Below, one piece after another: positions 1 through 64,000 of a DNA stretch of 64,000 nt (position 1 is its first letter; the number at the start of each line of letters is the position of its first letter). The notes under the pieces are model-generated. The model had not been told where the DNA came from, did not search any database, and saw only the letters and a program-made list of their open reading frames with translations. The position numbers were made by a program, and so were the translations under genes. Origin of the DNA: Marmoricola sp. OAE513 (GTDB taxonomy: Bacteria; Actinomycetota; Actinomycetes; Propionibacteriales; Nocardioidaceae); NCBI RefSeq assembly GCF_040546585.1, contig NZ_JBEPOC010000001.1, positions 1,922,001 to 1,986,000 on the forward strand, given 5' to 3'.

Positions 1-108
1 GATGTTCAGGCCGACCGCGTTGGCGAGCACGATCACCCGCAGCACCGCGAGGGCTGCGAACAGGCGGTCCTCCACTGCGGCGGCGGCGGGGGACTGAGGG
101 GTGCTCAC
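1..108 (-). CDS. Membrane protein, N-terminal part only (runs off the left edge)
   Basis: Only the first 36 codons are present. They read from a GTG start into a short Ala/Pro-rich cytoplasmic stretch followed by a hydrophobic run (VLRVIVLANAVGLNI), as at the start of a multi-pass membrane protein. A histidine-kinase-type membrane sensor is one possibility, but nothing here proves it. There is no Shine-Dalgarno sequence; AAGACT lies at 115-120, six bases before the start, which fits a leaderless transcript. The coding reading is likely, the function unknown. Confidence 0.55.
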   Translation of the reverse strand, partial: MSTPQSPAAAAVEDRLFAALAVLRVIVLANAVGLNI

Positions 109-190
109 GCGAGGAGTCTTGCACCCTGTTTCTCGGAAAGCTGAGTATCCGTACCGTCGCGCGGCACCGGCAGGTGTGCCTGCTCGCGTC

Positions 191-694
191 TCAGGACTCC
201 CGGCGGCGTCGCGGCGTCGCGGAGCGCGGTGGTGCTGCGCGCATGTGATCGCGAACGGGGACCAGCAGGTCGGCGAGCGCGTCGGTGTCCTTCGCTGACA
301 GCGGTTCGAAGAGCTGACGACGGATGACCTCGACGTGGCCAGGCATCACGGTGGCCAGACGGTCCCGGCCCGCGCCGGTGATGCTGACCGTCACTCCGCG
401 GTCGTCGTCGGCCGAGGGCGCCCGGGTGACCAGGCCGGCCTTCTCGAGCAGACCCGCCTGGTAGGTCAGGCCGCTGCGGCTGTAGACGACACCGTCAGCC
501 AGGTCGGTCATCCGCTCGCTGCCCGTCGCCGAGTCGAGGCCGAGCCGGGCCAGCAGCTGGAACTGGACCCAGCTGAGGTCCCCGACATCGCGCAGCTGCT
601 GCTCGACCGCGTGCTTCAGGAGTCCGGCCACCTCGGTGAGGGCGAAGTACGCACGGAGCTGGACGGCGGACAGGGAGGACGGGGTGGAGGCCAT
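191..694 (-). CDS. MarR-family transcriptional regulator
   Basis: A 167-residue winged-helix regulator of normal MarR length. The recognition helix lies at about residues 66-84 and the wing carries the family signature DDDRG at residues 96-100. It is divergent from the oxidoreductase gene at 810, and the 115 bases between them hold three copies of a 16-base palindrome, so it most likely represses itself and that gene. MarR proteins usually release DNA on binding a phenolic or on oxidation; no regulatory cysteine is present here (the protein has no Cys), which favours ligand binding. The ATG at 694 has no Shine-Dalgarno sequence but a TACGAT box six bases upstream. Confidence 0.93.
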   Translation of the reverse strand: MASTPSSLSAVQLRAYFALTEVAGLLKHAVEQQLRDVGDLSWVQFQLLARLGLDSATGSERMTDLADGVVYSRSGLTYQAGLLEKAGLVTRAPSADDDRGVTVSITGAGRDRLATVMPGHVEVIRRQLFEPLSAKDTDALADLLVPVRDHMRAAPPRSATPRRRRES

Positions 695-700
695 GAAGGC

Positions 701-706
701 ATCGTA
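701..706 (-). promoter_or_regulatory. -10 box of a leaderless promoter for the MarR gene
   Basis: TACGAT read on the minus strand, separated from the ATG at 694 by exactly six bases; the inferred transcript begins at or next to the start codon. Confidence 0.5.
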
Positions 707-711
707 TCGGG

Positions 712-749
712 TGCTTCACATTCGAAACAGTTGCTTCGAATGTGAAGCA
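712..749. promoter_or_regulatory. MarR operator region 1, perfect 15-bp inverted repeat
   Basis: Arms 712-726 and 735-749 are perfect reverse complements (TGCTTCACATTCGAA and its complement) around an 8-base spacer. Each arm contains the smaller element GCTTC-N6-GAAGC or a close variant (713-728 and 733-748), so two dimers could bind 20 bp apart, next to the MarR promoter. Confidence 0.75.
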
Positions 750-758
750 GTGCTAGCG

Positions 759-794
759 TCGTCAATGTGCTTCAAGTTCGAAGCACATTGACGA
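759..794. promoter_or_regulatory. MarR operator region 2, perfect 15-bp inverted repeat
   Basis: Arms 759-773 and 780-794 are perfect reverse complements around a 6-base spacer. The centre (769-784) is a third copy of GCTTC-N6-GAAGC, 36 bp from the second copy. It ends 15 bases before the oxidoreductase start and covers where its promoter or leader should be. Confidence 0.75.
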
Positions 795-809
795 TGAAAG
801 AGGTTCACC

Positions 810-1754
810 ATGAAAGCCATCCGATTCCACGAGTACGGCGGACCCGACGTCCTGGGCTACGAGGACGTTCCGGTCCCCACGCCGGGCGACGGCCAGGTGC
901 TGGTCCGAGTCGCAGGGACGACGTTCAACAACGTCGAGGGCAACATCCGCGCGGGACTGATGCAGGGCCCGATGCCGCTGACGCTGCCGCACATCCCCGG
1001 ACTGGACGTCGCCGGGACCGTCGCCGCACTCGGTGACGGTGTCACCGCGCTGAGCGAGGGCGACCGGGTCGTCGGCTTCCTGCCCTTCGTGGACGACGGC
1101 GCTGCCGCCGAGTACGTCGTCGCAGACGCCACTGCGTTGGCCCTCGCTCCGAGGAGCATCCCGCTCGCCGACGCCGCGGCCCTGCCGCTGGTCGGTCTGA
1201 CCGCTCTGCAGGCGCTGTTCGAGCACGCCCGGCTCGAGTCGGGTCAGCGGATCCTGGTCAACGGCGCGAGCGGTCCGGTCGGGGGCTACGCCGTCCAGCT
1301 GGCCAAGGCTGCCGGCGCTCACGTCATCGCCACGGCGAGTCCCGGCACTCGCGCCCTGGTGACGAAGCAGGGAGCCGACGAGATCATCGACTACACCGCT
1401 GCTGAGGTCGCCGCGTCTCTGACCGAGCCGGTCGACGTGCTGCTGAACCTGGCTCCCATCGACCCCGACGGATTCGCGGCCTTGGCGGACCGGGTCCGCG
1501 ACGGCGGTGTGGTGGTCAGCACGACGGTGTGGATGCCCGCCCCGAGCGACGCCGATCGCGGAGTGCGCGGGATCGACCTGTACGTGAGGAGTGACCACGA
1601 CCAGCTCGCGGACCTGGTGGCGCGCGTGGATGCCGGTGAGCTCACCGTCGACATCGCACGGCGGGTCCCGTTGAGCGACCTGGCGAGCGTGCACGCCGAC
1701 GCAGCAGCGGGCGCCCTCCAGGGAAAGGTGGTCGTGGTCCCGGCGGCTGACTGA
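810..1754 (+). CDS. NADP-dependent oxidoreductase, zinc-free MDR (quinone reductase) family
   Basis: A 314-residue medium-chain dehydrogenase/reductase with the N-terminal GroES-like fold and a Rossmann domain whose nucleotide loop is GASGPVGG at residues 152-159. The zinc ligands of alcohol dehydrogenases are absent and the length matches NADPH:quinone oxidoreductases, which reduce quinones or enones in the cytosol. The start follows an AAAGAGG ribosome site. Control by the divergent MarR protein suggests induction by a quinone, phenolic or other electrophile; the true substrate is unknown. Confidence 0.92.
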   Translation: MKAIRFHEYGGPDVLGYEDVPVPTPGDGQVLVRVAGTTFNNVEGNIRAGLMQGPMPLTLPHIPGLDVAGTVAALGDGVTALSEGDRVVGFLPFVDDGAAAEYVVADATALALAPRSIPLADAAALPLVGLTALQALFEHARLESGQRILVNGASGPVGGYAVQLAKAAGAHVIATASPGTRALVTKQGADEIIDYTAAEVAASLTEPVDVLLNLAPIDPDGFAALADRVRDGGVVVSTTVWMPAPSDADRGVRGIDLYVRSDHDQLADLVARVDAGELTVDIARRVPLSDLASVHADAAAGALQGKVVVVPAAD

Positions 1755-1775
1755 GCGTGCACGGGCTCGTGCTGG

Positions 1776-1806
1776 TGGTCCGTCCTGACCGGGCGGTCTC
1801 GGACCA
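1776..1806. terminator. Possible hairpin between convergent genes
   Basis: Arms TGGTCCG (1776-1782) and CGGACCA (1800-1806) with a 17-base loop between the ends of the oxidoreductase and sortase genes. No T-run follows. Confidence 0.3.
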
Positions 1807-1835
1807 TCCGCCCGACGGCCGCGCGGTTGAACGAC

Positions 1836-2462
1836 CTATCGGGACGCCGGGGTGGCGGTGACCACCGTGTTGCTGAGGTAGCGCACCCCGTCCCAGTCGG
1901 TGCAGGTGGTCAGCACCAGGCGGCCCCGGCTGGTCTGGCTGAACAGCTGTTGGGCCCGCTGGGCGGTGATGCCCTTGCTGAAGATCTCGACACCGCGGAC
2001 GACGTACTCGATCCAGCCGCGCGAAGTCCTGACCAGGACCAGGTCACCGCGGCTCAGCTGATCGAGGTGGTCCAGGGCACCGCCGCCGGTGTGCACCGTG
2101 TGGCCGGTCACCAAGGCGCTACCCCGAGCTGCACCCGGGCGGGCGCCGTCGGCCCACCATCCGAGCTGCTGCGGGTCGCCGGGCGGGACAAGGGCCCGCC
2201 CTGCGGCCTTGATCGGCACCACCGGTGCATCCACCTCCAGGGTCGGGATGACCACGCGCGTCGGCATGCCCGGCTCGGGAGCCGCAGGTACGGCGGTGCG
2301 AGGAGGAGTCGGCTGCGTTGCCCCCGCGGGATTCCGTCGGACGTCGCCGACGGCCTCCTGTGGAGTCTGCAGGTAGTACGCGGCCACCGCGGCGATGACC
2401 ACGACCACCCCCGCGATCAGCGGTGCTGCTCCACGCCGCCTCGCGGGCCTAGTTGACGACAC
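1836..2462 (-). CDS. Class F sortase
   Basis: A 208-residue membrane-anchored transpeptidase that cleaves a C-terminal sorting signal and joins the protein to the cell wall. Residues 14-30 form the membrane anchor, residues 40-66 a Pro-rich linker, then the sortase domain with His121 (TGHTVH), Cys187 (LTTCTDW) and Arg194 as the catalytic triad. The short length, N-terminal anchor and TCTDW context fit class F. The GTG start lies inside the end of the upstream surface-protein gene (14-base overlap), so the two are co-translated and probably form an enzyme-substrate pair. Confidence 0.92.
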   Translation of the reverse strand: MSSTRPARRRGAAPLIAGVVVVIAAVAAYYLQTPQEAVGDVRRNPAGATQPTPPRTAVPAAPEPGMPTRVVIPTLEVDAPVVPIKAAGRALVPPGDPQQLGWWADGARPGAARGSALVTGHTVHTGGGALDHLDQLSRGDLVLVRTSRGWIEYVVRGVEIFSKGITAQRAQQLFSQTSRGRLVLTTCTDWDGVRYLSNTVVTATPASR

Positions 2463-3435
2463 GGGCGCGGTGCCGCGACCAGAGCAGGACGCCGCCGAGT
2501 GCCACGGCTGCGATCAGCAGCGGCAGCGGGGAGCGGATCCGGTCGAGGACCGACGTACCGTCCTGGCCCGCGTCGATCTCCGTCGGCACGCGTGCCTCGA
2601 CGCCCCGCGTCGGCCCAGCAACCACATCGGGCACGTCGACAACGGGTTCGACGTTGGGACCAGTGGGCGTGTCGGTGTCCGGGGTGTCCACGGCGGGGGG
2701 CGTGACGACCGGGGGCGTCGTGCCGGCGCACGGCTGCACCCAGAACACCTTCGACTTGCTGTCGTTGCCTTGGGAGAACGGGGTCGCGACGGTCACCTTC
2801 ACGTGGAACCCCTGCTTGGGGTGCGGGGTGCCCGTGAAGGTCGGCAGATAGGTAGTTCGGGCATCGAGACCAGTGGCAGTTCCTGCTCCGCTCGCGGGGT
2901 CGCCGCCGACGAAGACGGAGCTCGGACCGTTCGGCGTGATGGTCGCGTCCCCGGTCGGAGCCTGCATCTCGAAGGAGACCTGCGAGTAGTAGTCGCCCTG
3001 GTCGAAGCCGTACCACTCGATCTGGAACCCGCAGGTCACGTGCGGGTTGTTGTCCGGGATGTCGTCCCGCTCGCCGATCGGGGTGATCTTGATGGTGCCG
3101 TTGTTGCCCGCGGGATCTCCGTTCGCGGTCCCGGCCCCGGGGCCGCCCTTGTTCTGACCCGGCGCGGTGGCCGGGCCGTGGGAGCCGCTGTTGCCGTTCT
3201 TCTTCGGAGGGTGGTTCTTCGTCTGTCCGGGGGATGTGCTGGTGCCGTTGCCGTTCTTCTTGGTCGGGTGGTTCTTCGTCTGGCCCGGGGCTGTGCTGGT
3301 GCCGTGGGAACCCTTGGCGCCGTTGCCGTTGTTGCCCTTGTCGGAGTCTGCGAACGCTGTCGCGGTGCTTCCCCACGTGGTGAGGACCAGGACGGAGGTG
3401 GCGGCGAGGACGCGACGTCGGAAGGAAGTGGGCAC
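2449..3435 (-). CDS. Secreted, C-terminally anchored surface protein, probable sortase substrate
   Basis: A 328-residue exported protein. The GTG at 3435 is preceded by AGGAG six bases away and opens a signal peptide of about 30 residues ending ATAFA-DS. A low-complexity Gly/Asn/Lys/Pro region follows, with two exact-length 19-residue tandem repeats (APGQTKNHP type), then a globular region containing two Cys, a Pro/Val/Thr-rich stalk and a final hydrophobic helix with a basic tail. This is the layout of a cell-wall-sorted protein, but no LPXTG or LAXTG is present; VPTEIDAG just before the helix is the best candidate sorting motif. It overlaps the sortase gene. Function unknown. Confidence 0.85.
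   Translation of the reverse strand: MPTSFRRRVLAATSVLVLTTWGSTATAFADSDKGNNGNGAKGSHGTSTAPGQTKNHPTKKNGNGTSTSPGQTKNHPPKKNGNSGSHGPATAPGQNKGGPGAGTANGDPAGNNGTIKITPIGERDDIPDNNPHVTCGFQIEWYGFDQGDYYSQVSFEMQAPTGDATITPNGPSSVFVGGDPASGAGTATGLDARTTYLPTFTGTPHPKQGFHVKVTVATPFSQGNDSKSKVFWVQPCAGTTPPVVTPPAVDTPDTDTPTGPNVEPVVDVPDVVAGPTRGVEARVPTEIDAGQDGTSVLDRIRSPLPLLIAAVALGGVLLWSRHRARVVN
3191..3304 (-). repeat. Two tandem 57-bp coding repeats
   Basis: Units 3191-3247 and 3248-3304 are adjacent, equal in length and nearly identical. Each encodes a 19-residue Pro/Lys/Asn segment of the surface protein; a degenerate third unit follows toward the C-terminus. Confidence 0.85.
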
Positions 3436-3520
3436 AGAGATCTCCTGGGGTGCGCAGGGGCTTCGCGTGACGGGTGATCTGGGCTGACCACTGGTCGGGG
3501 GAGGGGTGAGCATCGGGCAT

Positions 3521-3545
3521 TTACCCACTGCGGGGGGCTTGAAAC
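3521..3545 (-). promoter_or_regulatory. Sigma-B/SigF-like promoter for the surface protein and sortase
   Basis: On the minus strand GTTT (3542-3545) and GGGTAA (3521-3526) are separated by 15 bases, matching the GTTT-N14-17-GGGTA pattern of actinobacterial stress sigma factors. The implied leader before the GTG at 3435 is about 80 bases. Confidence 0.5.
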
Positions 3546-3575
3546 GCGGGCCCGTGGAGCGCAACGCCGAACGAG

Positions 3576-5636
3576 TTAGCTCGCCGCCGGTCCGTACCTC
3601 CGCCGGAACCGCGCCGCGCTCACGCCGATCGACAGCGCCCAGGCCCCGCCGGCGCACACGAGCAGGAGGATCAACGGAAGAGTCGCGCCCGGTGCGAGCC
3701 GCCGCAGCGCCCAGGCATCTGCCTTGGGTCCGCAGTCCCCGCCGTCCTGCTCGAAGCACAGGGTCGTCGACTTCTTCGTCGGCACGGGGACGTTCGCGGG
3801 CGGGTCCTCGACACCGTCCGCCTGACGCTTGGCCGCCGGGGGGAGAAGCGCACCGAGGCCGGAGATCTCCTTCTCGCTGCCGGCGTCGCGCGTCTGCGCC
3901 GAGAGCCACCCGGTGAAGGCGGTGGCCAGTGCGGCGTGACCGCGCTCGTTCGGGTGAAGGCTGTTGTGGATCCAGTTGCCGGGGTTGAACCGGTTCTGCG
4001 CCGCACCGCCGACCCCGCGGAGGTCGAGGAAGTTCAGCCCGGGAGTCCCGGAGTCGTCGCAGAGAGCGAGGTGGGAGTCGGCCAAGGCGGTACGCATCGG
4101 TCCGACGTAATAGACGCCGGTCTCGGTGGCGACCTTCTCGATGAGCCCGTCCAGCCGAGCGGTGAAACGGCGGACGAACCGGATGTCACCCGACTCCACG
4201 GGTGCCCGGGCGCATCCGGCGTCGGTGGCGAACGCGTCGGGGTAGGGCATCACCGCGATCGGCGAGGCGGGAAACTCGTCGGCGATGGCGAGGTAGGTCG
4301 CGCGCAGCGCCGACTCCACGTCGGCCAGGTTGCCGAAGAAGTACTGGGTCACCTCGTCGTCGTTGCAGCTGCCCAGTGACAGGCACGAGGAACCGATCTG
4401 CCGGAACCCGGCGTCGTTCCCGCCGATGCTCAGGACGACCAGGGACGGGTTCAGCCAGGGGTCGGCCGCGCGTACCTCGTCGAGGGCGCGCGTGACCTGG
4501 ATGCCCTCTCCGGCGTACTGCTCGTCGTCCTGGGGCTGGCCGACGAGGTTCCGGGCCCGAGCTCCGGAGCACGCGCGGAAGACCAGACGGTGTGCTCCGA
4601 GCGACTGGGCCACCAGGACCGGCCAGGCGGTCGCGGCTCGCCGGCACTGGTTGCCACCGGCGACGTTGGTCTCGTCCAGGTAGCGCGCTGCGCCCTCGCC
4701 CGAGCTGTAGGAGTCGCCCAAGGAGACGATCACGGGTTCGGGCCCGGACTTCGGAGTCGATGCCTTGACCGACAACACCTCGGGCTTGACCTCCTGCGAC
4801 CCGGGCGTGACGCCCATCAGCGCGAGGACGGCGAGAGCGGCCGCAATGTCGGCGAGGCTGCCGACCGTGATGGCCCAGGTGAGGAGAGCAACCACGACGA
4901 CGAGCGCGAGCAGGTAGCGCGTCTGACTGAGGCTGATCAGGCCGATCGCCACGCTGAGAGCCACCACGGCTGCGCCGCCACCGATCCACCAGCGGAGTCG
5001 CGGGCCCGCGGTGTCCCGGGTCAACGCCATGATGCGGCGTTCGGAGATGACGCCGAGCAGAGCCGGCACGGGTGCGACGGTGAGACCCAGCGCCAGCACG
5101 GCGACCCACGTCGGTGCCCGGCCGAGCAACCAGAGCGACCCGTAGGCGAGGACGACCGTGGCGAGCAGGACCTGCCACCGGAAGGCGACCCGCAGGACCG
5201 CGTTGACGGCGCGGTCGAAGGGCCGGGCGTCGGAGGCTCCGTCGCCCTGCAGGACGATCCAGCGCAGCTTGCGGATGCCGAGCCCGGCCGCCACGTACGT
5301 CGAGATCAAAACACCCAGGGTCAGCGTCGACCGCAACGACTCCAGGCGCAGACCGATCGCTACCGAGGTCACGACCGGCAGAGCCAGTGCTCCGAGCAGC
5401 AGCCACTTGTTGCGGAAGTCGGCTCGGAGCTCGACCCAGTTGATGTCGAGGCCGTGGACCCAGAAGGTGGCAACGACAAGGAAGCCGCCGAACGCGGCGT
5501 ACATGACGGCCTGGGACTGGCCCTGGCGAGCAGCGAGGAACAGCACCATGACCGACACGATGAAGGCCAGCAGCCGGACGGCGTCCGGGTGCAGGAAGGA
5601 CCCTCGGAACCTCCGCGTCGGACGGCTGTCGCTCAT
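3576..5636 (-). CDS. Membrane-anchored SGNH/GDSL hydrolase
   Basis: A 686-residue protein. About 290 N-terminal residues are multi-pass membrane helices, followed by an extracytoplasmic SGNH domain and one C-terminal helix with a basic tail. The nucleophile block is VSLGDSYSSGEG, the oxyanion block SIGGNDAGF. The final block reads NSLHPNERGH, so the Asp of the usual DxxH is Asn while the catalytic His is kept. Six Cys in the domain suggest disulfides outside the cell. It probably removes an ester group from an envelope lipid or glycan; the substrate cannot be told. I chose the ATG at 5636; an in-frame TTG at 5672 is the alternative. Confidence 0.85.
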   Translation of the reverse strand: MSDSRPTRRFRGSFLHPDAVRLLAFIVSVMVLFLAARQGQSQAVMYAAFGGFLVVATFWVHGLDINWVELRADFRNKWLLLGALALPVVTSVAIGLRLESLRSTLTLGVLISTYVAAGLGIRKLRWIVLQGDGASDARPFDRAVNAVLRVAFRWQVLLATVVLAYGSLWLLGRAPTWVAVLALGLTVAPVPALLGVISERRIMALTRDTAGPRLRWWIGGGAAVVALSVAIGLISLSQTRYLLALVVVVALLTWAITVGSLADIAAALAVLALMGVTPGSQEVKPEVLSVKASTPKSGPEPVIVSLGDSYSSGEGAARYLDETNVAGGNQCRRAATAWPVLVAQSLGAHRLVFRACSGARARNLVGQPQDDEQYAGEGIQVTRALDEVRAADPWLNPSLVVLSIGGNDAGFRQIGSSCLSLGSCNDDEVTQYFFGNLADVESALRATYLAIADEFPASPIAVMPYPDAFATDAGCARAPVESGDIRFVRRFTARLDGLIEKVATETGVYYVGPMRTALADSHLALCDDSGTPGLNFLDLRGVGGAAQNRFNPGNWIHNSLHPNERGHAALATAFTGWLSAQTRDAGSEKEISGLGALLPPAAKRQADGVEDPPANVPVPTKKSTTLCFEQDGGDCGPKADAWALRRLAPGATLPLILLLVCAGGAWALSIGVSAARFRRRYGPAAS

Positions 5637-5684
5637 GGACTCATTAAGTCGGGACCGGAGCCCCCGAGGCAAGGGTCACCAACG

Positions 5685-5719
5685 ACGACACCCCCACCGG
5701 AGACCGGTGGGGGTGTCGT
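5685..5719 (-). terminator. Strong stem-loop terminator after the small membrane protein genes
   Basis: A perfect 16-bp stem (5685-5700 with 5704-5719) and a 3-base loop just past the stop at 5733. It is symmetrical, lies upstream of the SGNH gene and isolates the two units. Confidence 0.8.
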
Positions 5720-5732
5720 TCAGGAGCTGGGT

Positions 5733-5951
5733 TCAGCGCACCCGGCGATCGTCGACCACGCGGTCCTCCACGACCGTGTGGCGCGAGCGCTGCGCGTTCA
5801 CGATCAGCGAGAGGACGATCGCGAGAACGCCGGCGACGATGAGGATCGTGCCGAGGGCACCGTCGTCGATGAAGTCGAGGTCGACCTGGATCACGTCGAG
5901 GGCCAGGATCAGGCCGGCGACAAGGAGGACGATTCCGGTTCCGATAGCCAT
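5733..5951 (-). CDS. Small two-helix membrane protein, DUF6458-like
   Basis: A 72-residue protein starting MAIGTGIVLLVAG, with two hydrophobic helices separated by an acidic turn (DLDFIDDGALG) and a charged tail (VVEDRVVDDRRVR). This matches the small DUF6458 membrane proteins common in high-GC actinobacteria, whose role is unknown. The ATG is preceded by AAAGGAAG. It lies 28 bases downstream of the next small gene and shares its promoter and terminator. Confidence 0.8.
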   Translation of the reverse strand: MAIGTGIVLLVAGLILALDVIQVDLDFIDDGALGTILIVAGVLAIVLSLIVNAQRSRHTVVEDRVVDDRRVR

Positions 5952-5979
5952 GGGTGCTTCCTTTCGGGGAAGAGGAGGG

Positions 5980-6141
5980 TCAGGCTCGCGTGCCGCGGCC
6001 GTTGAAGACGGAGACTCCACCAGGACCGATCAGCAGCCCGGCGACGATGAGCAGGATGCCGAAGAGCAGCGAACCCTGGATGAGGGTGACGACGCCTCCG
6101 ACGATGAGCAGAACGGCAAGGATCCAGAGCAGGCTGGGCAT
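5980..6141 (-). CDS. Small hydrophobic membrane protein (53 residues)
   Basis: Starts MPSLLWILAVLLIVGG and consists almost wholly of two membrane helices, ending in GPGGVSVFNGRGTRA. The ATG has a strong ribosome site (GGAGGAG, 5 bases). First gene of a two-gene unit with the 72-residue protein. The sigma-B/F-like promoter upstream suggests an envelope-stress role; the function itself is unknown. Confidence 0.75.
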   Translation of the reverse strand: MPSLLWILAVLLIVGGVVTLIQGSLLFGILLIVAGLLIGPGGVSVFNGRGTRA

Positions 6142-6195
6142 GAGAGCTCCTCCATCTTCGAGTTGTTCATTCCCGGGTTTCGGGGTGCAGGAGTG

Positions 6196-6220
6196 ATACC
6201 CCGCAGCGCGCATCTCGAAC
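6196..6220 (-). promoter_or_regulatory. Sigma-B/SigF-like promoter for the two small membrane proteins
   Basis: GTTC (6217-6220) and GGGTAT (6196-6201) on the minus strand with a 15-base spacer, about 55 bases before the ATG at 6141. The rest of 6142-6354 shows no coding sequence. Confidence 0.5.
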
Positions 6221-6354
6221 GTGGCAAAATTGCGGTCGGCGTGGGTGGACCCAGCAACGGCGCGGGTTTTCGAGGGTCGAGTGACAGATCGGAGACCCAA
6301 ATCGCTGTTTCCGGTCCGTGGCGGTCCACCGGCGGCTCAGGCGGCGGTCCAGCC

Positions 6355-7467
6355 CTAGGGGCGCGTGACCGACTTGGGGAAGTCCCGGCTGTTGATCCGC
6401 ACGTCCGCGATGATGATCGGGTGGTCGGTCATCGACTTCACCGCGCCGCTCTTGTCCTCGGTGTAGCCGGTCCACTGCACGTCGTGGGAGCCGATCACCC
6501 AGTCGATCCGGTAGCCGCCGGCGACGCTGCAGCCGTTGCGGGCCCCCTCGCCGCCCGCCGCGGCGCGCATGTCCCCGGGGCCGGCGACCGAGCAGAACCA
6601 GGACTGCTTCTCGTTCATGTCGCCGGTCATGAAGACCGGGTAGCCGTCGTCCTTCAGGTCGCGCAGCAGGCTCGCCTCACGGGCGGTCGCGGCAGCACGC
6701 CAACGACCCTGGCGGCCGTACTCCTTGGTGTCCGCCGGGTTGTGCACGTTGTGGATGTAGATGGTGATCCCGCTGGCCTTGTGCCGCAGGAGCAGCAGCG
6801 GCATGTCCCGGGTGTGGCCGCCGAAGTAGGGGATCGCGATGCCCTGGGCCTTCACCAGGTCCCAGGTGTCCTTGCGCCACGCGATCGAGTTGTCGCCGTC
6901 CAGGCTGCTGCCGCCGGGGTACAGGCCGTACCTGCCGCCGGTCCCGTTGAGGAACGTCCGCCGCTGGTCGGGCTGCAGCTCCTGGAAGCCGACGAGCGAG
7001 ATCTTGTTGTCCACGACGTACCGGGTGCCTTGCGCCATCCGCGCGACGCCGGACCTCTTCTGCGGCCGCTTGGTCTTGCCGCGGGTGTGCGAGGAGCCGA
7101 GCACGTTGAAGCTCGCCATCCGGAAGTCGGCGACCGGCGGCGGCATCCGGCGCGGTTTCGGTCGGGCAGCCAGGGTGGCACCGCCGAGCGGGGCGACGCT
7201 GGCCAGCGCCTCGGCCTTGAGCGCGGCGCTGCCGGCCTGGCTCGTGGCGGTCGCCGTCGGGTTCGAGTTCGGGCCGATCGGAGTCGCGGTCTCCGCCGGG
7301 CCGTTGGGTCCGGCCTGGGGTCCGGGGGACACGGTCGAGGACGGTTCCGCGGAGAAGTCGATCGAGGGCAGCCCGTTTCCGCCCATGACGATGAAGGTCA
7401 CCAGCCAGGCAACCCCCACGCCCGCGACGAGCCCCAGTTTCCGCACCGACCCAGAATATCCGAACAA
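6355..7467 (-). CDS. Secreted or anchored endonuclease/exonuclease/phosphatase (EEP) family protein
   Basis: A 370-residue protein with a hydrophobic N-terminus (residues 10-30), a Pro/Thr-rich linker to about residue 112, then the EEP fold: Asn121 (MASFNVLG), Glu163 (GFQELQ), a GDMNEK block and the closing MTDHPII with the catalytic Asp-His. The family cleaves phosphodiesters in nucleic acids or sphingolipids with a divalent metal; outside the cell it could be a nuclease or phospholipase-like enzyme. The start is uncertain: TTG at 7467 keeps the whole hydrophobic segment, GTG at 7446 is possible. Confidence 0.85.
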   Translation of the reverse strand: MFGYSGSVRKLGLVAGVGVAWLVTFIVMGGNGLPSIDFSAEPSSTVSPGPQAGPNGPAETATPIGPNSNPTATATSQAGSAALKAEALASVAPLGGATLAARPKPRRMPPPVADFRMASFNVLGSSHTRGKTKRPQKRSGVARMAQGTRYVVDNKISLVGFQELQPDQRRTFLNGTGGRYGLYPGGSSLDGDNSIAWRKDTWDLVKAQGIAIPYFGGHTRDMPLLLLRHKASGITIYIHNVHNPADTKEYGRQGRWRAAATAREASLLRDLKDDGYPVFMTGDMNEKQSWFCSVAGPGDMRAAAGGEGARNGCSVAGGYRIDWVIGSHDVQWTGYTEDKSGAVKSMTDHPIIIADVRINSRDFPKSVTRP

Positions 7468-7507
7468 ATCGACCCAGAAAGGCCCTTTGAAAAGGTGGGG
7501 AGACGGC

Positions 7508-8818
7508 TCAGGTCGCCACGGAAGCCCTGGTCGAGATCGGCACGTGCTCGTACCCGCGCAGCACCCGAGTGCCCCGGCGAACCGGGGTGCCGGCGACCTC
7601 GAGATCGGGGAAGCGGTTGTAGAGCAGCCGCAGCGCGGTCGTCGCCTCGAGCCGGGCCAGGCTCGCTCCCAGGCAGAAGTGCGCCCCCGCCGAGAACGCC
7701 AGGTGCTGATCGGCGTTGGCGCGGGTCACGTCGAAGCGCGCCGGATTCTCGAACACCTTCGGGTCACGGTTCGCGCCGCCCAGCAGCACGAGCACCGCCT
7801 CGCCTGCGCGCAGCTGCTCGCCGCCCACCTCGGTGTCCCGGACGACGGCACGCATCGTCAGCTGTACCGGGGAGTCCCAGCGCAGGACCTCCTCGACCAC
7901 GTTGCCCCAGCGGTCGGGTTCCTCGAGCGCCATCGCACGCTGGTCGGGGTGGGCGCTGAGGTCGACGACCGCGTTGCCGATCAGGTTGACCGTCGTCTCG
8001 AACCCGGCGCCGAGGACGAGCAGTCCGACGGCGCGCAGCTCCAGCGGCGACATCGCGTCGTCGCCGGTCATCTGGGCCAGGCCGCTGAGCAGGTCCTCAC
8101 CGGGCTTGCGGCGCAGCCGTTCGACGTGGGCCTCGAACCAGTGGTGCATCTCGCGCAGCGCGTCGGCCGCAGACCGGTACTGCCGGAACGTCAGTCCCGG
8201 GTCGAGCGTGACCGCGGCGCGGTTGCCCCAAGCGAGCAACTGGTCGTGCTCGTCGTCAGGGATGCCGAGGAGCTCGGCGATCACCGCGACGGGAAGACGT
8301 GCGGCGTACCGGTCGACGAGGTCGAAGGTCGAGCCGCCCTCGGCGACGATCTTGTCGAGCAGCTCGCTGGCGACCTCCTCGACGCGCTCGTTGAGGCGCA
8401 TCACCTTGCGCGCCGTGAAGGCACCGGAGACGAGCTTGCGGTGAGCGGTGTGCTCGGGAGGGTCGGTCGCGAGCAGCGAGGGAGGGTCGACCGGGCTCAG
8501 CGTGTACGGATCGGCCACCAGGTCGAAGAGCTTCTGCAGGGGACGCGGCAGCTCGGCCTTGCCGGCGCCGGTGCCGAAGTCGTCGCTGCGGAGGATCTGG
8601 TTCGCCGTGGCGTGGTCCACGGTCGCGTTGACGACCGGACCGCGGTCGATCGTGCTCCCGCGCAACCGCTCGTACGCCGCGAACGGGTCCGCCATCGTGA
8701 CGGGGTCGATCGCGAGCTGTGCGGTGACCTGTCCCTTGCGAGCGGCGTACTTGAGGCCCGCACGCTGGATGCCGTGCGCCAGCGTCCAGGCAGCGGCGGC
8801 GCGCGGGACCGAGGTCAC
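7508..8818 (-). CDS. Cytochrome P450
   Basis: A 436-residue soluble P450. Heme ligand Cys382 sits in FSAGAHFCLG, the K-helix ExxR is EEVLRW, and the I-helix reads LGAGFETTVN, with Glu in place of the usual Asp of AGxDT. Electrons must come from a ferredoxin and reductase encoded elsewhere; none is adjacent. The GTG start overlaps the stop of the small upstream gene (GTGA), so the two are coupled. Substrate unknown; the long N-terminal extension before the first helix is not diagnostic. Confidence 0.92.
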   Translation of the reverse strand: MTSVPRAAAAWTLAHGIQRAGLKYAARKGQVTAQLAIDPVTMADPFAAYERLRGSTIDRGPVVNATVDHATANQILRSDDFGTGAGKAELPRPLQKLFDLVADPYTLSPVDPPSLLATDPPEHTAHRKLVSGAFTARKVMRLNERVEEVASELLDKIVAEGGSTFDLVDRYAARLPVAVIAELLGIPDDEHDQLLAWGNRAAVTLDPGLTFRQYRSAADALREMHHWFEAHVERLRRKPGEDLLSGLAQMTGDDAMSPLELRAVGLLVLGAGFETTVNLIGNAVVDLSAHPDQRAMALEEPDRWGNVVEEVLRWDSPVQLTMRAVVRDTEVGGEQLRAGEAVLVLLGGANRDPKVFENPARFDVTRANADQHLAFSAGAHFCLGASLARLEATTALRLLYNRFPDLEVAGTPVRRGTRVLRGYEHVPISTRASVAT

Positions 8819-9156
8819 GCCGCGGTGACCGGGCCGGGGAGGACGGTCTGCTCGCGCACGACCTGAGCGTACGACGCGTCGCCGGCGTCGAAGCGCCGCA
8901 GCATCGTCAGGACTGCTGCCTGGCGGGCCTCCAGCCGGCGGCGCTGCTCCTCGAGCACCGCCTCGGCGAGGTGGCTGTCGAGCTGCGTGTCCCGGGTCAG
9001 CCGGACCCGGTAGCGCAGGACGTCGGCGAGTGCCTCGCGGTCGCCGAAGATCTCGGCGTACTCGGTGTTCCAGGGGAGGTCGGTGCAGCCGGCGTTGGCC
9101 AGTGCCTCGATCTCCTGCAGTGCCTGCCAGCGGCGGTGGGTCTGGGTCCAGCTCAT
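8815..9156 (-). CDS. Hypothetical protein coupled to the P450
   Basis: 113 residues, not recognised. The N-terminus is Trp-rich (MSWTQTHRRWQALQEIE), the middle a charged, probably helical or coiled-coil stretch (EEQRRRLEARQAA). One Cys, no signal peptide. The ATG at 9156 has AGAGGG eight bases upstream. Its stop overlaps the P450 start by four bases, so the two products are made together; a structural or regulatory partner of the P450 is possible but unproven. Confidence 0.75.
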   Translation of the reverse strand: MSWTQTHRRWQALQEIEALANAGCTDLPWNTEYAEIFGDREALADVLRYRVRLTRDTQLDSHLAEAVLEEQRRRLEARQAAVLTMLRRFDAGDASYAQVVREQTVLPGPVTAA

Positions 9157-9316
9157 GGGGATCACCCTCTGTCGTGTGCGTTCGGTACGACGAAACTACG
9201 GACGCGCGCTGCTGCAACCATCGCGCTGGGGTACCCATTCGGACTACGACCCTGGTAGGAGCCCGCACGCGACCGGACACCACCGCGGAGTGATGCCGAG
9301 GACCCCTGGGGCTGAA

Positions 9317-9322
9317 TACTCT
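9317..9322 (+). promoter_or_regulatory. -10 box of a leaderless promoter for the two-component system
   Basis: TACTCT, six bases before the GTG at 9329. No Shine-Dalgarno sequence lies in between. Confidence 0.5.
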
Positions 9323-9328
9323 GGTTCC

Positions 9329-10609
9329 GTGCGCCCTCACGACCCCTTCGCAGCCGAGCCCGCGGACACGCGGCCGAGCTGGCTGCGTACCCGGATCGAG
9401 GAGCACATCGAGGCGCACGGACTCGCCTACCCGTGGTGGATCCCGGTGGTGGCGATCCTCGGGCAGGTCGGTGCGGTCGGCATCGCGCTGAGCCTGCGCG
9501 ACGCGCTCTGGCCGGTGCAGCCGGAGACGCTGGCACTGCTGCTCGTCGTGCTGCCCGGCGTCTGGATGATCGGTTTCAACCGGCACCTGTCGCACACCTT
9601 CGAGACCGTCGCCGGGCTCGGCGCTGCCGCGCTGCTGCTGTGGAACCCGGTCCCCGCCGGGACCGCACTCGACGTCGCTCCCGCCCTGCTCGCCCTCATC
9701 ACCGCCGAGGTGGTCGCCCGGGACGGCGTGCGCAACGGCCTGATCATCGGTGGCGCCTCGCTGGCCATGATCCTCGCGGTCGCGACCGGCCCGGGCCTGG
9801 ACGGGACGCCGGTCCATCTCGTCGACGTACCGCTGGGCTTCGTCGTCGGCTACATGCTGCTGTGGCAGATGCGAGCGCTGAGCGCCGAGCGAGCCGCGCG
9901 CGAGGGTGAGTACGCCCGAGCGACGCTTGCCGAGCGGGAGCGGATCGCGCGAGAGATCCACGACCTGGTCGCGCACTCGCTCAGCGTCACCCTGCTCCAG
10001 ATCACCGGGGCCCGGCACGCCCTCGGCGACCTCGACGGCACCGGGGACACCGAGACGGTCACCGAGATCGACGACGCCCTGGCCGATGCCGAACGTGTCG
10101 GTCGGCAGGCGATGGCCGACATCCGCCAGACCGTGAGCACCCTGGCCGACGGCCCGGCGGAGACCCAGGCACTGCCGAACGGGTCGAACATCGCCGACCT
10201 CGTCGCCCAGATGGAGCGCGCCGGTCTGGCGGTGGAGTACGCCGAGTCCGGAGACCCGAAGCGGCTGACGCAGGCCACCGGCCTCGGCCTCTACCGGATC
10301 GCCCAGGAGTCGCTGGCCAACATCGCCAAGCACGCCCCCGCGAGCACCGCGCACGTGCAGCTCTCGGTCACCAGCCGCGAGGCGCGCCTGGTCGTGCGCA
10401 ACGCGCTGCCGGGCAAGGTCCTCAGCGACGGCACCGGGTCCGGTCTGGCCGGGATGAGGGCGCGGGCCGAGCAGCTGGGTGCGACGCTGGACGCCGCGCA
10501 GGTCGCGACCGACTGGCTGGTCGACCTCCGGGTGCCGCTCCGGGAGCGCAACGGCCTGCTGTCCTGCCCGCTGCGCACGGCCCACCGCCACGGACGGTTG
10601 GCATGGTGA
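9329..10609 (+). CDS. Sensor histidine kinase, NarL-partner (HisKA_3) type
   Basis: A 426-residue membrane sensor. Four to five hydrophobic helices at about residues 35-185 form the input region, with no large extracytoplasmic domain. The dimerisation helix carries phospho-acceptor His211 in ERIAREIHDLVAHS, and the ATPase domain keeps LYRIAQESLANIAKHA and GSGLAGMRARAEQLG. Such intramembrane-sensing kinases often watch envelope stress. The gene overlaps its response regulator by seven bases. An in-frame ATG at 9293 is an alternative start. Confidence 0.92.
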   Translation: MRPHDPFAAEPADTRPSWLRTRIEEHIEAHGLAYPWWIPVVAILGQVGAVGIALSLRDALWPVQPETLALLLVVLPGVWMIGFNRHLSHTFETVAGLGAAALLLWNPVPAGTALDVAPALLALITAEVVARDGVRNGLIIGGASLAMILAVATGPGLDGTPVHLVDVPLGFVVGYMLLWQMRALSAERAAREGEYARATLAERERIAREIHDLVAHSLSVTLLQITGARHALGDLDGTGDTETVTEIDDALADAERVGRQAMADIRQTVSTLADGPAETQALPNGSNIADLVAQMERAGLAVEYAESGDPKRLTQATGLGLYRIAQESLANIAKHAPASTAHVQLSVTSREARLVVRNALPGKVLSDGTGSGLAGMRARAEQLGATLDAAQVATDWLVDLRVPLRERNGLLSCPLRTAHRHGRLAW

Positions 10610-11280
10610 CCGAGGGCGGTGAGACCCGGGTCGTCCTCGTCGACGACCAGGAGCTGGTGCGCTCGGGTCTGCGACGCATCCTGCGCAAGCGCGACGGGTT
10701 CGAGATCGTCGCCGAGTGCGGTGACGGCTCCGAGCTCCCCGCAGTGCTCGACGCCGCGGACGGCGTCGACGTCGTCGTCATGGACCTGCGGATGCGCGAG
10801 GTCGACGGGATCACGGCGACCCGCGCGCTCGCGGCCCGGTGCGACGCGCCGCCCGTCCTGGTGCTGACGACCTTCGACGACGACGAGATGCTCTCCGGGG
10901 CGCTGCGCGCCGGAGCAGCCGGGTTCCTGCTCAAGGACTCCTCGGCCGACGACCTGATCCGGGCCGTACGTGCCGTCGCCGCCGGGGACTCCTGGCTCGA
11001 TCCGGCAGTGACCGGTCGGGTGCTGTCGAGCTACCGGCAGAGCGCGCCCGCGACCGAGGCGGCGCCCAACGAGCACGACGTGCTGACAACCCGCGAGCTC
11101 GAGGTGCTCTGCCTGATGGGCGGCGGACGCTCCAACACCGAGATCGCCGAGGACCTCTTCATCTCCGAGCTGACCGTGAAGAGCCACGTCGGCCGGATCT
11201 TCACCAAGCTCGACCTGCGCGACCGCCCGGCCGCGATCGTCTACGCCTACGACAACGGTCTGGTGCGCCCCAGCCTCTGA
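10603..11280 (+). CDS. Response regulator, NarL/FixJ family
   Basis: A 225-residue regulator. Receiver domain with acidic pocket DD (residues 14-15), phosphorylation site Asp61 (VVMDLRM), the Thr of LVLTTF and the Lys of FLLKD. After a short linker comes a C-terminal LuxR-type HTH (LTTRELEVLCLMGGGRSNTEIAEDL begins it). Phosphorylated by the kinase encoded immediately upstream; the target promoters are not evident in this window. Confidence 0.95.
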   Translation: MVTEGGETRVVLVDDQELVRSGLRRILRKRDGFEIVAECGDGSELPAVLDAADGVDVVVMDLRMREVDGITATRALAARCDAPPVLVLTTFDDDEMLSGALRAGAAGFLLKDSSADDLIRAVRAVAAGDSWLDPAVTGRVLSSYRQSAPATEAAPNEHDVLTTRELEVLCLMGGGRSNTEIAEDLFISELTVKSHVGRIFTKLDLRDRPAAIVYAYDNGLVRPSL

Positions 11281-11300
11281 GGTCTGCGGGTTCGGCACCT

Positions 11301-11353
11301 CGTCTCGGCAAGCTCGACGAGCGAGACGCCCGGTCGTCGAGCCTGCCGAGACG
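11301..11353. repeat. Repeat family C, inverted pair; likely bidirectional terminator
   Basis: Two copies of the 20-base GTCGAGC(T/C)TG(C/T)CGAGAC element face each other (11301-11320 and 11334-11353) and pair with one mismatch around a 13-base loop, filling the gap between the convergent response-regulator and glpD genes. Confidence 0.75.
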
Positions 11354-11356
11354 TCC

Positions 11357-12910
11357 CTACGGGCGCGCGGTGTGTGCCGTCACCAGCTCGAACGCGCGCT
11401 GCGCGAACGGCAGGGCGACCTCGCGGTCCACCGGCACCAGGCCGATCTTCGTACGCCGGTCCAGCAGGTCGTCGACGTCGGCGGCGCCCTCGTGGGTGAT
11501 CGCGAAGACGAGCTCGGCCATCGTCACCGGGATCGTCGCGCTCACCGACGCCAGCGCTTCTTCCTCGCTGAGTCCCACGCTCAGCGCGTTCGCCAGCACC
11601 GCGGGTGCCTCGGTGCCGAAGCGGCGCACGAGGCGAGCGGGTGCGTCGAGCCGGGCGAGCGTGGTCGCATCCGCCGCGCCCAGCAGCGGCAACGCCTTGG
11701 TCCGGCACGGACCGGCACGGAGGTCGTTCTGCTTCACCGCGGCGTCGACGGCGTCCTGCGCCATCCGCCGGTAGGTGGTCAGCTTCCCGCCGACGATCGT
11801 GATCACGCCGGTCTCCGAGGTCAGCACCGCGTGCTTGCGGGACAGGTCGGCGGTCGACCCCTCGCTCTTGAGCAGCGGACGGAGGCCGGCGTACGCGCCG
11901 ACGACGTCGTCGCGCGTCAGCGGCTTCTCCAGCACCCGGGAGATCACGTCGAGCAGGAAGGTGACGTCCTCCTCGGGCACCTCGGGCACGTCGGGGATCT
12001 CGCCCTCGACCTCCTCGTCGGTCAGGCCGAGGTAGATGTTTCCGTCGGGCTGGGGGAGCGCGAACACGAACCGGTTCGAGGACCCGGGCACCGGCGCCAT
12101 GATCGCGCAGCGGACGCTCGGCAGGCTGCTCGCGCGCAGCACCACGTGGGTGCCGCGGCTCGGCTTGAGGGTGATGCCGGGGACGAGGTGACCGGCCCAG
12201 ACGCCGGTCGCGCTGATGACGGTCCTCGCGGAGATGCGCCGCTCCTCGCCGGTCAGCTCGTCGCGCAGCAGAGCTCCGGTCCCGGTGACCTCGAGGACCC
12301 GGGTGCGGGTGTGCACGCGGGCTCCGTGGGCGACCGCCGTACGGGCGATGCTGACGACGAGGCGGGCGTCGTCCTCGAGCTGGCCGTCCCACGACAGGAC
12401 GCCGCCGCGGGTGTCGCGCCGGATCACGCCGGCCAGGGCGCGGGCCTCGGTGGCGTTGATCGTGCGCGGCTTGGGCAGCGTGGTGCGGCTGGTCCGAGCG
12501 ACCTTGCGCAGGAGGTCGCCGGCGCCGACGCCGCGACGGGCGAGGAAGGCCTGGAAGCCGGAGACCTCGCTGGTCAGCGGGATCATCATCGGCAGCGGGT
12601 GCACCAGGTGCGGAGCGGTCGTCTCCATCAGAATGCCGCGCTCGACAGCGCTCTCGTGGGCGATCGCGACCTGACCCTTGGCGAGGTAGCGGAGACCGCC
12701 GTGCACCAGCTTGGAGGAGTACCGGGAGGTGCCCCAGGCGACGTCGAACGCGTCGACGGCGACAACGTCGAGTCCGCGGCTGGCCGCATCGAGGGCGACG
12801 CCGGCGCCGGTGACGCCGAGGCCGATGACGAGCACGTCGGTGCTCTCCGGGATGCCGGTACTGCCCGCGGTGATCTTCCCGGTGGCGGGGGTCGTTGCCA
12901 TGTCGCTCAC
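11357..12910 (-). CDS. glpD: Glycerol-3-phosphate dehydrogenase, FAD-dependent
   Basis: A 517-residue membrane-associated flavoenzyme oxidising glycerol-3-phosphate to dihydroxyacetone phosphate with electrons passed to quinone. FAD site VIGLGVTGAGVALDAASRG near the N-terminus, the conserved SSKLVHGGLRYL block, and the C-terminal DUF-type cap. The GTG start overlaps the TetR stop (GTGA). The order glpD / TetR / divergent FAD oxidase equals Rv2249c-Rv2250c-Rv2251 of M. tuberculosis, where the first gene is glpD1. DHAP is also the precursor used by alkyl-DHAP synthase-like enzymes such as the neighbour. Confidence 0.93.
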   Translation of the reverse strand: MSDMATTPATGKITAGSTGIPESTDVLVIGLGVTGAGVALDAASRGLDVVAVDAFDVAWGTSRYSSKLVHGGLRYLAKGQVAIAHESAVERGILMETTAPHLVHPLPMMIPLTSEVSGFQAFLARRGVGAGDLLRKVARTSRTTLPKPRTINATEARALAGVIRRDTRGGVLSWDGQLEDDARLVVSIARTAVAHGARVHTRTRVLEVTGTGALLRDELTGEERRISARTVISATGVWAGHLVPGITLKPSRGTHVVLRASSLPSVRCAIMAPVPGSSNRFVFALPQPDGNIYLGLTDEEVEGEIPDVPEVPEEDVTFLLDVISRVLEKPLTRDDVVGAYAGLRPLLKSEGSTADLSRKHAVLTSETGVITIVGGKLTTYRRMAQDAVDAAVKQNDLRAGPCRTKALPLLGAADATTLARLDAPARLVRRFGTEAPAVLANALSVGLSEEEALASVSATIPVTMAELVFAITHEGAADVDDLLDRRTKIGLVPVDREVALPFAQRAFELVTAHTARP

Positions 12911-13497
12911 GGGGCCAGGTACCTCTCCACCAGGGCGGCCAGCTCGGCCGCGAAGTCGTCGTCGGACGCGTCGACGCCGACCATGGTCTGGGTCGAGAGC
13001 GTGAAGCCGTGCGCGGCCAGCAGCAGCGCACGAGCGAGCACGTGCGGTTCGCCTGTGCGGATCTCGCCGGCCGCCTGGCCGGAGGTGATCTCGGCGGCGA
13101 GGACGTCGAGCACCAGCTCCTGCGACCGGCCGCGACGCTCGAGCAGGTAGGGCAGGAGCATCTCCGGGTCGAGCTCGACGATCCGGGTGAAGAGCTCGTT
13201 GGCACGCAGCGCCCGGACGGTACCGACGATTCCGCGGACGAGGCGTTCGCGGTGACTTGTCGTGCTCACGTCGATGTCGACGAGGGTGACCCACTCGCGG
13301 GTCATCAGGTCGCCGAGGAGCGCGGACATCTGCGGCCAGCGCCGGTAGAGGGTCATCCGGGAGAGACCGGCCCGACGGGCAACGTCGGTCAGCGTCGTGC
13401 GGCTCCAGCCGACGTCCAGGATGGACGCGCGCGCGGCGTCCAGTGCGAGGTCCTCGGAAGACTTCGGCGAGTCAGGGTTGTGACGCTGTGACGACAT
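12907..13497 (-). CDS. TetR-family transcriptional regulator
   Basis: A 196-residue regulator with an N-terminal HTH (TTLTDVARRAGLSRMTLYRRW at its core, cited here only by its first residues TTLTDVARRAG) and an all-helical ligand domain. It is co-directional and coupled to glpD and divergent from the FAD-linked oxidase; the two ATGs are only 17 bases apart and share a palindrome, so it almost certainly represses both directions. The ligand is probably an acyl or glycerol lipid derivative, by context. Start ATG at 13497; a GTG at 13506 is possible. Confidence 0.92.
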   Translation of the reverse strand: MSSQRHNPDSPKSSEDLALDAARASILDVGWSRTTLTDVARRAGLSRMTLYRRWPQMSALLGDLMTREWVTLVDIDVSTTSHRERLVRGIVGTVRALRANELFTRIVELDPEMLLPYLLERRGRSQELVLDVLAAEITSGQAAGEIRTGEPHVLARALLLAAHGFTLSTQTMVGVDASDDDFAAELAALVERYLAP

Positions 13498-13506
13498 GTG
13501 TAACAC
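13478..13506 (+). promoter_or_regulatory. Promoter of the FAD-linked oxidase gene inside the TetR coding start
   Basis: TTGTGA (13478-13483), 17-base spacer, TAACAC (13501-13506), giving a start site at about 13513-13515, the ATG itself. The -35 box lies within the TetR gene, and the -10 overlaps the operator. Confidence 0.5.
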
Positions 13507-13516
13507 TGTAACACAT
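13496..13516. promoter_or_regulatory. TetR operator spanning both divergent start codons
   Basis: ATGTGT-N9-ACACAT, with two tandem copies of TGTAACAC (13499-13514) inside. It touches the ATG of both flanking genes, so occupancy would block transcription in both directions. Confidence 0.65.
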
Positions 13517-15119
13517 GAACACTCACCCGAGCCCGATCTCCGACCCGACGTCCGCCGAGATGCACTGGTCGCGCTGGGGGGACCCGGAGCACGCCGGCCC
13601 GCTGGCCGAGAGCGCGTTCGCGCTGGTCGACACCTTCATCGGCACCAGCGACACCCCGGCTGTCCCCGCCGAGGACGTCCGGCTCTCCGACCCGCTCGAC
13701 AGCGCCCTGGTCGCCGAGCTGGCCGAGATCGTCGGGGCCGAGCACGTGCTCACCGACCACGAGTCCCGCCTGCACCGCACCCGCGGCAAGTCCACGCCCG
13801 ACCTGCTCAAGCTGCGCGCCGGTGACGGCACCGACTCCCCGGACGCCGTCGTACGGCCCGGCACCCACGACGAGGTCGTTGCGATCATCGACTGGGCCGT
13901 GGCGAAGCACGTTGCTGTGGTCCCCTTCGGTGGCGGTACATCGGTCGTCGGTGGTCTCGCGGCTCGTCGCGACGGCTTCGCCGGCGTCATCAGCCTCGAC
14001 CTGAAGCGCTTCGACAAGCTGGTCGAGGTCGACCGCACCTCGATGACCGCGGTGCTCGAGCCGGGCCTGCGCGGACCGGCCGCCGAGGCGCTGCTGGCGG
14101 CCGAGGGCCTCACGCTCGGCCACTTCCCGCAGTCCTTCCAGTACGCCTCGATCGGTGGCTTCGCCGTCACCCGCTCCTCGGGCCAGTCCTCGGCCGGTTA
14201 CGGCCGGTTCGACTCGTTGGTGGTCGGCCTCAAGGTTGCCACCCCGCAGGGCACCCTCGAGCTCGGCAACTCTCCGGCCAACGCCGCCGGCCCGGACCTG
14301 CGCGAGCTCGTGATGGGTTCCGAGGGCGCGTTCGGCGTGGTCACGGCGGTCCGCGTGCGGGTCCGTCCGCTGCCCGAGGTGAAGACCTACGAGGCGTGGC
14401 GCTGGGGGTCGTTCGCCGAGGGCGCGGCCGCGATGCGCACCCTCGCGCAGTCCGGGATGCTCCCGACCGTGCTGCGTCTCTCGGACGAGAACGAGACCGC
14501 GATCAACCTGGCCAAGCCCGCCGAGGTGGGTGGTGAAAGCTCGGGTGGCTGCCTGATGATCACCGGCTACGAGGGCACACCCGAGACCGTCGAGGCCAAG
14601 AGGCTGGCGGTGACGGCGCTGCTCACCGGACTCGGTGGTGAGCACCAGGGACCCGACAGCGGCCAGGCCTGGTCCGAGGGTCGCTTCCACGGTCCGTACC
14701 TGCGCGACTCGCTGCTCGACGTCGGGGTCCTGGTCGAGACGATGGAGACCGTCACGTTCTGGTCGAACCTCGACCACGTCTACACGAGCGTCAAGGACGC
14801 CCTGGTCGCCGCGCTCGGCGAGGCGACCCTGGTGCTCTGCCACATCTCGCACGTCTACGAGACCGGTGCGTCGCTGTACTTCACCGTCGCCACCAAGGCC
14901 TCGGACCAGCCGCTCCCGCAGTGGGACGTCGCGAAGCGGGCCGCCTCGGACGCGATGGTGCACAACGGCGCCTCGATCACCCACCACCACGCGGTCGGTC
15001 AGGACCACAAGCCCTGGCTCGCCGAGGAGATCGGCCCGGTCGGCGTCGAGATGCTGCGCGCCGTCAAGGAGCGCATCGACCCGACGGGTGTCCTGAACCC
15101 TGGAGTACTCATCCCTTAG
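13515..15119 (+). CDS. FAD-binding oxidase, alkyl-DHAP synthase-like
   Basis: A 534-residue protein of the vanillyl-alcohol-oxidase (FAD_binding_4) fold. The FAD pyrophosphate loop is VVPFGGGTSVVGG, with the HFPQSFQYASIGGFAVTRSSG region and a C-terminal substrate domain ending in DPTGVLNPGVLIP. Closest families are alkyldihydroxyacetonephosphate synthase and the Rv2251 flavoprotein; the AGPS reaction (swap of an acyl for an alkyl chain on DHAP) is plausible because glpD makes DHAP, but a D-lactate-type oxidase cannot be excluded. Control by the divergent TetR protein. Confidence 0.88.
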   Translation: MNTHPSPISDPTSAEMHWSRWGDPEHAGPLAESAFALVDTFIGTSDTPAVPAEDVRLSDPLDSALVAELAEIVGAEHVLTDHESRLHRTRGKSTPDLLKLRAGDGTDSPDAVVRPGTHDEVVAIIDWAVAKHVAVVPFGGGTSVVGGLAARRDGFAGVISLDLKRFDKLVEVDRTSMTAVLEPGLRGPAAEALLAAEGLTLGHFPQSFQYASIGGFAVTRSSGQSSAGYGRFDSLVVGLKVATPQGTLELGNSPANAAGPDLRELVMGSEGAFGVVTAVRVRVRPLPEVKTYEAWRWGSFAEGAAAMRTLAQSGMLPTVLRLSDENETAINLAKPAEVGGESSGGCLMITGYEGTPETVEAKRLAVTALLTGLGGEHQGPDSGQAWSEGRFHGPYLRDSLLDVGVLVETMETVTFWSNLDHVYTSVKDALVAALGEATLVLCHISHVYETGASLYFTVATKASDQPLPQWDVAKRAASDAMVHNGASITHHHAVGQDHKPWLAEEIGPVGVEMLRAVKERIDPTGVLNPGVLIP

Positions 15120-15191
15120 TTCGTGAGTCGCGGAGGAGGCGGGGTTGCTACCGTTTCCCGACCTCCACCGCGACCTCCGAAGGACTGACCT

Positions 15192-16307
15192 GTGCGCATC
15201 GCCGTGCTGATGACCGGCCTGACGGCGTACCAGGACAAGTGCTTCAGCGAGCTGGCCGCGCTCGGCAACGAGCTGCTGCTCGTGCACCCGTCGTCGATGA
15301 AGTACGCGGCGTTCGACAAGTCGACCTTCACCGGCTCGGTGCAGCGCCACGTCTGGGATCGCACCGACACCACCGACAACGGGGAGTCGACCCAGGGCAG
15401 CCCGCCCCCCGACGTCCTCGTTCCGCTGATCGAGGACTTCGAGCCCGACGTCATCATCATGTGGTCGTGGGACGGCAAGGGCTACCGGGCGGTGATGAAG
15501 GCGTTCAGGAACCGCGCAGTGCGGGTGATGTTCAGCAGCAACTTCTGGCACGGCCGCTGGAAGCAGTACCTCGGGGTCGTCGCCAGCCCGTTCTACGTGA
15601 AGCCGCTCTTCGACGCGGTCTGGGTTCCCGGCGAGCGGTCTGAGCTCTTCGCGCGGCGGATCGGATTCGAGGGCAAGCAGATCATCCGCGGCGCCAACTC
15701 CGCCGACACCGATCTGTTCGAACGGGGCGCTCGGGAGCAGGCCGAGATCGCCGGCCGCAAGCGCTTCCTCTTCACCGGTCGGCTGATCTGGCACAAGGCC
15801 CCCGTCCTGCTCGCCGAGGCGTACGCCGAGTACCGCACGGTCGTCGACGACCCGTGGGAGCTCGTCGTCGCCGGTGACGGCCCCGAGCGCGACCACTTCA
15901 AGGACCGCGACGGCATCGACTGGCGCGGGTTCGTCCAGCCGGCCGACCTCGTCGACCTGATGCACGAGTGCTCCGGCTTCATCCTGCCCAGCCACATCGA
16001 GTGGTACGGCGTCGTGGTCCACGAGGCCGCGATCGCAGGCCTCCCGATCATCTGCTCCGACGGCGTCGGCGCCGTGCCCCACCTGCTGCAGGACGGCTTC
16101 AACGGGTGGGCGTTCGCTGCCGACGACAAGGCCGAGCTGGTCTCCGCGATGGTCCGGATGAGCTCGATGAGCGACGAGCGGCTCAAGTCGATGTCGGACG
16201 GGTCACGGGCGTTGGCCAGTCGTCTCACCCCCAAGATCTGGGCGCAGAACCTGCACGAGCAGCTCGGTCGCCGTGTCGAGAGCCGTGCCGGGACGGTCGT
16301 CCGATGA
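15192..16307 (+). CDS. Glycosyltransferase, GT4-like
   Basis: A 371-residue GT-B fold enzyme. The C-terminal half has the donor-binding pattern of family 4: FTGRLIWHKAPVLLAEA, VVAGDGPERD and EWYGVVVHEAAIAGLPIICSD, containing the E-x7-E motif. The N-terminus (RIAVLMTGLTAYQDKCF) is the acceptor half. A GAAGGA ribosome site precedes the GTG. First of a run of glycan-type genes; it overlaps the next gene by four bases. Sugar and acceptor unknown; an envelope polysaccharide is likely. Confidence 0.88.
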   Translation: MRIAVLMTGLTAYQDKCFSELAALGNELLLVHPSSMKYAAFDKSTFTGSVQRHVWDRTDTTDNGESTQGSPPPDVLVPLIEDFEPDVIIMWSWDGKGYRAVMKAFRNRAVRVMFSSNFWHGRWKQYLGVVASPFYVKPLFDAVWVPGERSELFARRIGFEGKQIIRGANSADTDLFERGAREQAEIAGRKRFLFTGRLIWHKAPVLLAEAYAEYRTVVDDPWELVVAGDGPERDHFKDRDGIDWRGFVQPADLVDLMHECSGFILPSHIEWYGVVVHEAAIAGLPIICSDGVGAVPHLLQDGFNGWAFAADDKAELVSAMVRMSSMSDERLKSMSDGSRALASRLTPKIWAQNLHEQLGRRVESRAGTVVR

Positions 16308-17447
16308 GCCTCACCCTGATCGTCGAGCCCGACTCCCGCGGTCACCGCTTCGAGGCCGTGTCGCACGTGCTCGAGGTCGTGCGGCGGTCGGGCGATGCCG
16401 TTCTGCTCACCAGCGTCGGTGCGCGGGAGACCGAGAACTACCGCGAGCAGCTCGGCGCTCGCGAGCTGCGCACCGAGGAGCGGTTCAGCGGCTTCGTCCC
16501 GGCCGACCCGCGAGATCGTCGACGCGATCATCGAGGTCTGCAGCCGCGAGGACGTCGGGACCGTCGTGCTGATGGACGCGGACCAGAGCCTCAAGAAGTG
16601 GTGGCTGCTGGCACCCAAGGCGCTGCGTACGCTGGAGAAGAAGCCACGCGTCGTCTTCATGCTCACCCGCTACCCGGCACGTCTGCGCCTGACCGACCGT
16701 GTCGGCTGGAAGCTGCGCACCACGAAGGGCACCCTCGCGCTGGTCGCGATGGCGCGCGGCTCGCTGCACCGGGTCGCCGGCTTCGCCGGACGCGAGGACA
16801 CCGCCCCCGGGTGGTTGGTCAAGCGAGCCCGTGACCCCGCCATCAACGCGTACCACTCCCGGGACCGAGCGGAGCTGCGAGCGGACCTCGGGCTTCCGTC
16901 CGCCCGCCACCTCGTGGGCATCTTCGGAAACGTCGGCGAGCGCAAGAACCCCCAGCTCACCTGGGAGGCGATCCTGGCGTCCGGCGCCGACGCGGACCTG
17001 GTGCTGGCCGGGGGCTTCGACGACGTCGTCCGCGCCTGGTACGACGCGCTTCCCGAGGACCAGAAGGCGCGGATCGTGAAGCGCGACGCGTTCCTGTCCA
17101 ACGACGAGCTCGACCGGTTCGTGGCGAGCGTCGACGCGGTCGCGCTGATCATGACCAACAACGGCCCGAGCGGGATCCAGGGCAAGGCTCTCGCCGCCGG
17201 CGTCCCGGTCGTGACTGCCGGGTCGACGGTCCGGGCGCGCGAGGTGGCCGCTACCAACGGGGGCGAGGCCACCGAGTTCTCGGCAGCCGGGATCGGAGCC
17301 GGCATCAGCCGGATCTTGCGGGGCGAGAGTGCCACCCCGGACCAGTCGAACATCCCGATGGCGACCGCGGACCAGTTCGTGATGACCATCCTCGGGGTCG
17401 ACGAGCACGGTCGCGTCGCGCGCGGAACCGGGCGGTCGGCCCGGTGA
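16304..17447 (+). pseudogene. Glycosyltransferase, interrupted by a +1 frameshift
   Basis: The reading frame from the ATG at 16304 (MSLTLIVEPDSRGHRFEAV) is good to about 16506, then homology-like sequence continues one frame on (EIVDAIIEVCSREDVGTVV) to the stop at 17447. Dropping one C from the run 16507-16509 restores a single frame, ADREIVDAII, of 380 residues. The C-terminal half looks like a GT-B donor domain (GIFGNVGERKNP, GPSGIQGKALAAGVPVV). Either a real inactivating insertion or a sequencing error. It sits between an intact GT4 gene (ATGA overlap) and an FkbM methyltransferase. Confidence 0.82.
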
Positions 17448-17484
17448 TAGTTTTCGGAATTCCGCTCGATCGAGGAGAACAACT

Positions 17485-18258
17485 GTGAGTAGCCCCGGCA
17501 AGCGATCCGGTCGCATCGTCGATCAGGCGAAGGTGATGCTCCACTCGGCGCTCCAGAAGCGGAACCTCGACCTGGTGCGGAATCCGTTCTCGGTGCAGAT
17601 CGCCACCGCGATGAAGTGGCTCGAGCTCGGCACGGTTCTCGACATCGGCGGGAACATCGGTCAGTACGGCGCCTCCCTGCGCGCCAGTGGGTACCGGGGC
17701 CGGATCATCTCTTGCGAGCCGTTGAGCGACGCCTTTCCGCTGCTGGCCAAGCGTGCTTCGGGCGACGCCGGGTGGACCGCCCTGAACACCGCGGTAGGCA
17801 GCGAGCCGGGGGAGATCGAGATCAACGTGTCGGCGAACTCCTACTCCTCCTCGGTGCTGCCCATGACGGACGCACACTCCCTGGCCGCTCCTGGATCGGA
17901 GTACGTCCGGGCCGAGAAGGTCCCTCTCGTCACGATCGCCGACATCGTCGCGAGCGAGAGGGTCGACGCAGCGACCACCTTGCTCAAGATCGACACGCAG
18001 GGGTACGAGAGCCAGGTGCTCGACGGGGCGGGTGAGCTGCTCGCGTCGTTCGCCGCGGTCCAGCTCGAGCTGTCGATGGTCCCCCTGTACGACGGCGCGC
18101 AGCTGTTCGGCGACCTGGTGGCCCGGATGGAGAACGCGGGCTTCGGGATCTTCGCGCTGGAAGGCGGTTTCGCCGACCCGCGAACCGGTCGGATGCTCCA
18201 GTGCGACGGCTTCTTCCTCCGCAACGACCTGATGCCGGACGCGAGCGGCAGGTTCTAG
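17485..18258 (+). CDS. FkbM-family methyltransferase
   Basis: A 257-residue SAM-dependent enzyme. The SAM loop is VLDIGGNIGQYGA, followed by the acidic SCEPLSDAF and the FkbM-typical LLKIDTQGYESQVLDGA and LELSMVPLYDG. FkbM proteins O-methylate hydroxyls on sugars or polyketides; beside glycosyltransferases a sugar O-methylation is likely. GAGGAG lies seven bases before the GTG start. Confidence 0.9.
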   Translation: MSSPGKRSGRIVDQAKVMLHSALQKRNLDLVRNPFSVQIATAMKWLELGTVLDIGGNIGQYGASLRASGYRGRIISCEPLSDAFPLLAKRASGDAGWTALNTAVGSEPGEIEINVSANSYSSSVLPMTDAHSLAAPGSEYVRAEKVPLVTIADIVASERVDAATTLLKIDTQGYESQVLDGAGELLASFAAVQLELSMVPLYDGAQLFGDLVARMENAGFGIFALEGGFADPRTGRMLQCDGFFLRNDLMPDASGRF

Positions 18259-18264
18259 CCCGCG

Positions 18265-18302
18265 GTGCCGAACCGGGTGACCAGGTTTCTCCGGTTCGGC
18301 AC
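18265..18302 (+). terminator. Stem-loop terminator after the FkbM gene
   Basis: Perfect 12-bp stem GTGCCGAACCGG (18265-18276) with 18291-18302 and a 14-base loop, seven bases past the stop codon. Confidence 0.7.
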
Positions 18303-18321
18303 GATTGGTCCCCGATCCCAG

Positions 18322-18327
18322 TAGGGT
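18322..18327 (+). promoter_or_regulatory. -10 box of a leaderless promoter
   Basis: TAGGGT, seven bases before the GTG at 18335 of the methyltransferase gene and 20 bases past the preceding terminator. Confidence 0.5.
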
Positions 18328-18334
18328 TTGTCCC

Positions 18335-18988
18335 GTGCATCCTCGTGTCAAGGCCGTCGCCCGGCCCATCGTCCTCGCGTTGAACACTCCACTCGCCAAA
18401 GCGCGCGGCCGAGCGGTCTACGCCAAGGCCGAGCGACCGGTGAAGCTGGAGATCGGAGGCGTCACGCCGCGTGAGGGTTGGGTGGTCACCAACGTCGGCC
18501 CGACCGTGCGCAACTACCTCGACGCGACCGCCCCGTGGCCCTTCGGGCCCGGCGAGGTCTCGCACGTCTACTCCGACAACGTGATCGAGCACATCACGCT
18601 CGACATGAACCGCGCGTTCTTCCGGGAGGCGTACAAGGCGCTGCAGCCCGGCGGCGTGATCCGGCTGGTCACCCCGGACCTGCGCGCGCACGTCGAGCTG
18701 TACCTCTCCGGCGCCGCCGCCCTGGACAGCCCGCCGGCCAAGCACTACCGCGCGATGGGTCTGGTCGTGGAGCACCCGACCGACCTGACCCGGATCCCGA
18801 TCGCCGAGTTCGGCCACCACACCGGTTACCTGTTCGACTTCGAGACGCTCAAGGCGGAGCTCGAGGCGGCCGGCTTCACCGATGTCGTCCAGACCGAGGC
18901 CGGTCGCAGCAAGCACCCCGAGTTCGACGGCATCGACGTCCGCACGCACGAGGGCGGCGCGCAGCTCGCCGTGGAGGCGACCAAGTAG
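18335..18988 (+). CDS. SAM-dependent methyltransferase, class I-like
   Basis: A 217-residue protein with the late methyltransferase motifs HVYSDNVIEHI and ALQPGGVIRLVTPDL, and an N-terminus (KLEIGGVTPREGWV) in which the glycine-rich SAM loop is short and atypical. This form is common in LPS/teichoic-type glycan clusters. The leaderless promoter separates it from the FkbM unit. Substrate unknown. Confidence 0.8.
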   Translation: MHPRVKAVARPIVLALNTPLAKARGRAVYAKAERPVKLEIGGVTPREGWVVTNVGPTVRNYLDATAPWPFGPGEVSHVYSDNVIEHITLDMNRAFFREAYKALQPGGVIRLVTPDLRAHVELYLSGAAALDSPPAKHYRAMGLVVEHPTDLTRIPIAEFGHHTGYLFDFETLKAELEAAGFTDVVQTEAGRSKHPEFDGIDVRTHEGGAQLAVEATK

Positions 18989-19041
18989 AGCTCGACCCAC
19001 CTCGGCCCGTAAATCGAGGTGCCCCGGAGGCTCGTCCGAGG

Positions 19042-19047
19042 CAGAGT
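19042..19047 (+). promoter_or_regulatory. Weak -10-like box before the MFS gene
   Basis: CAGAGT, eight bases before the ATG at 19056; one or two bases further than the better boxes in this window. Confidence 0.25.
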
Positions 19048-19055
19048 GAGCGCTG

Positions 19056-20336
19056 ATGCTCACCGCACTGCTCCGTCACGCCCGACCGCCCTCGGCCCTC
19101 GCTGGTCGGCTCTCGGTGCAGTCGCTGCTGTTCGCACTCGGCGAGGGCACCTTCATGACCGGGTCGGCGGTGTTCTTCACCCAGATCGTCGGACTCAGCG
19201 CGGCGCAGGTCGGCCTGGGCCTGACTCTCGCCGGCCTGGCGGCCTTCGTCGCCGCGTGGCCCATGGGCCGGCTGGTCGACCGGATCGGCCCTCGGCGCAC
19301 CTGGGCGATGAGCGCCTTCGCGCAGTCGGCCGGGTTCCTGGTGTGGCCGTTCATCGACAGCTTCCAGGGGTACGTCGTGATGGCGATCGCCGTCGAGGTC
19401 GCGGGAGCGCTCGGTCAGGCCTCGCACGGCGCGTACACGTTGGACGTGCTGCCGGCTGACGAGCGTGTCCGCTCCCGCGCGTACATGTACTCGGCGCTGA
19501 ACGTGGGCTTCACCCTCGGCTCGCTGCTCGGCGGCATCGCCCTCGCGTTCCACTCCAACGACGTGCTGCACGCCCTGCCCTGGTTCACCGCGACCGCATT
19601 CGTCGTCAACGGTCTCGCGATCCTGCGACTGCCCCGCGCCTCCCACGACGACCGCACGCCGGAGGAGCGGCGGGCGAAGGTGCCCGGCCCTGGCCCGCTG
19701 CGCAACCCCGGCTGGATGCTGACCACCTTCTTCATCGGCGTCTTCTGGACCAACCAGGTCCTGCTGAACATCGTCATCCCGCTGTGGCTCGTCGAGGAGA
19801 CCGATGCGCCGCGGGTGCTGCTGGCGTTCCTCTTCGGTACCAACACGGTGATGTGCATCTTCCTGCCGATGGCTGCCGCTCGCGGGGTGCAGAACCTTCC
19901 GACCGCGCTGCGTGCGGTCCGGATCTCGACGACCTTCTTCGTCGTCTCCTGCCTGATCACCCTGGCCACTCACGACACGATCGGCTGGCTGACGATCGCC
20001 CTGGTCTGGCTCGGCCACGTCACGGTCACCGGCGCCGAGCTCTACCTGTCGGCAGCGAGCTGGGCCCTGGAGGCTGAGCTGATGGACCCGCGCCAGCGCG
20101 GCGCCTACCAGGGTGCCGCGGAGCTCAGCATGACCCTCGGGAAGGTCTGGGCTCCGGCGGTGTTCACCTTCCTGGCGATGAGCTGGGGAGCGGGCGGCTG
20201 GTTGGTGATCGCCGGGATCATCGTGCTCGCTGCGGTGCTCGTGCACCCGTCCACCCGGATGGCGCGACGCTTCATCGAGGAGCACGTGCCGGCCGAGGAC
20301 CGTGCTGGGATCGGCGCTTCCACGACGACGGACTGA
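19056..20336 (+). CDS. MFS transporter
   Basis: A 426-residue permease with about 12 membrane helices. The family loop between helices 2 and 3 is present as [13 protein letters not shown]. Sequence around helix 4-5 ([21 protein letters not shown]) is typical of drug or metabolite exporters of the DHA1 type. No regulator is adjacent. It follows the sugar/methyl transferase genes, so export of their product is possible but a general efflux role is as likely. Confidence 0.88.
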
Positions 20337-20342
20337 CCCGCG

Positions 20343-20696
20343 TCAGGACTCCAGCACGTCGCCCGGCGCGAGGCTGTCGCCGACGTCACCGCTCACGAGC
20401 AGTCCCACGTTCTCGCCCGCGCTGGCGACGTCGACCTTCTTGCGGAACATCTCCACGCCGGTGACGGTGGTCGAACCGAGTATCGAGCCGTCGCGGACGA
20501 CCCGCACGTCCTGCTTCACCGCGACGGACCCGGACTCCACGGTCCCGGTCGCGACGGTGCCGCGCCCGGTGATCCGGAAGACGTCGGCGACGGTCATCCG
20601 GAACGGGCCGGAAGGCGGAGTGGCGGCGTGCGCCTCGGCCAGCAGGACGTCGACGTCCTGGTCCGAGGTCGAGTCGCGCTTCCAGGGGAGCTTCAC
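20343..20696 (-). CDS. Orphan EF-Tu domain II-like protein
   Basis: A 117-residue protein whose residues 25-115 read as the beta-barrel domain II of EF-Tu: [23 protein letters not shown], then [21 protein letters not shown] (quoted in part) as in the tRNA-acceptor binding barrel. The GTPase domain (no P-loop) and domain III are missing. GTG start with AAGGAG six bases upstream shows it is a designed small gene, not a fragment. It ends seven bases from the convergent MFS stop and lies just downstream of pirin. Role unknown. Confidence 0.82.
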
Positions 20697-20712
20697 CGAG
20701 GTCTCCTTGCTG

Positions 20713-21387
20713 TCAGTTTCGTCCGAAGGCCCAGACTGCCACGGAGCCGGGCCGTTCGACCTCCAGCACCCGTCCACCCTGATCGGTGAGCCGGGCAGCG
20801 TCACCGTCCTGCAGGACATGATCGCCGAGGCGCATCTCGCCGCCGACGACGTAGACGTGCAGCTGCGGAGCCTCGGGCAGGGCCAGGCGGTCGGTGGCGT
20901 CCGCGAGGTAGAGCCGAGCGCCTGCGACACCGATTCCCAGTCGGTCGTGGCCGACCACCTCGGTCAGCCCGCCGGCCAGAGGGAGCACGTCCCGCGCGTA
21001 CGACGGCACGACACCGGGGTCGTCCGGCCGCAGCCAGGTCTGCAGGAACCGCGTGCGGACGCCGGGCTCGGTGACCTCGGAGTGGACGATGCCGCTGCCG
21101 GCGCTGACGCGTTGCACCGACCCCGCTTCGAGCACTCCGTCGCGCCCTACGTCGTCGCGGTGCCGGAGCGCGCCCTCGATCACCCAGGTGACGATCTCCA
21201 GGTCGGAGTGCGGGTGGTCGGCGTACCCGGTGCCGGGCGGGAGGTTCTCGTCGTTGTGCGCGACCATCGCGGCGAACCCGAGGTTGCGCGGATCGTAGTG
21301 AGGCCCGAACGAGAAGGAGTGCCGCGTCGTCCGACCCTCGGCCGCGGTCACGAACCGGTCTGCTCCTCGTCGTACGTCGATGCTCAC
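20713..21387 (-). CDS. Pirin family protein
   Basis: A 224-residue bicupin. The metal-binding block is [21 protein letters not shown], with HRDD and the second His/Glu pair in GIVHSEVT. Pirins bind iron; some act as quercetin 2,3-dioxygenases, others as redox-linked regulators. The GTG follows GGAGG by eight bases. Only 16 bases separate it from the EF-Tu-like gene, so the two are probably one transcript. Confidence 0.9.
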
Positions 21388-21444
21388 CCCGCCATCCTCC
21401 CGCTTTCCGACTGTGGCAGGACGCCCCGGCCGGGTTCGGCTGCC

Positions 21445-21450
21445 TAGGCT
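21445..21450 (+). promoter_or_regulatory. -10 box of a leaderless promoter for the CDF gene
   Basis: TAGGCT, six bases before the ATG at 21457. Confidence 0.5.
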
Positions 21451-21456
21451 GCTCCC

Positions 21457-22383
21457 ATGGGTGCCGGTCACGACCACGGACACTCCCACGCGAGCGGACG
21501 TGCGGAGGACCGCAAGCGTCTGCTCTTCGTGCTCGCCCTCACCTCGACCGTGGTCGTCGTCGAGGCGATCGGCGCCTGGATCAGCGGATCGCTGGCTCTG
21601 CTCGCCGACGCAGGCCACATGCTCACCGACGCCGCCGGCATCGTGATCGCATTGTCGGCGTCGCTGATCGCCGCCCGGCCGGCCAGCCCGCAGCGGACCT
21701 TCGGGTACCACCGCGTGGAGATCCTGGCCGCGGTCCTCAACGCCCTGGTGCTGCTCGGGCTCTGCGGCTACCTCGCGTACGCCGGTGCGCGTCGACTGGT
21801 GGACCCGGTCGACGTCGACGCCGGCCAGCTGCTGGTCTTCGCGGTCATCGGCCTGGTGGCCAACCTGGTCTCGGTCGCGCTGCTGACCCGGCGCAAGGAC
21901 TCCTCGCTCAACATGCGGGGCGCCTACCTCGAGGTCCTCAGCGACGCGTTCGGATCGGTCGCTGCGATCGTCGCCGGCATCCTCGTGCTGACCACCGACT
22001 TCCTCCGGGCCGACTCGATCGCCTCGCTCGTGATCGCGGTGCTCGTGCTTCCGCGTGCGTGGGCGCTGCTGCGCGAGGCGCTCGGCGTGCTCCTGGAGGC
22101 GACTCCCGCGGGCCTCGACATCGAGGACGTACGCCGTCACCTCTGCGGCGTCGACGGCGTCGTCGACGTCCACGACCTGCATGCCTGGACGATCACGTCG
22201 GGCATGCCGGCGCTGTCGGCCCACGTGACGGTCACCGACGAGGCGCTCGCCGGCCGCGGCGTCGGCTGCATCCTGGACGACCTCACCGAGTGCGTGCACG
22301 AGCACTTCGGCATCGACCACCCGACGTTCCAGGTCGAGCCGGTCTCGCACCGTGACCACGAGCCGGACACGGAGCACGCGTAG
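21457..22383 (+). CDS. Cation diffusion facilitator, CzcD/ZitB type
   Basis: A 308-residue inner-membrane exporter of Zn(II), Co(II) or Cd(II) in exchange for protons. Six helices; the His-rich N-terminus GHDHGHSHA (residues 4-12) is typical. The first metal pair is His54/Asp58 (GHMLTD). The second site reads LEVLSDAFGS, with Glu where many homologues have His. A cytosolic C-terminal domain rich in His and Asp follows. No metal regulator is adjacent. Confidence 0.93.
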   Translation: MGAGHDHGHSHASGRAEDRKRLLFVLALTSTVVVVEAIGAWISGSLALLADAGHMLTDAAGIVIALSASLIAARPASPQRTFGYHRVEILAAVLNALVLLGLCGYLAYAGARRLVDPVDVDAGQLLVFAVIGLVANLVSVALLTRRKDSSLNMRGAYLEVLSDAFGSVAAIVAGILVLTTDFLRADSIASLVIAVLVLPRAWALLREALGVLLEATPAGLDIEDVRRHLCGVDGVVDVHDLHAWTITSGMPALSAHVTVTDEALAGRGVGCILDDLTECVHEHFGIDHPTFQVEPVSHRDHEPDTEHA

Positions 22384-22428
22384 TTGTGGGCCTGGGCGCG
22401 TCACCGATGACGCGCTCAGGCACACAAC
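22383..22428. repeat. Repeat family A, copy 1; likely bidirectional terminator
   Basis: A 46-base palindrome (21-base arms, 2 mismatches, 4-base loop CCGA) with core GCGCGTCA/TGACGCGC, filling the gap between the convergent CDF and DinB genes. The same element recurs at 56340. Confidence 0.8.
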
Positions 22429-22432
22429 TTGC

Positions 22433-22927
22433 TCAGCGGCCGGTCGTGCCGTCCACCTGCTCGCGCAGGATGTCGGCATGGCCGACGTGCCGGATGAGCT
22501 CGCTGGTCGTGTGCGCCAGCACCCAGCGCAACGTCTTGGGTTGACCGTCGACATGCAGGGCGGTCAGCGCCTCGGGTGAACCTGCCGCCGCGATGTGTCG
22601 GTCGCTCTCGGCGACCGCGGCGTGGAAGTCGGCGATGACCTCCTCCGCAGTGCGATCCTCCGGGACCAGCATCGTGAAGTCCGTCTCGGCGTACGACGGA
22701 TCGCCACCGAGGTGGTGCGCGAACCACCAGCGTTCCCCGGCGGCGCAGTGCTGGACCAACCCGAGCAGGTTCGTCTCCGAGTCCACCAGACGACGCCGCA
22801 GCTGCTCCTCGTCGAGACCTTCGAGCTTCTTGATCAGGCAGTGCCGCGCGAAGTCCAGGAACGCCAGCGCGGTGTCGAGCTCGCCTGTGTCGACGCGGGG
22901 TACCGGTTCACGCTGGGTCTCGGCCAT
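22433..22927 (-). CDS. DinB-family protein (DUF664-like thiol-transferase fold)
   Basis: A 164-residue four-helix-bundle protein. Metal ligands are suggested by LVQHCAAGERWW and HTTSELIRHVGHADILRE. Actinobacterial members include mycothiol-dependent S-transferases and isomerases, so a mycothiol-linked detoxification role is plausible. Starts at an ATG with a TAACGT box six bases upstream and no separate leader. Confidence 0.87.
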   Translation of the reverse strand: MAETQREPVPRVDTGELDTALAFLDFARHCLIKKLEGLDEEQLRRRLVDSETNLLGLVQHCAAGERWWFAHHLGGDPSYAETDFTMLVPEDRTAEEVIADFHAAVAESDRHIAAAGSPEALTALHVDGQPKTLRWVLAHTTSELIRHVGHADILREQVDGTTGR

Positions 22928-22933
22928 GCCTCC

Positions 22934-22939
22934 ACGTTA
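22934..22939 (-). promoter_or_regulatory. -10 box of a leaderless promoter for the DinB gene
   Basis: TAACGT on the minus strand, six bases (GGAGGC) before the ATG at 22927. Confidence 0.45.
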
Positions 22940-22949
22940 GGCGTCGTCC

Positions 22950-24980
22950 CTAACGAGCGGCGAGCCGGACGCCCTGCTCGATGGCCCGCTTCGCGTCCAG
23001 CTCGGCGGCCACGTCGGCGCCGCCGATGATGCGAGGTCTCGACTGGGCTCGACCAGCATCGAAGGCGGCCACCAGCTCGTCGTACAGGTCGCGCACGGAC
23101 TCCTGGCCGGCGCAGATCACCACGTGGTCCACGTCGAGCACCTGGGTCCGGCCGTCCACGGTCAGGTGCAGACCCGCGTCGTCGATCAGGTCGTACGTCG
23201 CGCCGCTGATCTGGGTCACGCCGGACTGCTTGAGCACCGAGCGGTGCGCCCACCCGGACGTCTTGCCGAGGTCCTTGCCGATCATCGACGTCTTGCGCTG
23301 GATGAGCGTGACCTCGCGCGCAGCGCGGCGCGGCTCGGGCAGCGTCAGGCCACCGCGGCTGTACATGCTCTCGGGGTCCTCGGGGTCCAGGACGCCCCAG
23401 TGCTCCAGCCACTCCTCGAGCGTCTCCTCGGTGTGGGTGAGGAAGACCGACACGTCCACGCCGATGCCACCCGCGCCGATCACGGCGACCTTCTTGCCGG
23501 GCACGACCGAACCGTCGAGCACCTGGGAGTAGAGCACCGCCTTGGGGTGGTCGATGCCGGCGATGACCGGCACCCGGGGCGCGACGCCGGTCGCGATCAC
23601 GACCTCGTCGAAGCCGGACAGCGCCGCGACCGACGCCTCGGTCCCCAGCCGTACGTCGACGCCGAGCACCTCGAGCCGGCGGGTGAAGTACCGCAGCGTC
23701 TCGGCGAAGTCCTCCTTGCCGGGCACCTGCATCGCGAGGCGGAACTGCCCGCCGAGGTGCTGGTTCTTCTCGAACAACGTCACCTTGTTGCCGGTCTCCG
23801 CGAGCGAGACCGCGGCGGACAGGCCCGCCGGGCCGGCGCCGACGACGGCGACCTCGCGCGGTCGCACCGTCGGGGTCAGCACGATCTCGGTCTCGTGGCA
23901 GGCCCGCGGGTTGACCAGGCAGGACGCCTTCTTGTTCTGGAACACGTGGTCCAGGCATGCCTGGTTGCAGGCGATGCAGGTGTTGATCTCGTCGGTCCGC
24001 TCGGCGGCTACCTTGTTCATGAACTCCGGGTCGGCGAGCAGCGGCCGCGCCATCGAGACCAGGTCGGCCTCGCCGTTGAGCAGCACCTGCTCGGCGAGCT
24101 CGGGGGTGTTGATCCGGTTCGACGCGCAGACCGGGATCGCCACCTCCTTCTTCAGGCGCGCGGTCGCCCAGGTCCACGCCCCGCGCGGGACCTGCGTGAT
24201 GATCGTCGGCACTCGCGCCTCGTGCCAGCCGATGCCGGTGTTGAGCACGGTCGCACCGGCGTCCTCGAGCAGCAGCGCGAGCTCGATGACCTCGTCCCAC
24301 GTCTGACCGCCCTCGACGAGGTCGAGCAGCGAGATCCGGTAGATGATCGGGAAGTCGGCACCGACGGTCTCCCGCGTACGCCGCACGATCTCGACCGGGA
24401 AGCGCATCCGCCGCGTCGGCGTACCGCCCCACTCGTCGGTGCGCTCGTTGGTGCGCTCGGCCAGGAACTGGTTGATCAGGTAGCCCTCGGACCCCATGAT
24501 CTCGACCGCGTCGTACCCGGCCTTCTGAGCCAGGCCGGCCGCCTTCGCGAAGTCCGAGGCGGTCTGGTCGACGCCCTTGGTCGACAGCGCGCTCGGCTTG
24601 AACTGGTTGATCGGCGCCTTCTTCGCGGAGGCCGAGACCGACCACGGCACGTAGGAGTAGCGGCCGGCGTGCAGGATCTGCATCGCGATCGCGCCGCCGG
24701 CCTCGTGCACCGCGTCGGTCACCTGGACGTGCCGGTGCGCCTGCAGCCGGTTGGTCATCTCGCTGGCGAACGGCTTGAGCCATCCGCGCTTGTTGGGCGC
24801 GTACCCGCCGGTGATGATCAGGCCGACGCCGCCGGCCGCCCGCTCCGCGTAGTACGCCGCGAGCTTGGGCATGTCCCAGACGAAGTCCTCCAGTCCGGTG
24901 TGCATCGAGCCCATCACCGCGCGGTTGCGCAGGGTCAGGTCGCCGATCCGCAGCGGGGAGAGAAGGTGCTCGTACGTCAT
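22950..24980 (-). CDS. fadH: 2,4-dienoyl-CoA reductase (NADPH), FadH type
   Basis: A 676-residue flavo-iron-sulfur enzyme needed to beta-oxidise unsaturated fatty acids. An OYE-type FMN barrel comes first, then the 4Fe-4S ligands Cys335, Cys338, Cys342 and Cys354 (CIACNQACLDH...C), then FAD and NADPH Rossmann parts (VVGAGPAGLSAA; GAGGIGVDV). From memory of E. coli FadH (672 residues; Tyr166, His252, Cys334/337/341/353), every one of these residues is present here shifted by one, Tyr167 and His253 included. Start ATG overlaps the PadR stop. Confidence 0.92.
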   Translation of the reverse strand: MTYEHLLSPLRIGDLTLRNRAVMGSMHTGLEDFVWDMPKLAAYYAERAAGGVGLIITGGYAPNKRGWLKPFASEMTNRLQAHRHVQVTDAVHEAGGAIAMQILHAGRYSYVPWSVSASAKKAPINQFKPSALSTKGVDQTASDFAKAAGLAQKAGYDAVEIMGSEGYLINQFLAERTNERTDEWGGTPTRRMRFPVEIVRRTRETVGADFPIIYRISLLDLVEGGQTWDEVIELALLLEDAGATVLNTGIGWHEARVPTIITQVPRGAWTWATARLKKEVAIPVCASNRINTPELAEQVLLNGEADLVSMARPLLADPEFMNKVAAERTDEINTCIACNQACLDHVFQNKKASCLVNPRACHETEIVLTPTVRPREVAVVGAGPAGLSAAVSLAETGNKVTLFEKNQHLGGQFRLAMQVPGKEDFAETLRYFTRRLEVLGVDVRLGTEASVAALSGFDEVVIATGVAPRVPVIAGIDHPKAVLYSQVLDGSVVPGKKVAVIGAGGIGVDVSVFLTHTEETLEEWLEHWGVLDPEDPESMYSRGGLTLPEPRRAAREVTLIQRKTSMIGKDLGKTSGWAHRSVLKQSGVTQISGATYDLIDDAGLHLTVDGRTQVLDVDHVVICAGQESVRDLYDELVAAFDAGRAQSRPRIIGGADVAAELDAKRAIEQGVRLAAR

Positions 24981-25507
24981 GCCGTTGCCTCCAGGTATTC
25001 GTTGAGCCAGGCGATCCAGAAGGTCTCCTGGAGGATGCCGCCGCGCAGCACCAGGTAGGTGTCGAGGTCCTGCCCGGTCAGCCGGGTCGGTTCGGGGTAG
25101 TCGCGCGCGACCATCCCCTCGTAGTGGGTGAGCCGGACCTGGTGGTCCGCGACGAGCTCACGCAGGTTGGCGTTGAGCGCCTCCCGGTCGCCGTACGACG
25201 CCGCCCGCATCTTGACCGCGATCTCGCTGCGGAAACCGGCGCGCGGGGTGGTCGTCGATATCCAGTCGGCCAGCGCCCGGGTGCCCGCGGGAGTCACCGT
25301 GTACTCGCGCTTGTCCGGCCCGCCGGTCTGCGGGACCGTCTTGGCCGTCACCCAGCCGTCGGTCTCCATCCGACGCAGGACCTTGTAGATCTGCTGGTGC
25401 GTCGCGCTCCAGAAGAACCCGATCGAGCGGTCGAACCGGCGTGTCAGCTCGAGCCCTGCAGCAGGACGTTCACTGAGGGCGACCAGGAGTGCGTGTTCGA
25501 GAGCCAC
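24977..25507 (-). CDS. PadR-family transcriptional regulator
   Basis: A 176-residue regulator: N-terminal winged helix (SATHQQIYKVLRRMETDGWV, then TGGPDKREYTVTPAG, the PadR hallmark) and a C-terminal helical dimer domain of the Vir_act_alpha_C type. It is translated as one unit with fadH. Two palindromes sit just upstream of its GTG, so it should autoregulate and control fadH. A longer reading from a TTG at 25543 would run through the operator and is less likely. Confidence 0.92.
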   Translation of the reverse strand: MALEHALLVALSERPAAGLELTRRFDRSIGFFWSATHQQIYKVLRRMETDGWVTAKTVPQTGGPDKREYTVTPAGTRALADWISTTTPRAGFRSEIAVKMRAASYGDREALNANLRELVADHQVRLTHYEGMVARDYPEPTRLTGQDLDTYLVLRGGILQETFWIAWLNEYLEATA

Positions 25508-25517
25508 GTCAGGAGTG

Positions 25518-25552
25518 TGCAACTCGTTGCATTGTCTATGCAACTGGTTGCA
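25518..25552. promoter_or_regulatory. PadR operator, two palindromes 21 bp apart
   Basis: TGCAACTCGTTGCA (25518-25531) and TGCAACTGGTTGCA (25539-25552), both TGCAAC-N2-GTTGCA. The 21-bp spacing puts both on one face of the helix. The stretch between them holds TAGACAAT on the minus strand, a likely -10 region. Confidence 0.8.
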
Positions 25553-25612
25553 GAGTGATCTACGACAAGTCCACTAGATAGGTCTACATTGGCTCGTCGG
25601 CCGCGCCGCGCC

Positions 25613-25618
25613 TACGAT
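25613..25618 (+). promoter_or_regulatory. -10 box of a leaderless promoter for the amino-acid ABC operon
   Basis: TACGAT, six bases before the ATG at 25625. Confidence 0.5.
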
Positions 25619-25624
25619 CCCTGC

Positions 25625-26488
25625 ATGCGCCTGAAGCCTGCCCTTGTAGCCCTGCCCGTCCTGCTCGCCCTCTCCATCACCGCGTGCGGTGACGTCAAGG
25701 ACGACGGCAACGACAAGAAGGCGACCTCCTCGTCGTCCTCCTGCGACGTCGCCGACCTGCCGCTGACTACGGCCGGCAAGCTGACCATCGGGACCGACTC
25801 CCCGGCGTACGAGCCGTGGTTCACCGACAATGACCCGACCAACGGCAAGGGCTTCGAGTCCGCTGTCGCCTACGCCGTCGCCGACAAGCTCGGCTTCGAG
25901 AAGGGCGACGTCGTCTGGACCAAGGTGCCGTTCAACAACTCCTACGCGCCGGGCCCGAAGAAGTTCGACTTCGACATCAACCAGATCTCGATCACGCCCG
26001 AGCGCCAGAAGGTCGTCGACTTCTCCGACGGCTACTACTCCGCCGCGCAGGCCGTCATCGTGCTGAACAAGGACAAGGTGGAGGCCGGCTCCCTGGCCGA
26101 CCTCGCCGACCTCAAGCTCGGCGCCCAGACCGGTACGACGTCGCTGACCGCGATCCGCGACGAGATCAAGCCGAAGACGGCCCCGGTCGTCTTCAAGGAC
26201 ACCAACGTCGCGAAGCAGGCGCTGCTCAACGGCCAGGTCGACGCGATCGTCGCCGACCTGCCGACGGCGTTCTACATCACCGCCGCCGAGATCGAGGACT
26301 CCTCGATCCTGGGCCAGTTCCAGCCGACGACCGGCACGCAGGAGGAGTTCGGTCTGCTGCTGGGCAAGGGCTCCGAGCTGACCGGCTGCGTGAACCAGGC
26401 GCTGGAGTCGCTGAAGTCCGACGGCACCCTGGCTGGTCTGGAGAAGCAGTGGCTCTCCGAGACGGTCGACGTGCCCGTCCTGAAGTAG
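25625..26488 (+). CDS. Amino-acid ABC transporter substrate-binding lipoprotein
   Basis: A 287-residue family-3 solute-binding protein. Lipoprotein signal ending in SITACGD, a Ser/Lys-rich linker, then KLTIGTDSPAYEPWF and QISITPERQKVVDFSDGYY, the usual entry to the polar amino-acid binding cleft; GAQTGTTS and LPTAFY follow. The lipid-anchored receptor delivers a polar amino acid to the permease encoded next. First gene of a three-gene operon; ligand not predictable. Confidence 0.93.
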   Translation: MRLKPALVALPVLLALSITACGDVKDDGNDKKATSSSSSCDVADLPLTTAGKLTIGTDSPAYEPWFTDNDPTNGKGFESAVAYAVADKLGFEKGDVVWTKVPFNNSYAPGPKKFDFDINQISITPERQKVVDFSDGYYSAAQAVIVLNKDKVEAGSLADLADLKLGAQTGTTSLTAIRDEIKPKTAPVVFKDTNVAKQALLNGQVDAIVADLPTAFYITAAEIEDSSILGQFQPTTGTQEEFGLLLGKGSELTGCVNQALESLKSDGTLAGLEKQWLSETVDVPVLK

Positions 26489-26494
26489 TCCTCG

Positions 26495-27340
26495 GTGACC
26501 GACGCGTGGGCGCCGAGCCCACGTGAGCTGGAACGTCAGCAGGTACGCCGCGGCCTGCGGCGCAAGCAGTTCCTGATCGCGGCCGGCATCACGGTGCTGG
26601 CCGCGATCGCGGTGGCGACGATCGTGGGGACCTCCCCCGGGTGGGAGCGGTTCAAGGAGCTTTTCCTGTCCTGGCACCACGCCAAGGAGGCCTTCCCCGA
26701 CATCGCGAAGGGCTTCTGGATCAACGTCAAGATGTTCGTGATCGGCGAGGTGATCATCCTCGTGGTCGGCACGCTCGTCGCGGTCACGCGCAACACCGTC
26801 ACGCCCTGGCTGACGCCGCTGCGCATCGTCGCGGTGATCTACACCGACGTGTTCCGCGGGCTGCCGACGCTGCTGGTCGTGTTCATCGCGTGCATCGGGA
26901 TCCCGGCTCTCGGGATCGAGGGAGTGCCGACCGACGTCACCACGCTCGGCATCTTCGCGCTGGTGCTCTGCTACGGCGCGTACGTCGCCGAGGTGATCCG
27001 CGCCGGTATCGACTCGATCCACCCCTCGCAGATCTCGAGTGCGGAGGCGCTCGGCCTGGGTCGAGCACAGACGACCCGGTACGTCGTCCTGCCCCAGGCG
27101 CTGCGCCGGGTCGCACCGCCGCTGCTCAACGACTTCGTGTCGCTTCAGAAGGACACCTCGCTGGTCGCCTCGGTCGGTGTCTTCGAGGCCCTCTTCGCCG
27201 CGCAGGACTACGGCAACTACAACTTCAACTACACCCCGCTGCTGGTCACCGGTCTGTTCTTCCTGGCGCTGACGGTCCCGCTCGCGAGGTTCACCGACTT
27301 CCTCGGCCGACGGGCCCTGCGACGGGAGCGAGGCCGATGA
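26495..27340 (+). CDS. Amino-acid ABC transporter permease
   Basis: A 281-residue HisM/GlnP-type permease. A long N-terminal cytoplasmic and first-helix region precedes the permease core; the coupling loop is SSAEALGLGRAQTTRYVVLPQAL, quoted to AEALGLG as the EAA motif. Only one permease gene is present, so the pore is a homodimer. GTG start six bases after the binding-protein stop; overlaps the ATPase gene by four bases. Confidence 0.93.
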   Translation: MTDAWAPSPRELERQQVRRGLRRKQFLIAAGITVLAAIAVATIVGTSPGWERFKELFLSWHHAKEAFPDIAKGFWINVKMFVIGEVIILVVGTLVAVTRNTVTPWLTPLRIVAVIYTDVFRGLPTLLVVFIACIGIPALGIEGVPTDVTTLGIFALVLCYGAYVAEVIRAGIDSIHPSQISSAEALGLGRAQTTRYVVLPQALRRVAPPLLNDFVSLQKDTSLVASVGVFEALFAAQDYGNYNFNYTPLLVTGLFFLALTVPLARFTDFLGRRALRRERGR

Positions 27341-28086
27341 ACGACGTCCTGCTCGAGGTGCAGAGCCTCCGCAAGTCCTACGGCACGAACGTCGTCCTGC
27401 ACGACATCGACCTGACGGTGCACAAGCACGACGTGATCTGCCTGATCGGTTCGTCGGGGTCGGGAAAGTCCACGCTGCTGCGATGCCTGAACCTGCTCGA
27501 GGAGATCGACGACGGTGCGATCCTCTTCGAGGGCAACGAGATCTCCGACCCCCGCGTCGACCCCCGGTCGGTACGCCGTGACGTCGGCATGGTCTTCCAG
27601 GCCTACAACCTCTTCCCGCACCTCTCGGTGCTGGCGAACTGCACCTTGGCCCCGGTCCGCGTCGGTGGGATCAGCAAGAAGGTGGCAGAGGAGCGCGCAC
27701 GGCACCTCCTGGCACGCTTCGGGCTGGCCGACAAGGAAAAGTCCTATCCCGACCAGCTCTCCGGCGGTCAGCAGCAGCGGGTCGCCCTGGTCCGGGCGCT
27801 GTGCACCGAACCGAAGCTGCTGCTGCTCGACGAGATCACTGCGGCGCTGGACCCCGAGCTCGTGGGTGAGGTGCTCGAGATCGTCCGGGCCGAGGCGCAA
27901 GCGGGCATGACGATGATCCTGGCCACGCACGAGATGGCGTTCGCGCGCGACGTCGCGACGCAGGTGTGCTTCCTGCACCAGGGGCGGATCCTCGAGCAGG
28001 GCCCTCCGTCGCAGATCTTCTCGGCGCCGCGCGAGGAGCGCACCCGGGAGTTCCTGCGGCGGGTGCTTCCGCCTACCGTCGGTTGA
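27337..28086 (+). CDS. Amino-acid ABC transporter ATP-binding protein
   Basis: A 249-residue GlnQ-type ATPase. Walker A GSSGSGKST, Q-loop VFQAYNLFPH, signature LSGGQQQR, Walker B LLLLDEI with Thr-Ala after it, and H-loop THEM. Walker B is followed by ITAAL where most relatives have TSAL. Last gene of the operon; it stops eight bases from the convergent methyltransferase gene. Confidence 0.95.
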   Translation: MNDVLLEVQSLRKSYGTNVVLHDIDLTVHKHDVICLIGSSGSGKSTLLRCLNLLEEIDDGAILFEGNEISDPRVDPRSVRRDVGMVFQAYNLFPHLSVLANCTLAPVRVGGISKKVAEERARHLLARFGLADKEKSYPDQLSGGQQQRVALVRALCTEPKLLLLDEITAALDPELVGEVLEIVRAEAQAGMTMILATHEMAFARDVATQVCFLHQGRILEQGPPSQIFSAPREERTREFLRRVLPPTVG

Positions 28087-28094
28087 GCGAAGGC

Positions 28095-28976
28095 TCAGCC
28101 TGCAGAGGGGCGCAGCGCGAAGACGCCGGAGTGCGCCTTGCTGTCGGCCTGCCGGCGCAGCATCACCGCACGCAGCAGCCTCAGTCCGCCGGGGGTGATC
28201 CGCACCGCGGTCTTGATCGCGTTCTTCGCGCTCGACCGGCCCTTCACCGTCAGCCACTCCTTGGAGAACATCTCGTCGGGCAGCCAGGCGCGGCGGTGCT
28301 CCACGACGTCGTACCCGAGATTCTTCGCGTAGACGTCGATGGTGCGGTCGCCGAGGAAGTACAGGTGGTCGCCGAGGTTCCAGTTGAAGACGTGGGACTT
28401 CTGCACGCCGTCGGTCATCTCGCCGGTCGCCATGACCAGGACGCCGCCCGGCTTCAGGATCCGGCGCAGCTCGGCGAGCGTCTCGGTCGGCGAGGTCAGG
28501 TGCGAGAAGACGTTGATCAGGGAGATCACGTCGTAGCTGTCGTCGGGCAGCTTCAGCAGCTCGACCGGTTCGGAGTGCACGGTGACCCCGGTCTGCTTGA
28601 TGGCCGCCTCGCGGCGGGCCGCGTTCAGCTCCAGCCCCTCGCCGGTGTACCCGGCCTTCTGGGCCAGCCCGATGAGCAGGCCCGCGCCGCAGCCGATGTC
28701 GAGCCAGGTACCGCCGGGGACCAGGGGCTTCGCGATGTCGACGTACCGCTGGAACATCGACGCCATCACCTTCTCCATGGTCATCTGGCTCTCGGCGTCG
28801 AGCACCTCCAGGTCGCCGGCGTAGTGGCCCTCCTCCATCTCCGTCATCCGCGCGTCGGCGTCCGGGATGTGCTCGATGGAGTGCAGGTCGCAGTGCGGGC
28901 ACTTGCCGAGTTGGATGCCGTTCTCGACGAACAGCGGGTTCCAGTCGGAGGATCCGCAGCAATCGCAGGGGGTCAC
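28095..28976 (-). CDS. SAM-dependent methyltransferase with N-terminal CxxC pairs
   Basis: A 293-residue protein. CDCC near residue 5 and CPHCD near residue 30 form a zinc-ribbon-like start; the methyltransferase core has WLDIGCGAGLLIGLA, EPVELLKLPDDSYDVISLINVF and LKPGGVLVMATGEM. The same two-part layout occurs in the gene at 34896, so they may be paralogues acting on related glycans. Start GTG at 28976 with AGGAG five bases away. Confidence 0.87.
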   Translation of the reverse strand: MTPCDCCGSSDWNPLFVENGIQLGKCPHCDLHSIEHIPDADARMTEMEEGHYAGDLEVLDAESQMTMEKVMASMFQRYVDIAKPLVPGGTWLDIGCGAGLLIGLAQKAGYTGEGLELNAARREAAIKQTGVTVHSEPVELLKLPDDSYDVISLINVFSHLTSPTETLAELRRILKPGGVLVMATGEMTDGVQKSHVFNWNLGDHLYFLGDRTIDVYAKNLGYDVVEHRRAWLPDEMFSKEWLTVKGRSSAKNAIKTAVRITPGGLRLLRAVMLRRQADSKAHSGVFALRPSAG

Positions 28977-29101
28977 CAATGCTCCTAGCCAGGGGGAGAA
29001 GCCGGCGGGCGGAGCCGGCTGACGCCGCAACGATAGCCGCGATCAACCGCAGCCACGCGCCGTACGCCGGAACGACGATCGTCGGGACCCCTGGACAACC
29101 G

Positions 29102-29118
29102 TGACAGTAAATCTGTCA
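29102..29118. promoter_or_regulatory. Acyl-CoA regulon operator, site 1
   Basis: TGACAG-TAAAT-CTGTCA, immediately upstream of the CaiB-type gene and overlapping its -10 region. The same palindrome with 5-base spacing is found at 38255 and 47819. Confidence 0.7.
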
Positions 29119-29122
29119 TGAT
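29117..29122 (+). promoter_or_regulatory. -10 box of a leaderless promoter for the CaiB-type gene
   Basis: CATGAT, seven bases before the ATG at 29130 and abutting operator site 1. Confidence 0.4.
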
Positions 29123-29129
29123 CAGCCGC

Positions 29130-30299
29130 ATGACTGGAGTTGAACTGGGACAGGGCACGGGGCCGCTCAAGGGCGTCAAGGTCGTCGAGATCGCCGGCAT
29201 CGGCCCGAGCCCGCACGCGTGCATGATCCTGGCCGACCTCGGCGCGGACGTGATCCGCATCGAGCGCCCCGGCGGCCAGGCGCTGACCGGCGGCAGCCAC
29301 GACTTCCTCAACCGCGGTCGTCCCAGCGTCGCGCTCAACCTCAAGGACCCTGCCGCCGTCGAGACCGTGCTCAAGCTCGTCGAGGACGCGGACGTTCTCG
29401 TCGAGGGCATGCGTCCGGGCGTCACCGAGCGGATGGGCATCGGTCCCGACGCGTGCTGGGAGCGCAACCCGAAGCTCGTCTACGGCCGGATGACGGGCTG
29501 GGGTCAGACGGGTGAGTGGGCCCACGCCGCGGGTCACGACATGAACTACATCGCCATCACGGGCACCCTCTTCGGCCTCGGGCAGACCAAGGACCGTCCG
29601 CAGTTCCCGACCAACCTGGTCGGCGACTTCGGTGGCGGCTCGATGTACCTGGTGGTCGGCATCCTCGCCGCGCTGCTCGAGTCGAAGGTCTCGGGCAAGG
29701 GACAGGTCGTCGACGCCGCGATCGTCGACGGCACCGCGAACCTCAACGCGATGACCGCTGCCTTCCTCGCCGGCGGCAACTACAAGGAGGAGCGCGCCGC
29801 GAACCTCCTCGACGGCTACGCGCCGTACTACGACATCTACGAGACCGCCGACGGCAAGCACATGTCGGTCGGTGCTCTCGAGCCGCAGTTCTACGAGATC
29901 CTCCTGGACCTCCTGGACGTGCGGGCGACCGCGCCGGACCGCTGGGACTTCGACAAGGTCGACGAGCTGCGCGACGTCTTCACCGCCAAGTTCAAGGAGA
30001 AGACGCAGGCCGAGTGGTGTGCGGTCTTCGACGGCACCGACGCCTGCGTCGCGCCGATCATCCCGCTGACCGAGGCGTTCGAGCACCCGCACATGAAGAG
30101 CCGCGAGGTCTTCGTCGAGCACGAGGGCTTCATCCAGCCGCAGCCCGCGCCGCGGTTCTCGCGCACCGGGGCGAGCCTGTCGCTGCCCCCGGCTGCAGGA
30201 GCCGGTCAGCACACCCGTGACGCCCTGGCGGCCTGGGGCATCGAGAACGTCGACGCCCTCATCGAGAGCGGCGCCGCGGTCCAGCCCGAGGTCGGCTGA
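29130..30299 (+). CDS. CaiB/BaiF CoA-transferase family, alpha-methylacyl-CoA racemase-like
   Basis: A 389-residue type III CoA-transferase-fold protein. The racemase residues of M. tuberculosis MCR have clear counterparts: His/Asp in AGHDMNYIAITG, Asp in NLVGDFGGGSM and Glu in IYETADGKHMSVGA. It would invert 2-methylacyl-CoA thioesters from branched or sterol side chains so that beta-oxidation can proceed. A palindromic operator shared with fadAB and the acyl-CoA dehydrogenase supports that role. I use the ATG at 29130 because an ATG at 29118 lies inside the operator. Confidence 0.9.
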   Translation: MTGVELGQGTGPLKGVKVVEIAGIGPSPHACMILADLGADVIRIERPGGQALTGGSHDFLNRGRPSVALNLKDPAAVETVLKLVEDADVLVEGMRPGVTERMGIGPDACWERNPKLVYGRMTGWGQTGEWAHAAGHDMNYIAITGTLFGLGQTKDRPQFPTNLVGDFGGGSMYLVVGILAALLESKVSGKGQVVDAAIVDGTANLNAMTAAFLAGGNYKEERAANLLDGYAPYYDIYETADGKHMSVGALEPQFYEILLDLLDVRATAPDRWDFDKVDELRDVFTAKFKEKTQAEWCAVFDGTDACVAPIIPLTEAFEHPHMKSREVFVEHEGFIQPQPAPRFSRTGASLSLPPAAGAGQHTRDALAAWGIENVDALIESGAAVQPEVG

Positions 30300-30317
30300 G
30301 CCAGGACCGGTGTGGGG

Positions 30318-30323
30318 CAGACT
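30318..30323 (+). promoter_or_regulatory. -10 box of a leaderless promoter
   Basis: CAGACT, six bases before the ATG at 30330. Confidence 0.4.
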
Positions 30324-30329
30324 GACCCC

Positions 30330-30509
30330 ATGGGCTGGCGCACCGGGCTGAAGTACGACGACGACTTCCGCACGGCCTGGATCATCGTCGCCCTGCTGGC
30401 GCTGGTCCTCGTGGTCGTCTTCGGCTTCGTCGTCTGGGCGACCGGCAGCTGGCTGGCTGCGCTGGTGATCAGCGTGCTGTGCGTGCTCGGTCTTCTCGTC
30501 CTGACCTAG
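30330..30509 (+). CDS. Small membrane protein (59 residues)
   Basis: Starts MGWRTGLKYDDDFRTAW and continues as two closely spaced hydrophobic helices to the C-terminus. Not recognised; no cysteines or charged motif that would suggest a function. Confidence 0.65.
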   Translation: MGWRTGLKYDDDFRTAWIIVALLALVLVVVFGFVVWATGSWLAALVISVLCVLGLLVLT

Positions 30510-30541
30510 GTCGGAAACCGACAAAGCGCTCGTATCGGGCG

Positions 30542-30547
30542 TAGGCT
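30542..30547 (+). promoter_or_regulatory. -10 box of a leaderless promoter
   Basis: TAGGCT, six bases before the GTG at 30554 and identical to the box at 21445. Confidence 0.5.
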
Positions 30548-30553
30548 GCCGTG

Positions 30554-30805
30554 GTGGACGCCCGGGCCGAGCACGACCGTGTGATGGAGAAGTACGCCGC
30601 GATGAAAGGCCGGGACTACGTGCTGGTCCTGCTCGGCTACCTCTCGGCGCTGGCCGTGGCGTGGTGGGTGACTGGTCAGGCTGCCGTGGTCGGTGATGCT
30701 CTCGTCGGCGGTGGCGTTGTCGCGGTCCTGATGGTCGCCTCGGAGCTGCGGAAGCTCCGGCTGCGTCGCAACGCTGCCGACTTCCTGGCCCACGGGCAGC
30801 CGTGA
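30554..30805 (+). CDS. Small membrane protein (83 residues)
   Basis: A charged N-terminal helix (AEHDRVMEKYAAMKGRDY), two membrane helices and a basic tail (ELRKLRLRRNAADFL). Not recognised. It overlaps the next membrane protein by four bases (GTGA). A GTG at 30551 is an equally readable start one codon earlier. Confidence 0.7.
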   Translation: MDARAEHDRVMEKYAAMKGRDYVLVLLGYLSALAVAWWVTGQAAVVGDALVGGGVVAVLMVASELRKLRLRRNAADFLAHGQP

Positions 30806-31254
30806 AGCCCGGGTCACGAAGCACCCGCGCCGAGTACGCGTCGCGTGCATGCGCCGGCATCCTGCTCGTCGCCGGGTGGCTCGTCCTCGGCTACGGGCTG
30901 CGCTACTCGCCGTCGGACGCCGCCGCTATCGACGAGCTCGAGGGTGGCGGTTCCTTCGGGGTCGCGTTCGGCCTGACGCTGCCGTACTACGCGATGGCGC
31001 TGGGAATGATCCCGATCGGACTCGCGGCACTCTTCCCGCGCTTCCGGGACCTGCAGCCGCTGACGGTAGCGATCGTCAGCGCGGGGCTCTTCGGTGTGTG
31101 GGCCCTGAACTGGCGCGACGTGTACGGCGTGCTGCTCGAGCTCCCGGTCTTCGCGGTTGCGACGGTGTGGCTGCTGCTGGCGTCGGGCGCTGCGCTCCTG
31201 GTCGCACGCAAGGCGCAGGCCACGCTCACCCCAGAGCGATCGTCGCCTCCCTGA
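30802..31254 (+). CDS. Four-helix membrane protein, unknown function
   Basis: A 150-residue protein with about four hydrophobic helices and a short basic C-terminal tail. Coupled to the small membrane protein upstream. Its last 29 bases overlap the end of the convergent PucR gene. No recognisable domain. Confidence 0.7.
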   Translation: MKPGSRSTRAEYASRACAGILLVAGWLVLGYGLRYSPSDAAAIDELEGGGSFGVAFGLTLPYYAMALGMIPIGLAALFPRFRDLQPLTVAIVSAGLFGVWALNWRDVYGVLLELPVFAVATVWLLLASGAALLVARKAQATLTPERSSPP

Positions 31255-32395
31255 CGAAGTCCGGATCGGTGAGCCGGTCGCCGTACAGGTCGCGCAGTTG
31301 ACCCATGCGGTAGCGCACCGTCTGCGGATGCACGAACAGCGCTGCCGCGATGTCGTCGCGCCGGCCCTGGTGCAGCAGCCATGCTCGCAACGTCTCGGTC
31401 AGCTTCGTGCGCGAGGCCTCGCTCTGCTCGCCGAGCGGTTCGAGAACCTTGGTGCGCAGGTCGACGCGTGCCTCGGCGTCCGCGCCGACCACGAGGTCAG
31501 CGAGGTGGTCATCGGTGTCGCCGGCCAGGCCGAGGCGGTGGGTCTGCACCACGCGTGAGTACGACGCCCGCACCTGCGACCACGGCCGTGGCGGTCCGAT
31601 GATCGCGTCCGCGCCCTCGATGACCCGGAGCATCGACGCCCGCGCACGGCCGGTGCCGACGGGGACCAGCACCACGGTGAACCCGGGTCCGAGGTCCTGC
31701 GCCGCGGTCTCGTCGGGCACGTGCAGGGCGCGAGCGTCGAGCTGGCCGCGCAGCGACCGGAACTTGGCATCAGGGAGCGTGACGGCAGTGAGCAGCTTCG
31801 GCGGGTCCCAGTCGGCACGCTCCGCCGCGGCGACCAGGTCGGCCTCGGGAGATCCCTCGACGAGGCGCACGGCGAGCCGGTCGAGGCGCCTCTGACGCAG
31901 GCGGCCCGAGGTGGCCAGCTCGTCGGCGTGCCCGCTGACGCTCGCGTCGGAGAGCTCGTCGATGTAGGCGAACACGAGCTCGGCGAGACGGGCGAGCTGG
32001 GTCGCCTCCAGGCCGCTGTTCACCGCGGCGGCACTCATCTCGCGCCAAGCGACGCGGGCGCCGACGCGATAGGCCTGGGCGAGCGCGTCCATCGTCCGAC
32101 CGCTGCGCGCCTCGCCGCGCCCGAGCGCGTACGCCGCTTCGAGGACGGCCTCGATCTGCTCGCCGGCATCGATGCCCTCGGCGCGGGAGGCCAGGTCGAG
32201 GAACCCGTCGAGCGCGACCTTGACCGCGGTCTCGATGTTGCGGCCCATCTGGCCCTTGAACGGGTCCCGGTAGCTCGGCACCTCGGTGATCACCGCGCCG
32301 ATGGTCTGCTCGGCGACCCCGGCCATGTCGCGCCGCATCTGCTGGGCGACCTCGGCAGGCAGGCGCAGGGCCATCTCGTCGCGCGCTGCGCTCAC
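31226..32395 (-). CDS. PucR-family transcriptional regulator
   Basis: A 389-residue regulator: a helical N-terminal input region, a central GGDEF-like (CdaR-type) module and the C-terminal HTH_30 helix-turn-helix LHQGRRDDIAAALFVHPQTVRYR (quoted to RRDDIAAALFVHPQTVRYR). The GTG at 32395 has AAGGGG seven bases upstream. It is divergent from the ferredoxin reductase and desaturase genes, with a perfect palindrome just upstream, so it probably controls them and itself in response to membrane lipid state. Confidence 0.9.
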   Translation of the reverse strand: MSAARDEMALRLPAEVAQQMRRDMAGVAEQTIGAVITEVPSYRDPFKGQMGRNIETAVKVALDGFLDLASRAEGIDAGEQIEAVLEAAYALGRGEARSGRTMDALAQAYRVGARVAWREMSAAAVNSGLEATQLARLAELVFAYIDELSDASVSGHADELATSGRLRQRRLDRLAVRLVEGSPEADLVAAAERADWDPPKLLTAVTLPDAKFRSLRGQLDARALHVPDETAAQDLGPGFTVVLVPVGTGRARASMLRVIEGADAIIGPPRPWSQVRASYSRVVQTHRLGLAGDTDDHLADLVVGADAEARVDLRTKVLEPLGEQSEASRTKLTETLRAWLLHQGRRDDIAAALFVHPQTVRYRMGQLRDLYGDRLTDPDFVREATIALG

Positions 32396-32407
32396 CAGAA
32401 CACCCCT

Positions 32408-32430
32408 TCTTTGTTCGTTACGAACAAAGA
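32408..32430. promoter_or_regulatory. Perfect operator palindrome upstream of the PucR gene
   Basis: TCTTTGTTCG-TTA-CGAACAAAGA, 10-bp arms, 13 bases before the PucR start and about 60 bases before the divergent reductase start. It is AT-rich in a GC-rich background. Confidence 0.75.
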
Positions 32431-32480
32431 GTAGCGGTCGATTCACGTGATGAGGTCATGCATTTGATCCGCTCGGCAGT

Positions 32481-32486
32481 CAGGCT
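32481..32486 (+). promoter_or_regulatory. -10 box of a leaderless promoter for the reductase/desaturase pair
   Basis: CAGGCT, six bases before the ATG at 32493. Confidence 0.4.
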
Positions 32487-32492
32487 TGAGCC

Positions 32493-33626
32493 ATGACCCC
32501 AGCACTGATGACTCCGGCAGCGCCGCAGCGTTCGCTGCGCCACCGGCTGACGCGCCTCGCCGAGGCCGCGACCACCCCGCTGGTGCCGGCCGACTACCTC
32601 GACCTGGTCGCGCCGCTGCGTTCCGGGACGGAGCTGCGAGCGCGCATCGTCGCCGTCCAGCCGGAGACCCGCGACGCGGCGACCATCGTCCTCAAGCCGG
32701 GAGCGGACTGGGCGGGTCACGTCCCCGGTCAGTACGTCCGCATCGGCCTCGACGTCGACGGCGTCCGCGAGTGGCGCGCGTACTCCCTGACCCACGGTCC
32801 CCGTGCCGACGGGCACATCTCGATCACCGTGAAGGCCGTGCCCGACGGCAAGGTCAGCAACCACCTCGTGCACCAGGCTGTCCCGGGGACCCTGGTGCAC
32901 CTCGAGCAGGCCGCGGGCGACTTCGTCCTCGACCTGGCCACCACCACGCGGCTGCTGTTCGTCACCGCGGGTTCGGGTGTCACCCCCGTCGTCGGCATGC
33001 TGCGCAACCTGTTCCCGGTGACCGACTCGGGTGTCGTCGACCTGCCGCGCAGCGCGGGCCTCGACATCGTCGTGGTCCACGTCGCACCGAGCGAGCCGGA
33101 GTCGATCTTCCTCGACAACCTCCGCGAGCTCGGTGCCCACGGCGCGATCCGCCTCGTTGCCCGGTACGACGACCAGCACGGCGTCCTCGACGTCGCCGAG
33201 CTCAGTGAGCTCGTGCCCGACCTGGCCGAGCGGACGACGTACGCCTGCGGGCCGGGCGGGCTGCTCGACGCGATCACTGCGCACCACGAGGCGGCGGGAC
33301 TGACCCTGTTCACCGAGCAGTTCCGGTCGTCCTTCATCGACGCCGGTGACGGCGGGACGCTCACCATCGGCGACGTCACCGTCGAGGCCGACGGTGCCAC
33401 CCCGCTCCTCGACGTCGCCGAGGCCGCCGGCGTCCTCATGCCGAGCGGCTGCCGGATGGGCGTCTGCTTCGGCTGTGTCGTCCCGCTCGAGGAAGGGGCC
33501 GTGCGCGACCTGCGCAACGGCGCCATCACCACCGCCGACCCGATCAGCTCGGCCGCCGGCGGCGTCCCGATCCAGACCTGCATCACCGCGGCCGCCGGGC
33601 CGTGCACCTTGGGAGGCAAGAAATGA
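32493..33626 (+). CDS. Ferredoxin reductase with C-terminal 2Fe-2S domain
   Basis: A 377-residue electron-transfer flavoprotein: FAD domain (RAYSLTHGP at the isoalloxazine site), NADPH domain (FVTAGSGVTPVVGMLRN; YACGPGGLLDA) and a plant-type 2Fe-2S domain with CRMGVCFGC and a last Cys in IQTCIT. It passes electrons from NAD(P)H to the desaturase encoded next (ATGA overlap). The pair matches the M. tuberculosis Rv3230c-DesA3 system. Confidence 0.93.
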   Translation: MTPALMTPAAPQRSLRHRLTRLAEAATTPLVPADYLDLVAPLRSGTELRARIVAVQPETRDAATIVLKPGADWAGHVPGQYVRIGLDVDGVREWRAYSLTHGPRADGHISITVKAVPDGKVSNHLVHQAVPGTLVHLEQAAGDFVLDLATTTRLLFVTAGSGVTPVVGMLRNLFPVTDSGVVDLPRSAGLDIVVVHVAPSEPESIFLDNLRELGAHGAIRLVARYDDQHGVLDVAELSELVPDLAERTTYACGPGGLLDAITAHHEAAGLTLFTEQFRSSFIDAGDGGTLTIGDVTVEADGATPLLDVAEAAGVLMPSGCRMGVCFGCVVPLEEGAVRDLRNGAITTADPISSAAGGVPIQTCITAAAGPCTLGGKK

Positions 33627-34852
33627 CCACGATCCAGAAGAAGCCCGACAACCCGATCGCCCACCTCACCGAGGCGGACATCGAGCAGATCGGCATCGAG
33701 CTCGACGCCATCCGCCAGGACGTCCTGGACAGCCGCGGTGCCGCCGACGCGGCGTACATCCGCAAGGTCATCAAGACCCAGCGCGGTCTCGAGGCGGGCA
33801 GCCGTGCGCTGCTGCTGTTCTCGATCTTCCCGCCGGCCTGGCTCGCGGGCACCACCGGCCTGAGCATCGCCAAGATCCTCGAGAACATGGAGATCGGGCA
33901 CAACATCATGCACGGCCAGTGGGACTGGATGCGTGACCCCAAGATCCACTCGACGACCTGGGAGTGGGACAACGCCAGCCCGGCCGAGCAGTGGAAGCAC
34001 GGGCACAACGAGCTGCACCACACCTACACGAACGTCGTCGGCAAGGACAACGACCTCGGCTACGGCATCATGCGCGTCGACGAGGACCAGCGCTGGATCC
34101 CGTTCTACCTGGCGCAGCCGCTGTGGAACTTCGTGAACGCCTGCTTCTTCGAGTACGGCATCGCGGCGTACGACCTCGAGCTCGGCAAGAACCTGGCGGT
34201 TCCGAAGGAGAAGCGCAGCCCGGAGTTCAAGGCCAAGGCCAAGCAGACATGGGCGAAGATCCGTCAGCAGGCCACCAAGGACTACGTCGTGCACCCGGCG
34301 CTGTCGATTCCCACCGGGTCGTTCCTGCCCACGTTGGCGGCGAACTTCACCGCCAACGTCGTGCGCAACCTGTGGACGCACTCGGTGATCATGTGCGGCC
34401 ACTTCCCCGAGGGCGTCGAGACCTTCGAGAAGGCCTCGATCGAGGGCGAGACCCGCGGCGAGTGGTACCTGCGACAGATGCTCGGCTCCGCCAACATCTC
34501 CGGCGGTCCGGCGATGCACCTGATGACGGGCAACCTGAGCTTCCAGATCGAGCACCACCTCTTCCCGGACCTGCCGAGCAACCGGTACGCCGAGATCGCT
34601 CCGAAGGTCCAGGCGCTCTTCGAGAAGTACGAGCTGACCTACACGTCCGGGTCGCTGCCGAAGCAGGTGTACTCGGCCTGGCACAAGATCGTCCGGCTCT
34701 CGCTGCCCAACGGCTGGCTCGCGGAGACCACGCCGGCCAACGCGCCGAAGCAGCTCGCCAAGCTGTACAAGATGACGACGGGCGGGGCGAAGGTGCGCCG
34801 CGCGATCGAGGCACGCGATCGTCAGGCTGCGCGCAACAAGGCTGCAGCCTGA
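33623..34852 (+). CDS. Membrane fatty-acid (acyl-CoA) desaturase, DesA3-like
   Basis: A 409-residue di-iron membrane enzyme with the three histidine boxes GHNIMHGQ, HGHNELHHTYTN and FQIEHHLFPDLP and hydrophobic helices between them. The third box with Gln-Ile-Glu-His-His resembles linoleoyl-CoA/DesA3-type enzymes; a stearoyl-CoA delta-9 activity is the likeliest reaction. GGGAGG precedes the ATG. Reductase in cis supplies electrons; the divergent PucR protein probably sets expression. Confidence 0.92.
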   Translation: MTTIQKKPDNPIAHLTEADIEQIGIELDAIRQDVLDSRGAADAAYIRKVIKTQRGLEAGSRALLLFSIFPPAWLAGTTGLSIAKILENMEIGHNIMHGQWDWMRDPKIHSTTWEWDNASPAEQWKHGHNELHHTYTNVVGKDNDLGYGIMRVDEDQRWIPFYLAQPLWNFVNACFFEYGIAAYDLELGKNLAVPKEKRSPEFKAKAKQTWAKIRQQATKDYVVHPALSIPTGSFLPTLAANFTANVVRNLWTHSVIMCGHFPEGVETFEKASIEGETRGEWYLRQMLGSANISGGPAMHLMTGNLSFQIEHHLFPDLPSNRYAEIAPKVQALFEKYELTYTSGSLPKQVYSAWHKIVRLSLPNGWLAETTPANAPKQLAKLYKMTTGGAKVRRAIEARDRQAARNKAAA

Positions 34853-34883
34853 CCATTGCGGCGCCACGACAGCGGGGCGCCCC

Positions 34884-34889
34884 TAAACT
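34884..34889 (+). promoter_or_regulatory. -10 box of a leaderless promoter
   Basis: TAAACT, six bases before the ATG at 34896. Confidence 0.5.
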
Positions 34890-34895
34890 GACGCC

Positions 34896-35961
34896 ATGAA
34901 TTCCGTCTCCCCCGCTGGGCCCGACGCCGTCGCGACCCTTCGGCCGCAGTACCTCGCCGACCTCGCCGGGGGGACCGACAGGTTTCTCGAGCCGCGCAGG
35001 ACGGAGTGCCCCTGGTGCGGGGGAGCGAGGCTCAAGCAGCGCCTGAAGACTCCGGACCTGGTCCAGCACAAGCCCGGCACCTTCGTGCTCGACGAGTGCC
35101 AGGACTGCCACCACACGTTCCAGAACCCACGCCTGAACAGCGAAGGGCTCGACTTCTACTACCGCGACCTGTACGACGGCCTCGGCGAGGAACGGATGGC
35201 CGCGACCTTCGAGGCGAACAACGGAGGTCTGCGCGAACCGGGCTGAGCTCGTCGCCAAGCACGCGCGGCCCACCCGCTGGCTCGACGTCGGGACCGGCCA
35301 CGGTCACTTCTGCCGCGAGGCAGCGGCGGTGCTGCCGGAGACGGACTTCCACGGGCTCGACATGAGCGAGGGCGCGGAGATCGCCAAGGCGAACGGCTGG
35401 GTCTCGCAGGCGCACACCGGCATCTTCCCGGAGATGGTCGCTGAGCTGAGCGAGACCTACGATGCGATCAGCATGTTTCACTACATGGAGCACACCCTGG
35501 ACCCGAAGGTCGAGCTCGCTGCAGCGGCCGAGGTTCTGCTCCCGGGTGGTCACCTGGTCATCGAGCTCCCGAACCCGGAGAGCCGGTGGGGCCGGGTGCT
35601 CGGCAAGTACTGGGTTCCGTGGTTGCAGCCGCAGCACCTGAACCTGATGCCGATCGACAACCTCTGCCGGGCTGCGGAGGAGGTCGGTCTCAGGACCGTC
35701 GAGCGACAGACCGAGGAGCCGCACTGGCCGATCGACGTCCTCGGCGCGGTGGCGATGTGGTCGGAGCGTTGGTTCGGCAACACCGATGTGCCGTGGAAGT
35801 CAGGGCCGCCGAGCAAGCTCCGCAACCTGTGGCACAAGGTGGGCGTGCTGGTCTCGATCCCGCTGTACCTCGCGGCCGGGGTGATCGACAAGGCCACCGC
35901 GTCGTACGCGAGCAAGCACGGATACTCGAACGCGTACCGGGTGCTCTTCCAGAAGGGCTGA
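34896..35961 (+). pseudogene. SAM-dependent methyltransferase with CxxC N-terminus, interrupted by a +1 frameshift
   Basis: The first frame runs to a TGA at 35246 and ends out of register after FEANNGGLREPG. The next frame continues with ELVAKHARPTRWLDVGTGHG, the SAM loop. Deleting one base in the CC/GGG run at 35238-35242 gives LRERAELVAKHARP and one protein of 354 residues. Zinc-type pairs CPWC and CQDC are in the first part; SMFHYMEHTLDP and LLPGGHLVIELPNPES in the second. Real mutation or sequencing error. Similar in layout to the gene at 28095. Confidence 0.85.
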
Positions 35962-35972
35962 CGGCCTCCGCG

Positions 35973-36290
35973 TCAACGAACGGGGCTGTTGTCGACGAGC
36001 TCGTGCGAGCACGCCGACAAGGCTTGACCGCTGACCGCGCGCACGGTCGTGCGCTGGGCGACAGGCGGTTCGTAGTCCTCGTCCGCGATCATCGCCCTCA
36101 AGGTCTCGTCGCTCAGCGCCGACGCGTGCAGCGCCTCCGCCATGCACCGCGCGTAGGCGCGGGTGCCGTCGCCGTACCGGGGCATCGCGGCGATGATGTC
36201 GTCCACCGTAGGGCGGCCCGCGTCACTGCTCCCGCAGGACTGGAGCACGAGAACCACCAGCACGGCCGCGACCGTGGTGGTGCTGCGCAT
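35973..36290 (-). CDS. Small lipoprotein, unknown function
   Basis: A 105-residue protein with a signal peptide ending LVLVLQSCGSS, a lipobox with Gln at -2. The mature part carries two Cys (YARCMAEAL; LSACSHEL) that could form a disulfide, and an acidic segment ADEDYEPP. No domain recognised. Confidence 0.75.
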   Translation of the reverse strand: MRSTTTVAAVLVVLVLQSCGSSDAGRPTVDDIIAAMPRYGDGTRAYARCMAEALHASALSDETLRAMIADEDYEPPVAQRTTVRAVSGQALSACSHELVDNSPVR

Positions 36291-36373
36291 CGGTGCCTCC
36301 CCTGAAACGGTCCGGAGAGCAGACGATGCGGAGCCCGCTTTCGTTACGCGCCAGGGTCAGGTTCTTCGCCGGA

Positions 36374-36922
36374 TCAGCTGGCCCCGGTCGGACCGTCCTG
36401 GGCCACGCGGACCGGCGCGGTCCCGAAGGCGACGTTGAACCGGTCGCACCAGATCACCGCTGAGCGGTAGCGACTCAGGTCGGCGCCGTCGGGGATCCGG
36501 TAGTTCTGGTTGCCGTTCGTGGCCTTGAGCTTGCCGAGGCGCAGGTACTCGTCATCGTCGTACTTGCCCCACGACCCGCCGGGCTTCCCGTCGGAGAGCC
36601 AGACGTGCAGGTCAGGGCCGTCGGAGGTGGAGAGCCCCTCGAGGCGCAGGAAGCGACGACCGTCCGCGAGCTCGAGGACCTTCGCGGTGCCGTCGGTGCC
36701 GTGCTCGGCATCGACGAACTCGCCCGTCGACAGGACGCGGTCCTGCCGTGGAGCGGTCGCCGGGCTGCCCGTTGCCGAGGGCGCCGCGGTGGCGGGTAGC
36801 CGCTCGCTCATCGGCGCCGCCTCGTCGACCTCGCTGCTGGTGAACGCGCGCCACGGCTCGAAGAGCAGCAGCCCTGCAGCCAGGGCGACGGCCCCGACGG
36901 AGGCGGCGATCCACTTGAGCAC
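36374..36922 (-). CDS. Membrane-anchored DM13-domain protein
   Basis: A 182-residue protein: N-terminal membrane anchor (WIAASVGAVALAAGLLLFEP), a Pro/Ala/Thr-rich linker, then a DM13 domain from about residue 65 with DGPDLHVWLS, LGKLKATNGNQNY and the single Cys in AVIWCDRFNVAFGTA. DM13 is an extracellular beta-sandwich thought to act in redox or cell-surface chemistry. GTG start; the next gene upstream is 18 bases away and co-directional. Confidence 0.87.
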   Translation of the reverse strand: MLKWIAASVGAVALAAGLLLFEPWRAFTSSEVDEAAPMSERLPATAAPSATGSPATAPRQDRVLSTGEFVDAEHGTDGTAKVLELADGRRFLRLEGLSTSDGPDLHVWLSDGKPGGSWGKYDDDEYLRLGKLKATNGNQNYRIPDGADLSRYRSAVIWCDRFNVAFGTAPVRVAQDGPTGAS

Positions 36923-36940
36923 GGCTCGAACCTACGCCGG

Positions 36941-37687
36941 TCAGTCGGCCACGTCGACGTGCACGTGGTCGCGGTGCTCGAGGATCTTGATGGTCTTCGT
37001 CGACCGGTTCCGGTGGCTGACGGCGTACGGGCGCCATCCCTGGCCGGCCCGACGAGCGGTCCAGATCTGGCCGTCGAAGATGACGGTCGCGAGCGCGAGC
37101 CGGTCTGCGTTCGCGACCAGGTACTGCGCGAGCGCCCAGCCGTCCTGCTTGTTGGCCTTGGTGATCGGTCGGAAGAACGCGTCGATCGCACGCCCCTCGT
37201 AGTGCGCGGAGCCGACCATGTGGCCGCTGTTCACGCCACCCGGGGCGAAGCCGCCGAGCGGGAGCGAACCGAAGTGCTTCGCCATGTCGGTGCGGACCGC
37301 CGCGGCGCGGTGAGTGAGACCCGCGACATTGAGCTTGTCGGACTCCGAGCCGCCCCCGCCGTACCGGCAGAACAGCGCTCCGCGGTCCCGCCCGCTGAGC
37401 GCGCCGCCGACGACGGTAGCCGCCGGACCGACGAGTCCGGTGCTCGAGGTGACCGCCTTCGCCGCGCTGCGCGCCGACCCTGATGCCCGCACGACCTTCG
37501 CGACGGCGAGCGACGCGCGCTCCGCCTGGTCCTGGTCGAGATCCACCGACCGCGTGCCGACCTCGACGGTGCAGTCGGACTCGCCGAGCTGCCGCGCGAC
37601 CACCACGACGACGAGTGCGACCAGCAGCGGGAGCGCCGCCAGCAGGACGATCCCGCGGCGGGTCAGGCGTGATCGACTCTTCGGCAT
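36941..37687 (-). CDS. Secreted peptidase of the M15/hedgehog-like fold
   Basis: A 248-residue exported protein with an N-terminal hydrophobic signal anchor. The zinc site is visible as SAHYEGRAIDAFF (His and Asp) and the C-terminal HRDHVHVDV (His-x-His). This arrangement is that of D-Ala-D-Ala carboxypeptidase-like enzymes acting on peptidoglycan cross-links. Two Cys (SDCTVEVG and LFCRYGG) may form a disulfide. Start ATG at 37687 after GGGAGA. Confidence 0.82.
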   Translation of the reverse strand: MPKSRSRLTRRGIVLLAALPLLVALVVVVVARQLGESDCTVEVGTRSVDLDQDQAERASLAVAKVVRASGSARSAAKAVTSSTGLVGPAATVVGGALSGRDRGALFCRYGGGGSESDKLNVAGLTHRAAAVRTDMAKHFGSLPLGGFAPGGVNSGHMVGSAHYEGRAIDAFFRPITKANKQDGWALAQYLVANADRLALATVIFDGQIWTARRAGQGWRPYAVSHRNRSTKTIKILEHRDHVHVDVAD

Positions 37688-37760
37688 GCGCACAGTCTCC
37701 CGGCTGGGACAACCGGGTCGCCTCCTCCTCAGGTGCCGGTGTGCTGGCCCGAAGGACGAC

Positions 37761-37766
37761 TACGGT
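37761..37766 (+). promoter_or_regulatory. -10 box of a leaderless promoter
   Basis: TACGGT, six bases before the GTG at 37773. Confidence 0.45.
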
Positions 37767-37772
37767 CGTGGG

Positions 37773-38186
37773 GTGTGCCGCCTGATCGTCGTTCCCGTCG
37801 TCGCGCTGCTCGTGCTGACCGGCTGCGACAAGACCCAGCCTCTCGACGACTTCCGCTCGGATGCGTCCCGGGCGTGCCAGGCCTCGATCAAGCGGATGGC
37901 GGAGATCCAGTCCGACCGCGATGCGGCTGACGCCGTCGAGGACGAGTACGGCGTCGACACGGCGATCCAGGAGGCCGGCGAGGAACCGGGTCGGTTGCTG
38001 AGGAAGCTGGAGCGGCTGACTCCGCCGGACCGTCGATCAGCCGAGGTCGGCGCCTGGCTCGATGCCTTCCGCGACGCCGTTGAGGCGCGCGGCCACGACG
38101 GCGACCGGTTCCCGGCGGTGGTGCTTGATCCCGCGCAGAAGCTGGGCCTCCCCGCCTGCGTCACAGGCATCGACGCGTTCAACTGA
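37773..38186 (+). CDS. Lipoprotein, unknown function
   Basis: 137 residues; signal peptide [20 protein letters not shown] with lipobox LTGC. The mature part is mostly charged helix ([21 protein letters not shown]), with two further Cys (RACQAS; LPACVTG). Not recognised. Confidence 0.75.
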
Positions 38187-38247
38187 GCTCAGCGGCCTTG
38201 TGGAGCGGCGGCAAGCACCCGTGACGTGGCCCACAGCAACCTGCCCA

Positions 38248-38275
38248 TTGACGTTGACAGTTCTACTGTCACAAT
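38248..38275 (+). promoter_or_regulatory. Promoter of fadAB
   Basis: TTGACG (38248-38253) and CACAAT (38270-38275) with a 16-base spacer. The palindromic operator fills the spacer, a textbook repressor position. The leader to the ATG at 38350 is about 70 bases and shows no strong structure. Confidence 0.55.
38255..38271. promoter_or_regulatory. Acyl-CoA regulon operator, site 2
   Basis: TGACAG-TTCTA-CTGTCA; here the arms extend to TGACAGT/ACTGTCA around TCT. Lies between the -35 and -10 boxes of fadAB. Confidence 0.8.
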
Positions 38276-38349
38276 GGGAGACGGCGCGGCCGCCTCTCCG
38301 GCGCGCTCGGATCACGCTCCACCCCATTCAACGACTAGTTGGGACGGTC

Positions 38350-39567
38350 ATGGCACAGCCTGAAGCTTTTGTTTACGACGCCATCCGCACGCCGCGCGGT
38401 AAGGGCAAGAAGGACGGTTCGCTCCACGGGACGAAGCCCGTCGACCTCGTCGTAGGTCTGATCGACGCTCTGCAGGAGCGCAACCCGAGCTTGGACACCA
38501 ACCGGATCGACGACGTCGTGCTCGGCGTGGTGTCCCCGATCGGCGACCAGGGTGGCGACATCGCCAAGACCGCCGCGCTCGCTGCGGGCCTGCCCGACAC
38601 CGTCGCCGGCGTCCAGCTGAACCGCTTCTGCGCGTCCGGCCTGGAGGCCGTCAACCAGGCCGCCGGCCGTGTCCGCTCCGGTTTCGAGGACCTGATCCTC
38701 GCCGGTGGTGTCGAGTCGATGTCCCGCGTCCCGATGGGCTCCGACGGTGGCGCCTGGGCGTCCGACCCGGCCACCGCGTTCGCCGCCGGCTTCGTGCCGC
38801 AGGGCATCGGTGCTGACCTGATCGCCACCCTCGAGGGCTGGAGCCGCGAGGACGTCGACACGTTCGCCGTCGAGTCCAACCACCGTGCCGCCAAGGCGTG
38901 GGCCAACGGCCTGTTCGACAAGTCCGTCATCCCGGTCAAGGACCGCAACGGTGTGACCATCCTGGACCGCGACGAGTTCATCAAGCCCGAGTCGAGCGTC
39001 GAGGGCATGCAGAAGCTGAACCCGTCGTTCGCCGGCATCGGCAACGACGCGGGCTTCGACGACGTCGCCCTAGAGAAGTACCACTGGGTCGAGAAGATCA
39101 ACCACGTCCACCACGCCGGTAACTCCTCGGGCATCGTCGACGGTGCGGCCCTGGTCGCGCTCGGCACCGAGCAGGTCGGTGTCGACCTCGGCCTGACCCC
39201 GCGGGCGCGGATCATCTCCACGGCCGTCTCCGGCGCCGACCCGACGATCATGCTGACCGGTCCGGCTCCGGCCGCCCGCAAGGCGCTGGCCAAGGCCGGC
39301 CTCGAGGTCAAGGACATCGACCTCTTCGAGATCAACGAGGCGTTCGCGGCCGTCGCCATGCGCTTCATGCGGGACATGGGCATCACCGACGAGATCACCA
39401 ACGTCAACGGTGGCTCTATCGCGATGGGTCACCCGCTGGGTGCGACCGGCGCGATGATCCTCGGCATCCTGATCGACGAGCTCGAGCGCCGCGACCAGAA
39501 GCGTGGCCTCGCCACCCTCTGCGTCGGTGGCGGCATGGGCATCGCGACCATCGTCGAACTCGTCTGA
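38350..39567 (+). CDS. fadA: Acetyl-CoA acyltransferase (3-ketoacyl-CoA thiolase)
   Basis: A 405-residue thiolase, last step of beta-oxidation. Acyl-enzyme Cys94 in [13 protein letters not shown], His361 in [11 protein letters not shown] and the proton-transfer Cys391 in [10 protein letters not shown] are all present. The next gene encodes the multifunctional alpha subunit, the order of M. tuberculosis fadA-fadB (Rv0859-Rv0860). Expression is probably governed by the palindrome in its promoter. Confidence 0.95.
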
Positions 39568-39580
39568 GTTCTCCCACCCC

Positions 39581-39602
39581 GGTGGTCGAGCTTGCCGAGA
39601 CC
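39581..39602. repeat. Repeat family C, single copy between fadA and fadB
   Basis: GGTGGTCGAGCTTGCCGAGA and two more bases, 13 bases past the fadA stop and 24 before the fadB ATG. A lone half without its inverted partner. Confidence 0.7.
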
Positions 39603-39625
39603 CCTGAACGTAGAAGGAAATACCC

Positions 39626-41806
39626 ATGACTGAATCTGCTGTGAAGTACGAGCGCGACTCGGACGGGATCGTCACCCTCACCCTCGACGACCCGACCGCG
39701 TCCGCCAACACCATGAACGAGCTGTACAAGGAGTCGATGGTCGAGGCCATCGACCGCCTGTACGCCGAGAAGGACGACGTCACCGGCGTCGTCATCACGT
39801 CCGCGAAGAAGACCTTCTTCGCCGGCGGCAACCTGAAGAGCATGATGTCGGCCACCCCGGACGACGCCGAGGTGCTCTACGCCATGAGCCAGGGCATCAA
39901 GGAGGACCTCCGCAAGCTGGAGCTCTTCGGCAAGCCGGTCGTCGCTGCGATCAACGGTGCCGCCCTCGGCGGTGGCCTCGAGATCGCGCTGGCCTGTCAC
40001 CGCCGCATCGTGGTGGACGACAAGAAGATCGACCTCGGCCTGCCCGAGGTGACCCTCGGTCTGCTCCCCGGTGGCGGCGGCGTCACCCGGATCACCCGGA
40101 TGTTCGGCATCCAGGACGGTCTGATGAGCATCCTGCTGCAGGGTCCGCGCTTCAAGCCGGCCGCGGCCAAGGACAAGGGCCTGGTCGACGAGCTGGTCGC
40201 CACCCAGGACGAGCTCGTCCCGGCCGCCAAGAAGTGGATCCTGGAGAACAAGGACAACCCCGACGCGGCCACCCAGCCGTGGGACCGCAAGGGCTACAAG
40301 ATGCCCGGCGGTACGCCGTCGAGCCCGGCCCTGGCCGGCTTCCTCCCGGCGTTCCCGGCGCTGCTTCGCAAGCAGACCAAGGGCGCGATGTACCCGGCGC
40401 CGCGCGCGATCATGGCCTCGGCCATCGAGGGTGCGCAGGTCGACTTCGAGACCGCCAGCAAGATCGAGTCGCGGTACTTCACCAGCCTGGTGACCGGTCA
40501 GAACGCGAAGAACATGATCCAGTCGTTCTTCTTCGACCTGTCCGCCATCTCCGGCGGGTCGCTGCGGCCGAAGGACGTGCCGACGTACAAGCCGACCAAG
40601 GCCGTGGTCCTCGGCGCCGGCATGATGGGCGCCGGCATCGCGTACTCCGCTGCACGTGCGGGCATCCAGGTCGTGCTCAAGGACATCTCCGTCGAGGCCG
40701 CCGAGAAGGGCAAGTCGTACTCCGACAAGCTGCTCTCCAAGGCCGTCTCGCGCGGCAAGATGACCGAGGAGAAGAAGGCCGAGATCCTCGGCCTGATCAC
40801 CCCGACCGCCGATCCGGCCGACGCTGCCGGCGCCGACCTGGTCATCGAGGCCGTCTTCGAGGACCCGGCGCTCAAGGCCAAGGTCTTCGCCGAGATCGAG
40901 CCGCACATCAACGCTGACGCGCTGCTGTGCTCCAACACCTCGACGCTGCCGATCACCGAGCTCGCCGAGGGTGTCAGCCGTCCGGCCGACTTCATCGGCC
41001 TGCACTTCTTCTCGCCGGTCGACAAGATGCCGCTCGTCGAGATCATCAAGGGTGCGAAGACCTCCGACGTCGCGGTCGCCCAGGCGCTCGACGTGGTCTC
41101 CGCGATCCGCAAGACCCCGATCGTCGTGAACGACTCGCGCGGCTTCTACACCTCGCGCGTCATCGGCACGATGGTGCTCGAGGGTCTGGCCATGCTCGGT
41201 GAGGGTGTCCACCCGATGTCCGTCGAGCGCGCAGCCACGCAGGCCGGCTACCCCGTCGGGACCCTGCAGCTCACCGACGAGCTCAACATGGAGCTGATGG
41301 CCAAGATCAACAAGGCGACCGCGGACGCGGCCGGTCCGGACTACGTGGTCCACCCGGGCGTCGCGGTCATCGAGAAGATGATCGAGATCGGTCGTCCGGC
41401 GCGCATCCGCGGTGCCGGGTTCTACGACTACGACGAGAAGGGTGAGCGCGCCGACCTGTGGCCCGGTCTCGCTGAAGTCTTCCCGTCCAACCCCGAGCCG
41501 GCCGACATCGAGGACCTGAAGGACCGGTACCTCTTCATCGAGACCCTCGAGACGGCCAAGTGCTTCGAGGAGGGCGTCATCGAGTCTGCCGCCGCCGCGA
41601 ACATCGGCTCGATCATGGGCATCGGCTTCCCGGCGCTGACCGGTGGTGCCGCCCAGTTCATCACCGGCTACGAGGGCAAGGGCGGCAAGGGCATCACCGG
41701 CTACATCGCCCGTGCCAACGAACTGGCCGACAAGTACGGCGAGCGGTTCCGGCCGACCGCCCGTCTGGTCGAGATGGCGGAGAAGGGCGAGTCCTTCCCC
41801 GCCTGA
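39626..41806 (+). CDS. fadB: Fatty-acid oxidation multifunctional protein (enoyl-CoA hydratase / 3-hydroxyacyl-CoA dehydrogenase)
   Basis: A 726-residue fusion. N-terminal crotonase domain with the oxyanion loop GAALGGGLEIALAC and catalytic Glu in LPEVTLGLLPGGGG; then the NAD-binding domain (VLGAGMMGAGIAYSAARAG) and the dehydrogenase His in GLHFFSPVDKMPLVE; C-terminal HAD domains follow. It hydrates trans-2-enoyl-CoA and oxidises the product for FadA. GAAGGAAA precedes the ATG. Same transcript as fadA. Confidence 0.95.
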   Translation: MTESAVKYERDSDGIVTLTLDDPTASANTMNELYKESMVEAIDRLYAEKDDVTGVVITSAKKTFFAGGNLKSMMSATPDDAEVLYAMSQGIKEDLRKLELFGKPVVAAINGAALGGGLEIALACHRRIVVDDKKIDLGLPEVTLGLLPGGGGVTRITRMFGIQDGLMSILLQGPRFKPAAAKDKGLVDELVATQDELVPAAKKWILENKDNPDAATQPWDRKGYKMPGGTPSSPALAGFLPAFPALLRKQTKGAMYPAPRAIMASAIEGAQVDFETASKIESRYFTSLVTGQNAKNMIQSFFFDLSAISGGSLRPKDVPTYKPTKAVVLGAGMMGAGIAYSAARAGIQVVLKDISVEAAEKGKSYSDKLLSKAVSRGKMTEEKKAEILGLITPTADPADAAGADLVIEAVFEDPALKAKVFAEIEPHINADALLCSNTSTLPITELAEGVSRPADFIGLHFFSPVDKMPLVEIIKGAKTSDVAVAQALDVVSAIRKTPIVVNDSRGFYTSRVIGTMVLEGLAMLGEGVHPMSVERAATQAGYPVGTLQLTDELNMELMAKINKATADAAGPDYVVHPGVAVIEKMIEIGRPARIRGAGFYDYDEKGERADLWPGLAEVFPSNPEPADIEDLKDRYLFIETLETAKCFEEGVIESAAAANIGSIMGIGFPALTGGAAQFITGYEGKGGKGITGYIARANELADKYGERFRPTARLVEMAEKGESFPA

Positions 41807-41814
41807 TCACGAAC

Positions 41815-41892
41815 GCTGACCTGGCAGCAAAGTGCACGTGCACTTCGCTGCCAGGTCGGCTGCTTTTACGTGCACTTTGCTGCCAGGTCAGC
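41815..41892. repeat. Repeat family B, copy 1 (three units, two competing hairpins)
   Basis: Outer arms 41815-41839 and 41868-41892 are perfect 25-base reverse complements built on CTGGCAGCAAAGTGCA. A third unit inside (about 41835-41860) pairs with the left arm too, with one mismatch, so two alternative stems compete. Lies just past fadB and before the ABC exporter promoter; probable terminator. Confidence 0.85.
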
Positions 41893-41903
41893 GGGCCGCA
41901 GGG

Positions 41904-41909
41904 CAGAAT
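41904..41909 (+). promoter_or_regulatory. -10 box of a leaderless promoter for the ABC exporter
   Basis: CAGAAT, six bases before the ATG at 41916. Confidence 0.4.
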
Positions 41910-41915
41910 GTCTGA

Positions 41916-42626
41916 ATGGTCAGAAATGAGCGGATCCGGATCAGCGGCCTGTGGGTGCGCTTCGGCACCGTCGAAGCAGTCCGCGGGATCGACATCGCGG
42001 CGTACGGCGGGCAGGCCACGGCCCTGCTCGGCCGCAACGGCGCCGGCAAGTCGACGACCATGCGCGTGCTGGCCGGGGTGATCCCTCCGACCGAGGGGAC
42101 CGTCGAGGTCGACGGCGTCGACGTCCGGACCGACCCGCTGAGGGCCAAGCGCTCGACGGGCTACTGCCCCGATGTCGGCGGTCTGGTCCCGCGGGCGACA
42201 CCGTGGGAGCACCTCCAGCTCGCTGCGCGCCTGCGTCGGTTGACCGACTGGGAGGACGGTGCGCGCGACCTGCTCGACCAGTTCGAGCTCGCCGGTGTCG
42301 CACACCGGGTCACCGGGGGGTTCAGCCACGGCATGGGTCGGCGGCTCTCGGTCGTGCTGGCCGCGTTCCACCAGCCTGGCGTCCTGCTCCTCGACGAGCC
42401 TTTCGACGGTGTCGACCCGCTCGGGGTCGAGGCCACCCAGAAGGTCGTCACCGAGGCGAAGTCCCGCGGTGCCGCCGTCCTGATCTCGACCCACCTGCGC
42501 GACCTCGCTGTCGACGTCTGCGAGGAGGCCCTCGTCCTGCGCGGCGGATCGGCCGTCGCCGAGATGGCCGCCCACGCACTCACCGGGGAGGCCGGCGCCA
42601 GTGCCTACCGCTCGCTCCTGGACTGA
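41916..42626 (+). CDS. ABC transporter ATP-binding protein
   Basis: A 236-residue ATPase with Walker A GRNGAGKST and Walker B VLLLDEP. The signature loop is FSHGMGRRLS, a departure from LSGGQ seen in some ABC-2-type exporters. It overlaps the permease gene by 26 bases. The substrate is unknown; export of an envelope component or drug is likely by family. Confidence 0.9.
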   Translation: MVRNERIRISGLWVRFGTVEAVRGIDIAAYGGQATALLGRNGAGKSTTMRVLAGVIPPTEGTVEVDGVDVRTDPLRAKRSTGYCPDVGGLVPRATPWEHLQLAARLRRLTDWEDGARDLLDQFELAGVAHRVTGGFSHGMGRRLSVVLAAFHQPGVLLLDEPFDGVDPLGVEATQKVVTEAKSRGAAVLISTHLRDLAVDVCEEALVLRGGSAVAEMAAHALTGEAGASAYRSLLD

Positions 42627-44145
42627 CCCGCGCCCCCTCGTCGCAGGGGCCCGTGACCTGCAGGCGCTGCTGCAGTTCCGGCGCACGGGGATGAGCGTGG
42701 AGTCCGGCCGCCGGCTCCGTCTCGGCGGGGGTCTGGTCGCCGCTCTCACCGTCGCCTCGATCGTCGTTCCGGCGTACCTCCGCGAACCGCTCGAGGCCAA
42801 CCACGTCGGCGACCTCGTCGCGGTGCTGCCCACGTTGTACCTGAGCTTCGCGGTCCTGGCGGCGCTCGCAGCGATCGGCTCCGGCGGCGGACGCGAGGTC
42901 GTCCCGCGGGACCAGCTCGTCGCGTTCCCGGTCTCGGCCGTCACCGAGCACCTTGGAGCCCTGCTGCTCGCCCCGCTCAACATCGCGTGGCTGCTGCAGG
43001 CCTGGACCCTGCTCGGCACGACGTCCTACGTGCTCGGCCCGGACAACCTGCTGCTCAGCACGCTTCCGGTCCTGGTCTGGATCGTCGTCGCCACCGCGAT
43101 CGGCCAGCTGGTCGGGTGGACGTTCGAGGGCATCCGCCGTGGGGTGCACGGGATCGCCACCGCGCGGGCCCTGGTCGCCCTCGCGGGCGGCGGCCTGGGG
43201 GCCCTGGTGCTGACAGACCGGCTGACGTCCCTGCTCGACCACAGCCCGACGGTCCGGATCTACCTGCTCGCCGGCCGCGCCAGCGGCGGCGACTGGGGCG
43301 CGTGGACCTTCGGGATGCTCGCGCTCCTGGCCCTCGGCGCCGGGGTCGTCCTGGCCGGTCTCGTCCCGGCGCGCTGGGCCCTGCTCCGGCCGATGCGTGA
43401 GGAGGTCCGGCTCGAGTCGGGCCACCGGCGCGCGCTCGCCAACCCGACCTCGGACCTGGTCGCCATGGTGCGGATCGACCGCGCCTCGATCTGGAGGGCG
43501 GTGCCGCTGCGCCGCGGTCTGCTCGTCCTCGGGCTGATGCCCGGGGCGGTGGCGCTGGCCGGCGCGCTCGAGTGGCACCTGGTCACCATCCTGCCGGGCC
43601 TGGTGGCCTCCGGTGGCGCGCTGCTGTTCGGGGTCAACGCGTGGTGCCTCGACGGACGCGGTGCGCTGTGGCGCGACTCGCTGCCGGCCGACCCGAGGAT
43701 CGCGTTCGCCGCCAAGGTCGTCGTGCTGTTCGAGGTCCTGGTCGTGGCAGCTGCGCTGACGATCGTGCTGGCCGGAGTGCGCGCCGGGGTGCCGACGTCC
43801 TCCGAGCTCGCCGCCGTGCTCGCCGCGACGGTGGTCGTCTCCGCCCAGGTGGTCGCCTCTGCGCTGCACTGGTCGGTCGCCAGCCCGTACGCCGTCGACC
43901 TCCGCAGTGCGCGGGCCACCCCGGCCCCGCCGGTGGTGATGGCGAGCTACAGCTCGCGGCTCGCTTTGCGCACCACCCTGGTCGGGCTGGTGTTCTCGCT
44001 GAGCGCGCTCAGCCCCGACTGGCGGTTGCCGCTCCTGCTCGCGGTGCCGTTCGGGTGCTGGTCGGCGTACCGGCTGCTGGGCACGGCGCGGGCGTGGGCG
44101 GTCCCGGAAACCCGGTCCCGGGTGATCGCGGTCGTCGCCAGCTGA
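42601..44145 (+). CDS. ABC transporter permease, large membrane protein
   Basis: A 514-residue protein with roughly twelve hydrophobic helices in two halves and a charged cytoplasmic loop in the middle (RPMREEVRLESGHRRALAN). No catalytic motif. The GTG start lies within the ATPase gene, so the two are translationally coupled and form an exporter. No close family recognised. Confidence 0.85.
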   Translation: MPTARSWTDPRPLVAGARDLQALLQFRRTGMSVESGRRLRLGGGLVAALTVASIVVPAYLREPLEANHVGDLVAVLPTLYLSFAVLAALAAIGSGGGREVVPRDQLVAFPVSAVTEHLGALLLAPLNIAWLLQAWTLLGTTSYVLGPDNLLLSTLPVLVWIVVATAIGQLVGWTFEGIRRGVHGIATARALVALAGGGLGALVLTDRLTSLLDHSPTVRIYLLAGRASGGDWGAWTFGMLALLALGAGVVLAGLVPARWALLRPMREEVRLESGHRRALANPTSDLVAMVRIDRASIWRAVPLRRGLLVLGLMPGAVALAGALEWHLVTILPGLVASGGALLFGVNAWCLDGRGALWRDSLPADPRIAFAAKVVVLFEVLVVAAALTIVLAGVRAGVPTSSELAAVLAATVVVSAQVVASALHWSVASPYAVDLRSARATPAPPVVMASYSSRLALRTTLVGLVFSLSALSPDWRLPLLLAVPFGCWSAYRLLGTARAWAVPETRSRVIAVVAS

Positions 44146-44160
44146 CCCCGGTCGCGCCTG

Positions 44161-45159
44161 CTACTTCTGCTCCTGCTGGCACGCCTTCGCGCGGTTCTGG
44201 ATCACGGCTGCCGCGTGCTGGGCCTTCTGGTCCTTGCCGAGCAGCTGGTTCACCAGGAAGTAGTCCCGCAGGTAGACGGGCGTGATGTTCTTCTTCAGGC
44301 AGGCCTCGAGCTTCGTGGCATCCAGCTCCGGGTCCGAGGCCACCGCCGCGTCCGCCTCCGACTTCAGGGCGTCCACGCAGCCGAGCATCGCGTCGGCCAG
44401 CGCGGTCGCCGACTTCTCGTCGTACCGGGCGCCTGCGGTGTTGAAGACCCCCGTGTCGGTCACGAGCTGGTTGGCGAACAGGCCGCCGACGCCGACCCGG
44501 TCCATGAAGTCACCGACCAGGCAGCTCACGTTGGTCGTCGTCGGTCCGCCGTTGCCTGCCTCGAACGCCGCCTCGACAGCCTTCTGCGCGGCCGCGCTCA
44601 CCTTCTTCTCACCCAGGCAGGAGGAGAGCGCCTTCGCGTACGCCGTGGCGTTCGCGGGGTCCTGCAGAGCGCCGTTGGAGACGTACCCGAGCTTGGTGTC
44701 GACGACCTGGCCGGCGATGAGCTTCTCCAGGCCGACCGCGCGGGTGAAGTCCCGGGCCACGCAGCCTGCCTTCTTGTCGCTGACCAGTCCGCCCTCGGTC
44801 CCGATCACCTTCGCCATCGAGGCGGCGACCCTCACCTCCAGGCACCGGCCCCGTGCGGCGGCGAGTCCGTCGGCGATCGCGGCGGAGTCACCGCTGGTGA
44901 GCTTCGAGGAGTCGTAGGCGAAGTCCTTGCCGACGACCCCGGAGGAGACCAGCTTCTTCACGCCGAAGTCGTCGACGAACCGTCGGGCGATGCACCGGGC
45001 GTCGCGGGACCCGACTCCCTGGTCCGGGGCGATGAGCGCCGCGGACACGGACGCGACGATCCGCTTGCCGTCCTCGGTCTCCGACGGGGCGGGGTCACCG
45101 CCGCAGGCCGCGGTGACGAGGAGCAGGACACCGAGGCCGGCCAGGACGGCGTTCTTCAT
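44161..45159 (-). CDS. Lipoprotein with four Cys-paired internal repeats
   Basis: A 332-residue lipoprotein (lipobox VTAACG, Cys19). The mature part is four repeats of roughly 60-75 residues, each opening with a Cys and an aromatic/basic helix (CIARRFVDDFGVKKL, CVARDFTRAVGLEKL, CLVGDFMDRVGVGGLF, CLKKNITPVYLRDYF) and closing with a second Cys (GRC, SSC, LGC, KAC). Each repeat probably makes one disulfide. GGAGA precedes the ATG. Family not recognised; extracytoplasmic binding or scaffold role is a guess. Confidence 0.8.
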   Translation of the reverse strand: MKNAVLAGLGVLLLVTAACGGDPAPSETEDGKRIVASVSAALIAPDQGVGSRDARCIARRFVDDFGVKKLVSSGVVGKDFAYDSSKLTSGDSAAIADGLAAARGRCLEVRVAASMAKVIGTEGGLVSDKKAGCVARDFTRAVGLEKLIAGQVVDTKLGYVSNGALQDPANATAYAKALSSCLGEKKVSAAAQKAVEAAFEAGNGGPTTTNVSCLVGDFMDRVGVGGLFANQLVTDTGVFNTAGARYDEKSATALADAMLGCVDALKSEADAAVASDPELDATKLEACLKKNITPVYLRDYFLVNQLLGKDQKAQHAAAVIQNRAKACQQEQK

Positions 45160-45324
45160 GGGATCTCCGTGGTGAGCGGGCGTGCCGACGCGGCGCGCGG
45201 TGGCCCCACCCTGCCGCATACACCGCCCCGAGCGCCGGAGAGTCGCGACGTTCCGGGGCGGGTCGGAGAAATTTCGTCCCGTCCGTAACTTTGCCCACTT
45301 CCTCTCGTTGAGCCCCTGTAGCCA

Positions 45325-45350
45325 CCGAAGAATCCGGGGGGAGTCTTCGG
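45325..45350 (+). other. Small hairpin in the leader of the LANTG protein gene
   Basis: CCGAAGA (45325-45331) with TCTTCGG (45344-45350). It lies in the 222-base gap 45160-45381, the longest in the window, which otherwise holds only a possible -10 box (TAACTT near 45286) and the GGGAG ribosome site of the next gene. Confidence 0.35.
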
Positions 45351-45381
45351 GCCTCATGTCGTTCGTTCTGGGAGTCCGATC

Positions 45382-45933
45382 ATGAAGAAGTTCGCCTTTG
45401 CCCTGGGCGTGGCCATTGCCGCGATCTGGGCCTCGCTCGCGCTTTCCCCCACCGCTCAGGCTTATCCCGACGTTCAGATCAGCCTCTCGAGCGACCACCA
45501 GGTCATCTACGCCGGTGACTCGTTCACCGCCACGGCCGCGTCCAACGTGGACTGTGTCTGGGAGGTGGACTGGAACGGTGACAGCCGGGCCTCCAGCGGC
45601 ACCGACTTCGCCACCAAGTTCACCGCCCCCGAGGTCACCTCGATCACCAAGGTTCCGCTGACCGGCGTCTGCAGCTACGACAACGCCGGCGGTTCCGGTC
45701 GCTCGGTGTCGACGGCTGCGAAGACCTGGGAGGACAGCCGGACGATCACGGTGCTTCCGAAGGCCAGCGGAGCGGCTGCTCCGAGCGAGAACGGTGCGTC
45801 GCTCGCGAACACCGGCGGTCCGGACCGAGCCGTCCTGCTCGGTGGTCTCGGGCTGCTGCTGTCGGGTGCGACCGTCGCCATCGTGGCTCGTCGTCGCGCG
45901 GAGCACGCCGAGCTTCCGGGGCACACCGTCTAA
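45382..45933 (+). CDS. Cell-wall-anchored surface protein with LANTG sorting signal
   Basis: A 183-residue exported protein. Signal peptide of about 27 residues (to TAQA-YP), a single beta-rich domain with Cys58 and Cys97, an Ala/Ser linker, then LANTG at 141-145 followed by a hydrophobic helix and RRR tail. LAXTG is the class E sortase signal of actinobacteria, so it should not depend on the class F enzyme at 1836. The next gene starts on its stop codon region and may act with it. Confidence 0.87.
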   Translation: MKKFAFALGVAIAAIWASLALSPTAQAYPDVQISLSSDHQVIYAGDSFTATAASNVDCVWEVDWNGDSRASSGTDFATKFTAPEVTSITKVPLTGVCSYDNAGGSGRSVSTAAKTWEDSRTITVLPKASGAAAPSENGASLANTGGPDRAVLLGGLGLLLSGATVAIVARRRAEHAELPGHTV

Positions 45934-45936
45934 CCT
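45931..45936 (+). promoter_or_regulatory. -10 box overlapping the stop codon of the LANTG gene
   Basis: TAACCT, whose TAA is the upstream stop codon, seven bases before the GTG at 45944; the DUF4012 gene may thus have its own leaderless transcript. Confidence 0.45.
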
Positions 45937-45943
45937 TCCCTCT

Positions 45944-47704
45944 GTGGCGCTCTCGCAGAAGCTGGACATCTCCCGCCGACAGGTGGTGATCGGCCTGGTG
46001 CTGATCGCGTTCTTCCTGGTGGTGCTGTTCGCCTGGCAGGCCATCACCGCCTCGCGCGCGCTGCTCGAGGCGCGCAAGGACGCCGACCGCGTGAAGACGC
46101 TGATCGAGGCGGGCGACTTCGCCGCGGCCAGCTCAGCGCTGGCCGATCTGCGCGAGAACGCGCACCGGGCGCACGCCCGGACCGGGGGACCGCTGTGGGA
46201 CCTCGGGCGTCACATCCCGTACTTCGGGCGGAACATCGGCGCGGTCCAGACGGTCTCGGAGGTGCTCGACACAGCCACCTCGGTCAATGCCCCGGTCGCG
46301 CTCAAGCTCACCGAGGCGTTGGACAAGGGCACCTTCAAGCCGTTCGACGGCAGGATCAACCTCGCCGAGGTCAAGAAGCTCACCCCTGAGGTCGACCGCG
46401 CCGCCGCGGCGATCGAGAAAGCCGGCAAGGACCTCGACGACATCCGGGCCGGGTCCCTGCTGTTCCCCTTCAACGACATGGTCGGCAAGCTGCAGGACCA
46501 GTTCGGCGACGCCCGCTCGGCCTCCACCGCCACCGCTACCGCCTTCGACCTGCTGCCGCAGATGCTCGGCGAGTCCGGGCCCCGCGACTACCTGCTGATG
46601 ATCCAGAACCCGGCCGAGCTGCGCTCGACCGGGGGGCTTCCCGGGTCGCTCGCGATCCTGCACGCGGAGGGCGGTCGGTTGACGATGGGCTGGCAGGGGT
46701 CGGCCGGCGACCTCAACCCCTTCCCCGCCCCGGTCGTGAAGCTCCCCGAGGACACCAAGCGGATGTACAGCACAATGGCGCAGGACGCCCGCGACCTCAA
46801 CTTCACCCCGGACTTCTCGCAGGCTGCCCAGGTCGCCCGGGTGATGGTCAAGCGCAAGATCGGGGTGGACGTGGACGGCGTCGTCTCCGTCGACCCGGTC
46901 GCGCTGGCGTACATGCTGGCCGGAACCGGACCGGTGCAGGTGGCGGGCAAGACGCTGACCGCGGCGACCGTCGTGCCGCAGCTGCTCAACCAGGTCTACG
47001 TGCAGACCCAGGACCCGACCGGCCAGGACGACTTCTTCAAGGCCGCCGCGAAGACGATCTTCAACGCCGTGATGTCCGGCCAGGGCAGCCAGCAGACAGC
47101 CGTCAAGGGCCTCGGCACGAGCACCAGCGAGCACCGGGTGATGCTCTGGTCGAACCGGCCCGAGGAGCAGGCGCGCCTGGCCGGGACAGCGATCAGCGGC
47201 GGACTGACCCGCGACACTGGCAGTACCCCGGTCGTCGGGATGTACATCAACGACGCGACCGCCGGGAAGATGGACTACTACCTCCAGTACCGGACCTCGG
47301 TGACGGCGGTGGAGTGCCGCGAGAACGGCTCGCAGGGACTGCGCGCGAGCATCGCGTTCAAGTCGACGATGCCGAAGAACTTCAAGCCGCTCGGCCCGTA
47401 CGTCCTGGGCACCGGCGAGTTCGCCAAGCAGGGTCGGATCGCGTTCAACCTGCGGATCTACGGCTCGTACGGCGGCACGATCACCTCGATGAGCGTCGAC
47501 GGCAAGGACTCGTCGGTCACCGCCGACCAGCACTTCGGCCACCAGGTCGCCTTCCTCCCGGTGACGCTGAGCCCGGGCGAGCAGACCAACGTGACCGTCG
47601 AGATGATCACCGCCAAGGGTCAGGACGGCGACGTGGTCCTCAACCACACGCCCGGCATGGTTGCCGCCCCCAACGGGGTCCGCACGGAGAGCGCCTGCGA
47701 CTAG
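45944..47704 (+). CDS. DUF4012-domain membrane-anchored protein
   Basis: A 586-residue protein with one N-terminal membrane helix (VVIGLVLIAFFLVVLFAW), a helical segment, and a large extracytoplasmic part containing the DUF4012 signature DYLLMIQNPAELRSTGGLPG. The N-terminal region is basic inside, so the bulk is outside. The family is often near glycan or capsule genes; its role is unknown. A short beta-rich C-terminus ends in a Cys (SACD). Confidence 0.87.
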   Translation: MALSQKLDISRRQVVIGLVLIAFFLVVLFAWQAITASRALLEARKDADRVKTLIEAGDFAAASSALADLRENAHRAHARTGGPLWDLGRHIPYFGRNIGAVQTVSEVLDTATSVNAPVALKLTEALDKGTFKPFDGRINLAEVKKLTPEVDRAAAAIEKAGKDLDDIRAGSLLFPFNDMVGKLQDQFGDARSASTATATAFDLLPQMLGESGPRDYLLMIQNPAELRSTGGLPGSLAILHAEGGRLTMGWQGSAGDLNPFPAPVVKLPEDTKRMYSTMAQDARDLNFTPDFSQAAQVARVMVKRKIGVDVDGVVSVDPVALAYMLAGTGPVQVAGKTLTAATVVPQLLNQVYVQTQDPTGQDDFFKAAAKTIFNAVMSGQGSQQTAVKGLGTSTSEHRVMLWSNRPEEQARLAGTAISGGLTRDTGSTPVVGMYINDATAGKMDYYLQYRTSVTAVECRENGSQGLRASIAFKSTMPKNFKPLGPYVLGTGEFAKQGRIAFNLRIYGSYGGTITSMSVDGKDSSVTADQHFGHQVAFLPVTLSPGEQTNVTVEMITAKGQDGDVVLNHTPGMVAAPNGVRTESACD

Positions 47705-47720
47705 CGCCAGCGACGTCCCC

Positions 47721-47743
47721 CGGTCGTCGAGCTTGTCGAGACG
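47721..47743. repeat. Repeat family C, single copy
   Basis: CGGTCGTCGAGCTTGTCGAG and three more bases, 17 bases past the DUF4012 stop. No partner copy nearby. Confidence 0.7.
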
Positions 47744-47818
47744 TGGTGACCTCGGACGCTGCCTTTCGCCGCACCGGACGCAGCGAGCTAGCGACGCCCG
47801 GCTGTTTCCTCACCACTG

Positions 47819-47835
47819 TGACAGCGCTACTGTCA
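47819..47835. promoter_or_regulatory. Acyl-CoA regulon operator, site 3
   Basis: TGACAG-CGCTA-CTGTCA, five bases before the acyl-CoA dehydrogenase ATG and covering its -10 box. Confidence 0.8.
47828..47833 (+). promoter_or_regulatory. -10 box of a leaderless promoter for the acyl-CoA dehydrogenase operon
   Basis: TACTGT, seven bases before the ATG at 47841, lying inside the operator. Confidence 0.5.
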
Positions 47836-47840
47836 GCGTC

Positions 47841-49088
47841 ATGGACTTCTCGCTCTCCCCGCGCGCCGCTGAACTCGCCGAGCTGGTCTCGGCCTTCGTC
47901 ACCGACGAGATCGAACCGGTGCAGGACGCCTACCACCGCGACGTCGCCGAGGCCCGCGCCGCGGGCACGTGGGCAGAGTCCCCGATCATGGGCGAGCTCC
48001 GCGCCAAGGCCCGCGCCCAGGGTCTGTGGAACCTCTTCCTCCCCGTCGGTCACGACCAGCCGTACGCCGAGCAGTTCGGCACCCACGGGGGCGCCGGGCT
48101 GAGCAACTCCGACTACGCGCCACTCGCCGAGCTGATGGGCCGCGCGACCTTCCTGGCGCCGTACGTCTTCAACTGCAACGCCCCGGACACCGGCAACATG
48201 GAGGTGCTGCTCAAGTACGGCACCGAGGAGCAGAAGAAGGAGTGGCTCGAGCCGTTGCTCGACGGTCAGATCCGCTCGGCCTTCGGCATGACCGAGCCCG
48301 GGGTCGCGTCCTCGGACGCCACCAACATGGCCGCGACCGCGATCGTGGACGGCGACGAGGTGCTCATCAACGGCACCAAGTGGTTCTCCACCGGCGTCGG
48401 TCACCCCGACTGCAAGATCATGATCTTCATGGGCCTCGCGGACCCCGACGCCGACCGCCACCACCGGCACACGATGGTGCTCGTCCCGCTCGACAGCCCG
48501 GGCGTGACCATCGACCGGATGCTGTCGACCAACAACGTCTTCGACGAGCCGGTCGGCCACGGCCAGGTCTCCTTCGACAACGTGCGGGTGCCGAAGGCGA
48601 ACATCCTGCTCGGGGAGGGTCGGGCCTTCGAGATCGCCCAGGGCCGTCTCGGCCCCGGCCGGATCCACCACTGCATGCGGCTGCTCGGCCAGGCCGAGGT
48701 CGCGCTCGAGCTGGCGATCAAGCGCGGGATGTCCCGCACCGCGTTCGGCAAGCCCCTGATCAAGCTCGGCGGCAACCCGGAGCGGATCGCGGACGCGCGT
48801 ATCGCCATCGACCAGGCCCGGCTTCTCGTCCTCAACGCCGCCTGGAAGCTCGACGTCGGCGGCCCGATGAACGCGCTGTCGGAAGTCAGCCAGATCAAGG
48901 TCATCGTCCCCAACGTCGCGCAGCAGGTGATCGACATGGCGATCCAGCTGCACGGTGGTGGCGGCATGTCGCAGGACTTCCCGCTCTCGGCGATGTGGAC
49001 CAACGCCCGCGCGCTGCGTCTGGCCGACGGGCCGGACGAGGTCCACCGCGGCGTCGTCGCGCGCATCGAGATCAGCAAGTACCTCTGA
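47841..49088 (+). CDS. Acyl-CoA dehydrogenase, ACAD10/11- or LvaC-like by context
   Basis: A 415-residue flavoprotein of the ACAD fold: helical N-domain, central FAD-binding region (FGMTEPGVASSDATNMAATA; TKWFSTGVGHPDC) and helical C-domain with LGGNPERIADARIAIDQARLLV and QLHGGGGMSQDFPL. The usual job is alpha,beta-dehydrogenation of acyl-CoA. The gene two downstream encodes an APH-like kinase; in human ACAD10/11 and Pseudomonas LvaA/LvaC that pairing removes a 4-hydroxyl through a phosphorylated acyl-CoA. Whether that holds here is inference. First gene of a five-gene run. Confidence 0.92.
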   Translation: MDFSLSPRAAELAELVSAFVTDEIEPVQDAYHRDVAEARAAGTWAESPIMGELRAKARAQGLWNLFLPVGHDQPYAEQFGTHGGAGLSNSDYAPLAELMGRATFLAPYVFNCNAPDTGNMEVLLKYGTEEQKKEWLEPLLDGQIRSAFGMTEPGVASSDATNMAATAIVDGDEVLINGTKWFSTGVGHPDCKIMIFMGLADPDADRHHRHTMVLVPLDSPGVTIDRMLSTNNVFDEPVGHGQVSFDNVRVPKANILLGEGRAFEIAQGRLGPGRIHHCMRLLGQAEVALELAIKRGMSRTAFGKPLIKLGGNPERIADARIAIDQARLLVLNAAWKLDVGGPMNALSEVSQIKVIVPNVAQQVIDMAIQLHGGGGMSQDFPLSAMWTNARALRLADGPDEVHRGVVARIEISKYL

Positions 49089-49933
49089 TGTCCGAGCGCA
49101 CCGACGAGGCGAACGTCCCGGTCGCCTCGACCTCTCCGCGGGTCGAGCCCGGCCAGGTACCGACCCGCGCCGTCGTGACGGGTGGCGCGTCGGGGCTGGG
49201 AGCTGCGCTCTGCCGCGCCCTGGTGGCCCGGGGCGCCCAGGTCCTCAGCGCCGACGTCAACCTGCCCGACGAGCCGATCGACGGGGTCGGTTACCTGACG
49301 CTGGACGTCCGTTCGGACCAGGACTGGTCGGACGCCGTTGCCTGGGCGGACCGCGAGTGGGGCGGAGTCGACCTGCTCTTCAACAACGCCGGTGTCGCCG
49401 GCGGCGGCCGCATCGACGTCGCCGGCCTCGACGAGTGGCAGTGGATCACCGAGATCAACCTCTTCGGAGTGGTCCGCGGCACCCGTGCCTTCGTCCCGAT
49501 GATGAAGCGGCAGGGGTCGGGCACGATCGTGAACACCGCCTCGCTCGCCGGACTGGTGCACCCCGCCGGGATGGGCTCCTACAACGCTGTGAAGGCTGCG
49601 GTCGTCGCGTTCTCCGAGACCATGAGCCACGAGCTCGCCGAGTACGGGATCAAGGTCGCCGTGGTCTGCCCGTCGTACTTCCGGACCCCGCTGATCGAGA
49701 ACATGCAGGGCACCGATGTCGCGGTCGGCTCGGTGATCGGCGCCCTCGTGGCGAACTCGCCGGTCAGCGCTGACGACATCGCGGCCGCGGTGCTCGCGGG
49801 GCTCGACAACGGCGACGAGCTGATCCTCCCGGACGAGGCTGCGCAGGCGGCGTACGGGTTGAAGGTCGCCGACCGCGAGGGGTACAACGCGATCATGCGC
49901 AAGCAGGCCGCCCGACTGAACGCGATGGAGTGA
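49088..49933 (+). CDS. Short-chain dehydrogenase/reductase
   Basis: A 281-residue classical SDR: VVTGGASGLGAALC cofactor loop, LLFNNAGVAGG, Ser in NTASLAG and the Tyr-Lys pair in GSYNAVKAAVV. About 25 extra residues precede the fold. Its ATG shares one base with the dehydrogenase stop. It probably oxidises a 3-hydroxyacyl-CoA (LvaD-like role) or another hydroxylated intermediate of the same pathway. Confidence 0.92.
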   Translation: MSERTDEANVPVASTSPRVEPGQVPTRAVVTGGASGLGAALCRALVARGAQVLSADVNLPDEPIDGVGYLTLDVRSDQDWSDAVAWADREWGGVDLLFNNAGVAGGGRIDVAGLDEWQWITEINLFGVVRGTRAFVPMMKRQGSGTIVNTASLAGLVHPAGMGSYNAVKAAVVAFSETMSHELAEYGIKVAVVCPSYFRTPLIENMQGTDVAVGSVIGALVANSPVSADDIAAAVLAGLDNGDELILPDEAAQAAYGLKVADREGYNAIMRKQAARLNAME

Positions 49934-49934
49934 C

Positions 49935-51005
49935 ATGAGTGAGATCGAGGGCGCCAGCTCCGTCCGCGAGGAGGACGCGTTCGACCTGGACGCCGTCCGC
50001 ACCTGGTTGGCCGGTCATGGCGTCCACCTCGTCGGCGACGTCGAGATCCAGCAGTTCGGCGGTGGCGCCTCGAACCTCACCTACTCGTTGCGGACTGCTG
50101 ACCAGGACCTGATCCTGCGACGGCCGCCAGCGGGCAAGAAGGCTGCCGGGGCGCACGACATGGGCCGCGAGTTCCGGATCCAGTCCGCGCTCAAGGGGCC
50201 GTTCGGTCTGGTCCCGGACATGGTCGCGTTCTGCGACGACGAGTCAGTGATCGGCTCGGAGTTCTACGTGATGCAGCGCGTCGACGGACTGATCCCTCGC
50301 CGGGACCTTCCCCCCGAGCTGGAGAGCCTGGATCCCGACCAGGTCCGGGCGCTGTGCCGCACCTTCGTCGACACCCTGATCAAGCTGCACCGGGTCGACA
50401 CGTCGATCCCGGAGATCGCGGCGATGGGCAAGGGCACCGGGTACGTCGAGCGCCAGATCACCGGCTGGTCCGGGCGCTACCGCAACGCGGTCACCGACGA
50501 CGCTCCCGGGTTCGAGAAGGTGATGGACTGGCTCGCCGAGCGGATGCCGGCCGATGTCGCCAACTGCGTGATCCACAACGACTTCCGGTTCGACAACGTG
50601 ATCCTCGACAAGTCGGACCCGAGCACGGTCATCGGCGTCCTCGACTGGGAGATGGCCACCCTCGGCGATCCGTTGATGGACCTCGGGGGCACGCTCGCCT
50701 ACTGGGTGCAGGCCGACGACGACGAGGGCTTCCAGCTCGTACGACGGCAGCCGAGCAACGTGCCGGGGATGTTCACCCGCGCGGAGTTCGTGGAGTACTA
50801 CTGCGACCAGATGGGTTACTCCGTCGACGCCGAGCAGTGGAAGTTCTACGAGGTCTACGGACTGTTCCGCTTCGCCGTGATCGCCCAGCAGATCTACTAC
50901 CGCTACTTCCACGGCCAGACCACCAACGAGATGTACGCGATGTTCGGCCAGGCGGTGCACTACTACGAGGACCGCTGCCTCCGGGTCATCGCGGGGACGA
51001 TCTAG
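49935..51005 (+). CDS. APH-like phosphotransferase (ACAD10/11 kinase-domain type)
   Basis: A 356-residue aminoglycoside-phosphotransferase-fold kinase: N-lobe with the Gly-rich FGGGASNLTYSL, catalytic HNDFRFDNVILD (His, Asp and Asn) and the metal-binding VLDWEMATLGDP in place of DFG. It is the family fused to acyl-CoA dehydrogenase in human ACAD10/ACAD11 and encoded as LvaA in levulinate users, where it phosphorylates the 4-hydroxyl of a hydroxyacyl-CoA. One base separates it from the SDR and the phosphatase gene follows with no gap. Confidence 0.92.
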   Translation: MSEIEGASSVREEDAFDLDAVRTWLAGHGVHLVGDVEIQQFGGGASNLTYSLRTADQDLILRRPPAGKKAAGAHDMGREFRIQSALKGPFGLVPDMVAFCDDESVIGSEFYVMQRVDGLIPRRDLPPELESLDPDQVRALCRTFVDTLIKLHRVDTSIPEIAAMGKGTGYVERQITGWSGRYRNAVTDDAPGFEKVMDWLAERMPADVANCVIHNDFRFDNVILDKSDPSTVIGVLDWEMATLGDPLMDLGGTLAYWVQADDDEGFQLVRRQPSNVPGMFTRAEFVEYYCDQMGYSVDAEQWKFYEVYGLFRFAVIAQQIYYRYFHGQTTNEMYAMFGQAVHYYEDRCLRVIAGTI

Positions 51006-51677
51006 GTGGGCCAGATCCTTCTCGTCCGGCACGGCCAGGCGTCCTTCGGAGCGGAGAACTACGACGCGCTCTCGCCGCTCGGCTTCGAGCAGTCGCGCCT
51101 GCTCGGCGAGGCGCTCGGCGCTCGCGGGATCGGCGTCGACGCTGTCGTGCACGGCACCATGCGCCGGCACCGGGAGACCGCCGAGACCTGTGCAGCCGCC
51201 GCCGGCTGGTCGGCCGAGCCGAGCATCGACGCCGGGTGGGACGAGTTCGACTTCCTGTCCGTCCTCGCCATGCACCCGCACGAGTACGGGCCCGAGCCGA
51301 CCAAGGCCGAGTTCCAGCGTCTCTTCGAGGAGGCGACCGAGGCGTGGATGGCCGGCGTGGACCGCCCATACGACGAGACCTTCGCCGACTTCGCGGCTCG
51401 CGTGCACGACGCTCTCGAGCGGACCGTCGAGCTGGCCACGGTCGGAACCGTCGCCGTGTTCACCTCCGGCGGTCCGATCGGGCTCGCGGTGGCCGAGGTG
51501 CTCGCCGATCCCGGCTCCTTGGACACGCAGCTGCGGGGGTTGTGGGGCCGTCTCAACCGGATGACGGTGAACTCGGCACTGACCCGGGTGGTCTCCGGCT
51601 CGACCGGCTTGAACCTGCTGACCTACAACGACCAGTCCCACCTCGACGCCGTCGCCGGCGCCGTGACCTACCGCTGA
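51006..51677 (+). CDS. Histidine-phosphatase-fold protein, second catalytic His replaced
   Basis: A 223-residue branch-1 histidine phosphatase. The nucleophile block LLVRHGQASF carries His9 and Arg8, and HRETAETC the second Arg region. The block that should hold the second catalytic His reads VFTSGGPIG, with Ser154 in that place, so activity may be weak, altered or lost. It directly abuts the kinase gene. It could dephosphorylate the phospho-acyl intermediate, or only bind it. Confidence 0.88.
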   Translation: MGQILLVRHGQASFGAENYDALSPLGFEQSRLLGEALGARGIGVDAVVHGTMRRHRETAETCAAAAGWSAEPSIDAGWDEFDFLSVLAMHPHEYGPEPTKAEFQRLFEEATEAWMAGVDRPYDETFADFAARVHDALERTVELATVGTVAVFTSGGPIGLAVAEVLADPGSLDTQLRGLWGRLNRMTVNSALTRVVSGSTGLNLLTYNDQSHLDAVAGAVTYR

Positions 51678-51679
51678 CC

Positions 51680-51702
51680 GGTCGTCGAGCCTGTCGAGAC
51701 GC
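51680..51702. repeat. Repeat family C, single copy
   Basis: GGTCGTCGAGCCTGTCGAGA and a few more bases in the 46-base gap between the phosphatase-like and second SDR genes. Confidence 0.7.
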
Positions 51703-51723
51703 GGTGAGCCGAAAGGAATCCCC

Positions 51724-52473
51724 ATGAGCAAGACCATCCTGATCACCGGCGCGAGCAGCGGACTCGGCGCCGAGATGGCCCGGCAGTTCGCCGCGAAGGG
51801 GTACGACCTGGCGCTGTGCGCCCGGCGCACCGAGAAGCTCGAGGCCCTCAAGAGCGAGATCCTCGCTGCGGACCCCGACCGCCGCGTCGAGCTGCGCGCG
51901 CTGGACGTGACGAACGACGACCAGGTCTTCGAGGTGTTCCGCGCGTTCAAGACCGACTTCGGCACGATCGACAAGATCATCATCAATGCCGGCCTCGGGA
52001 AAGGTGCGCCGCTCGGCACCGGTCGGTACGACGCCAACCGCGAGACCGCGATGACGAACTTCGTCGCGGCGCTCTGCCAGTCCGAGGCGGCCATGGAGAT
52101 CTTCCGCGAGCAGAACGCCGGTCACTTCGTGATGATCAGCTCGATGTCGGCCGTGCGCGGCATGCCCAAGACGCTGACGACGTACGCCGCCACGAAGGCC
52201 GGCGTCGCCCACCTCGCCGAGGGCCTGCGCGCCGAGCTGTACGGCAAGCCGATCAAGGTCACGGTGCTCTACCCGGGCTACATCGCCTCGGAGATGAACG
52301 AAAAGGTCGAGCAGTCGACACCGCTCATGGCGAGCACCCAGAAGGGCGTGAAGGCGATGGTGTCGGCCATCGAGCGCGAGGTCGGCTCGGCCGCCGTACC
52401 GGCGTTGCCGTGGGCACCGCTCGGCGTCGTGATGAAGCACGCCCCGATGCCGGTGTTCAAGAAGCTGATCTGA
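51724..52473 (+). CDS. Short-chain dehydrogenase/reductase
   Basis: A 249-residue SDR with LITGASSGLGAEMARQ, IIINAGLGKG, the Ser in MISSMSAV and the catalytic YAATK. It has AAAGGA before the ATG and a hydrophobic C-terminus (MKHAPMPVFKKLI). It ends the run that begins with the acyl-CoA dehydrogenase, though a repeat intervenes. Substrate unknown; acyl-CoA or sterol intermediates fit the context. Confidence 0.9.
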   Translation: MSKTILITGASSGLGAEMARQFAAKGYDLALCARRTEKLEALKSEILAADPDRRVELRALDVTNDDQVFEVFRAFKTDFGTIDKIIINAGLGKGAPLGTGRYDANRETAMTNFVAALCQSEAAMEIFREQNAGHFVMISSMSAVRGMPKTLTTYAATKAGVAHLAEGLRAELYGKPIKVTVLYPGYIASEMNEKVEQSTPLMASTQKGVKAMVSAIEREVGSAAVPALPWAPLGVVMKHAPMPVFKKLI

Positions 52474-52474
52474 C

Positions 52475-52590
52475 GCCGACCCGGCAGCAATGTGCAGATA
52501 GACCCCGCTGACCTGGCAGCAATGTGCGCAGCGTGCTGCACATTGCTGCCAGGTCAGCGGGCTGGAGGTGCACTTTCCTGCCGGGTCAGG
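52475..52590. repeat. Repeat family B, copy 2 (four nested units)
   Basis: The core is a perfect 23-base inverted repeat (52505-52527 with 52538-52560) with a 10-base loop. Outer units at about 52480-52497 and 52565-52588 form a second, imperfect inverted pair around it. The right half lies inside the PH-domain gene and supplies its last codons and stop. Confidence 0.85.
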
Positions 52591-54131
52591 AACTGCTCGA
52601 CCAGGCCGGGCACGGCCTCCGCAGCGAACGCGACCGCCACGTCCTCGGGCACGTCGAGGATCTCGTAGGACTGCTGCCCTGCTGCGGTCGTGGCCGTCAG
52701 GCTGACCAGGCCCGCGCGGCGCTGGAAGAACGTCTGGGTGATGTTCCAGCCGATGATCCCGGTGCGGGCCAACGCGTCGCGCCGACCGCGCAGCGATCCC
52801 CAGCGGACCACCACGTAACCGGGCGTGAGCGCGTGGCCGAGACGGCGGTACCGGTCGCGCGCCAGGAACGCGCCCGCCACCGGCAGCGCGAGGGAGAGCA
52901 CGGCGAGCGGCCAGGGCCAGTCGCCCGCTGCGGCAGCGAGCACCAGCACCGCCACGACGACGAGCCCGGGCACGACCGCGCGGAGGTAGCGCCGGCGACG
53001 CGCGGCCGGACCGTGCTGGCTCAGCGGCACCTCCAGGGGTGACCGCTCCTCGAGCACGAGCTCGGCGACGCCGTGGACGACCTGCTGCGGAGCAGCCGGG
53101 ACGAGCGGTGACTTGCTCTCCGCCGTACGCCGCCCGAAGCCGGTGACGACCGCGTTGAGCCGACCTCCTCCCGCCAGGCGCAGGCCGAGCGGCTCGTGCA
53201 CCTCGACACCGCGCAGGCGGTCGAGGTCGATGGTGGTGGCGCGGGTGGTCAGCGCCCCGCGACGTACGTCGAAGGTCCGCTGGGTGCTGTTGCGGGTGAG
53301 CGTGAAGTCCCAGTTCCCGAGCAGGTAACCCAGGATGCCGAGCACCGAGGCGATGACGAGGAGACCGACCAGTCCGGCGCCCAGGAGCAGCGGCAGCGCG
53401 ACCTCGCGCACCTGGTCGACGGCCGAGGAGTTCGCAACGCGGACCTCGAGGTTGTTGCCGAAGAAGGGCCCGGCGGCGGCGCCCACGGCGGCCAGCGCGA
53501 CGAGCAGGCCCGAGGTGGTCAGGGGCGCGTACCGGGCCCAACCCGGGTCGAAGCGGAGCAGGACCTCGCCGGGGGCGACGGACGCGATCTCTCCGGGCTC
53601 TGCCGGGACAGTGCTCCCGGCGCGGTCGAGCAGCTCGGCACGCAGCCGGTGCGCCTCGGCGTTCCCGAGCGCGTCCAGGGTCAGGCCGCCCGATGAGCCG
53701 CTCCCGGCGCTGCCGGTCCCGATCACCACCTTCTCCAGCTGGAGCACCCGGTGGATCGGGGACGCCGTCAGCTCGACGGTGCGGACCCGGTCGAGCGGGG
53801 CGGTGAGCACGCTGCGCCCGAGGATGCCGCGACGCAGCTCGATCTGACCCGACGTGATCCGGAACCGGGTGCTGAAGAACCGGAACAGACCGATGGCGAT
53901 CGGGACCGCGACGCCCAGGTAGTGCCACGGGCCGCCATCCTCGCCGCCGGAGCCGAGCAGGAAGACGCCGACGAGGAACGGCAGGAACCGGATCACCTCG
54001 TTGACCGGGTGCACCAGCAGCATCCGGAGGTCGAGCCGGCGCCAGACGGCGTCGTGCTCCAGCTCGGTCTCCGGCCCGGTCTGCGGCCCCGGCGGCTGCC
54101 CCGGCGGCGGCTCGGAGCTCGGCGTGCTCAA
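52554..54131 (-). CDS. PH-domain (bPH2) membrane protein, YdbT-like
   Basis: A 525-residue protein: Pro-rich N-terminus, two hydrophobic helices, then alternating helices and bacterial PH domains of the YdbT type (FRFFSTRFRITSGQIELRRG begins one; NWDFTLTRNSTQRTF and GYVVVRWGSLRGRRDALARTG others). Function unknown; such pairs are common in actinobacteria and Bacillus. Start is TTG at 54131, overlapping the preceding stop as TTGA. The final residues LTRQESAPPAR come from the family B repeat. Confidence 0.85.
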   Translation of the reverse strand: MSTPSSEPPPGQPPGPQTGPETELEHDAVWRRLDLRMLLVHPVNEVIRFLPFLVGVFLLGSGGEDGGPWHYLGVAVPIAIGLFRFFSTRFRITSGQIELRRGILGRSVLTAPLDRVRTVELTASPIHRVLQLEKVVIGTGSAGSGSSGGLTLDALGNAEAHRLRAELLDRAGSTVPAEPGEIASVAPGEVLLRFDPGWARYAPLTTSGLLVALAAVGAAAGPFFGNNLEVRVANSSAVDQVREVALPLLLGAGLVGLLVIASVLGILGYLLGNWDFTLTRNSTQRTFDVRRGALTTRATTIDLDRLRGVEVHEPLGLRLAGGGRLNAVVTGFGRRTAESKSPLVPAAPQQVVHGVAELVLEERSPLEVPLSQHGPAARRRRYLRAVVPGLVVVAVLVLAAAAGDWPWPLAVLSLALPVAGAFLARDRYRRLGHALTPGYVVVRWGSLRGRRDALARTGIIGWNITQTFFQRRAGLVSLTATTAAGQQSYEILDVPEDVAVAFAAEAVPGLVEQFLTRQESAPPAR

Positions 54132-54619
54132 GTGGCGTCGCCCCGATCGGCTTCCGCTCGCCGGGTCAGGTCGTCGACCAGGCGTTGGGCGACGTCGGCG
54201 TCGAGGTCCTCGATCTGCAGCGGGCCGGCGGCGGAGGCGGTGGTGACCGTGACGCTCGCGAGGCCGAAAAGCCGCGCCACGACGGTCTGCTGGAAGTCGA
54301 CCGTCTGCACCCGCGACATCGGCGCGATCCGGCGTTCGCGCGAGAGCCAACCGCGCTGGGTGTACACGGCCGTCTCGGTGGTCTCCCAGCGGTGGACCCG
54401 GTAGCGGAACTGAGGCATCACCAGGGTGTAGGCGACCGCCGCGACGACGTACGCGATCCAGGCCCACGTCGGGATCGAGGCGCCCCAGGCGAGGACGGCG
54501 AGGACGCCCACACCGGCGACGAACAGCGATCGGAACGAGGCGCCGAGCAGCCAGAGGTACGGGGCTCGCGGCGAGACCCGGTGCGCAGGATCGCGCAGGG
54601 TCGCGGAGGGCTCTGCCAT
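54128..54619 (-). CDS. PH-domain (bPH2) membrane protein, YdbS-like
   Basis: A 163-residue protein with two membrane helices (residues about 35-75) and one bPH2 domain (RYRVHRWETTETAVYTQRG; RIAPMSRVQTVDFQQTVV). It is coupled to the larger PH protein, giving the usual small/large pair. ATG start with a TAGTCT box seven bases before it and no Shine-Dalgarno sequence. Confidence 0.87.
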   Translation of the reverse strand: MAEPSATLRDPAHRVSPRAPYLWLLGASFRSLFVAGVGVLAVLAWGASIPTWAWIAYVVAAVAYTLVMPQFRYRVHRWETTETAVYTQRGWLSRERRIAPMSRVQTVDFQQTVVARLFGLASVTVTTASAAGPLQIEDLDADVAQRLVDDLTRRAEADRGDAT

Positions 54620-54626
54620 GCCACCC

Positions 54627-54632
54627 AGACTA
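54627..54632 (-). promoter_or_regulatory. -10 box of a leaderless promoter for the PH-domain pair
   Basis: TAGTCT on the minus strand, seven bases before the ATG at 54619; back to back with the promoter at 54666. Confidence 0.5.
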
Positions 54633-54665
54633 GGCGGACGTGCAGCGGCGGGTCGGGCCACTGGG

Positions 54666-54671
54666 TAGCCT
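54666..54671 (+). promoter_or_regulatory. -10 box of a leaderless promoter for the flavoprotein dehydrogenase
   Basis: TAGCCT, seven bases before the ATG at 54679. Confidence 0.5.
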
Positions 54672-54678
54672 CCCTTGC

Positions 54679-56337
54679 ATGCCTACTGATGCCGACGTCA
54701 TCGTCGTCGGGGCCGGTCTCGCCGGTCTCGTCGCCACCGCCGAGCTCGCCGACGCGGGCAAGAAGGTGCTCCTGCTCGACCAGGAGCCGGCGCAGAGCCT
54801 GGGTGGTCAGGCGTTCTGGTCGCTCGGCGGGCTGTTCCTCGTCGACACCCCCGAGCAGCGACGGATGGGGATCAAGGACTCCTACGACCTCGCCCTCCAG
54901 GACTGGATGGGCAGCGCCCAGTTCGACCGCGAGTCCGACCACTGGCCGCGCAAGTGGGCCGAGGCGTACGTCGGGTTCGCCGCCGGGGAGAAGCGCCAGT
55001 GGCTCTACGACCAGGGCCTGCGGGTCTTCCCGGTCGTGGGCTGGGCCGAGCGCGGCGGCGGTCTCGCCGGCGGGCACGGCAACTCGGTCCCGCGGTTCCA
55101 CCTGACCTGGGGCACCGGCCCCGGCGTGGTCGCCCCGTTCGAGCGGCGCGTGCGCGAGGCCGTCGCCAAGGGCCTCGTCGAGATCTGCCACCGGCACCGG
55201 GTCGACGACCTGGTCATGACCGACGGCACCTGCACCGGCGTGACCGGAGCGCTGCTCGCCGACGACGACATGGAGCGCGGACGTGCATCCAACCGCACCG
55301 AGATCGGCGACTTCACCTACTCCGCCCAGGCCGTGATCGTCACGTCCGGCGGCATCGGCGGCAACCACGACCAGGTCCGCAAGCAGTGGCCGGTCGACCG
55401 CCTCGGCGAGCCGCCCAAGTTCATGGTGGCCGGCGTCCCCGCGCACGTGGACGGGCGGATGCAGTTCATCACCGAGGCGGCCGGCGCCGAGATCATCAAC
55501 CCGGACCGGATGTGGCACTACACCGAGGGCCTGCGCAACTGGGACCCGATCTGGGAGAACCACGGCATCCGGATCCTGCCGGGGCCTTCGTCGCTCTGGC
55601 TGTCGGCCACCGGCGAGCGGTTCGGGGCGCCGTACCTGCCGGGCTTCGACACCCTCGGCACCCTCGGCGCGATCATGCGCACCGGCTACGACTACTCGTG
55701 GTTCGTGCTGACCCAGAAGGTGATCGAGAAGGAGTTCGCGCTGTCGGGTTCCGAGCAGAACCCCGACCTGACCAACAAGGACATCAAGCTCCTGCTGTCG
55801 CGGGTGAAGGCGGGTGCACCCGGACCGGTCGAGGCGTTCAAGCAGCACGGCGAGGACTTCGTCGTCGCGGACAACATCACCGACCTCGTCGCCGGCATGA
55901 ACAAGGTGTCCGGCGACGACCTGATCACCGTCGAGGGGCTCACCAAGACCATCACCGAGCGCGACCGCGAGCTCGACAACGAGTACACCAAGGACATCCA
56001 GATCACCTACCTGCGCGGCCACCGCAGCTACCGGGGGGACAAGCTGATCCGGGTGGCGTCGCCGCACAAGTTCAACGACCCGAAGAACGGTCCGCTCATC
56101 GCGGTGCGGCTCAACATCCTCACCCGCAAGACCCTCGGTGGCCTGCACACCGACCTCGACGCCCGCGTGCTCCGCCCCGACGGCGAGCCCCTCCCCGGCG
56201 TGTACGCCGCCGGCGAGGTCGCCGGTTTCGGTGGTGGCGGCGTCCACGGCTACAACGCGCTCGAGGGGACCTTCCTCGGCGGCTGCATCTTCAGCGGGCG
56301 GACCGCGGGCCGGGCTGCGGCGAAGGCGATCGGGTAG
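54679..56337 (+). CDS. FAD-binding dehydrogenase (Rv0785 / ketosteroid-dehydrogenase-like)
   Basis: A 552-residue flavoprotein of the fumarate-reductase/KstD superfamily. FAD loop VIVVGAGLAGLVATAEL (residues 6-22), SLGGQAFWSLGG near 50-60 where the isoalloxazine sits, and a C-terminal FAD block GVYAAGEVAGFGGGGVHGYNALEG. Length and motifs match the mycobacterial Rv0785 group. The substrate may be a steroid or other cyclic enone; this is inference. Confidence 0.88.
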   Translation: MPTDADVIVVGAGLAGLVATAELADAGKKVLLLDQEPAQSLGGQAFWSLGGLFLVDTPEQRRMGIKDSYDLALQDWMGSAQFDRESDHWPRKWAEAYVGFAAGEKRQWLYDQGLRVFPVVGWAERGGGLAGGHGNSVPRFHLTWGTGPGVVAPFERRVREAVAKGLVEICHRHRVDDLVMTDGTCTGVTGALLADDDMERGRASNRTEIGDFTYSAQAVIVTSGGIGGNHDQVRKQWPVDRLGEPPKFMVAGVPAHVDGRMQFITEAAGAEIINPDRMWHYTEGLRNWDPIWENHGIRILPGPSSLWLSATGERFGAPYLPGFDTLGTLGAIMRTGYDYSWFVLTQKVIEKEFALSGSEQNPDLTNKDIKLLLSRVKAGAPGPVEAFKQHGEDFVVADNITDLVAGMNKVSGDDLITVEGLTKTITERDRELDNEYTKDIQITYLRGHRSYRGDKLIRVASPHKFNDPKNGPLIAVRLNILTRKTLGGLHTDLDARVLRPDGEPLPGVYAAGEVAGFGGGGVHGYNALEGTFLGGCIFSGRTAGRAAAKAIG

Positions 56338-56339
56338 GG

Positions 56340-56385
56340 GTTGTGTGCCCGAGCGCGTCACCGGTGACGCGCTGAGGCACACGAC
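56340..56385. repeat. Repeat family A, copy 2; likely terminator
   Basis: Same 46-base palindrome as at 22383 (loop CCGG, three arm mismatches), two bases past the dehydrogenase stop and 11 bases before the -10 box of the next gene. Confidence 0.8.
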
Positions 56386-56396
56386 TGCGGGCCCAG

Positions 56397-56402
56397 TACG
56401 AT
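56397..56402 (+). promoter_or_regulatory. -10 box of a leaderless promoter for the VOC gene
   Basis: TACGAT, six bases before the ATG at 56409. Confidence 0.5.
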
Positions 56403-56408
56403 GCCCCC

Positions 56409-56789
56409 ATGACTGGACGTGTCGTGCACTTCGAGATCCCTTACGACGACAAGGACCGCGCGCAGAAGTTCTACGCCGATGCTTTCGGCTGGCGCATCCT
56501 CGACTTCCCCGAGGCGCACTACTCGATCGTGCAGTCAGGCCCCACCGACAAGGGCACCGGTCGGCCGACCGAGAACGGCTACATCGGCGGCGGGATGCTC
56601 AAGCGGGAGTCGCCGACGGACCGTCCGGTGATCACCATCGACGTGGACGACATCGACGAGGCGCTCGCCACGATCGAGTCGCTCGGCGGGTCCGCGATCC
56701 TCGGGCGCCAGGAGGTCGGTGACATCGGCTACGCGGCGTACTTCAAGGACGTCGAGGGCAACCTGATGGGGCTGTTCCAGAGCAGGTAG
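56409..56789 (+). CDS. VOC family protein (glyoxalase/dioxygenase fold)
   Basis: A 126-residue single-domain VOC protein: GRVVHFEIPYDDKDRAQKFY with the usual first metal His, YIGGGM in the middle strand and KDVEGNLMGLFQ at the end. The likely ligands (His, Glu) are present. Function cannot be told; detoxification of a small electrophile or antibiotic is common in this group. Confidence 0.85.
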   Translation: MTGRVVHFEIPYDDKDRAQKFYADAFGWRILDFPEAHYSIVQSGPTDKGTGRPTENGYIGGGMLKRESPTDRPVITIDVDDIDEALATIESLGGSAILGRQEVGDIGYAAYFKDVEGNLMGLFQSR

Positions 56790-56806
56790 AGCCAGAGCAG
56801 GTAGAG
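56777..56806. repeat. 15-bp tandem duplication across the VOC stop codon
   Basis: CCAGAGCAGGTAGAG occurs twice in a row (56777-56791, 56792-56806). The unit contains the stop TAG, so an in-frame spare stop lies 15 bases on. Confidence 0.85.
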
Positions 56807-56816
56807 CCAACGGCCG

Positions 56817-57548
56817 CTAGGCCGACAGCAGCCGCGTGATCAGGTCGCGCAACCGCGGCAGGTCCTCGACCAGTCCCAGCGGTCCGGCCTGGTCCTCGAT
56901 CATCGCGCGGAACAGGTGCGCCTGCTCGACCAGGCGCGGATCGACGTGGCGGAACACCTCGAGCGTCACGGTGCCGTAGAGCCGGGACCACGACCGCTCG
57001 AGCACCCAGATCAGACCCCGGAGCTCGTCCGGTACGCCGGTCACGTCGGCCGGCGTCTGCGGGTCGCGGAGGATCTCGGCGAGACCCGGGTCCAGGTCGT
57101 CGAGCCGCGGGATGGGGAACTGCTTCTCGACCCAGAGCGCGAACAGCAGCTCGGAGAACAGCACGCCGGTGGACGAGTCGTCGTTGAGGTCGTCCAGGCA
57201 CTCGACGTCCACGTTGGTGAAGACGAGCGCGAACTCCTCGCGGTTGCCCAACGCCCACTGCCGGAACTCGACCGCCGCGGCGACCAGGCGCGCAGCCGGA
57301 TCGTCGGCCGGTTGCTGGTCGGCCACGACCTTGATGCGGTTCGCCACGTCGGCGTCGATCGCGAGCGCGACCATGAGGATGAGGTCCTCGTGGCTGGCGG
57401 CGTACCGGTAGAGGCCCGGCGCGGTCATGCCGATCTCGCGGGCCACCGCACGCAGCGTCACCTCGGAGCGCGAGGCCAGCAGCGTGCGCGCGGCGGTGAC
57501 GATGCGCGCCGTGGTCGCGGCGTGCGCCTGCTCGCGATTGGTCGGCAC
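56817..57548 (-). CDS. TetR-family transcriptional regulator
   Basis: A 243-residue regulator with N-terminal HTH (VTLRAVAREIGMTAPGLYRYA) and a C-terminal ligand domain containing DDSSTGVLFSELLF and an acidic tail. GTG start with AAGGAG four bases before it. Divergent from the MMPL transporter, with a palindrome between them; the usual arrangement for a lipid- or drug-export repressor. Confidence 0.93.
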   Translation of the reverse strand: MPTNREQAHAATTARIVTAARTLLASRSEVTLRAVAREIGMTAPGLYRYAASHEDLILMVALAIDADVANRIKVVADQQPADDPAARLVAAAVEFRQWALGNREEFALVFTNVDVECLDDLNDDSSTGVLFSELLFALWVEKQFPIPRLDDLDPGLAEILRDPQTPADVTGVPDELRGLIWVLERSWSRLYGTVTLEVFRHVDPRLVEQAHLFRAMIEDQAGPLGLVEDLPRLRDLITRLLSA

Positions 57549-57612
57549 GAGGCTCCTTCGGGTCCGCGACGGGGGTCACAGCAATCTGACTTGACGAATC
57601 GTAGTTTACACC

Positions 57613-57634
57613 GTTTACAGTTAACGCTGTAAAC
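57613..57634. promoter_or_regulatory. Operator between the TetR gene and the MMPL transporter
   Basis: GTTTACAG-TTAACG-CTGTAAAC, perfect 8-bp arms, with an extra half-site GTTTACACC at 57604. About 65 bases from each start codon region. Confidence 0.75.
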
Positions 57635-57700
57635 AGATCTCGGCAGGCCTGACACCGGGCCCGCGCGATCACCGGACGTACTCGACTCGCAGGAGTTGTC

Positions 57701-59863
57701 ATGCTGAACCGCTGGACCCAGGTCCTCCTCCACCGAGCCCGCGCTGTGCTGGTCACCGGGATCGTCGTCACGATCGCCGCCGCCGGCTACGGGCTCGGTG
57801 TCTTCGACTCCCTCGGCAAGGGCGGCTTCGACGACCCGGCCAGCGATGCGGCCAAGGAGCTGGTCCAGGAGCAGGAAGCGTTCGGAAACAAGAACGTCGA
57901 CGTGGTGCTGCTCTACCAGAGCAAGACCCTGACGGCGGACGACCCGGCGTTCAGCGCCGCGGTCGACGCCCGACTGGAGCGGATCCCGGAGTCCGCGGTG
58001 ACCTCGGTGCTCACACCGTGGATGCCGGCCGGGAAGGACGCCGGGCTGGTGGGTGACGGTGGTCATGCCGTCCAGGTGCTGATCTCCCTGGCCGGCGACG
58101 GCCAGGACGACCAGAGCGACAACAACGAGCTGATCCTGCCCATCCTGGAGAAGGAGGTCGACGACGGGCTCAGCCTGCACATCGCCGGACCCTGGGCCGT
58201 CTACACGGGCGTCAACGAAACCGTCAGCGAGGACCTCGCGCGGGCCGAGCTGATCACGCTGCCGATCGTGCTCATCCTGTCGTTGCTGATCTTCGGCAGC
58301 CTCGTAGCCGCTGCGATGCCGGTGATGGTCGGCGCGATCTCGGTGCTCGGTGCGCTCGGCATCGTCCGGCTGATCACCAACTTCGGCGAGGTCTCGATCT
58401 TCTCGATCAACGTCATCTCCCTGCTCGGCATGGGTCTGGCGATCGACTACGCGCTGTTCATCATCAGCCGCTTCCGTGAGGAGCTCGCCGGGCTCCCCGA
58501 GGACGACGACGAGGCGCCGAAGAAGGCCATGCGGATCACCCTCGGTACGGCGGGGCGCACCGTCCTGTTCTCCGGCTTCACCGTCGCTGCCGCGATGTCA
58601 GCCCTGCTCGTCTTCCCGCAGAACTTCCTGCGCAGCCTCGGGTACGGCGGCATCGCGGCGACGCTGATCGGCGTCGTCACCGCGCTGACGATCCTCCCGG
58701 CGGTGCTGGTCCTGCTGGGTCGGCGGATCGACAAGGGCCGGATGCCGTGGAAGAAGAACAAGCCCGTCAGCACCGACACCGAGCACGGCGCCTGGGCCCG
58801 CCTCGCCCACGCCGTCATGAAGCGTCCGGTCATCGTGATGGTCGCGATCGTCGGCCTGCTGCTCCTGGTCGCCTCGCCGTTCCTCGGCGTGAAGTGGGGT
58901 TCGGTCGACTACCGGGTGCTGCCGCCGGACCACCCGGCGCACATCGCTGCGGAGGAGATCAACGACAAGTTCGTGGGTGAGAAGTCCTCGGCCAACGTCC
59001 TGCTCGACACGACCGACCAGGACGAGGTGACCGCCTACATCAGCAAGGCGACGGCGGCTGTCGACGTCGACGCCACGGTGCTCGCCCAGGAGAACGGCAA
59101 GACCCTGCTCCGTGCGACCTGGGCGGGCAACAGCCAGGACCAGAAGTCCCTCGACATCGTCGAGGACCTGCGCGACGTGCCCGGCCCCGGGGGCGACAAA
59201 GTTCTCATCGGTGGTCTGAGTGCCGACACGGTCGACCTGCTGGCCTCGATCAAGGCGCACCTGCCCTGGATGGCCGGCATCATCATCGCGGTGATGATGG
59301 TGCTGCTGTTCCTCGCGTTCGGCTCGGTGGTGCTGCCGGTCAAGGCGGTGCTGATGAACCTGCTCTCGATCAGCGCGTCCTTCGGCGTGATCACCTGGAT
59401 CTTCGCCGACGGCCGGCTCGAGGGATTCCTCGACTACAGCTCGACCGGCTTCCTCGACGCGACCCAGCCGATCTTCATGCTGGCGATCCTGGTCGGACTG
59501 TCGATGGACTACGAGGTCTTCCTGCTGAGTCGGGTGCGCGAGCAGTGGGACAGGACGGCCGGCTCCGGCATGTCACCGTCCGAGAGGAACACCGACGCGG
59601 TGGCGGTCGGGGTTCAGAAGACCGGTCGGATCATCACCTCGGCTGCTCTGCTGCTCGCCGTGGTCATCGGCGGGTTCTCGACCAGCGGCATCGTGTTCAT
59701 GAAGATGATCGGCGTCGGCATGCTGGTCGCGCTGCTGGTCGACGCGACGATTGTCCGAGCGCTGCTCGTTCCCGCGACGATGAAGTTGCTTGGCAGATGG
59801 AACTGGTGGGCACCCGGCCCGCTCCGCCGCTTCTGGGAGCGCTACGGGATACGTGAGTCCTGA
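57701..59863 (+). CDS. MMPL-family (RND superfamily) transporter
   Basis: A 720-residue membrane protein with the 12-helix RND layout in two halves, each with a large extracytoplasmic loop and the family block GLAIDYALFIISRFREE / GLSMDYEVFLLSRVREQ, containing the Asp-Tyr proton-relay pair. Length is at the short end, like MmpL-type lipid or sterol exporters. AGGAG lies five bases before the ATG. Controlled by the divergent TetR protein. Confidence 0.93.
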   Translation: MLNRWTQVLLHRARAVLVTGIVVTIAAAGYGLGVFDSLGKGGFDDPASDAAKELVQEQEAFGNKNVDVVLLYQSKTLTADDPAFSAAVDARLERIPESAVTSVLTPWMPAGKDAGLVGDGGHAVQVLISLAGDGQDDQSDNNELILPILEKEVDDGLSLHIAGPWAVYTGVNETVSEDLARAELITLPIVLILSLLIFGSLVAAAMPVMVGAISVLGALGIVRLITNFGEVSIFSINVISLLGMGLAIDYALFIISRFREELAGLPEDDDEAPKKAMRITLGTAGRTVLFSGFTVAAAMSALLVFPQNFLRSLGYGGIAATLIGVVTALTILPAVLVLLGRRIDKGRMPWKKNKPVSTDTEHGAWARLAHAVMKRPVIVMVAIVGLLLLVASPFLGVKWGSVDYRVLPPDHPAHIAAEEINDKFVGEKSSANVLLDTTDQDEVTAYISKATAAVDVDATVLAQENGKTLLRATWAGNSQDQKSLDIVEDLRDVPGPGGDKVLIGGLSADTVDLLASIKAHLPWMAGIIIAVMMVLLFLAFGSVVLPVKAVLMNLLSISASFGVITWIFADGRLEGFLDYSSTGFLDATQPIFMLAILVGLSMDYEVFLLSRVREQWDRTAGSGMSPSERNTDAVAVGVQKTGRIITSAALLLAVVIGGFSTSGIVFMKMIGVGMLVALLVDATIVRALLVPATMKLLGRWNWWAPGPLRRFWERYGIRES

Positions 59864-59897
59864 ACCTGTGCATCGTTCCCCCTGTTGCTGCGACTGA

Positions 59898-61724
59898 TCA
59901 ACCGACGACCGGCAGGGTCAGCACCTGGCTGCTGCTGCCGGACGGGATGGTGACGACGTTGGAGAGCAGACCGCCGCGGTAGTTCACCGAGCTCGACGAG
60001 ACGACCAACCGGATCCGGTGGCCGGTGCCGAACTGGTGCACGAACGCGGGCAGCTTGACGTTGAACGGCTTGGTCACGTCCGCGACACGGACCGGGGCGT
60101 TGAGGATGTTGATGTCGGTGGCCTTGCCGTCGGGGCCGACGTCCTGGACGCGGACGAAGAGCACCAGCTGGCCGGCCGGACCGATCGCCTGGGTGGCGGC
60201 CGCGATGGGGGAGTCGACCTTCAGGGTGAGCTTCGGCGTACCGGCGACCGCGACGCTGCGGGTCAGTGCCGCCGTGTCCCAGGTGGCTGTCGTGCCGGGC
60301 AGGTCGCCCTCGAGCGCCGGAGCCTTGGCGAAGAAGCCGATGGCGTCGAGCGTGCTCAGGTTGGTCGGTACGCCGGCCGGTGCGGTGATGATCGCCTGGC
60401 TCGCCCGGGTCAGGCCGACGGCCGAGCTCACCAGGTTCTTGCCGGACAGGTAGAACGGCTTCTGGCTGCCGACCGGGAACGTCGACGAGGTCGCGTAGGC
60501 CGGCTTGGCGTTGCCGCTGTACTTCACCCAGTCGCGGAAGTAGGCGAACTCCGGGCCGGTGTCGACGTCGCGACCGCGCAGGTACTTCTCGAACCAGCTG
60601 AAGATCCGGCCGGTCTCGTACTGGGTGACCGGGTTCAGGTTGTCGCGGCTGAACTCGCCCGGAGCCGGGGTGCCCTGGGAGTGTCCCCAGGACTGCCAGA
60701 TCATCTTGGTCTCGACGCCGCGACGCTGCAGCTCGGAGTAGTTGGCAATGCCTTCGTTGAGGTTGAACAGGGTGTCGTTCTCACCCTGGATGACCAGGGT
60801 CGGGATCTTGATCCGGGAGATGTAGCTGCCGACCGATGCGTGCCGCAGTGCCTTGGCCGAGGCGTCGTCGAAGTAGCCGAGGGTGCCGGCGTGCACCAGC
60901 GCCGGGCACACGAAGTCGGCGAAGTTCGGGCAGGGGAGCAGCCGGGTCGGGTCTTCCGGCGCGTGCTGCAGACCGTTCACGATGCCCAGGGCGGAGAAGC
61001 CGAGTCCCCAGGTCAGCTTGGTGGCACCGGGGGTGCGGGTCCTGGTGCCGATGCCGACCTGGGAGGTGTTGTTCGGCCCCAGCGAGTAGGTGAGGTCGTT
61101 CCAGGTGATGATCGGGACGATCGCGTCCAGGCGCGCGTCGCGCGACGCGATCGCGAACTGGATCTGGCCGCCGTACGAGCCGCCGACCATGCCGACACGC
61201 GGATCGGCGGTCCGCTTGTCGCCGTTGTGGTCGTACTTGTCGCGCTGGATCCAGTCGACCGGCGGGGCCGGCTTGGTGTGCTTGGCGTCGAGGTACGCGA
61301 TGTGGTCGCCCCCGCCGAGGTAGCTGATCAGCACCGAACCGGCCAGGCCGTCGTAGTCCGGGTCGTCGAGGGTGATCTTGCAGCCGGATCCGCCGAAGCC
61401 CAGACCGGAGTAGGAGAGGAAGCCGTACCCGCGCTGAGCGAAACCCCTGCCGAACTGAGCCTGGTCGTCCTTCGAGCCCCCGAACCCGTTGGTGGCCATC
61501 ACCGCCGGGACCTTGTTCCTGCCGCTGGCGAGGATCGGCTTGTAGACGTCGCCGACGATGTCGCAGTACTTGCCGTCGTGCCCGACCGGCACCTTGAAGT
61601 GCAGCGTCTGGACCTTGTAGAGCAGGTCCGCGTTCGACGGGGCAGCGGATCCGAGCGAGACGACCGTCACGGCTGCGGTCGCGAGGGCGAGCAGCAGGAC
61701 GAGTCGACGTGAGAAGCGGCGCAT
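59898..61724 (-). CDS. Secreted S15/CocE-type hydrolase
   Basis: A 608-residue exported serine hydrolase. Signal peptide of about 30 residues ending SNADLLY, an alpha/beta-hydrolase domain with nucleophile Ser in GMVGGSYGGQ, Asp in IQGENDTLFN and His in WGHSQG, a cap region, and a C-terminal jelly-roll (X-Pro dipeptidyl-peptidase C-domain). Either an X-Pro dipeptidyl peptidase or an ester hydrolase (CocE/NonD). GAGG precedes the ATG. Divergent from the flavin monooxygenase. Confidence 0.9.
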   Translation of the reverse strand: MRRFSRRLVLLLALATAAVTVVSLGSAAPSNADLLYKVQTLHFKVPVGHDGKYCDIVGDVYKPILASGRNKVPAVMATNGFGGSKDDQAQFGRGFAQRGYGFLSYSGLGFGGSGCKITLDDPDYDGLAGSVLISYLGGGDHIAYLDAKHTKPAPPVDWIQRDKYDHNGDKRTADPRVGMVGGSYGGQIQFAIASRDARLDAIVPIITWNDLTYSLGPNNTSQVGIGTRTRTPGATKLTWGLGFSALGIVNGLQHAPEDPTRLLPCPNFADFVCPALVHAGTLGYFDDASAKALRHASVGSYISRIKIPTLVIQGENDTLFNLNEGIANYSELQRRGVETKMIWQSWGHSQGTPAPGEFSRDNLNPVTQYETGRIFSWFEKYLRGRDVDTGPEFAYFRDWVKYSGNAKPAYATSSTFPVGSQKPFYLSGKNLVSSAVGLTRASQAIITAPAGVPTNLSTLDAIGFFAKAPALEGDLPGTTATWDTAALTRSVAVAGTPKLTLKVDSPIAAATQAIGPAGQLVLFVRVQDVGPDGKATDINILNAPVRVADVTKPFNVKLPAFVHQFGTGHRIRLVVSSSSVNYRGGLLSNVVTIPSGSSSQVLTLPVVG

Positions 61725-61799
61725 GAACGCCTCAACGATCCCGAACCGACCCCGGTTACGGCTCGTCCCTGCCGCGGGAATGGACATCCGCACCCGTTT

Positions 61800-61813
61800 G
61801 TTGAATGATCAAC
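61800..61813. promoter_or_regulatory. Small operator-like palindrome between divergent genes
   Basis: GTTGA-ATGA-TCAAC, perfect 5-bp arms, between the S15-type hydrolase and the flavin monooxygenase; the pattern is MarR- or GntR-like. Confidence 0.45.
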
Positions 61814-61815
61814 TA

Positions 61816-61833
61816 CCTGGATCGTCATCCAGG
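61816..61833 (+). other. Hairpin in the leader of the flavin monooxygenase gene
   Basis: CCTGGAT-CGTC-ATCCAGG, perfect 7-bp stem and 4-base loop, ending five bases before the GAGGAG ribosome site. It may affect initiation or mRNA stability. Confidence 0.5.
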
Positions 61834-61848
61834 ACCGAGGAGGATCTG

Positions 61849-62940
61849 ATGGAGTACGGCATCTTCACCGTCGGCGATGTGACCACCGACCCGACCACGG
61901 GTCGTACGCCGAGCGAGCACGAGCGCATCAAGGCCACCGTCGCGATCGCCCAGAAGGCCGAGGAGATCGGCCTGGACGTCTTCGCCACCGGCGAGCACCA
62001 CAACCCGCCGTTCGCGGCGCCCGCGAACCCGCCGGTCCTGCTGGCGCACATCGCTGCGAAGACCGAGCGGATCAAGCTCTCCACCTCGACCACGCTGATC
62101 ACCACCAACGACCCGGTGCGGCTCGCGCAGGACTACGCCTACCTGCAGCACCTCACCGACGGCCGCATGGACCTCATGCTCGGCCGCGGCAACACCGGCC
62201 CGGTCTACCCGTGGTTCGGCAAGGACATCCGCGAGGGCATCAACCTGGCGATCGAGAACTACGCGCTGCTGCACAAGCTGTGGCGCGAGGAGAACGTCGA
62301 CTGGCAGGGCAGGTTCCGCACGCCGCTGCAGGCGTTCACCTCGACCCCGCGCCCGCTGGACGGTACCCCGCCGTTCGTCTGGCACGGTTCGATCCGCAGC
62401 CCGGAGATCGCCGAGCAGGCGGCGTACTACGGCGACGGGTTCTTCTCCAACCACATCTTCTGGCCGGCCGAGCACACCGCCCGGATGATCGCGCTGTACC
62501 GCTCCCGCTTCGAGCACTACGGCCACGGCAAGGCCGAGGACGCGATCGTGGGGCTCGGGGGCCAGGTGTACCTGGCACGCAACAGCCAGGACGCCGTCAA
62601 GGAGTTCCGCCCGTACTTCGACAACGCCCCGGTCTACGGCCACGGCCCGTCACTGGAGGAGTTCACCGAGCAGACCCCGCTGACCGTCGGGTCCGTGGAG
62701 CAGGCGGTGGAGAAGACGCTCGGGTTCAAGGAGTACGCCGGCAACTACAACCGGCAGCTGTTCCTGGTCGACCACGCCGGCCTGCCGCTGGACGCCGTCC
62801 TGCGTCAGCTCGACCTGCTGGGCGAGGTCGTCGCCGAGCTCCGCAAGCACGAGTCGGCCCCGGTGGTCGACGCCGCCCCGGTCGCCGACGCCGCCCCGGT
62901 CGTCGAGCTTGCCGAGACGCCCGAAGGGAGCCTCCAGTGA
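61849..62940 (+). CDS. LLM-class flavin-dependent monooxygenase, CE1758 family
   Basis: A 363-residue bacterial-luciferase-like barrel. It opens MEYGIFTVGDVTTDPTTGRT and has ATGEHHNPPFAAPANP and DLMLGRGNTGPVYPWFGKD, the layout of the CE1758 group, which is always found with a CE1759-type FMN reductase; that gene follows with a GTGA overlap. GAGGAG precedes the ATG. The last 25 residues are low-complexity (VVDAAPVADAAPVVELAETP), partly made by a family C repeat. Confidence 0.92.
   Translation: MEYGIFTVGDVTTDPTTGRTPSEHERIKATVAIAQKAEEIGLDVFATGEHHNPPFAAPANPPVLLAHIAAKTERIKLSTSTTLITTNDPVRLAQDYAYLQHLTDGRMDLMLGRGNTGPVYPWFGKDIREGINLAIENYALLHKLWREENVDWQGRFRTPLQAFTSTPRPLDGTPPFVWHGSIRSPEIAEQAAYYGDGFFSNHIFWPAEHTARMIALYRSRFEHYGHGKAEDAIVGLGGQVYLARNSQDAVKEFRPYFDNAPVYGHGPSLEEFTEQTPLTVGSVEQAVEKTLGFKEYAGNYNRQLFLVDHAGLPLDAVLRQLDLLGEVVAELRKHESAPVVDAAPVADAAPVVELAETPEGSLQ
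62898..62919 (+). repeat. Repeat family C copy inside the coding end of the monooxygenase
   Basis: GGTCGTCGAGCTTGCCGAGA and two more bases, in frame, coding VVELAET just before the C-terminus. Confidence 0.75.
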
Positions 62941-63545
62941 CCCGCCACCTCGTCGTCATCAGCGCCGGGCTGTCCGACCCGTCGAGCACCCGACTCCTGG
63001 CCGACCTCCTCGCCGCCGCGACGGTCGCGGCGTCGAAGGAGGAGGTCACGGTCGAGCACGTCGAGCTGCGCCCGCTCGCGCACGCCCTGACCGACCACCT
63101 CCTCACGGGTTTCGCGACCGGCGAGCTGGCGGCCGCGCAGAAGCTCGTGGTCGAGGCGGACGCGGTGATCGCCGTGACGCCGGTCTTCAGCGCGTCCTAC
63201 AGCGGACTGTTCAAGACGTTCTTCGACGTCCTCGAGACGGGCGCCCTGGACGGCACCCCGGTGCTCGTCGCCGCCACCGCCGGTACGCCGCGGCACAGCC
63301 TCGTGCTCGAGCACGCGCTGCGGCCGTTGTTCAGCTACCTGCACGCGGTCGTCGTCCCGACCGCGGTGTTCGCCGCGACCGACGACTTCGCCGGGGACGG
63401 CGCGGGCCTGCGAGGCCGGGTCGACCGCGCCGCGGCCGAGCTCGCAGCGCTCGTGGCCGCACGCCCGCACGCGAGCAGGCTCGACCAGTTCGACCGCGAC
63501 CTGGCCGCGATGGGCGACTTCGAGAGCCTGCTGAACGGTCAGTAG
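62937..63545 (+). CDS. FMN reductase, CE1759 family (flavodoxin fold)
   Basis: A 202-residue NAD(P)H-dependent flavin reductase. The FMN-phosphate loop is SAGLSDPSSTRLLADLL, and the flavin-ring loop is VTPVFSASYSGLFKTFFDVL. It supplies reduced FMN to the monooxygenase encoded just upstream. GTG start with GGGAG; only nine bases from the next gene. Confidence 0.9.
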   Translation: MTRHLVVISAGLSDPSSTRLLADLLAAATVAASKEEVTVEHVELRPLAHALTDHLLTGFATGELAAAQKLVVEADAVIAVTPVFSASYSGLFKTFFDVLETGALDGTPVLVAATAGTPRHSLVLEHALRPLFSYLHAVVVPTAVFAATDDFAGDGAGLRGRVDRAAAELAALVAARPHASRLDQFDRDLAAMGDFESLLNGQ

Positions 63546-63548
63546 ATT
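63543..63548 (+). promoter_or_regulatory. -10 box of a leaderless promoter for the heme-oxygenase-like gene
   Basis: TAGATT, six bases before the ATG at 63555; it overlaps the FMN reductase stop codon. Confidence 0.5.
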
Positions 63549-63554
63549 GGCGCC

Positions 63555-63935
63555 ATGAGCATCATCAAGATCAACGCCATCACCGTTCCCGCCGACAGCG
63601 GCGACGAGCTCGCCCGCCGGTTCGCAGCGCGTGCCGGTGCGGTCGACGGGCAGGAGGGCTTCGAGGGCTTCGAGCTCCTCAAGCCGACCGACGAGCGCAC
63701 CCAGTGGTTGGTCGTCACGCGGTGGCGTGACGAGGAGTCGTTCCAGGCCTGGCTGACCTCGGCGGCCTTCGGCGAGGGTCACCGCGGTACGGCGGGCGCA
63801 GCCGGTGCGGGCCACGGGCACGGCGACGGTGCGGGCCACGGGCACGGTCACGGGCACGGCGACGGACAGGGTCCCGTCGGTGTCGCCAGCGAGCTGTGGT
63901 CCTACGAGGTCGCCGGCGGCTCGACCGGCGCCTGA
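63555..63935 (+). CDS. mhuD: MhuD-like heme-degrading monooxygenase with a His-rich insert
   Basis: A 126-residue ABM-fold protein very similar to M. tuberculosis MhuD: IIKINAITVP at the start, FEGFELLKP and FQAWLTSAAF. The residues known for MhuD (Asn7, Trp66, His75) appear here as Asn7, Trp66 and His76. MhuD opens heme to mycobilin and frees iron. Unlike MhuD, about 20 residues of Gly/His/Asp repeats (residues 85-104, six His) lie between the heme-ligand helix and the last strand. The gene has its own -10 box. Confidence 0.87.
   Translation: MSIIKINAITVPADSGDELARRFAARAGAVDGQEGFEGFELLKPTDERTQWLVVTRWRDEESFQAWLTSAAFGEGHRGTAGAAGAGHGHGDGAGHGHGHGHGDGQGPVGVASELWSYEVAGGSTGA
63807..63866 (+). repeat. 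Gly-His-Asp coding repeat in the MhuD-like gene
   Basis: Short units of the type GGGCACGGC/GACGGT code the GHGHGDG insert; a candidate site for slippage. Confidence 0.8.
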
Positions 63936-63953
63936 GCGCGCCCACGGCAGGAG

Positions 63954-63959
63954 CATGAT
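63954..63959 (+). promoter_or_regulatory. -10 box before the last gene
   Basis: CATGAT, six bases before the ATG at 63966; the same hexamer as at 29117. Confidence 0.35.
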
Positions 63960-63965
63960 GGAGGT

Positions 63966-64000
63966 ATGGCAAACCTCCAGCAGCCCCGTTCGCAGAAGCT
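63966..64000 (+). CDS. Start of an unidentified gene, cut by the right edge
   Basis: Only MANLQQPRSQK is readable. GGAGG sits directly before the ATG. The family cannot be told. Confidence 0.45.
   Translation, partial: MANLQQPRSQK

Follow-up and report, generated by a model that had tools for sequence, protein, structure and literature searches.

The window, a 64-kb stretch of DNA, carries five plus-strand open reading frames (ORFs) at positions 47841-52473. According to the ORF list and the sequence, these ORFs nearly abut, and the phosphatase-like gene begins with a GTG codon directly after the stop codon of the kinase gene. The original prediction of five close-set, co-directional genes headed by an operator was confirmed by the ORFs, the sequence, and an exact operator match (Table 1). 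The arrangement is not due to chance, because the gene set is conserved across phyla. Between the abutting genes of the cluster there is no space for an LvaB gene. A scan of ten flanking ORFs of the window (33.6-62.9 kb) for an AMP-binding domain of an acyl-CoA ligase was negative at 1e-8, so that, as predicted, no LvaE-like gene adjoins the cluster in the window.

Table 1. Genes of the cluster and exact operator sites in the window
Feature	Position	Strand	Remarks
ACAD11/LvaC-type acyl-CoA dehydrogenase (ACAD), by sequence	47841..49088	+	Pfam Acyl-CoA_dh N/M/C
SDR1, short-chain dehydrogenase/reductase	49088..49933	+	1-base overlap with ACAD; Pfam adh_short
APH-fold kinase, ACAD11-kinase type	49935..51005	+	1-base gap after SDR1; Pfam APH
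Histidine-phosphatase-fold protein, Ser154 for second catalytic His	51006..51677	+	Pfam His_Phos_1
SDR2, PRK08251-family SDR	51724..52473	+	46-base gap after phosphatase-like gene; Pfam adh_short
Operator TGACAGNNNTACTGTCA / TGACAGCGCTACTGTCA	47819..47835	+	Exact match; five bases 5' of ACAD start codon
Second exact operator	38255..38271	+	5' of thiolase and FadB-type genes
Third exact operator	29102..29118	-	Start of CaiB-type CoA-transferase gene 29118-30299

The operator is matched seven times in the window at up to 3 mismatches, compared to a shuffle mean of 2.0; seven matches were reached in 2 of 100 shuffles. Genome-wide, at up to 2 mismatches, we found 9 forward and 8 reverse matches versus 1 and 0 for the reversed control pattern. 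Exact matches occur at five places in the 3.89-Mb genome, the ACAD site included. The thiolase behind the second operator aligns from about position 38359 (NF006090, 678 bits; cut-off, 514) and is accompanied by an ECH/3HCDH (FadB-type) protein at 39626-41806; judged by family, these two genes look like ordinary beta-oxidation. The CaiB-type product matches Pfam CoA_transf_3 with 269 bits. Other operator neighbors encode an F420-dependent LLM enzyme, an MpaB/Lcp-type oxygenase, and an amine-oxidase-type flavoprotein, and none is an Lva gene; this reading of the neighborhoods excludes places 1256691 and 3366040 (two mismatches each).

Protein families and diagnostic residues

The window ACAD scored 380 bits against ACAD11 and at most 154 bits against other ACADs of known structure. 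In the alignment, QGRLGPGRIHHCMR, which covers the HCMR motif and the upstream Arg (R626 of mouse ACAD11), is identical to the ACAD11 chain; these are among the ACAD11-only residues named in the available text of PMC12440821. The HCMR-region pattern was matched in 74 of 80 named loci, the top-scoring ones for the Pseudoalteromonas ACAD out of at least 587 confirmed. LADGPDEVH is likewise present in both proteins, and by alignment reading the catalytic Asp that replaces Glu (D753 of mouse ACAD11) would be the Asp of 'ADG'. In the tree, ACAD11 falls inside the group of the window ACAD, with the split from ordinary ACADs supported 100/99; a long-branch warning attaches to this tree, and one of its six ordinary rows is doubtful (L168_other, a 536-residue open frame on a very long branch that may not be a real ACAD). 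The genome holds one match to the window ACAD (E 1e-100) among the 9 of 32 first-look candidates that were scored. Judged by sequence, the dehydrogenase is of the ACAD11/LvaC type and not an ordinary ACAD, in line with the original prediction; clustering with classical ACADs did not occur. Likeness to LvaA, LvaB, LvaC, and LvaD was judged through ACAD11 and published papers, not through their sequences.

The kinase gave 255 bits to 9o56 and 166 bits to the kinase domain of ACAD11. H214, D216, N221, and D237-W-E are retained in nine aligned kinases, and HND stands in the window kinase where the ACAD11 kinase has HGD. Its best curated kinase model was thiamine kinase at 30.6 bits, with antibiotic-kinase models at 24.6 bits or less, and the genome contains one match to it (E 1e-60). 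The kinase thus did not group with sugar or antibiotic kinases; it belongs with the ACAD11 kinase domain, as anticipated, and 4-hydroxyacyl-CoA kinase activity is expected.

SDR1 matched Pfam adh_short with 159 bits, and its best NCBIfam model was PRK05650, at 247.9 bits below the cut-off of 297. Its translation contains the SDR motifs TGGASGLG, NNAG, and YNAVK. By analogy with LvaD, SDR1 is a possible 4-oxoacyl-CoA reductase. SDR2 was assigned to NCBIfam NF006099 (PRK08251 family; 393 bits; cut-off, 253).

The phosphatase-like protein matched Pfam His_Phos_1 with 71 bits. Its AlphaFold model has a pLDDT of 96.1, and the best Foldseek matches were histidine phosphatases (PGAM5, PhoE, and phosphoserine phosphatase structures). 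Sequence and model indicate that it is a protein of histidine-phosphatase fold in which the nucleophile His, two Arg, and the acid Glu are kept: R8, H9, R54, and E80 do not vary among 60 sequences, and neither does S154. In branch 1 phosphatases, these positions correspond to the RH(G) motif with the nucleophile His, the second Arg, the acid Glu, and the second catalytic His. Ser occupies the place of this second His in 118 of 120 listed homologues, the window's included (the other two were unread by the pattern), and in all 30 named loci with the gene (among the best 80 of at least 587), whereas the genome's own paralogues carry His there (4/4 aligning). Row L061 of one alignment could not be read at this position because of masking. 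The protein had been called possibly non-catalytic: loss of the second His speaks for this, but the other four residues are invariant, and phosphatase activity may therefore be retained. In the open-licence literature, we found no earlier description of its role besides PMC6692424.

In the window, a single in-frame TAG separates the kinase and phosphatase-like frames; by chance, two adjoining genes share a frame in one of three cases. Readthrough of this codon was not favored, relatives having gaps between the two genes. A kinase-phosphatase fusion was dismissed: several relatives show long frames, but in plus-strand loci the translation upstream of the phosphatase is not kinase, and in the 30 named loci (among the best 80 of at least 587) the two genes are separate stretches with gaps.

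Distribution among bacteria

These genes also occur, in some cases with their order preserved, in Pseudoalteromonas, a rhodobacterium, Ideonella, Azospirillum, Streptomyces, and Deinococcus. The clusters thus span Actinomycetota, Pseudomonadota, and Deinococcota and are not special to this organism. Annotation in the relatives is generic (acyl-CoA dehydrogenase, phosphotransferase). The 80 ACAD-picked loci (the best of at least 587; in some, the match lies close to a contig end) comprise 46 with a strong kinase, defined as more than 400 bits with the profile used here. Of these 46, 30 also have the phosphatase gene, compared to 0 of the 34 others; four of these 34 (L167, L168, L170, and L171) have a weaker kinase match. 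An acyl-CoA ligase gene lies in the fetched stretch of 6 of the 46 kinase loci (same best 80 of at least 587). In a Paraburkholderia locus (L098), it ends 18 bases 5' of the ACAD, and Pfam AMP-binding was found on one of the recurring ligases.

We also surveyed 197 genomes drawn evenly from the window's own class, scoring the best first-look candidates per genome. Of the 116 genomes with the ACAD, 91 have no close kinase, and of the 26 with a close kinase, 1 has no ACAD. The phosphatase gene lacks a close kinase in 17 of 30 genomes, four of which have a more distant one. In one comparison, ACAD places were taken from kinase-bearing genomes only, and some second copies were left out. Plasmid searches covered the best 50 of 168 ACAD records and the best 40 of 47 phosphatase records; ten plasmid regions were opened, one without annotation, and the plasmid gene tables are incomplete.

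A candidate route for 4-hydroxy acids

Lactones, lipid peroxidation, and levulinate are sources of 4-hydroxy acids. With families, diagnostic residues, gene order, distribution, and the shared operator as direct observations, we consider it probable that the cluster is a split bacterial version of the ACAD10/ACAD11 (LvaA/LvaC) route for such acids; its reactions, its substrate, and the parts played by the two SDRs and the phosphatase-like protein are what we infer. The APH-type kinase would phosphorylate the 4-hydroxyl of 4-hydroxyacyl-CoA at the expense of ATP, and the ACAD11-type flavoenzyme would eliminate the phosphate to give 2-enoyl-CoA. The latter would feed into beta-oxidation by way of the thiolase and FadB-type genes, which share the operator. 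Like LvaD, SDR1 probably converts 4-oxoacyl-CoA and 4-hydroxyacyl-CoA into each other. For the phosphatase-like protein, we envisage a conserved accessory role based on phosphoryl-group binding: it would either remove 4-phosphoacyl species that are stalled or of the wrong isomer or adjust the activity of the kinase. Counting against the pathway reading are the HND of the kinase, the lack of a ligase in the ten flanking ORFs, and the frequent occurrence of the ACAD without a close kinase in the class.

Two accounts of the phosphatase-like protein are compatible with this route. It is plausible, though somewhat short of an even chance, that the protein is a working phosphatase acting on 4-phosphoacyl-CoA or the free acid, in the main path or in repair of dead-end products. 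Besides the four invariant residues, a main-path role has been suggested for P. citronellolis (PMC6692424), and phosphatase distances track those of the ACAD over those of the kinase (0.58 versus 0.35; partial, 0.53 versus 0.14; 30 loci among the best 80 of at least 587). This account is opposed by the Ser at the second His and the His of the paralogues, by the published finding that ACAD11-type enzymes release phosphate themselves, and by the absence of the gene from 16 of 46 kinase loci (among the best 80 of at least 587). Alternatively, and with somewhat more doubt, the protein could be without catalytic activity and serve the kinase as a partner or brake, in the place of P. putida LvaB and comparable to the ACAD10 HAD domain. 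Loss of the second His fits such a role, and in 30/30 named loci with both (among the best 80 of at least 587), the gene follows that of the kinase in the same orientation, with 8 to 404 bases between the aligned ends, where small genes may intervene. The P. citronellolis cluster, as described in PMC6692424, has a phosphatase gene and no lvaB, and a precedent is published in the ACAD10 HAD domain, which is without a full DxD and restrains the kinase. However, the nucleophile His is invariant in all 60 sequences, and the same 30 loci show no excess kinase-phosphatase co-variation (their pairs are not independent, so this is a hint only). The class genomes with the gene and no close kinase also stand against a partner; three of them (L038, L043, and L045) come from the same family as the window and fall among kinase-linked ones in a comparison that leaves out nine protein-search sequences. 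These genomes, and the kinase loci without the phosphatase gene, weaken the candidate of an obligate kinase partner.

The substrate may also differ. It is unlikely that the pair applies the same chemistry to another hydroxylated acyl-CoA (steroid derived, terpene derived, or branched) and not to straight 4-hydroxy fatty acids. The CaiB-type, LLM, MpaB/Lcp-type, and amine-oxidase-type genes at operator sites would suit this, but the thiolase and FadB-type genes would not, and QGRLGPGRIHHCMR is shared with ACAD11, for which straight C5 and C6 4-hydroxyacyl-CoAs are described as substrates. The generic annotation in relatives might suggest that a beta-oxidation ACAD of the ordinary kind adjoins an unrelated kinase for small molecules or antibiotics; this is already disfavored and highly improbable given the ACAD and kinase scores, the kept residues, the tree, and the spread of the cluster.

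Returning to the split route, we raise as a rather doubtful extension that bacterial clusters for 4-hydroxyacyl-CoA phosphorylation-elimination have a regular third component in a 'one-histidine' phosphatase-fold subfamily, which is present in at least three phyla. This subfamily would handle or sense the 4-phosphoacyl intermediate without ordinary phosphatase chemistry, as an independent counterpart of LvaB and the defective ACAD10 HAD domain. If true, three unrelated accessories were recruited to one kinase step. The phosphatase-like member makes it testable why three unrelated proteins go with this kinase across lineages. The papers on the mammalian enzymes are recent (2024 and 2025), and a compact bacterial cluster with its parts separate offers an easy system for phosphorylation-elimination chemistry.

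Comparison with known systems

Mammalian ACAD10 and ACAD11 combine a kinase and an ACAD of the same two families, and the active-site motifs of ACAD11 are shared with the window; both activities have been published for ACAD10/11 and bacterial orthologs. The mammalian proteins differ in being one fused chain, to which ACAD10 adds its HAD domain, and a histidine-phosphatase part is not described in the text available on them. The phosphatase-like protein has the fold of branch 1 of the histidine phosphatase superfamily together with its RHG motif, second Arg, and acid Glu, and departs from it in the Ser that stands for the second catalytic His. The lvaABCDE operon of P. putida KT2440 resembles the cluster in its kinase, ACAD11-type dehydrogenase, and SDR; it differs in the 12-kDa LvaB, which binds LvaA, and in the ligase LvaE, and the available text of PMC6692424 and PMC11342911 mentions no histidine phosphatase in it.

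The split 4-hydroxy-acid pathway of the original prediction stands with regard to the ACAD and kinase families. Its exclusion of the phosphatase from the Lva set fails, because the levulinate cluster of P. citronellolis LA18T, described from levulinate-grown cells, holds a histidine-phosphatase gene, with no LvaB reported in the available text (PMC6692424). In that cluster the kinase comes first, and an LvaE2 ligase, a transporter, and a regulator adjoin it, whereas none was found beside the window cluster. Like the window, it brings together an LvaA-type kinase, a histidine-phosphatase gene, an LvaC-type ACAD, and an SDR of the LvaD kind (PMC6692424).

A split ACAD11-type gene cluster

The five genes of the cluster, all on the + strand between 47841 and 52473 (table), encode in order the Pfam domains acyl-CoA dehydrogenase (ACAD), SDR, APH kinase, His_Phos_1 and SDR. 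The Marmoricola sp. OAE513 genome is a single contig of 3.89 Mb. The ACAD matches it once at E <= 1e-100, with scores taken for 9 of 32 candidates, and the kinase matches it once at E <= 1e-60.

Features of the cluster and of other loci discussed
Feature	Location	Position	Strand	Spacing to preceding gene
Repeat GTCGTCGAGCNTGTCGAGAC, first copy	window	47723-47742		
Operator TGACAGNNNTACTGTCA	window	47819-47835		
ACAD	window	47841-49088	+	
SDR1	window	49088-49933	+	1-base overlap
Kinase	window	49935-51005	+	1-base gap
Phosphatase-like	window	51006-51677	+	no gap
Repeat GTCGTCGAGCNTGTCGAGAC, second copy	window	51681-51700		
SDR2	window	51724-52473	+	46 bases
FAD_binding_2 protein	window	54640-56337		
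ACAD	L070	4859-6052		
Two operator-like sites	L070	6056-6135		
MerR-type regulator	L070	6190-6939		
Ligase ORF	L098	5235-6983		
ACAD	L098	from 7001		

Against solved structures, the window ACAD was closest to the putative ACAD 4hr3 (597 bits) and matched ACAD11 structures at 380, 378 and 369 bits, versus at most 154 bits for the remaining ACADs. Alignment revealed QGRLGPGRIHHCMR and LADGPDEVH in both this protein and ACAD11. ACAD10 and LvaC share with mouse ACAD11 the residues R626, H634, R637 (HCMR motif) and D753 (PMC12440821). A 30-row tree split ACAD11, the window ACAD and 22 bacterial relatives from six ordinary ACADs (support 100/99), with a long-branch warning from the tool and one ordinary row that may not be a genuine ACAD. 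The kinase was most similar to 9o56 (255 bits), 3dxp (175 bits) and the ACAD11 kinase domain (166 bits); curated models gave 30.6 bits for thiamine kinase and at most 24.6 bits for antibiotic kinases, and the alignment showed its catalytic residues to be retained. Kinases of the ACAD10/11 type phosphorylate 4-hydroxyacyl-CoA, after which the ACAD part removes the phosphate, and ACAD10 domains can be replaced by bacterial orthologs (PMC11342911). Judged by sequence, the assignment of the cluster to a split ACAD11/Lva-type pathway is well supported.

Operator and neighboring genes

The exact operator ends five bases upstream of the ACAD start codon. Further operator places adjoin genes for a CaiB-type CoA-transferase, thiolase plus FadB-type proteins, an F420-dependent LLM enzyme, an MpaB/Lcp-type oxygenase and an amine-oxidase-type flavoprotein. 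At locus L070, two operator-like sites (one and two mismatches) share the intergenic region between divergent ACAD and MerR-type genes; the MerR-type protein may control the whole regulon. Separately, a short dispersed repeat lies once upstream of the cluster and once between the phosphatase-like gene and SDR2, with four weaker places in the window; allowing one mismatch, the genome holds 83 forward and 55 reverse matches, and the reversed control pattern gave none in either orientation.

Recurrent neighbors of the 46 compared clusters were LysR-type (19 loci), TetR-type (5) and acyl-CoA ligase (6) genes. Regulator identity comes from annotation in the Azospirillum, Ideonella, Streptomyces and Pseudoalteromonas plasmid regions, and ligase identity from Pfam AMP-binding for one member and BLAST for the others. 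The ACAD immediately follows the ligase in Paraburkholderia L098. None of these three gene types was found among ten ORFs scanned around the window cluster. A FAD_binding_2 protein is encoded 2.2 kb downstream of it, and a gene annotated as FAD-binding dehydrogenase lies near the Rhodobacteraceae plasmid cluster.

Distribution across bacteria

The window cluster is of a type present in at least three phyla, and the phosphatase-like protein is its interesting member. Among 10 plasmid regions inspected from the matches listed (one without annotation), the order ACAD-SDR-kinase-phosphatase-SDR recurred in Pseudoalteromonas and a Rhodobacteraceae bacterium. Ideonella carries the first four genes, Azospirillum ACAD-kinase-phosphatase-SDR-SDR and Streptomyces ACAD-SDR-SDR-kinase-phosphatase. 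In Deinococcus radiodurans, the ACAD is followed by a stretch without a listed gene and then by overlapping kinase and phosphatase genes. However, a Sulfitobacter plasmid has phosphatase-kinase adjoining other ACADs, a Cytobacillus plasmid ACAD and kinase with no phosphatase among the genes listed, and C. necator pHG1 an ACAD with no kinase among those listed.

The 80 named loci, the best by ACAD similarity of at least 587, comprised 30 with kinase and phosphatase, 16 with kinase only, 0 with phosphatase only and 34 with neither; 4 of these 34 had a weaker kinase match and 19 were titled Pseudomonas. In these 19 (among L124-L166) the fetched stretch, shortened by contig ends in two of them, held an ACAD11-type dehydrogenase and gave no kinase match. 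In a survey of the window's class (197 genomes), the ACAD occurred in 116, the phosphatase-like gene in 30 and a close kinase in 26, with the phosphatase gene within 500 bases of 10 of the 26 close kinases and an ACAD within 3 kb of 15. The ACAD was present in 28/30 phosphatase-bearing versus 88/167 phosphatase-free genomes, uncorrected for kinship and genome size.

The phosphatase-like protein

Named homologues of this protein come from Nocardioides, Marmoricola and their kin. PDB sequences gave no match at 1e-3; its AlphaFold model (pLDDT 96.1; 60 sequences) resembles PGAM5, PhoE and other histidine phosphatases. R8, H9, R54, E80 and S154 are invariant in 60/60 sequences. Four same-genome paralogues have their second catalytic His where S154 stands in the alignment; three more have a His motif there by eye, and another two were not readable at that position. 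From the sequences compared, the His-to-Ser change is old and fixed in the subfamily, since Ser holds that place wherever it could be read: (T/S)SGG in 118 of 120 protein-search matches (the other two not read by the pattern), Ser in 30/30 named loci with the gene and in 30 of 31 class-survey rows, the last being masked there.

In the class survey, only 10 of 31 phosphatase-like gene places had a close kinase. That 17 of the 30 gene-bearing genomes lack a close kinase, and that no kinase-phosphatase co-variation was found, speaks against a role bound solely to the kinase. In those of the 17 that were inspected, the gene adjoins an SDR2-like gene at L043, L045 and L053, a large ACAD at L050 and an AMP-binding ligase at L051. 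Three relatives within the window's family (L038, L043, L045) keep the one-histidine gene with no close kinase. At L062 and L064 it lies next to a kinase-ACAD pair of divergent sequence (32% and 34-35%, respectively), which may be a further type of phospho-acyl cluster.

We found no description of the subfamily's spread over phyla or of its fixed His-to-Ser change in the open-licence literature searched, nor the functional work that was called for on the Pseudomonas citronellolis histidine-phosphatase gene (PMC6692424). The P. citronellolis levulinate cluster likewise includes a histidine-phosphatase gene and is reported to lack lvaB, and it was suggested that the product of this gene might take the phosphate off 4-phosphovaleryl-CoA (PMC6692424).
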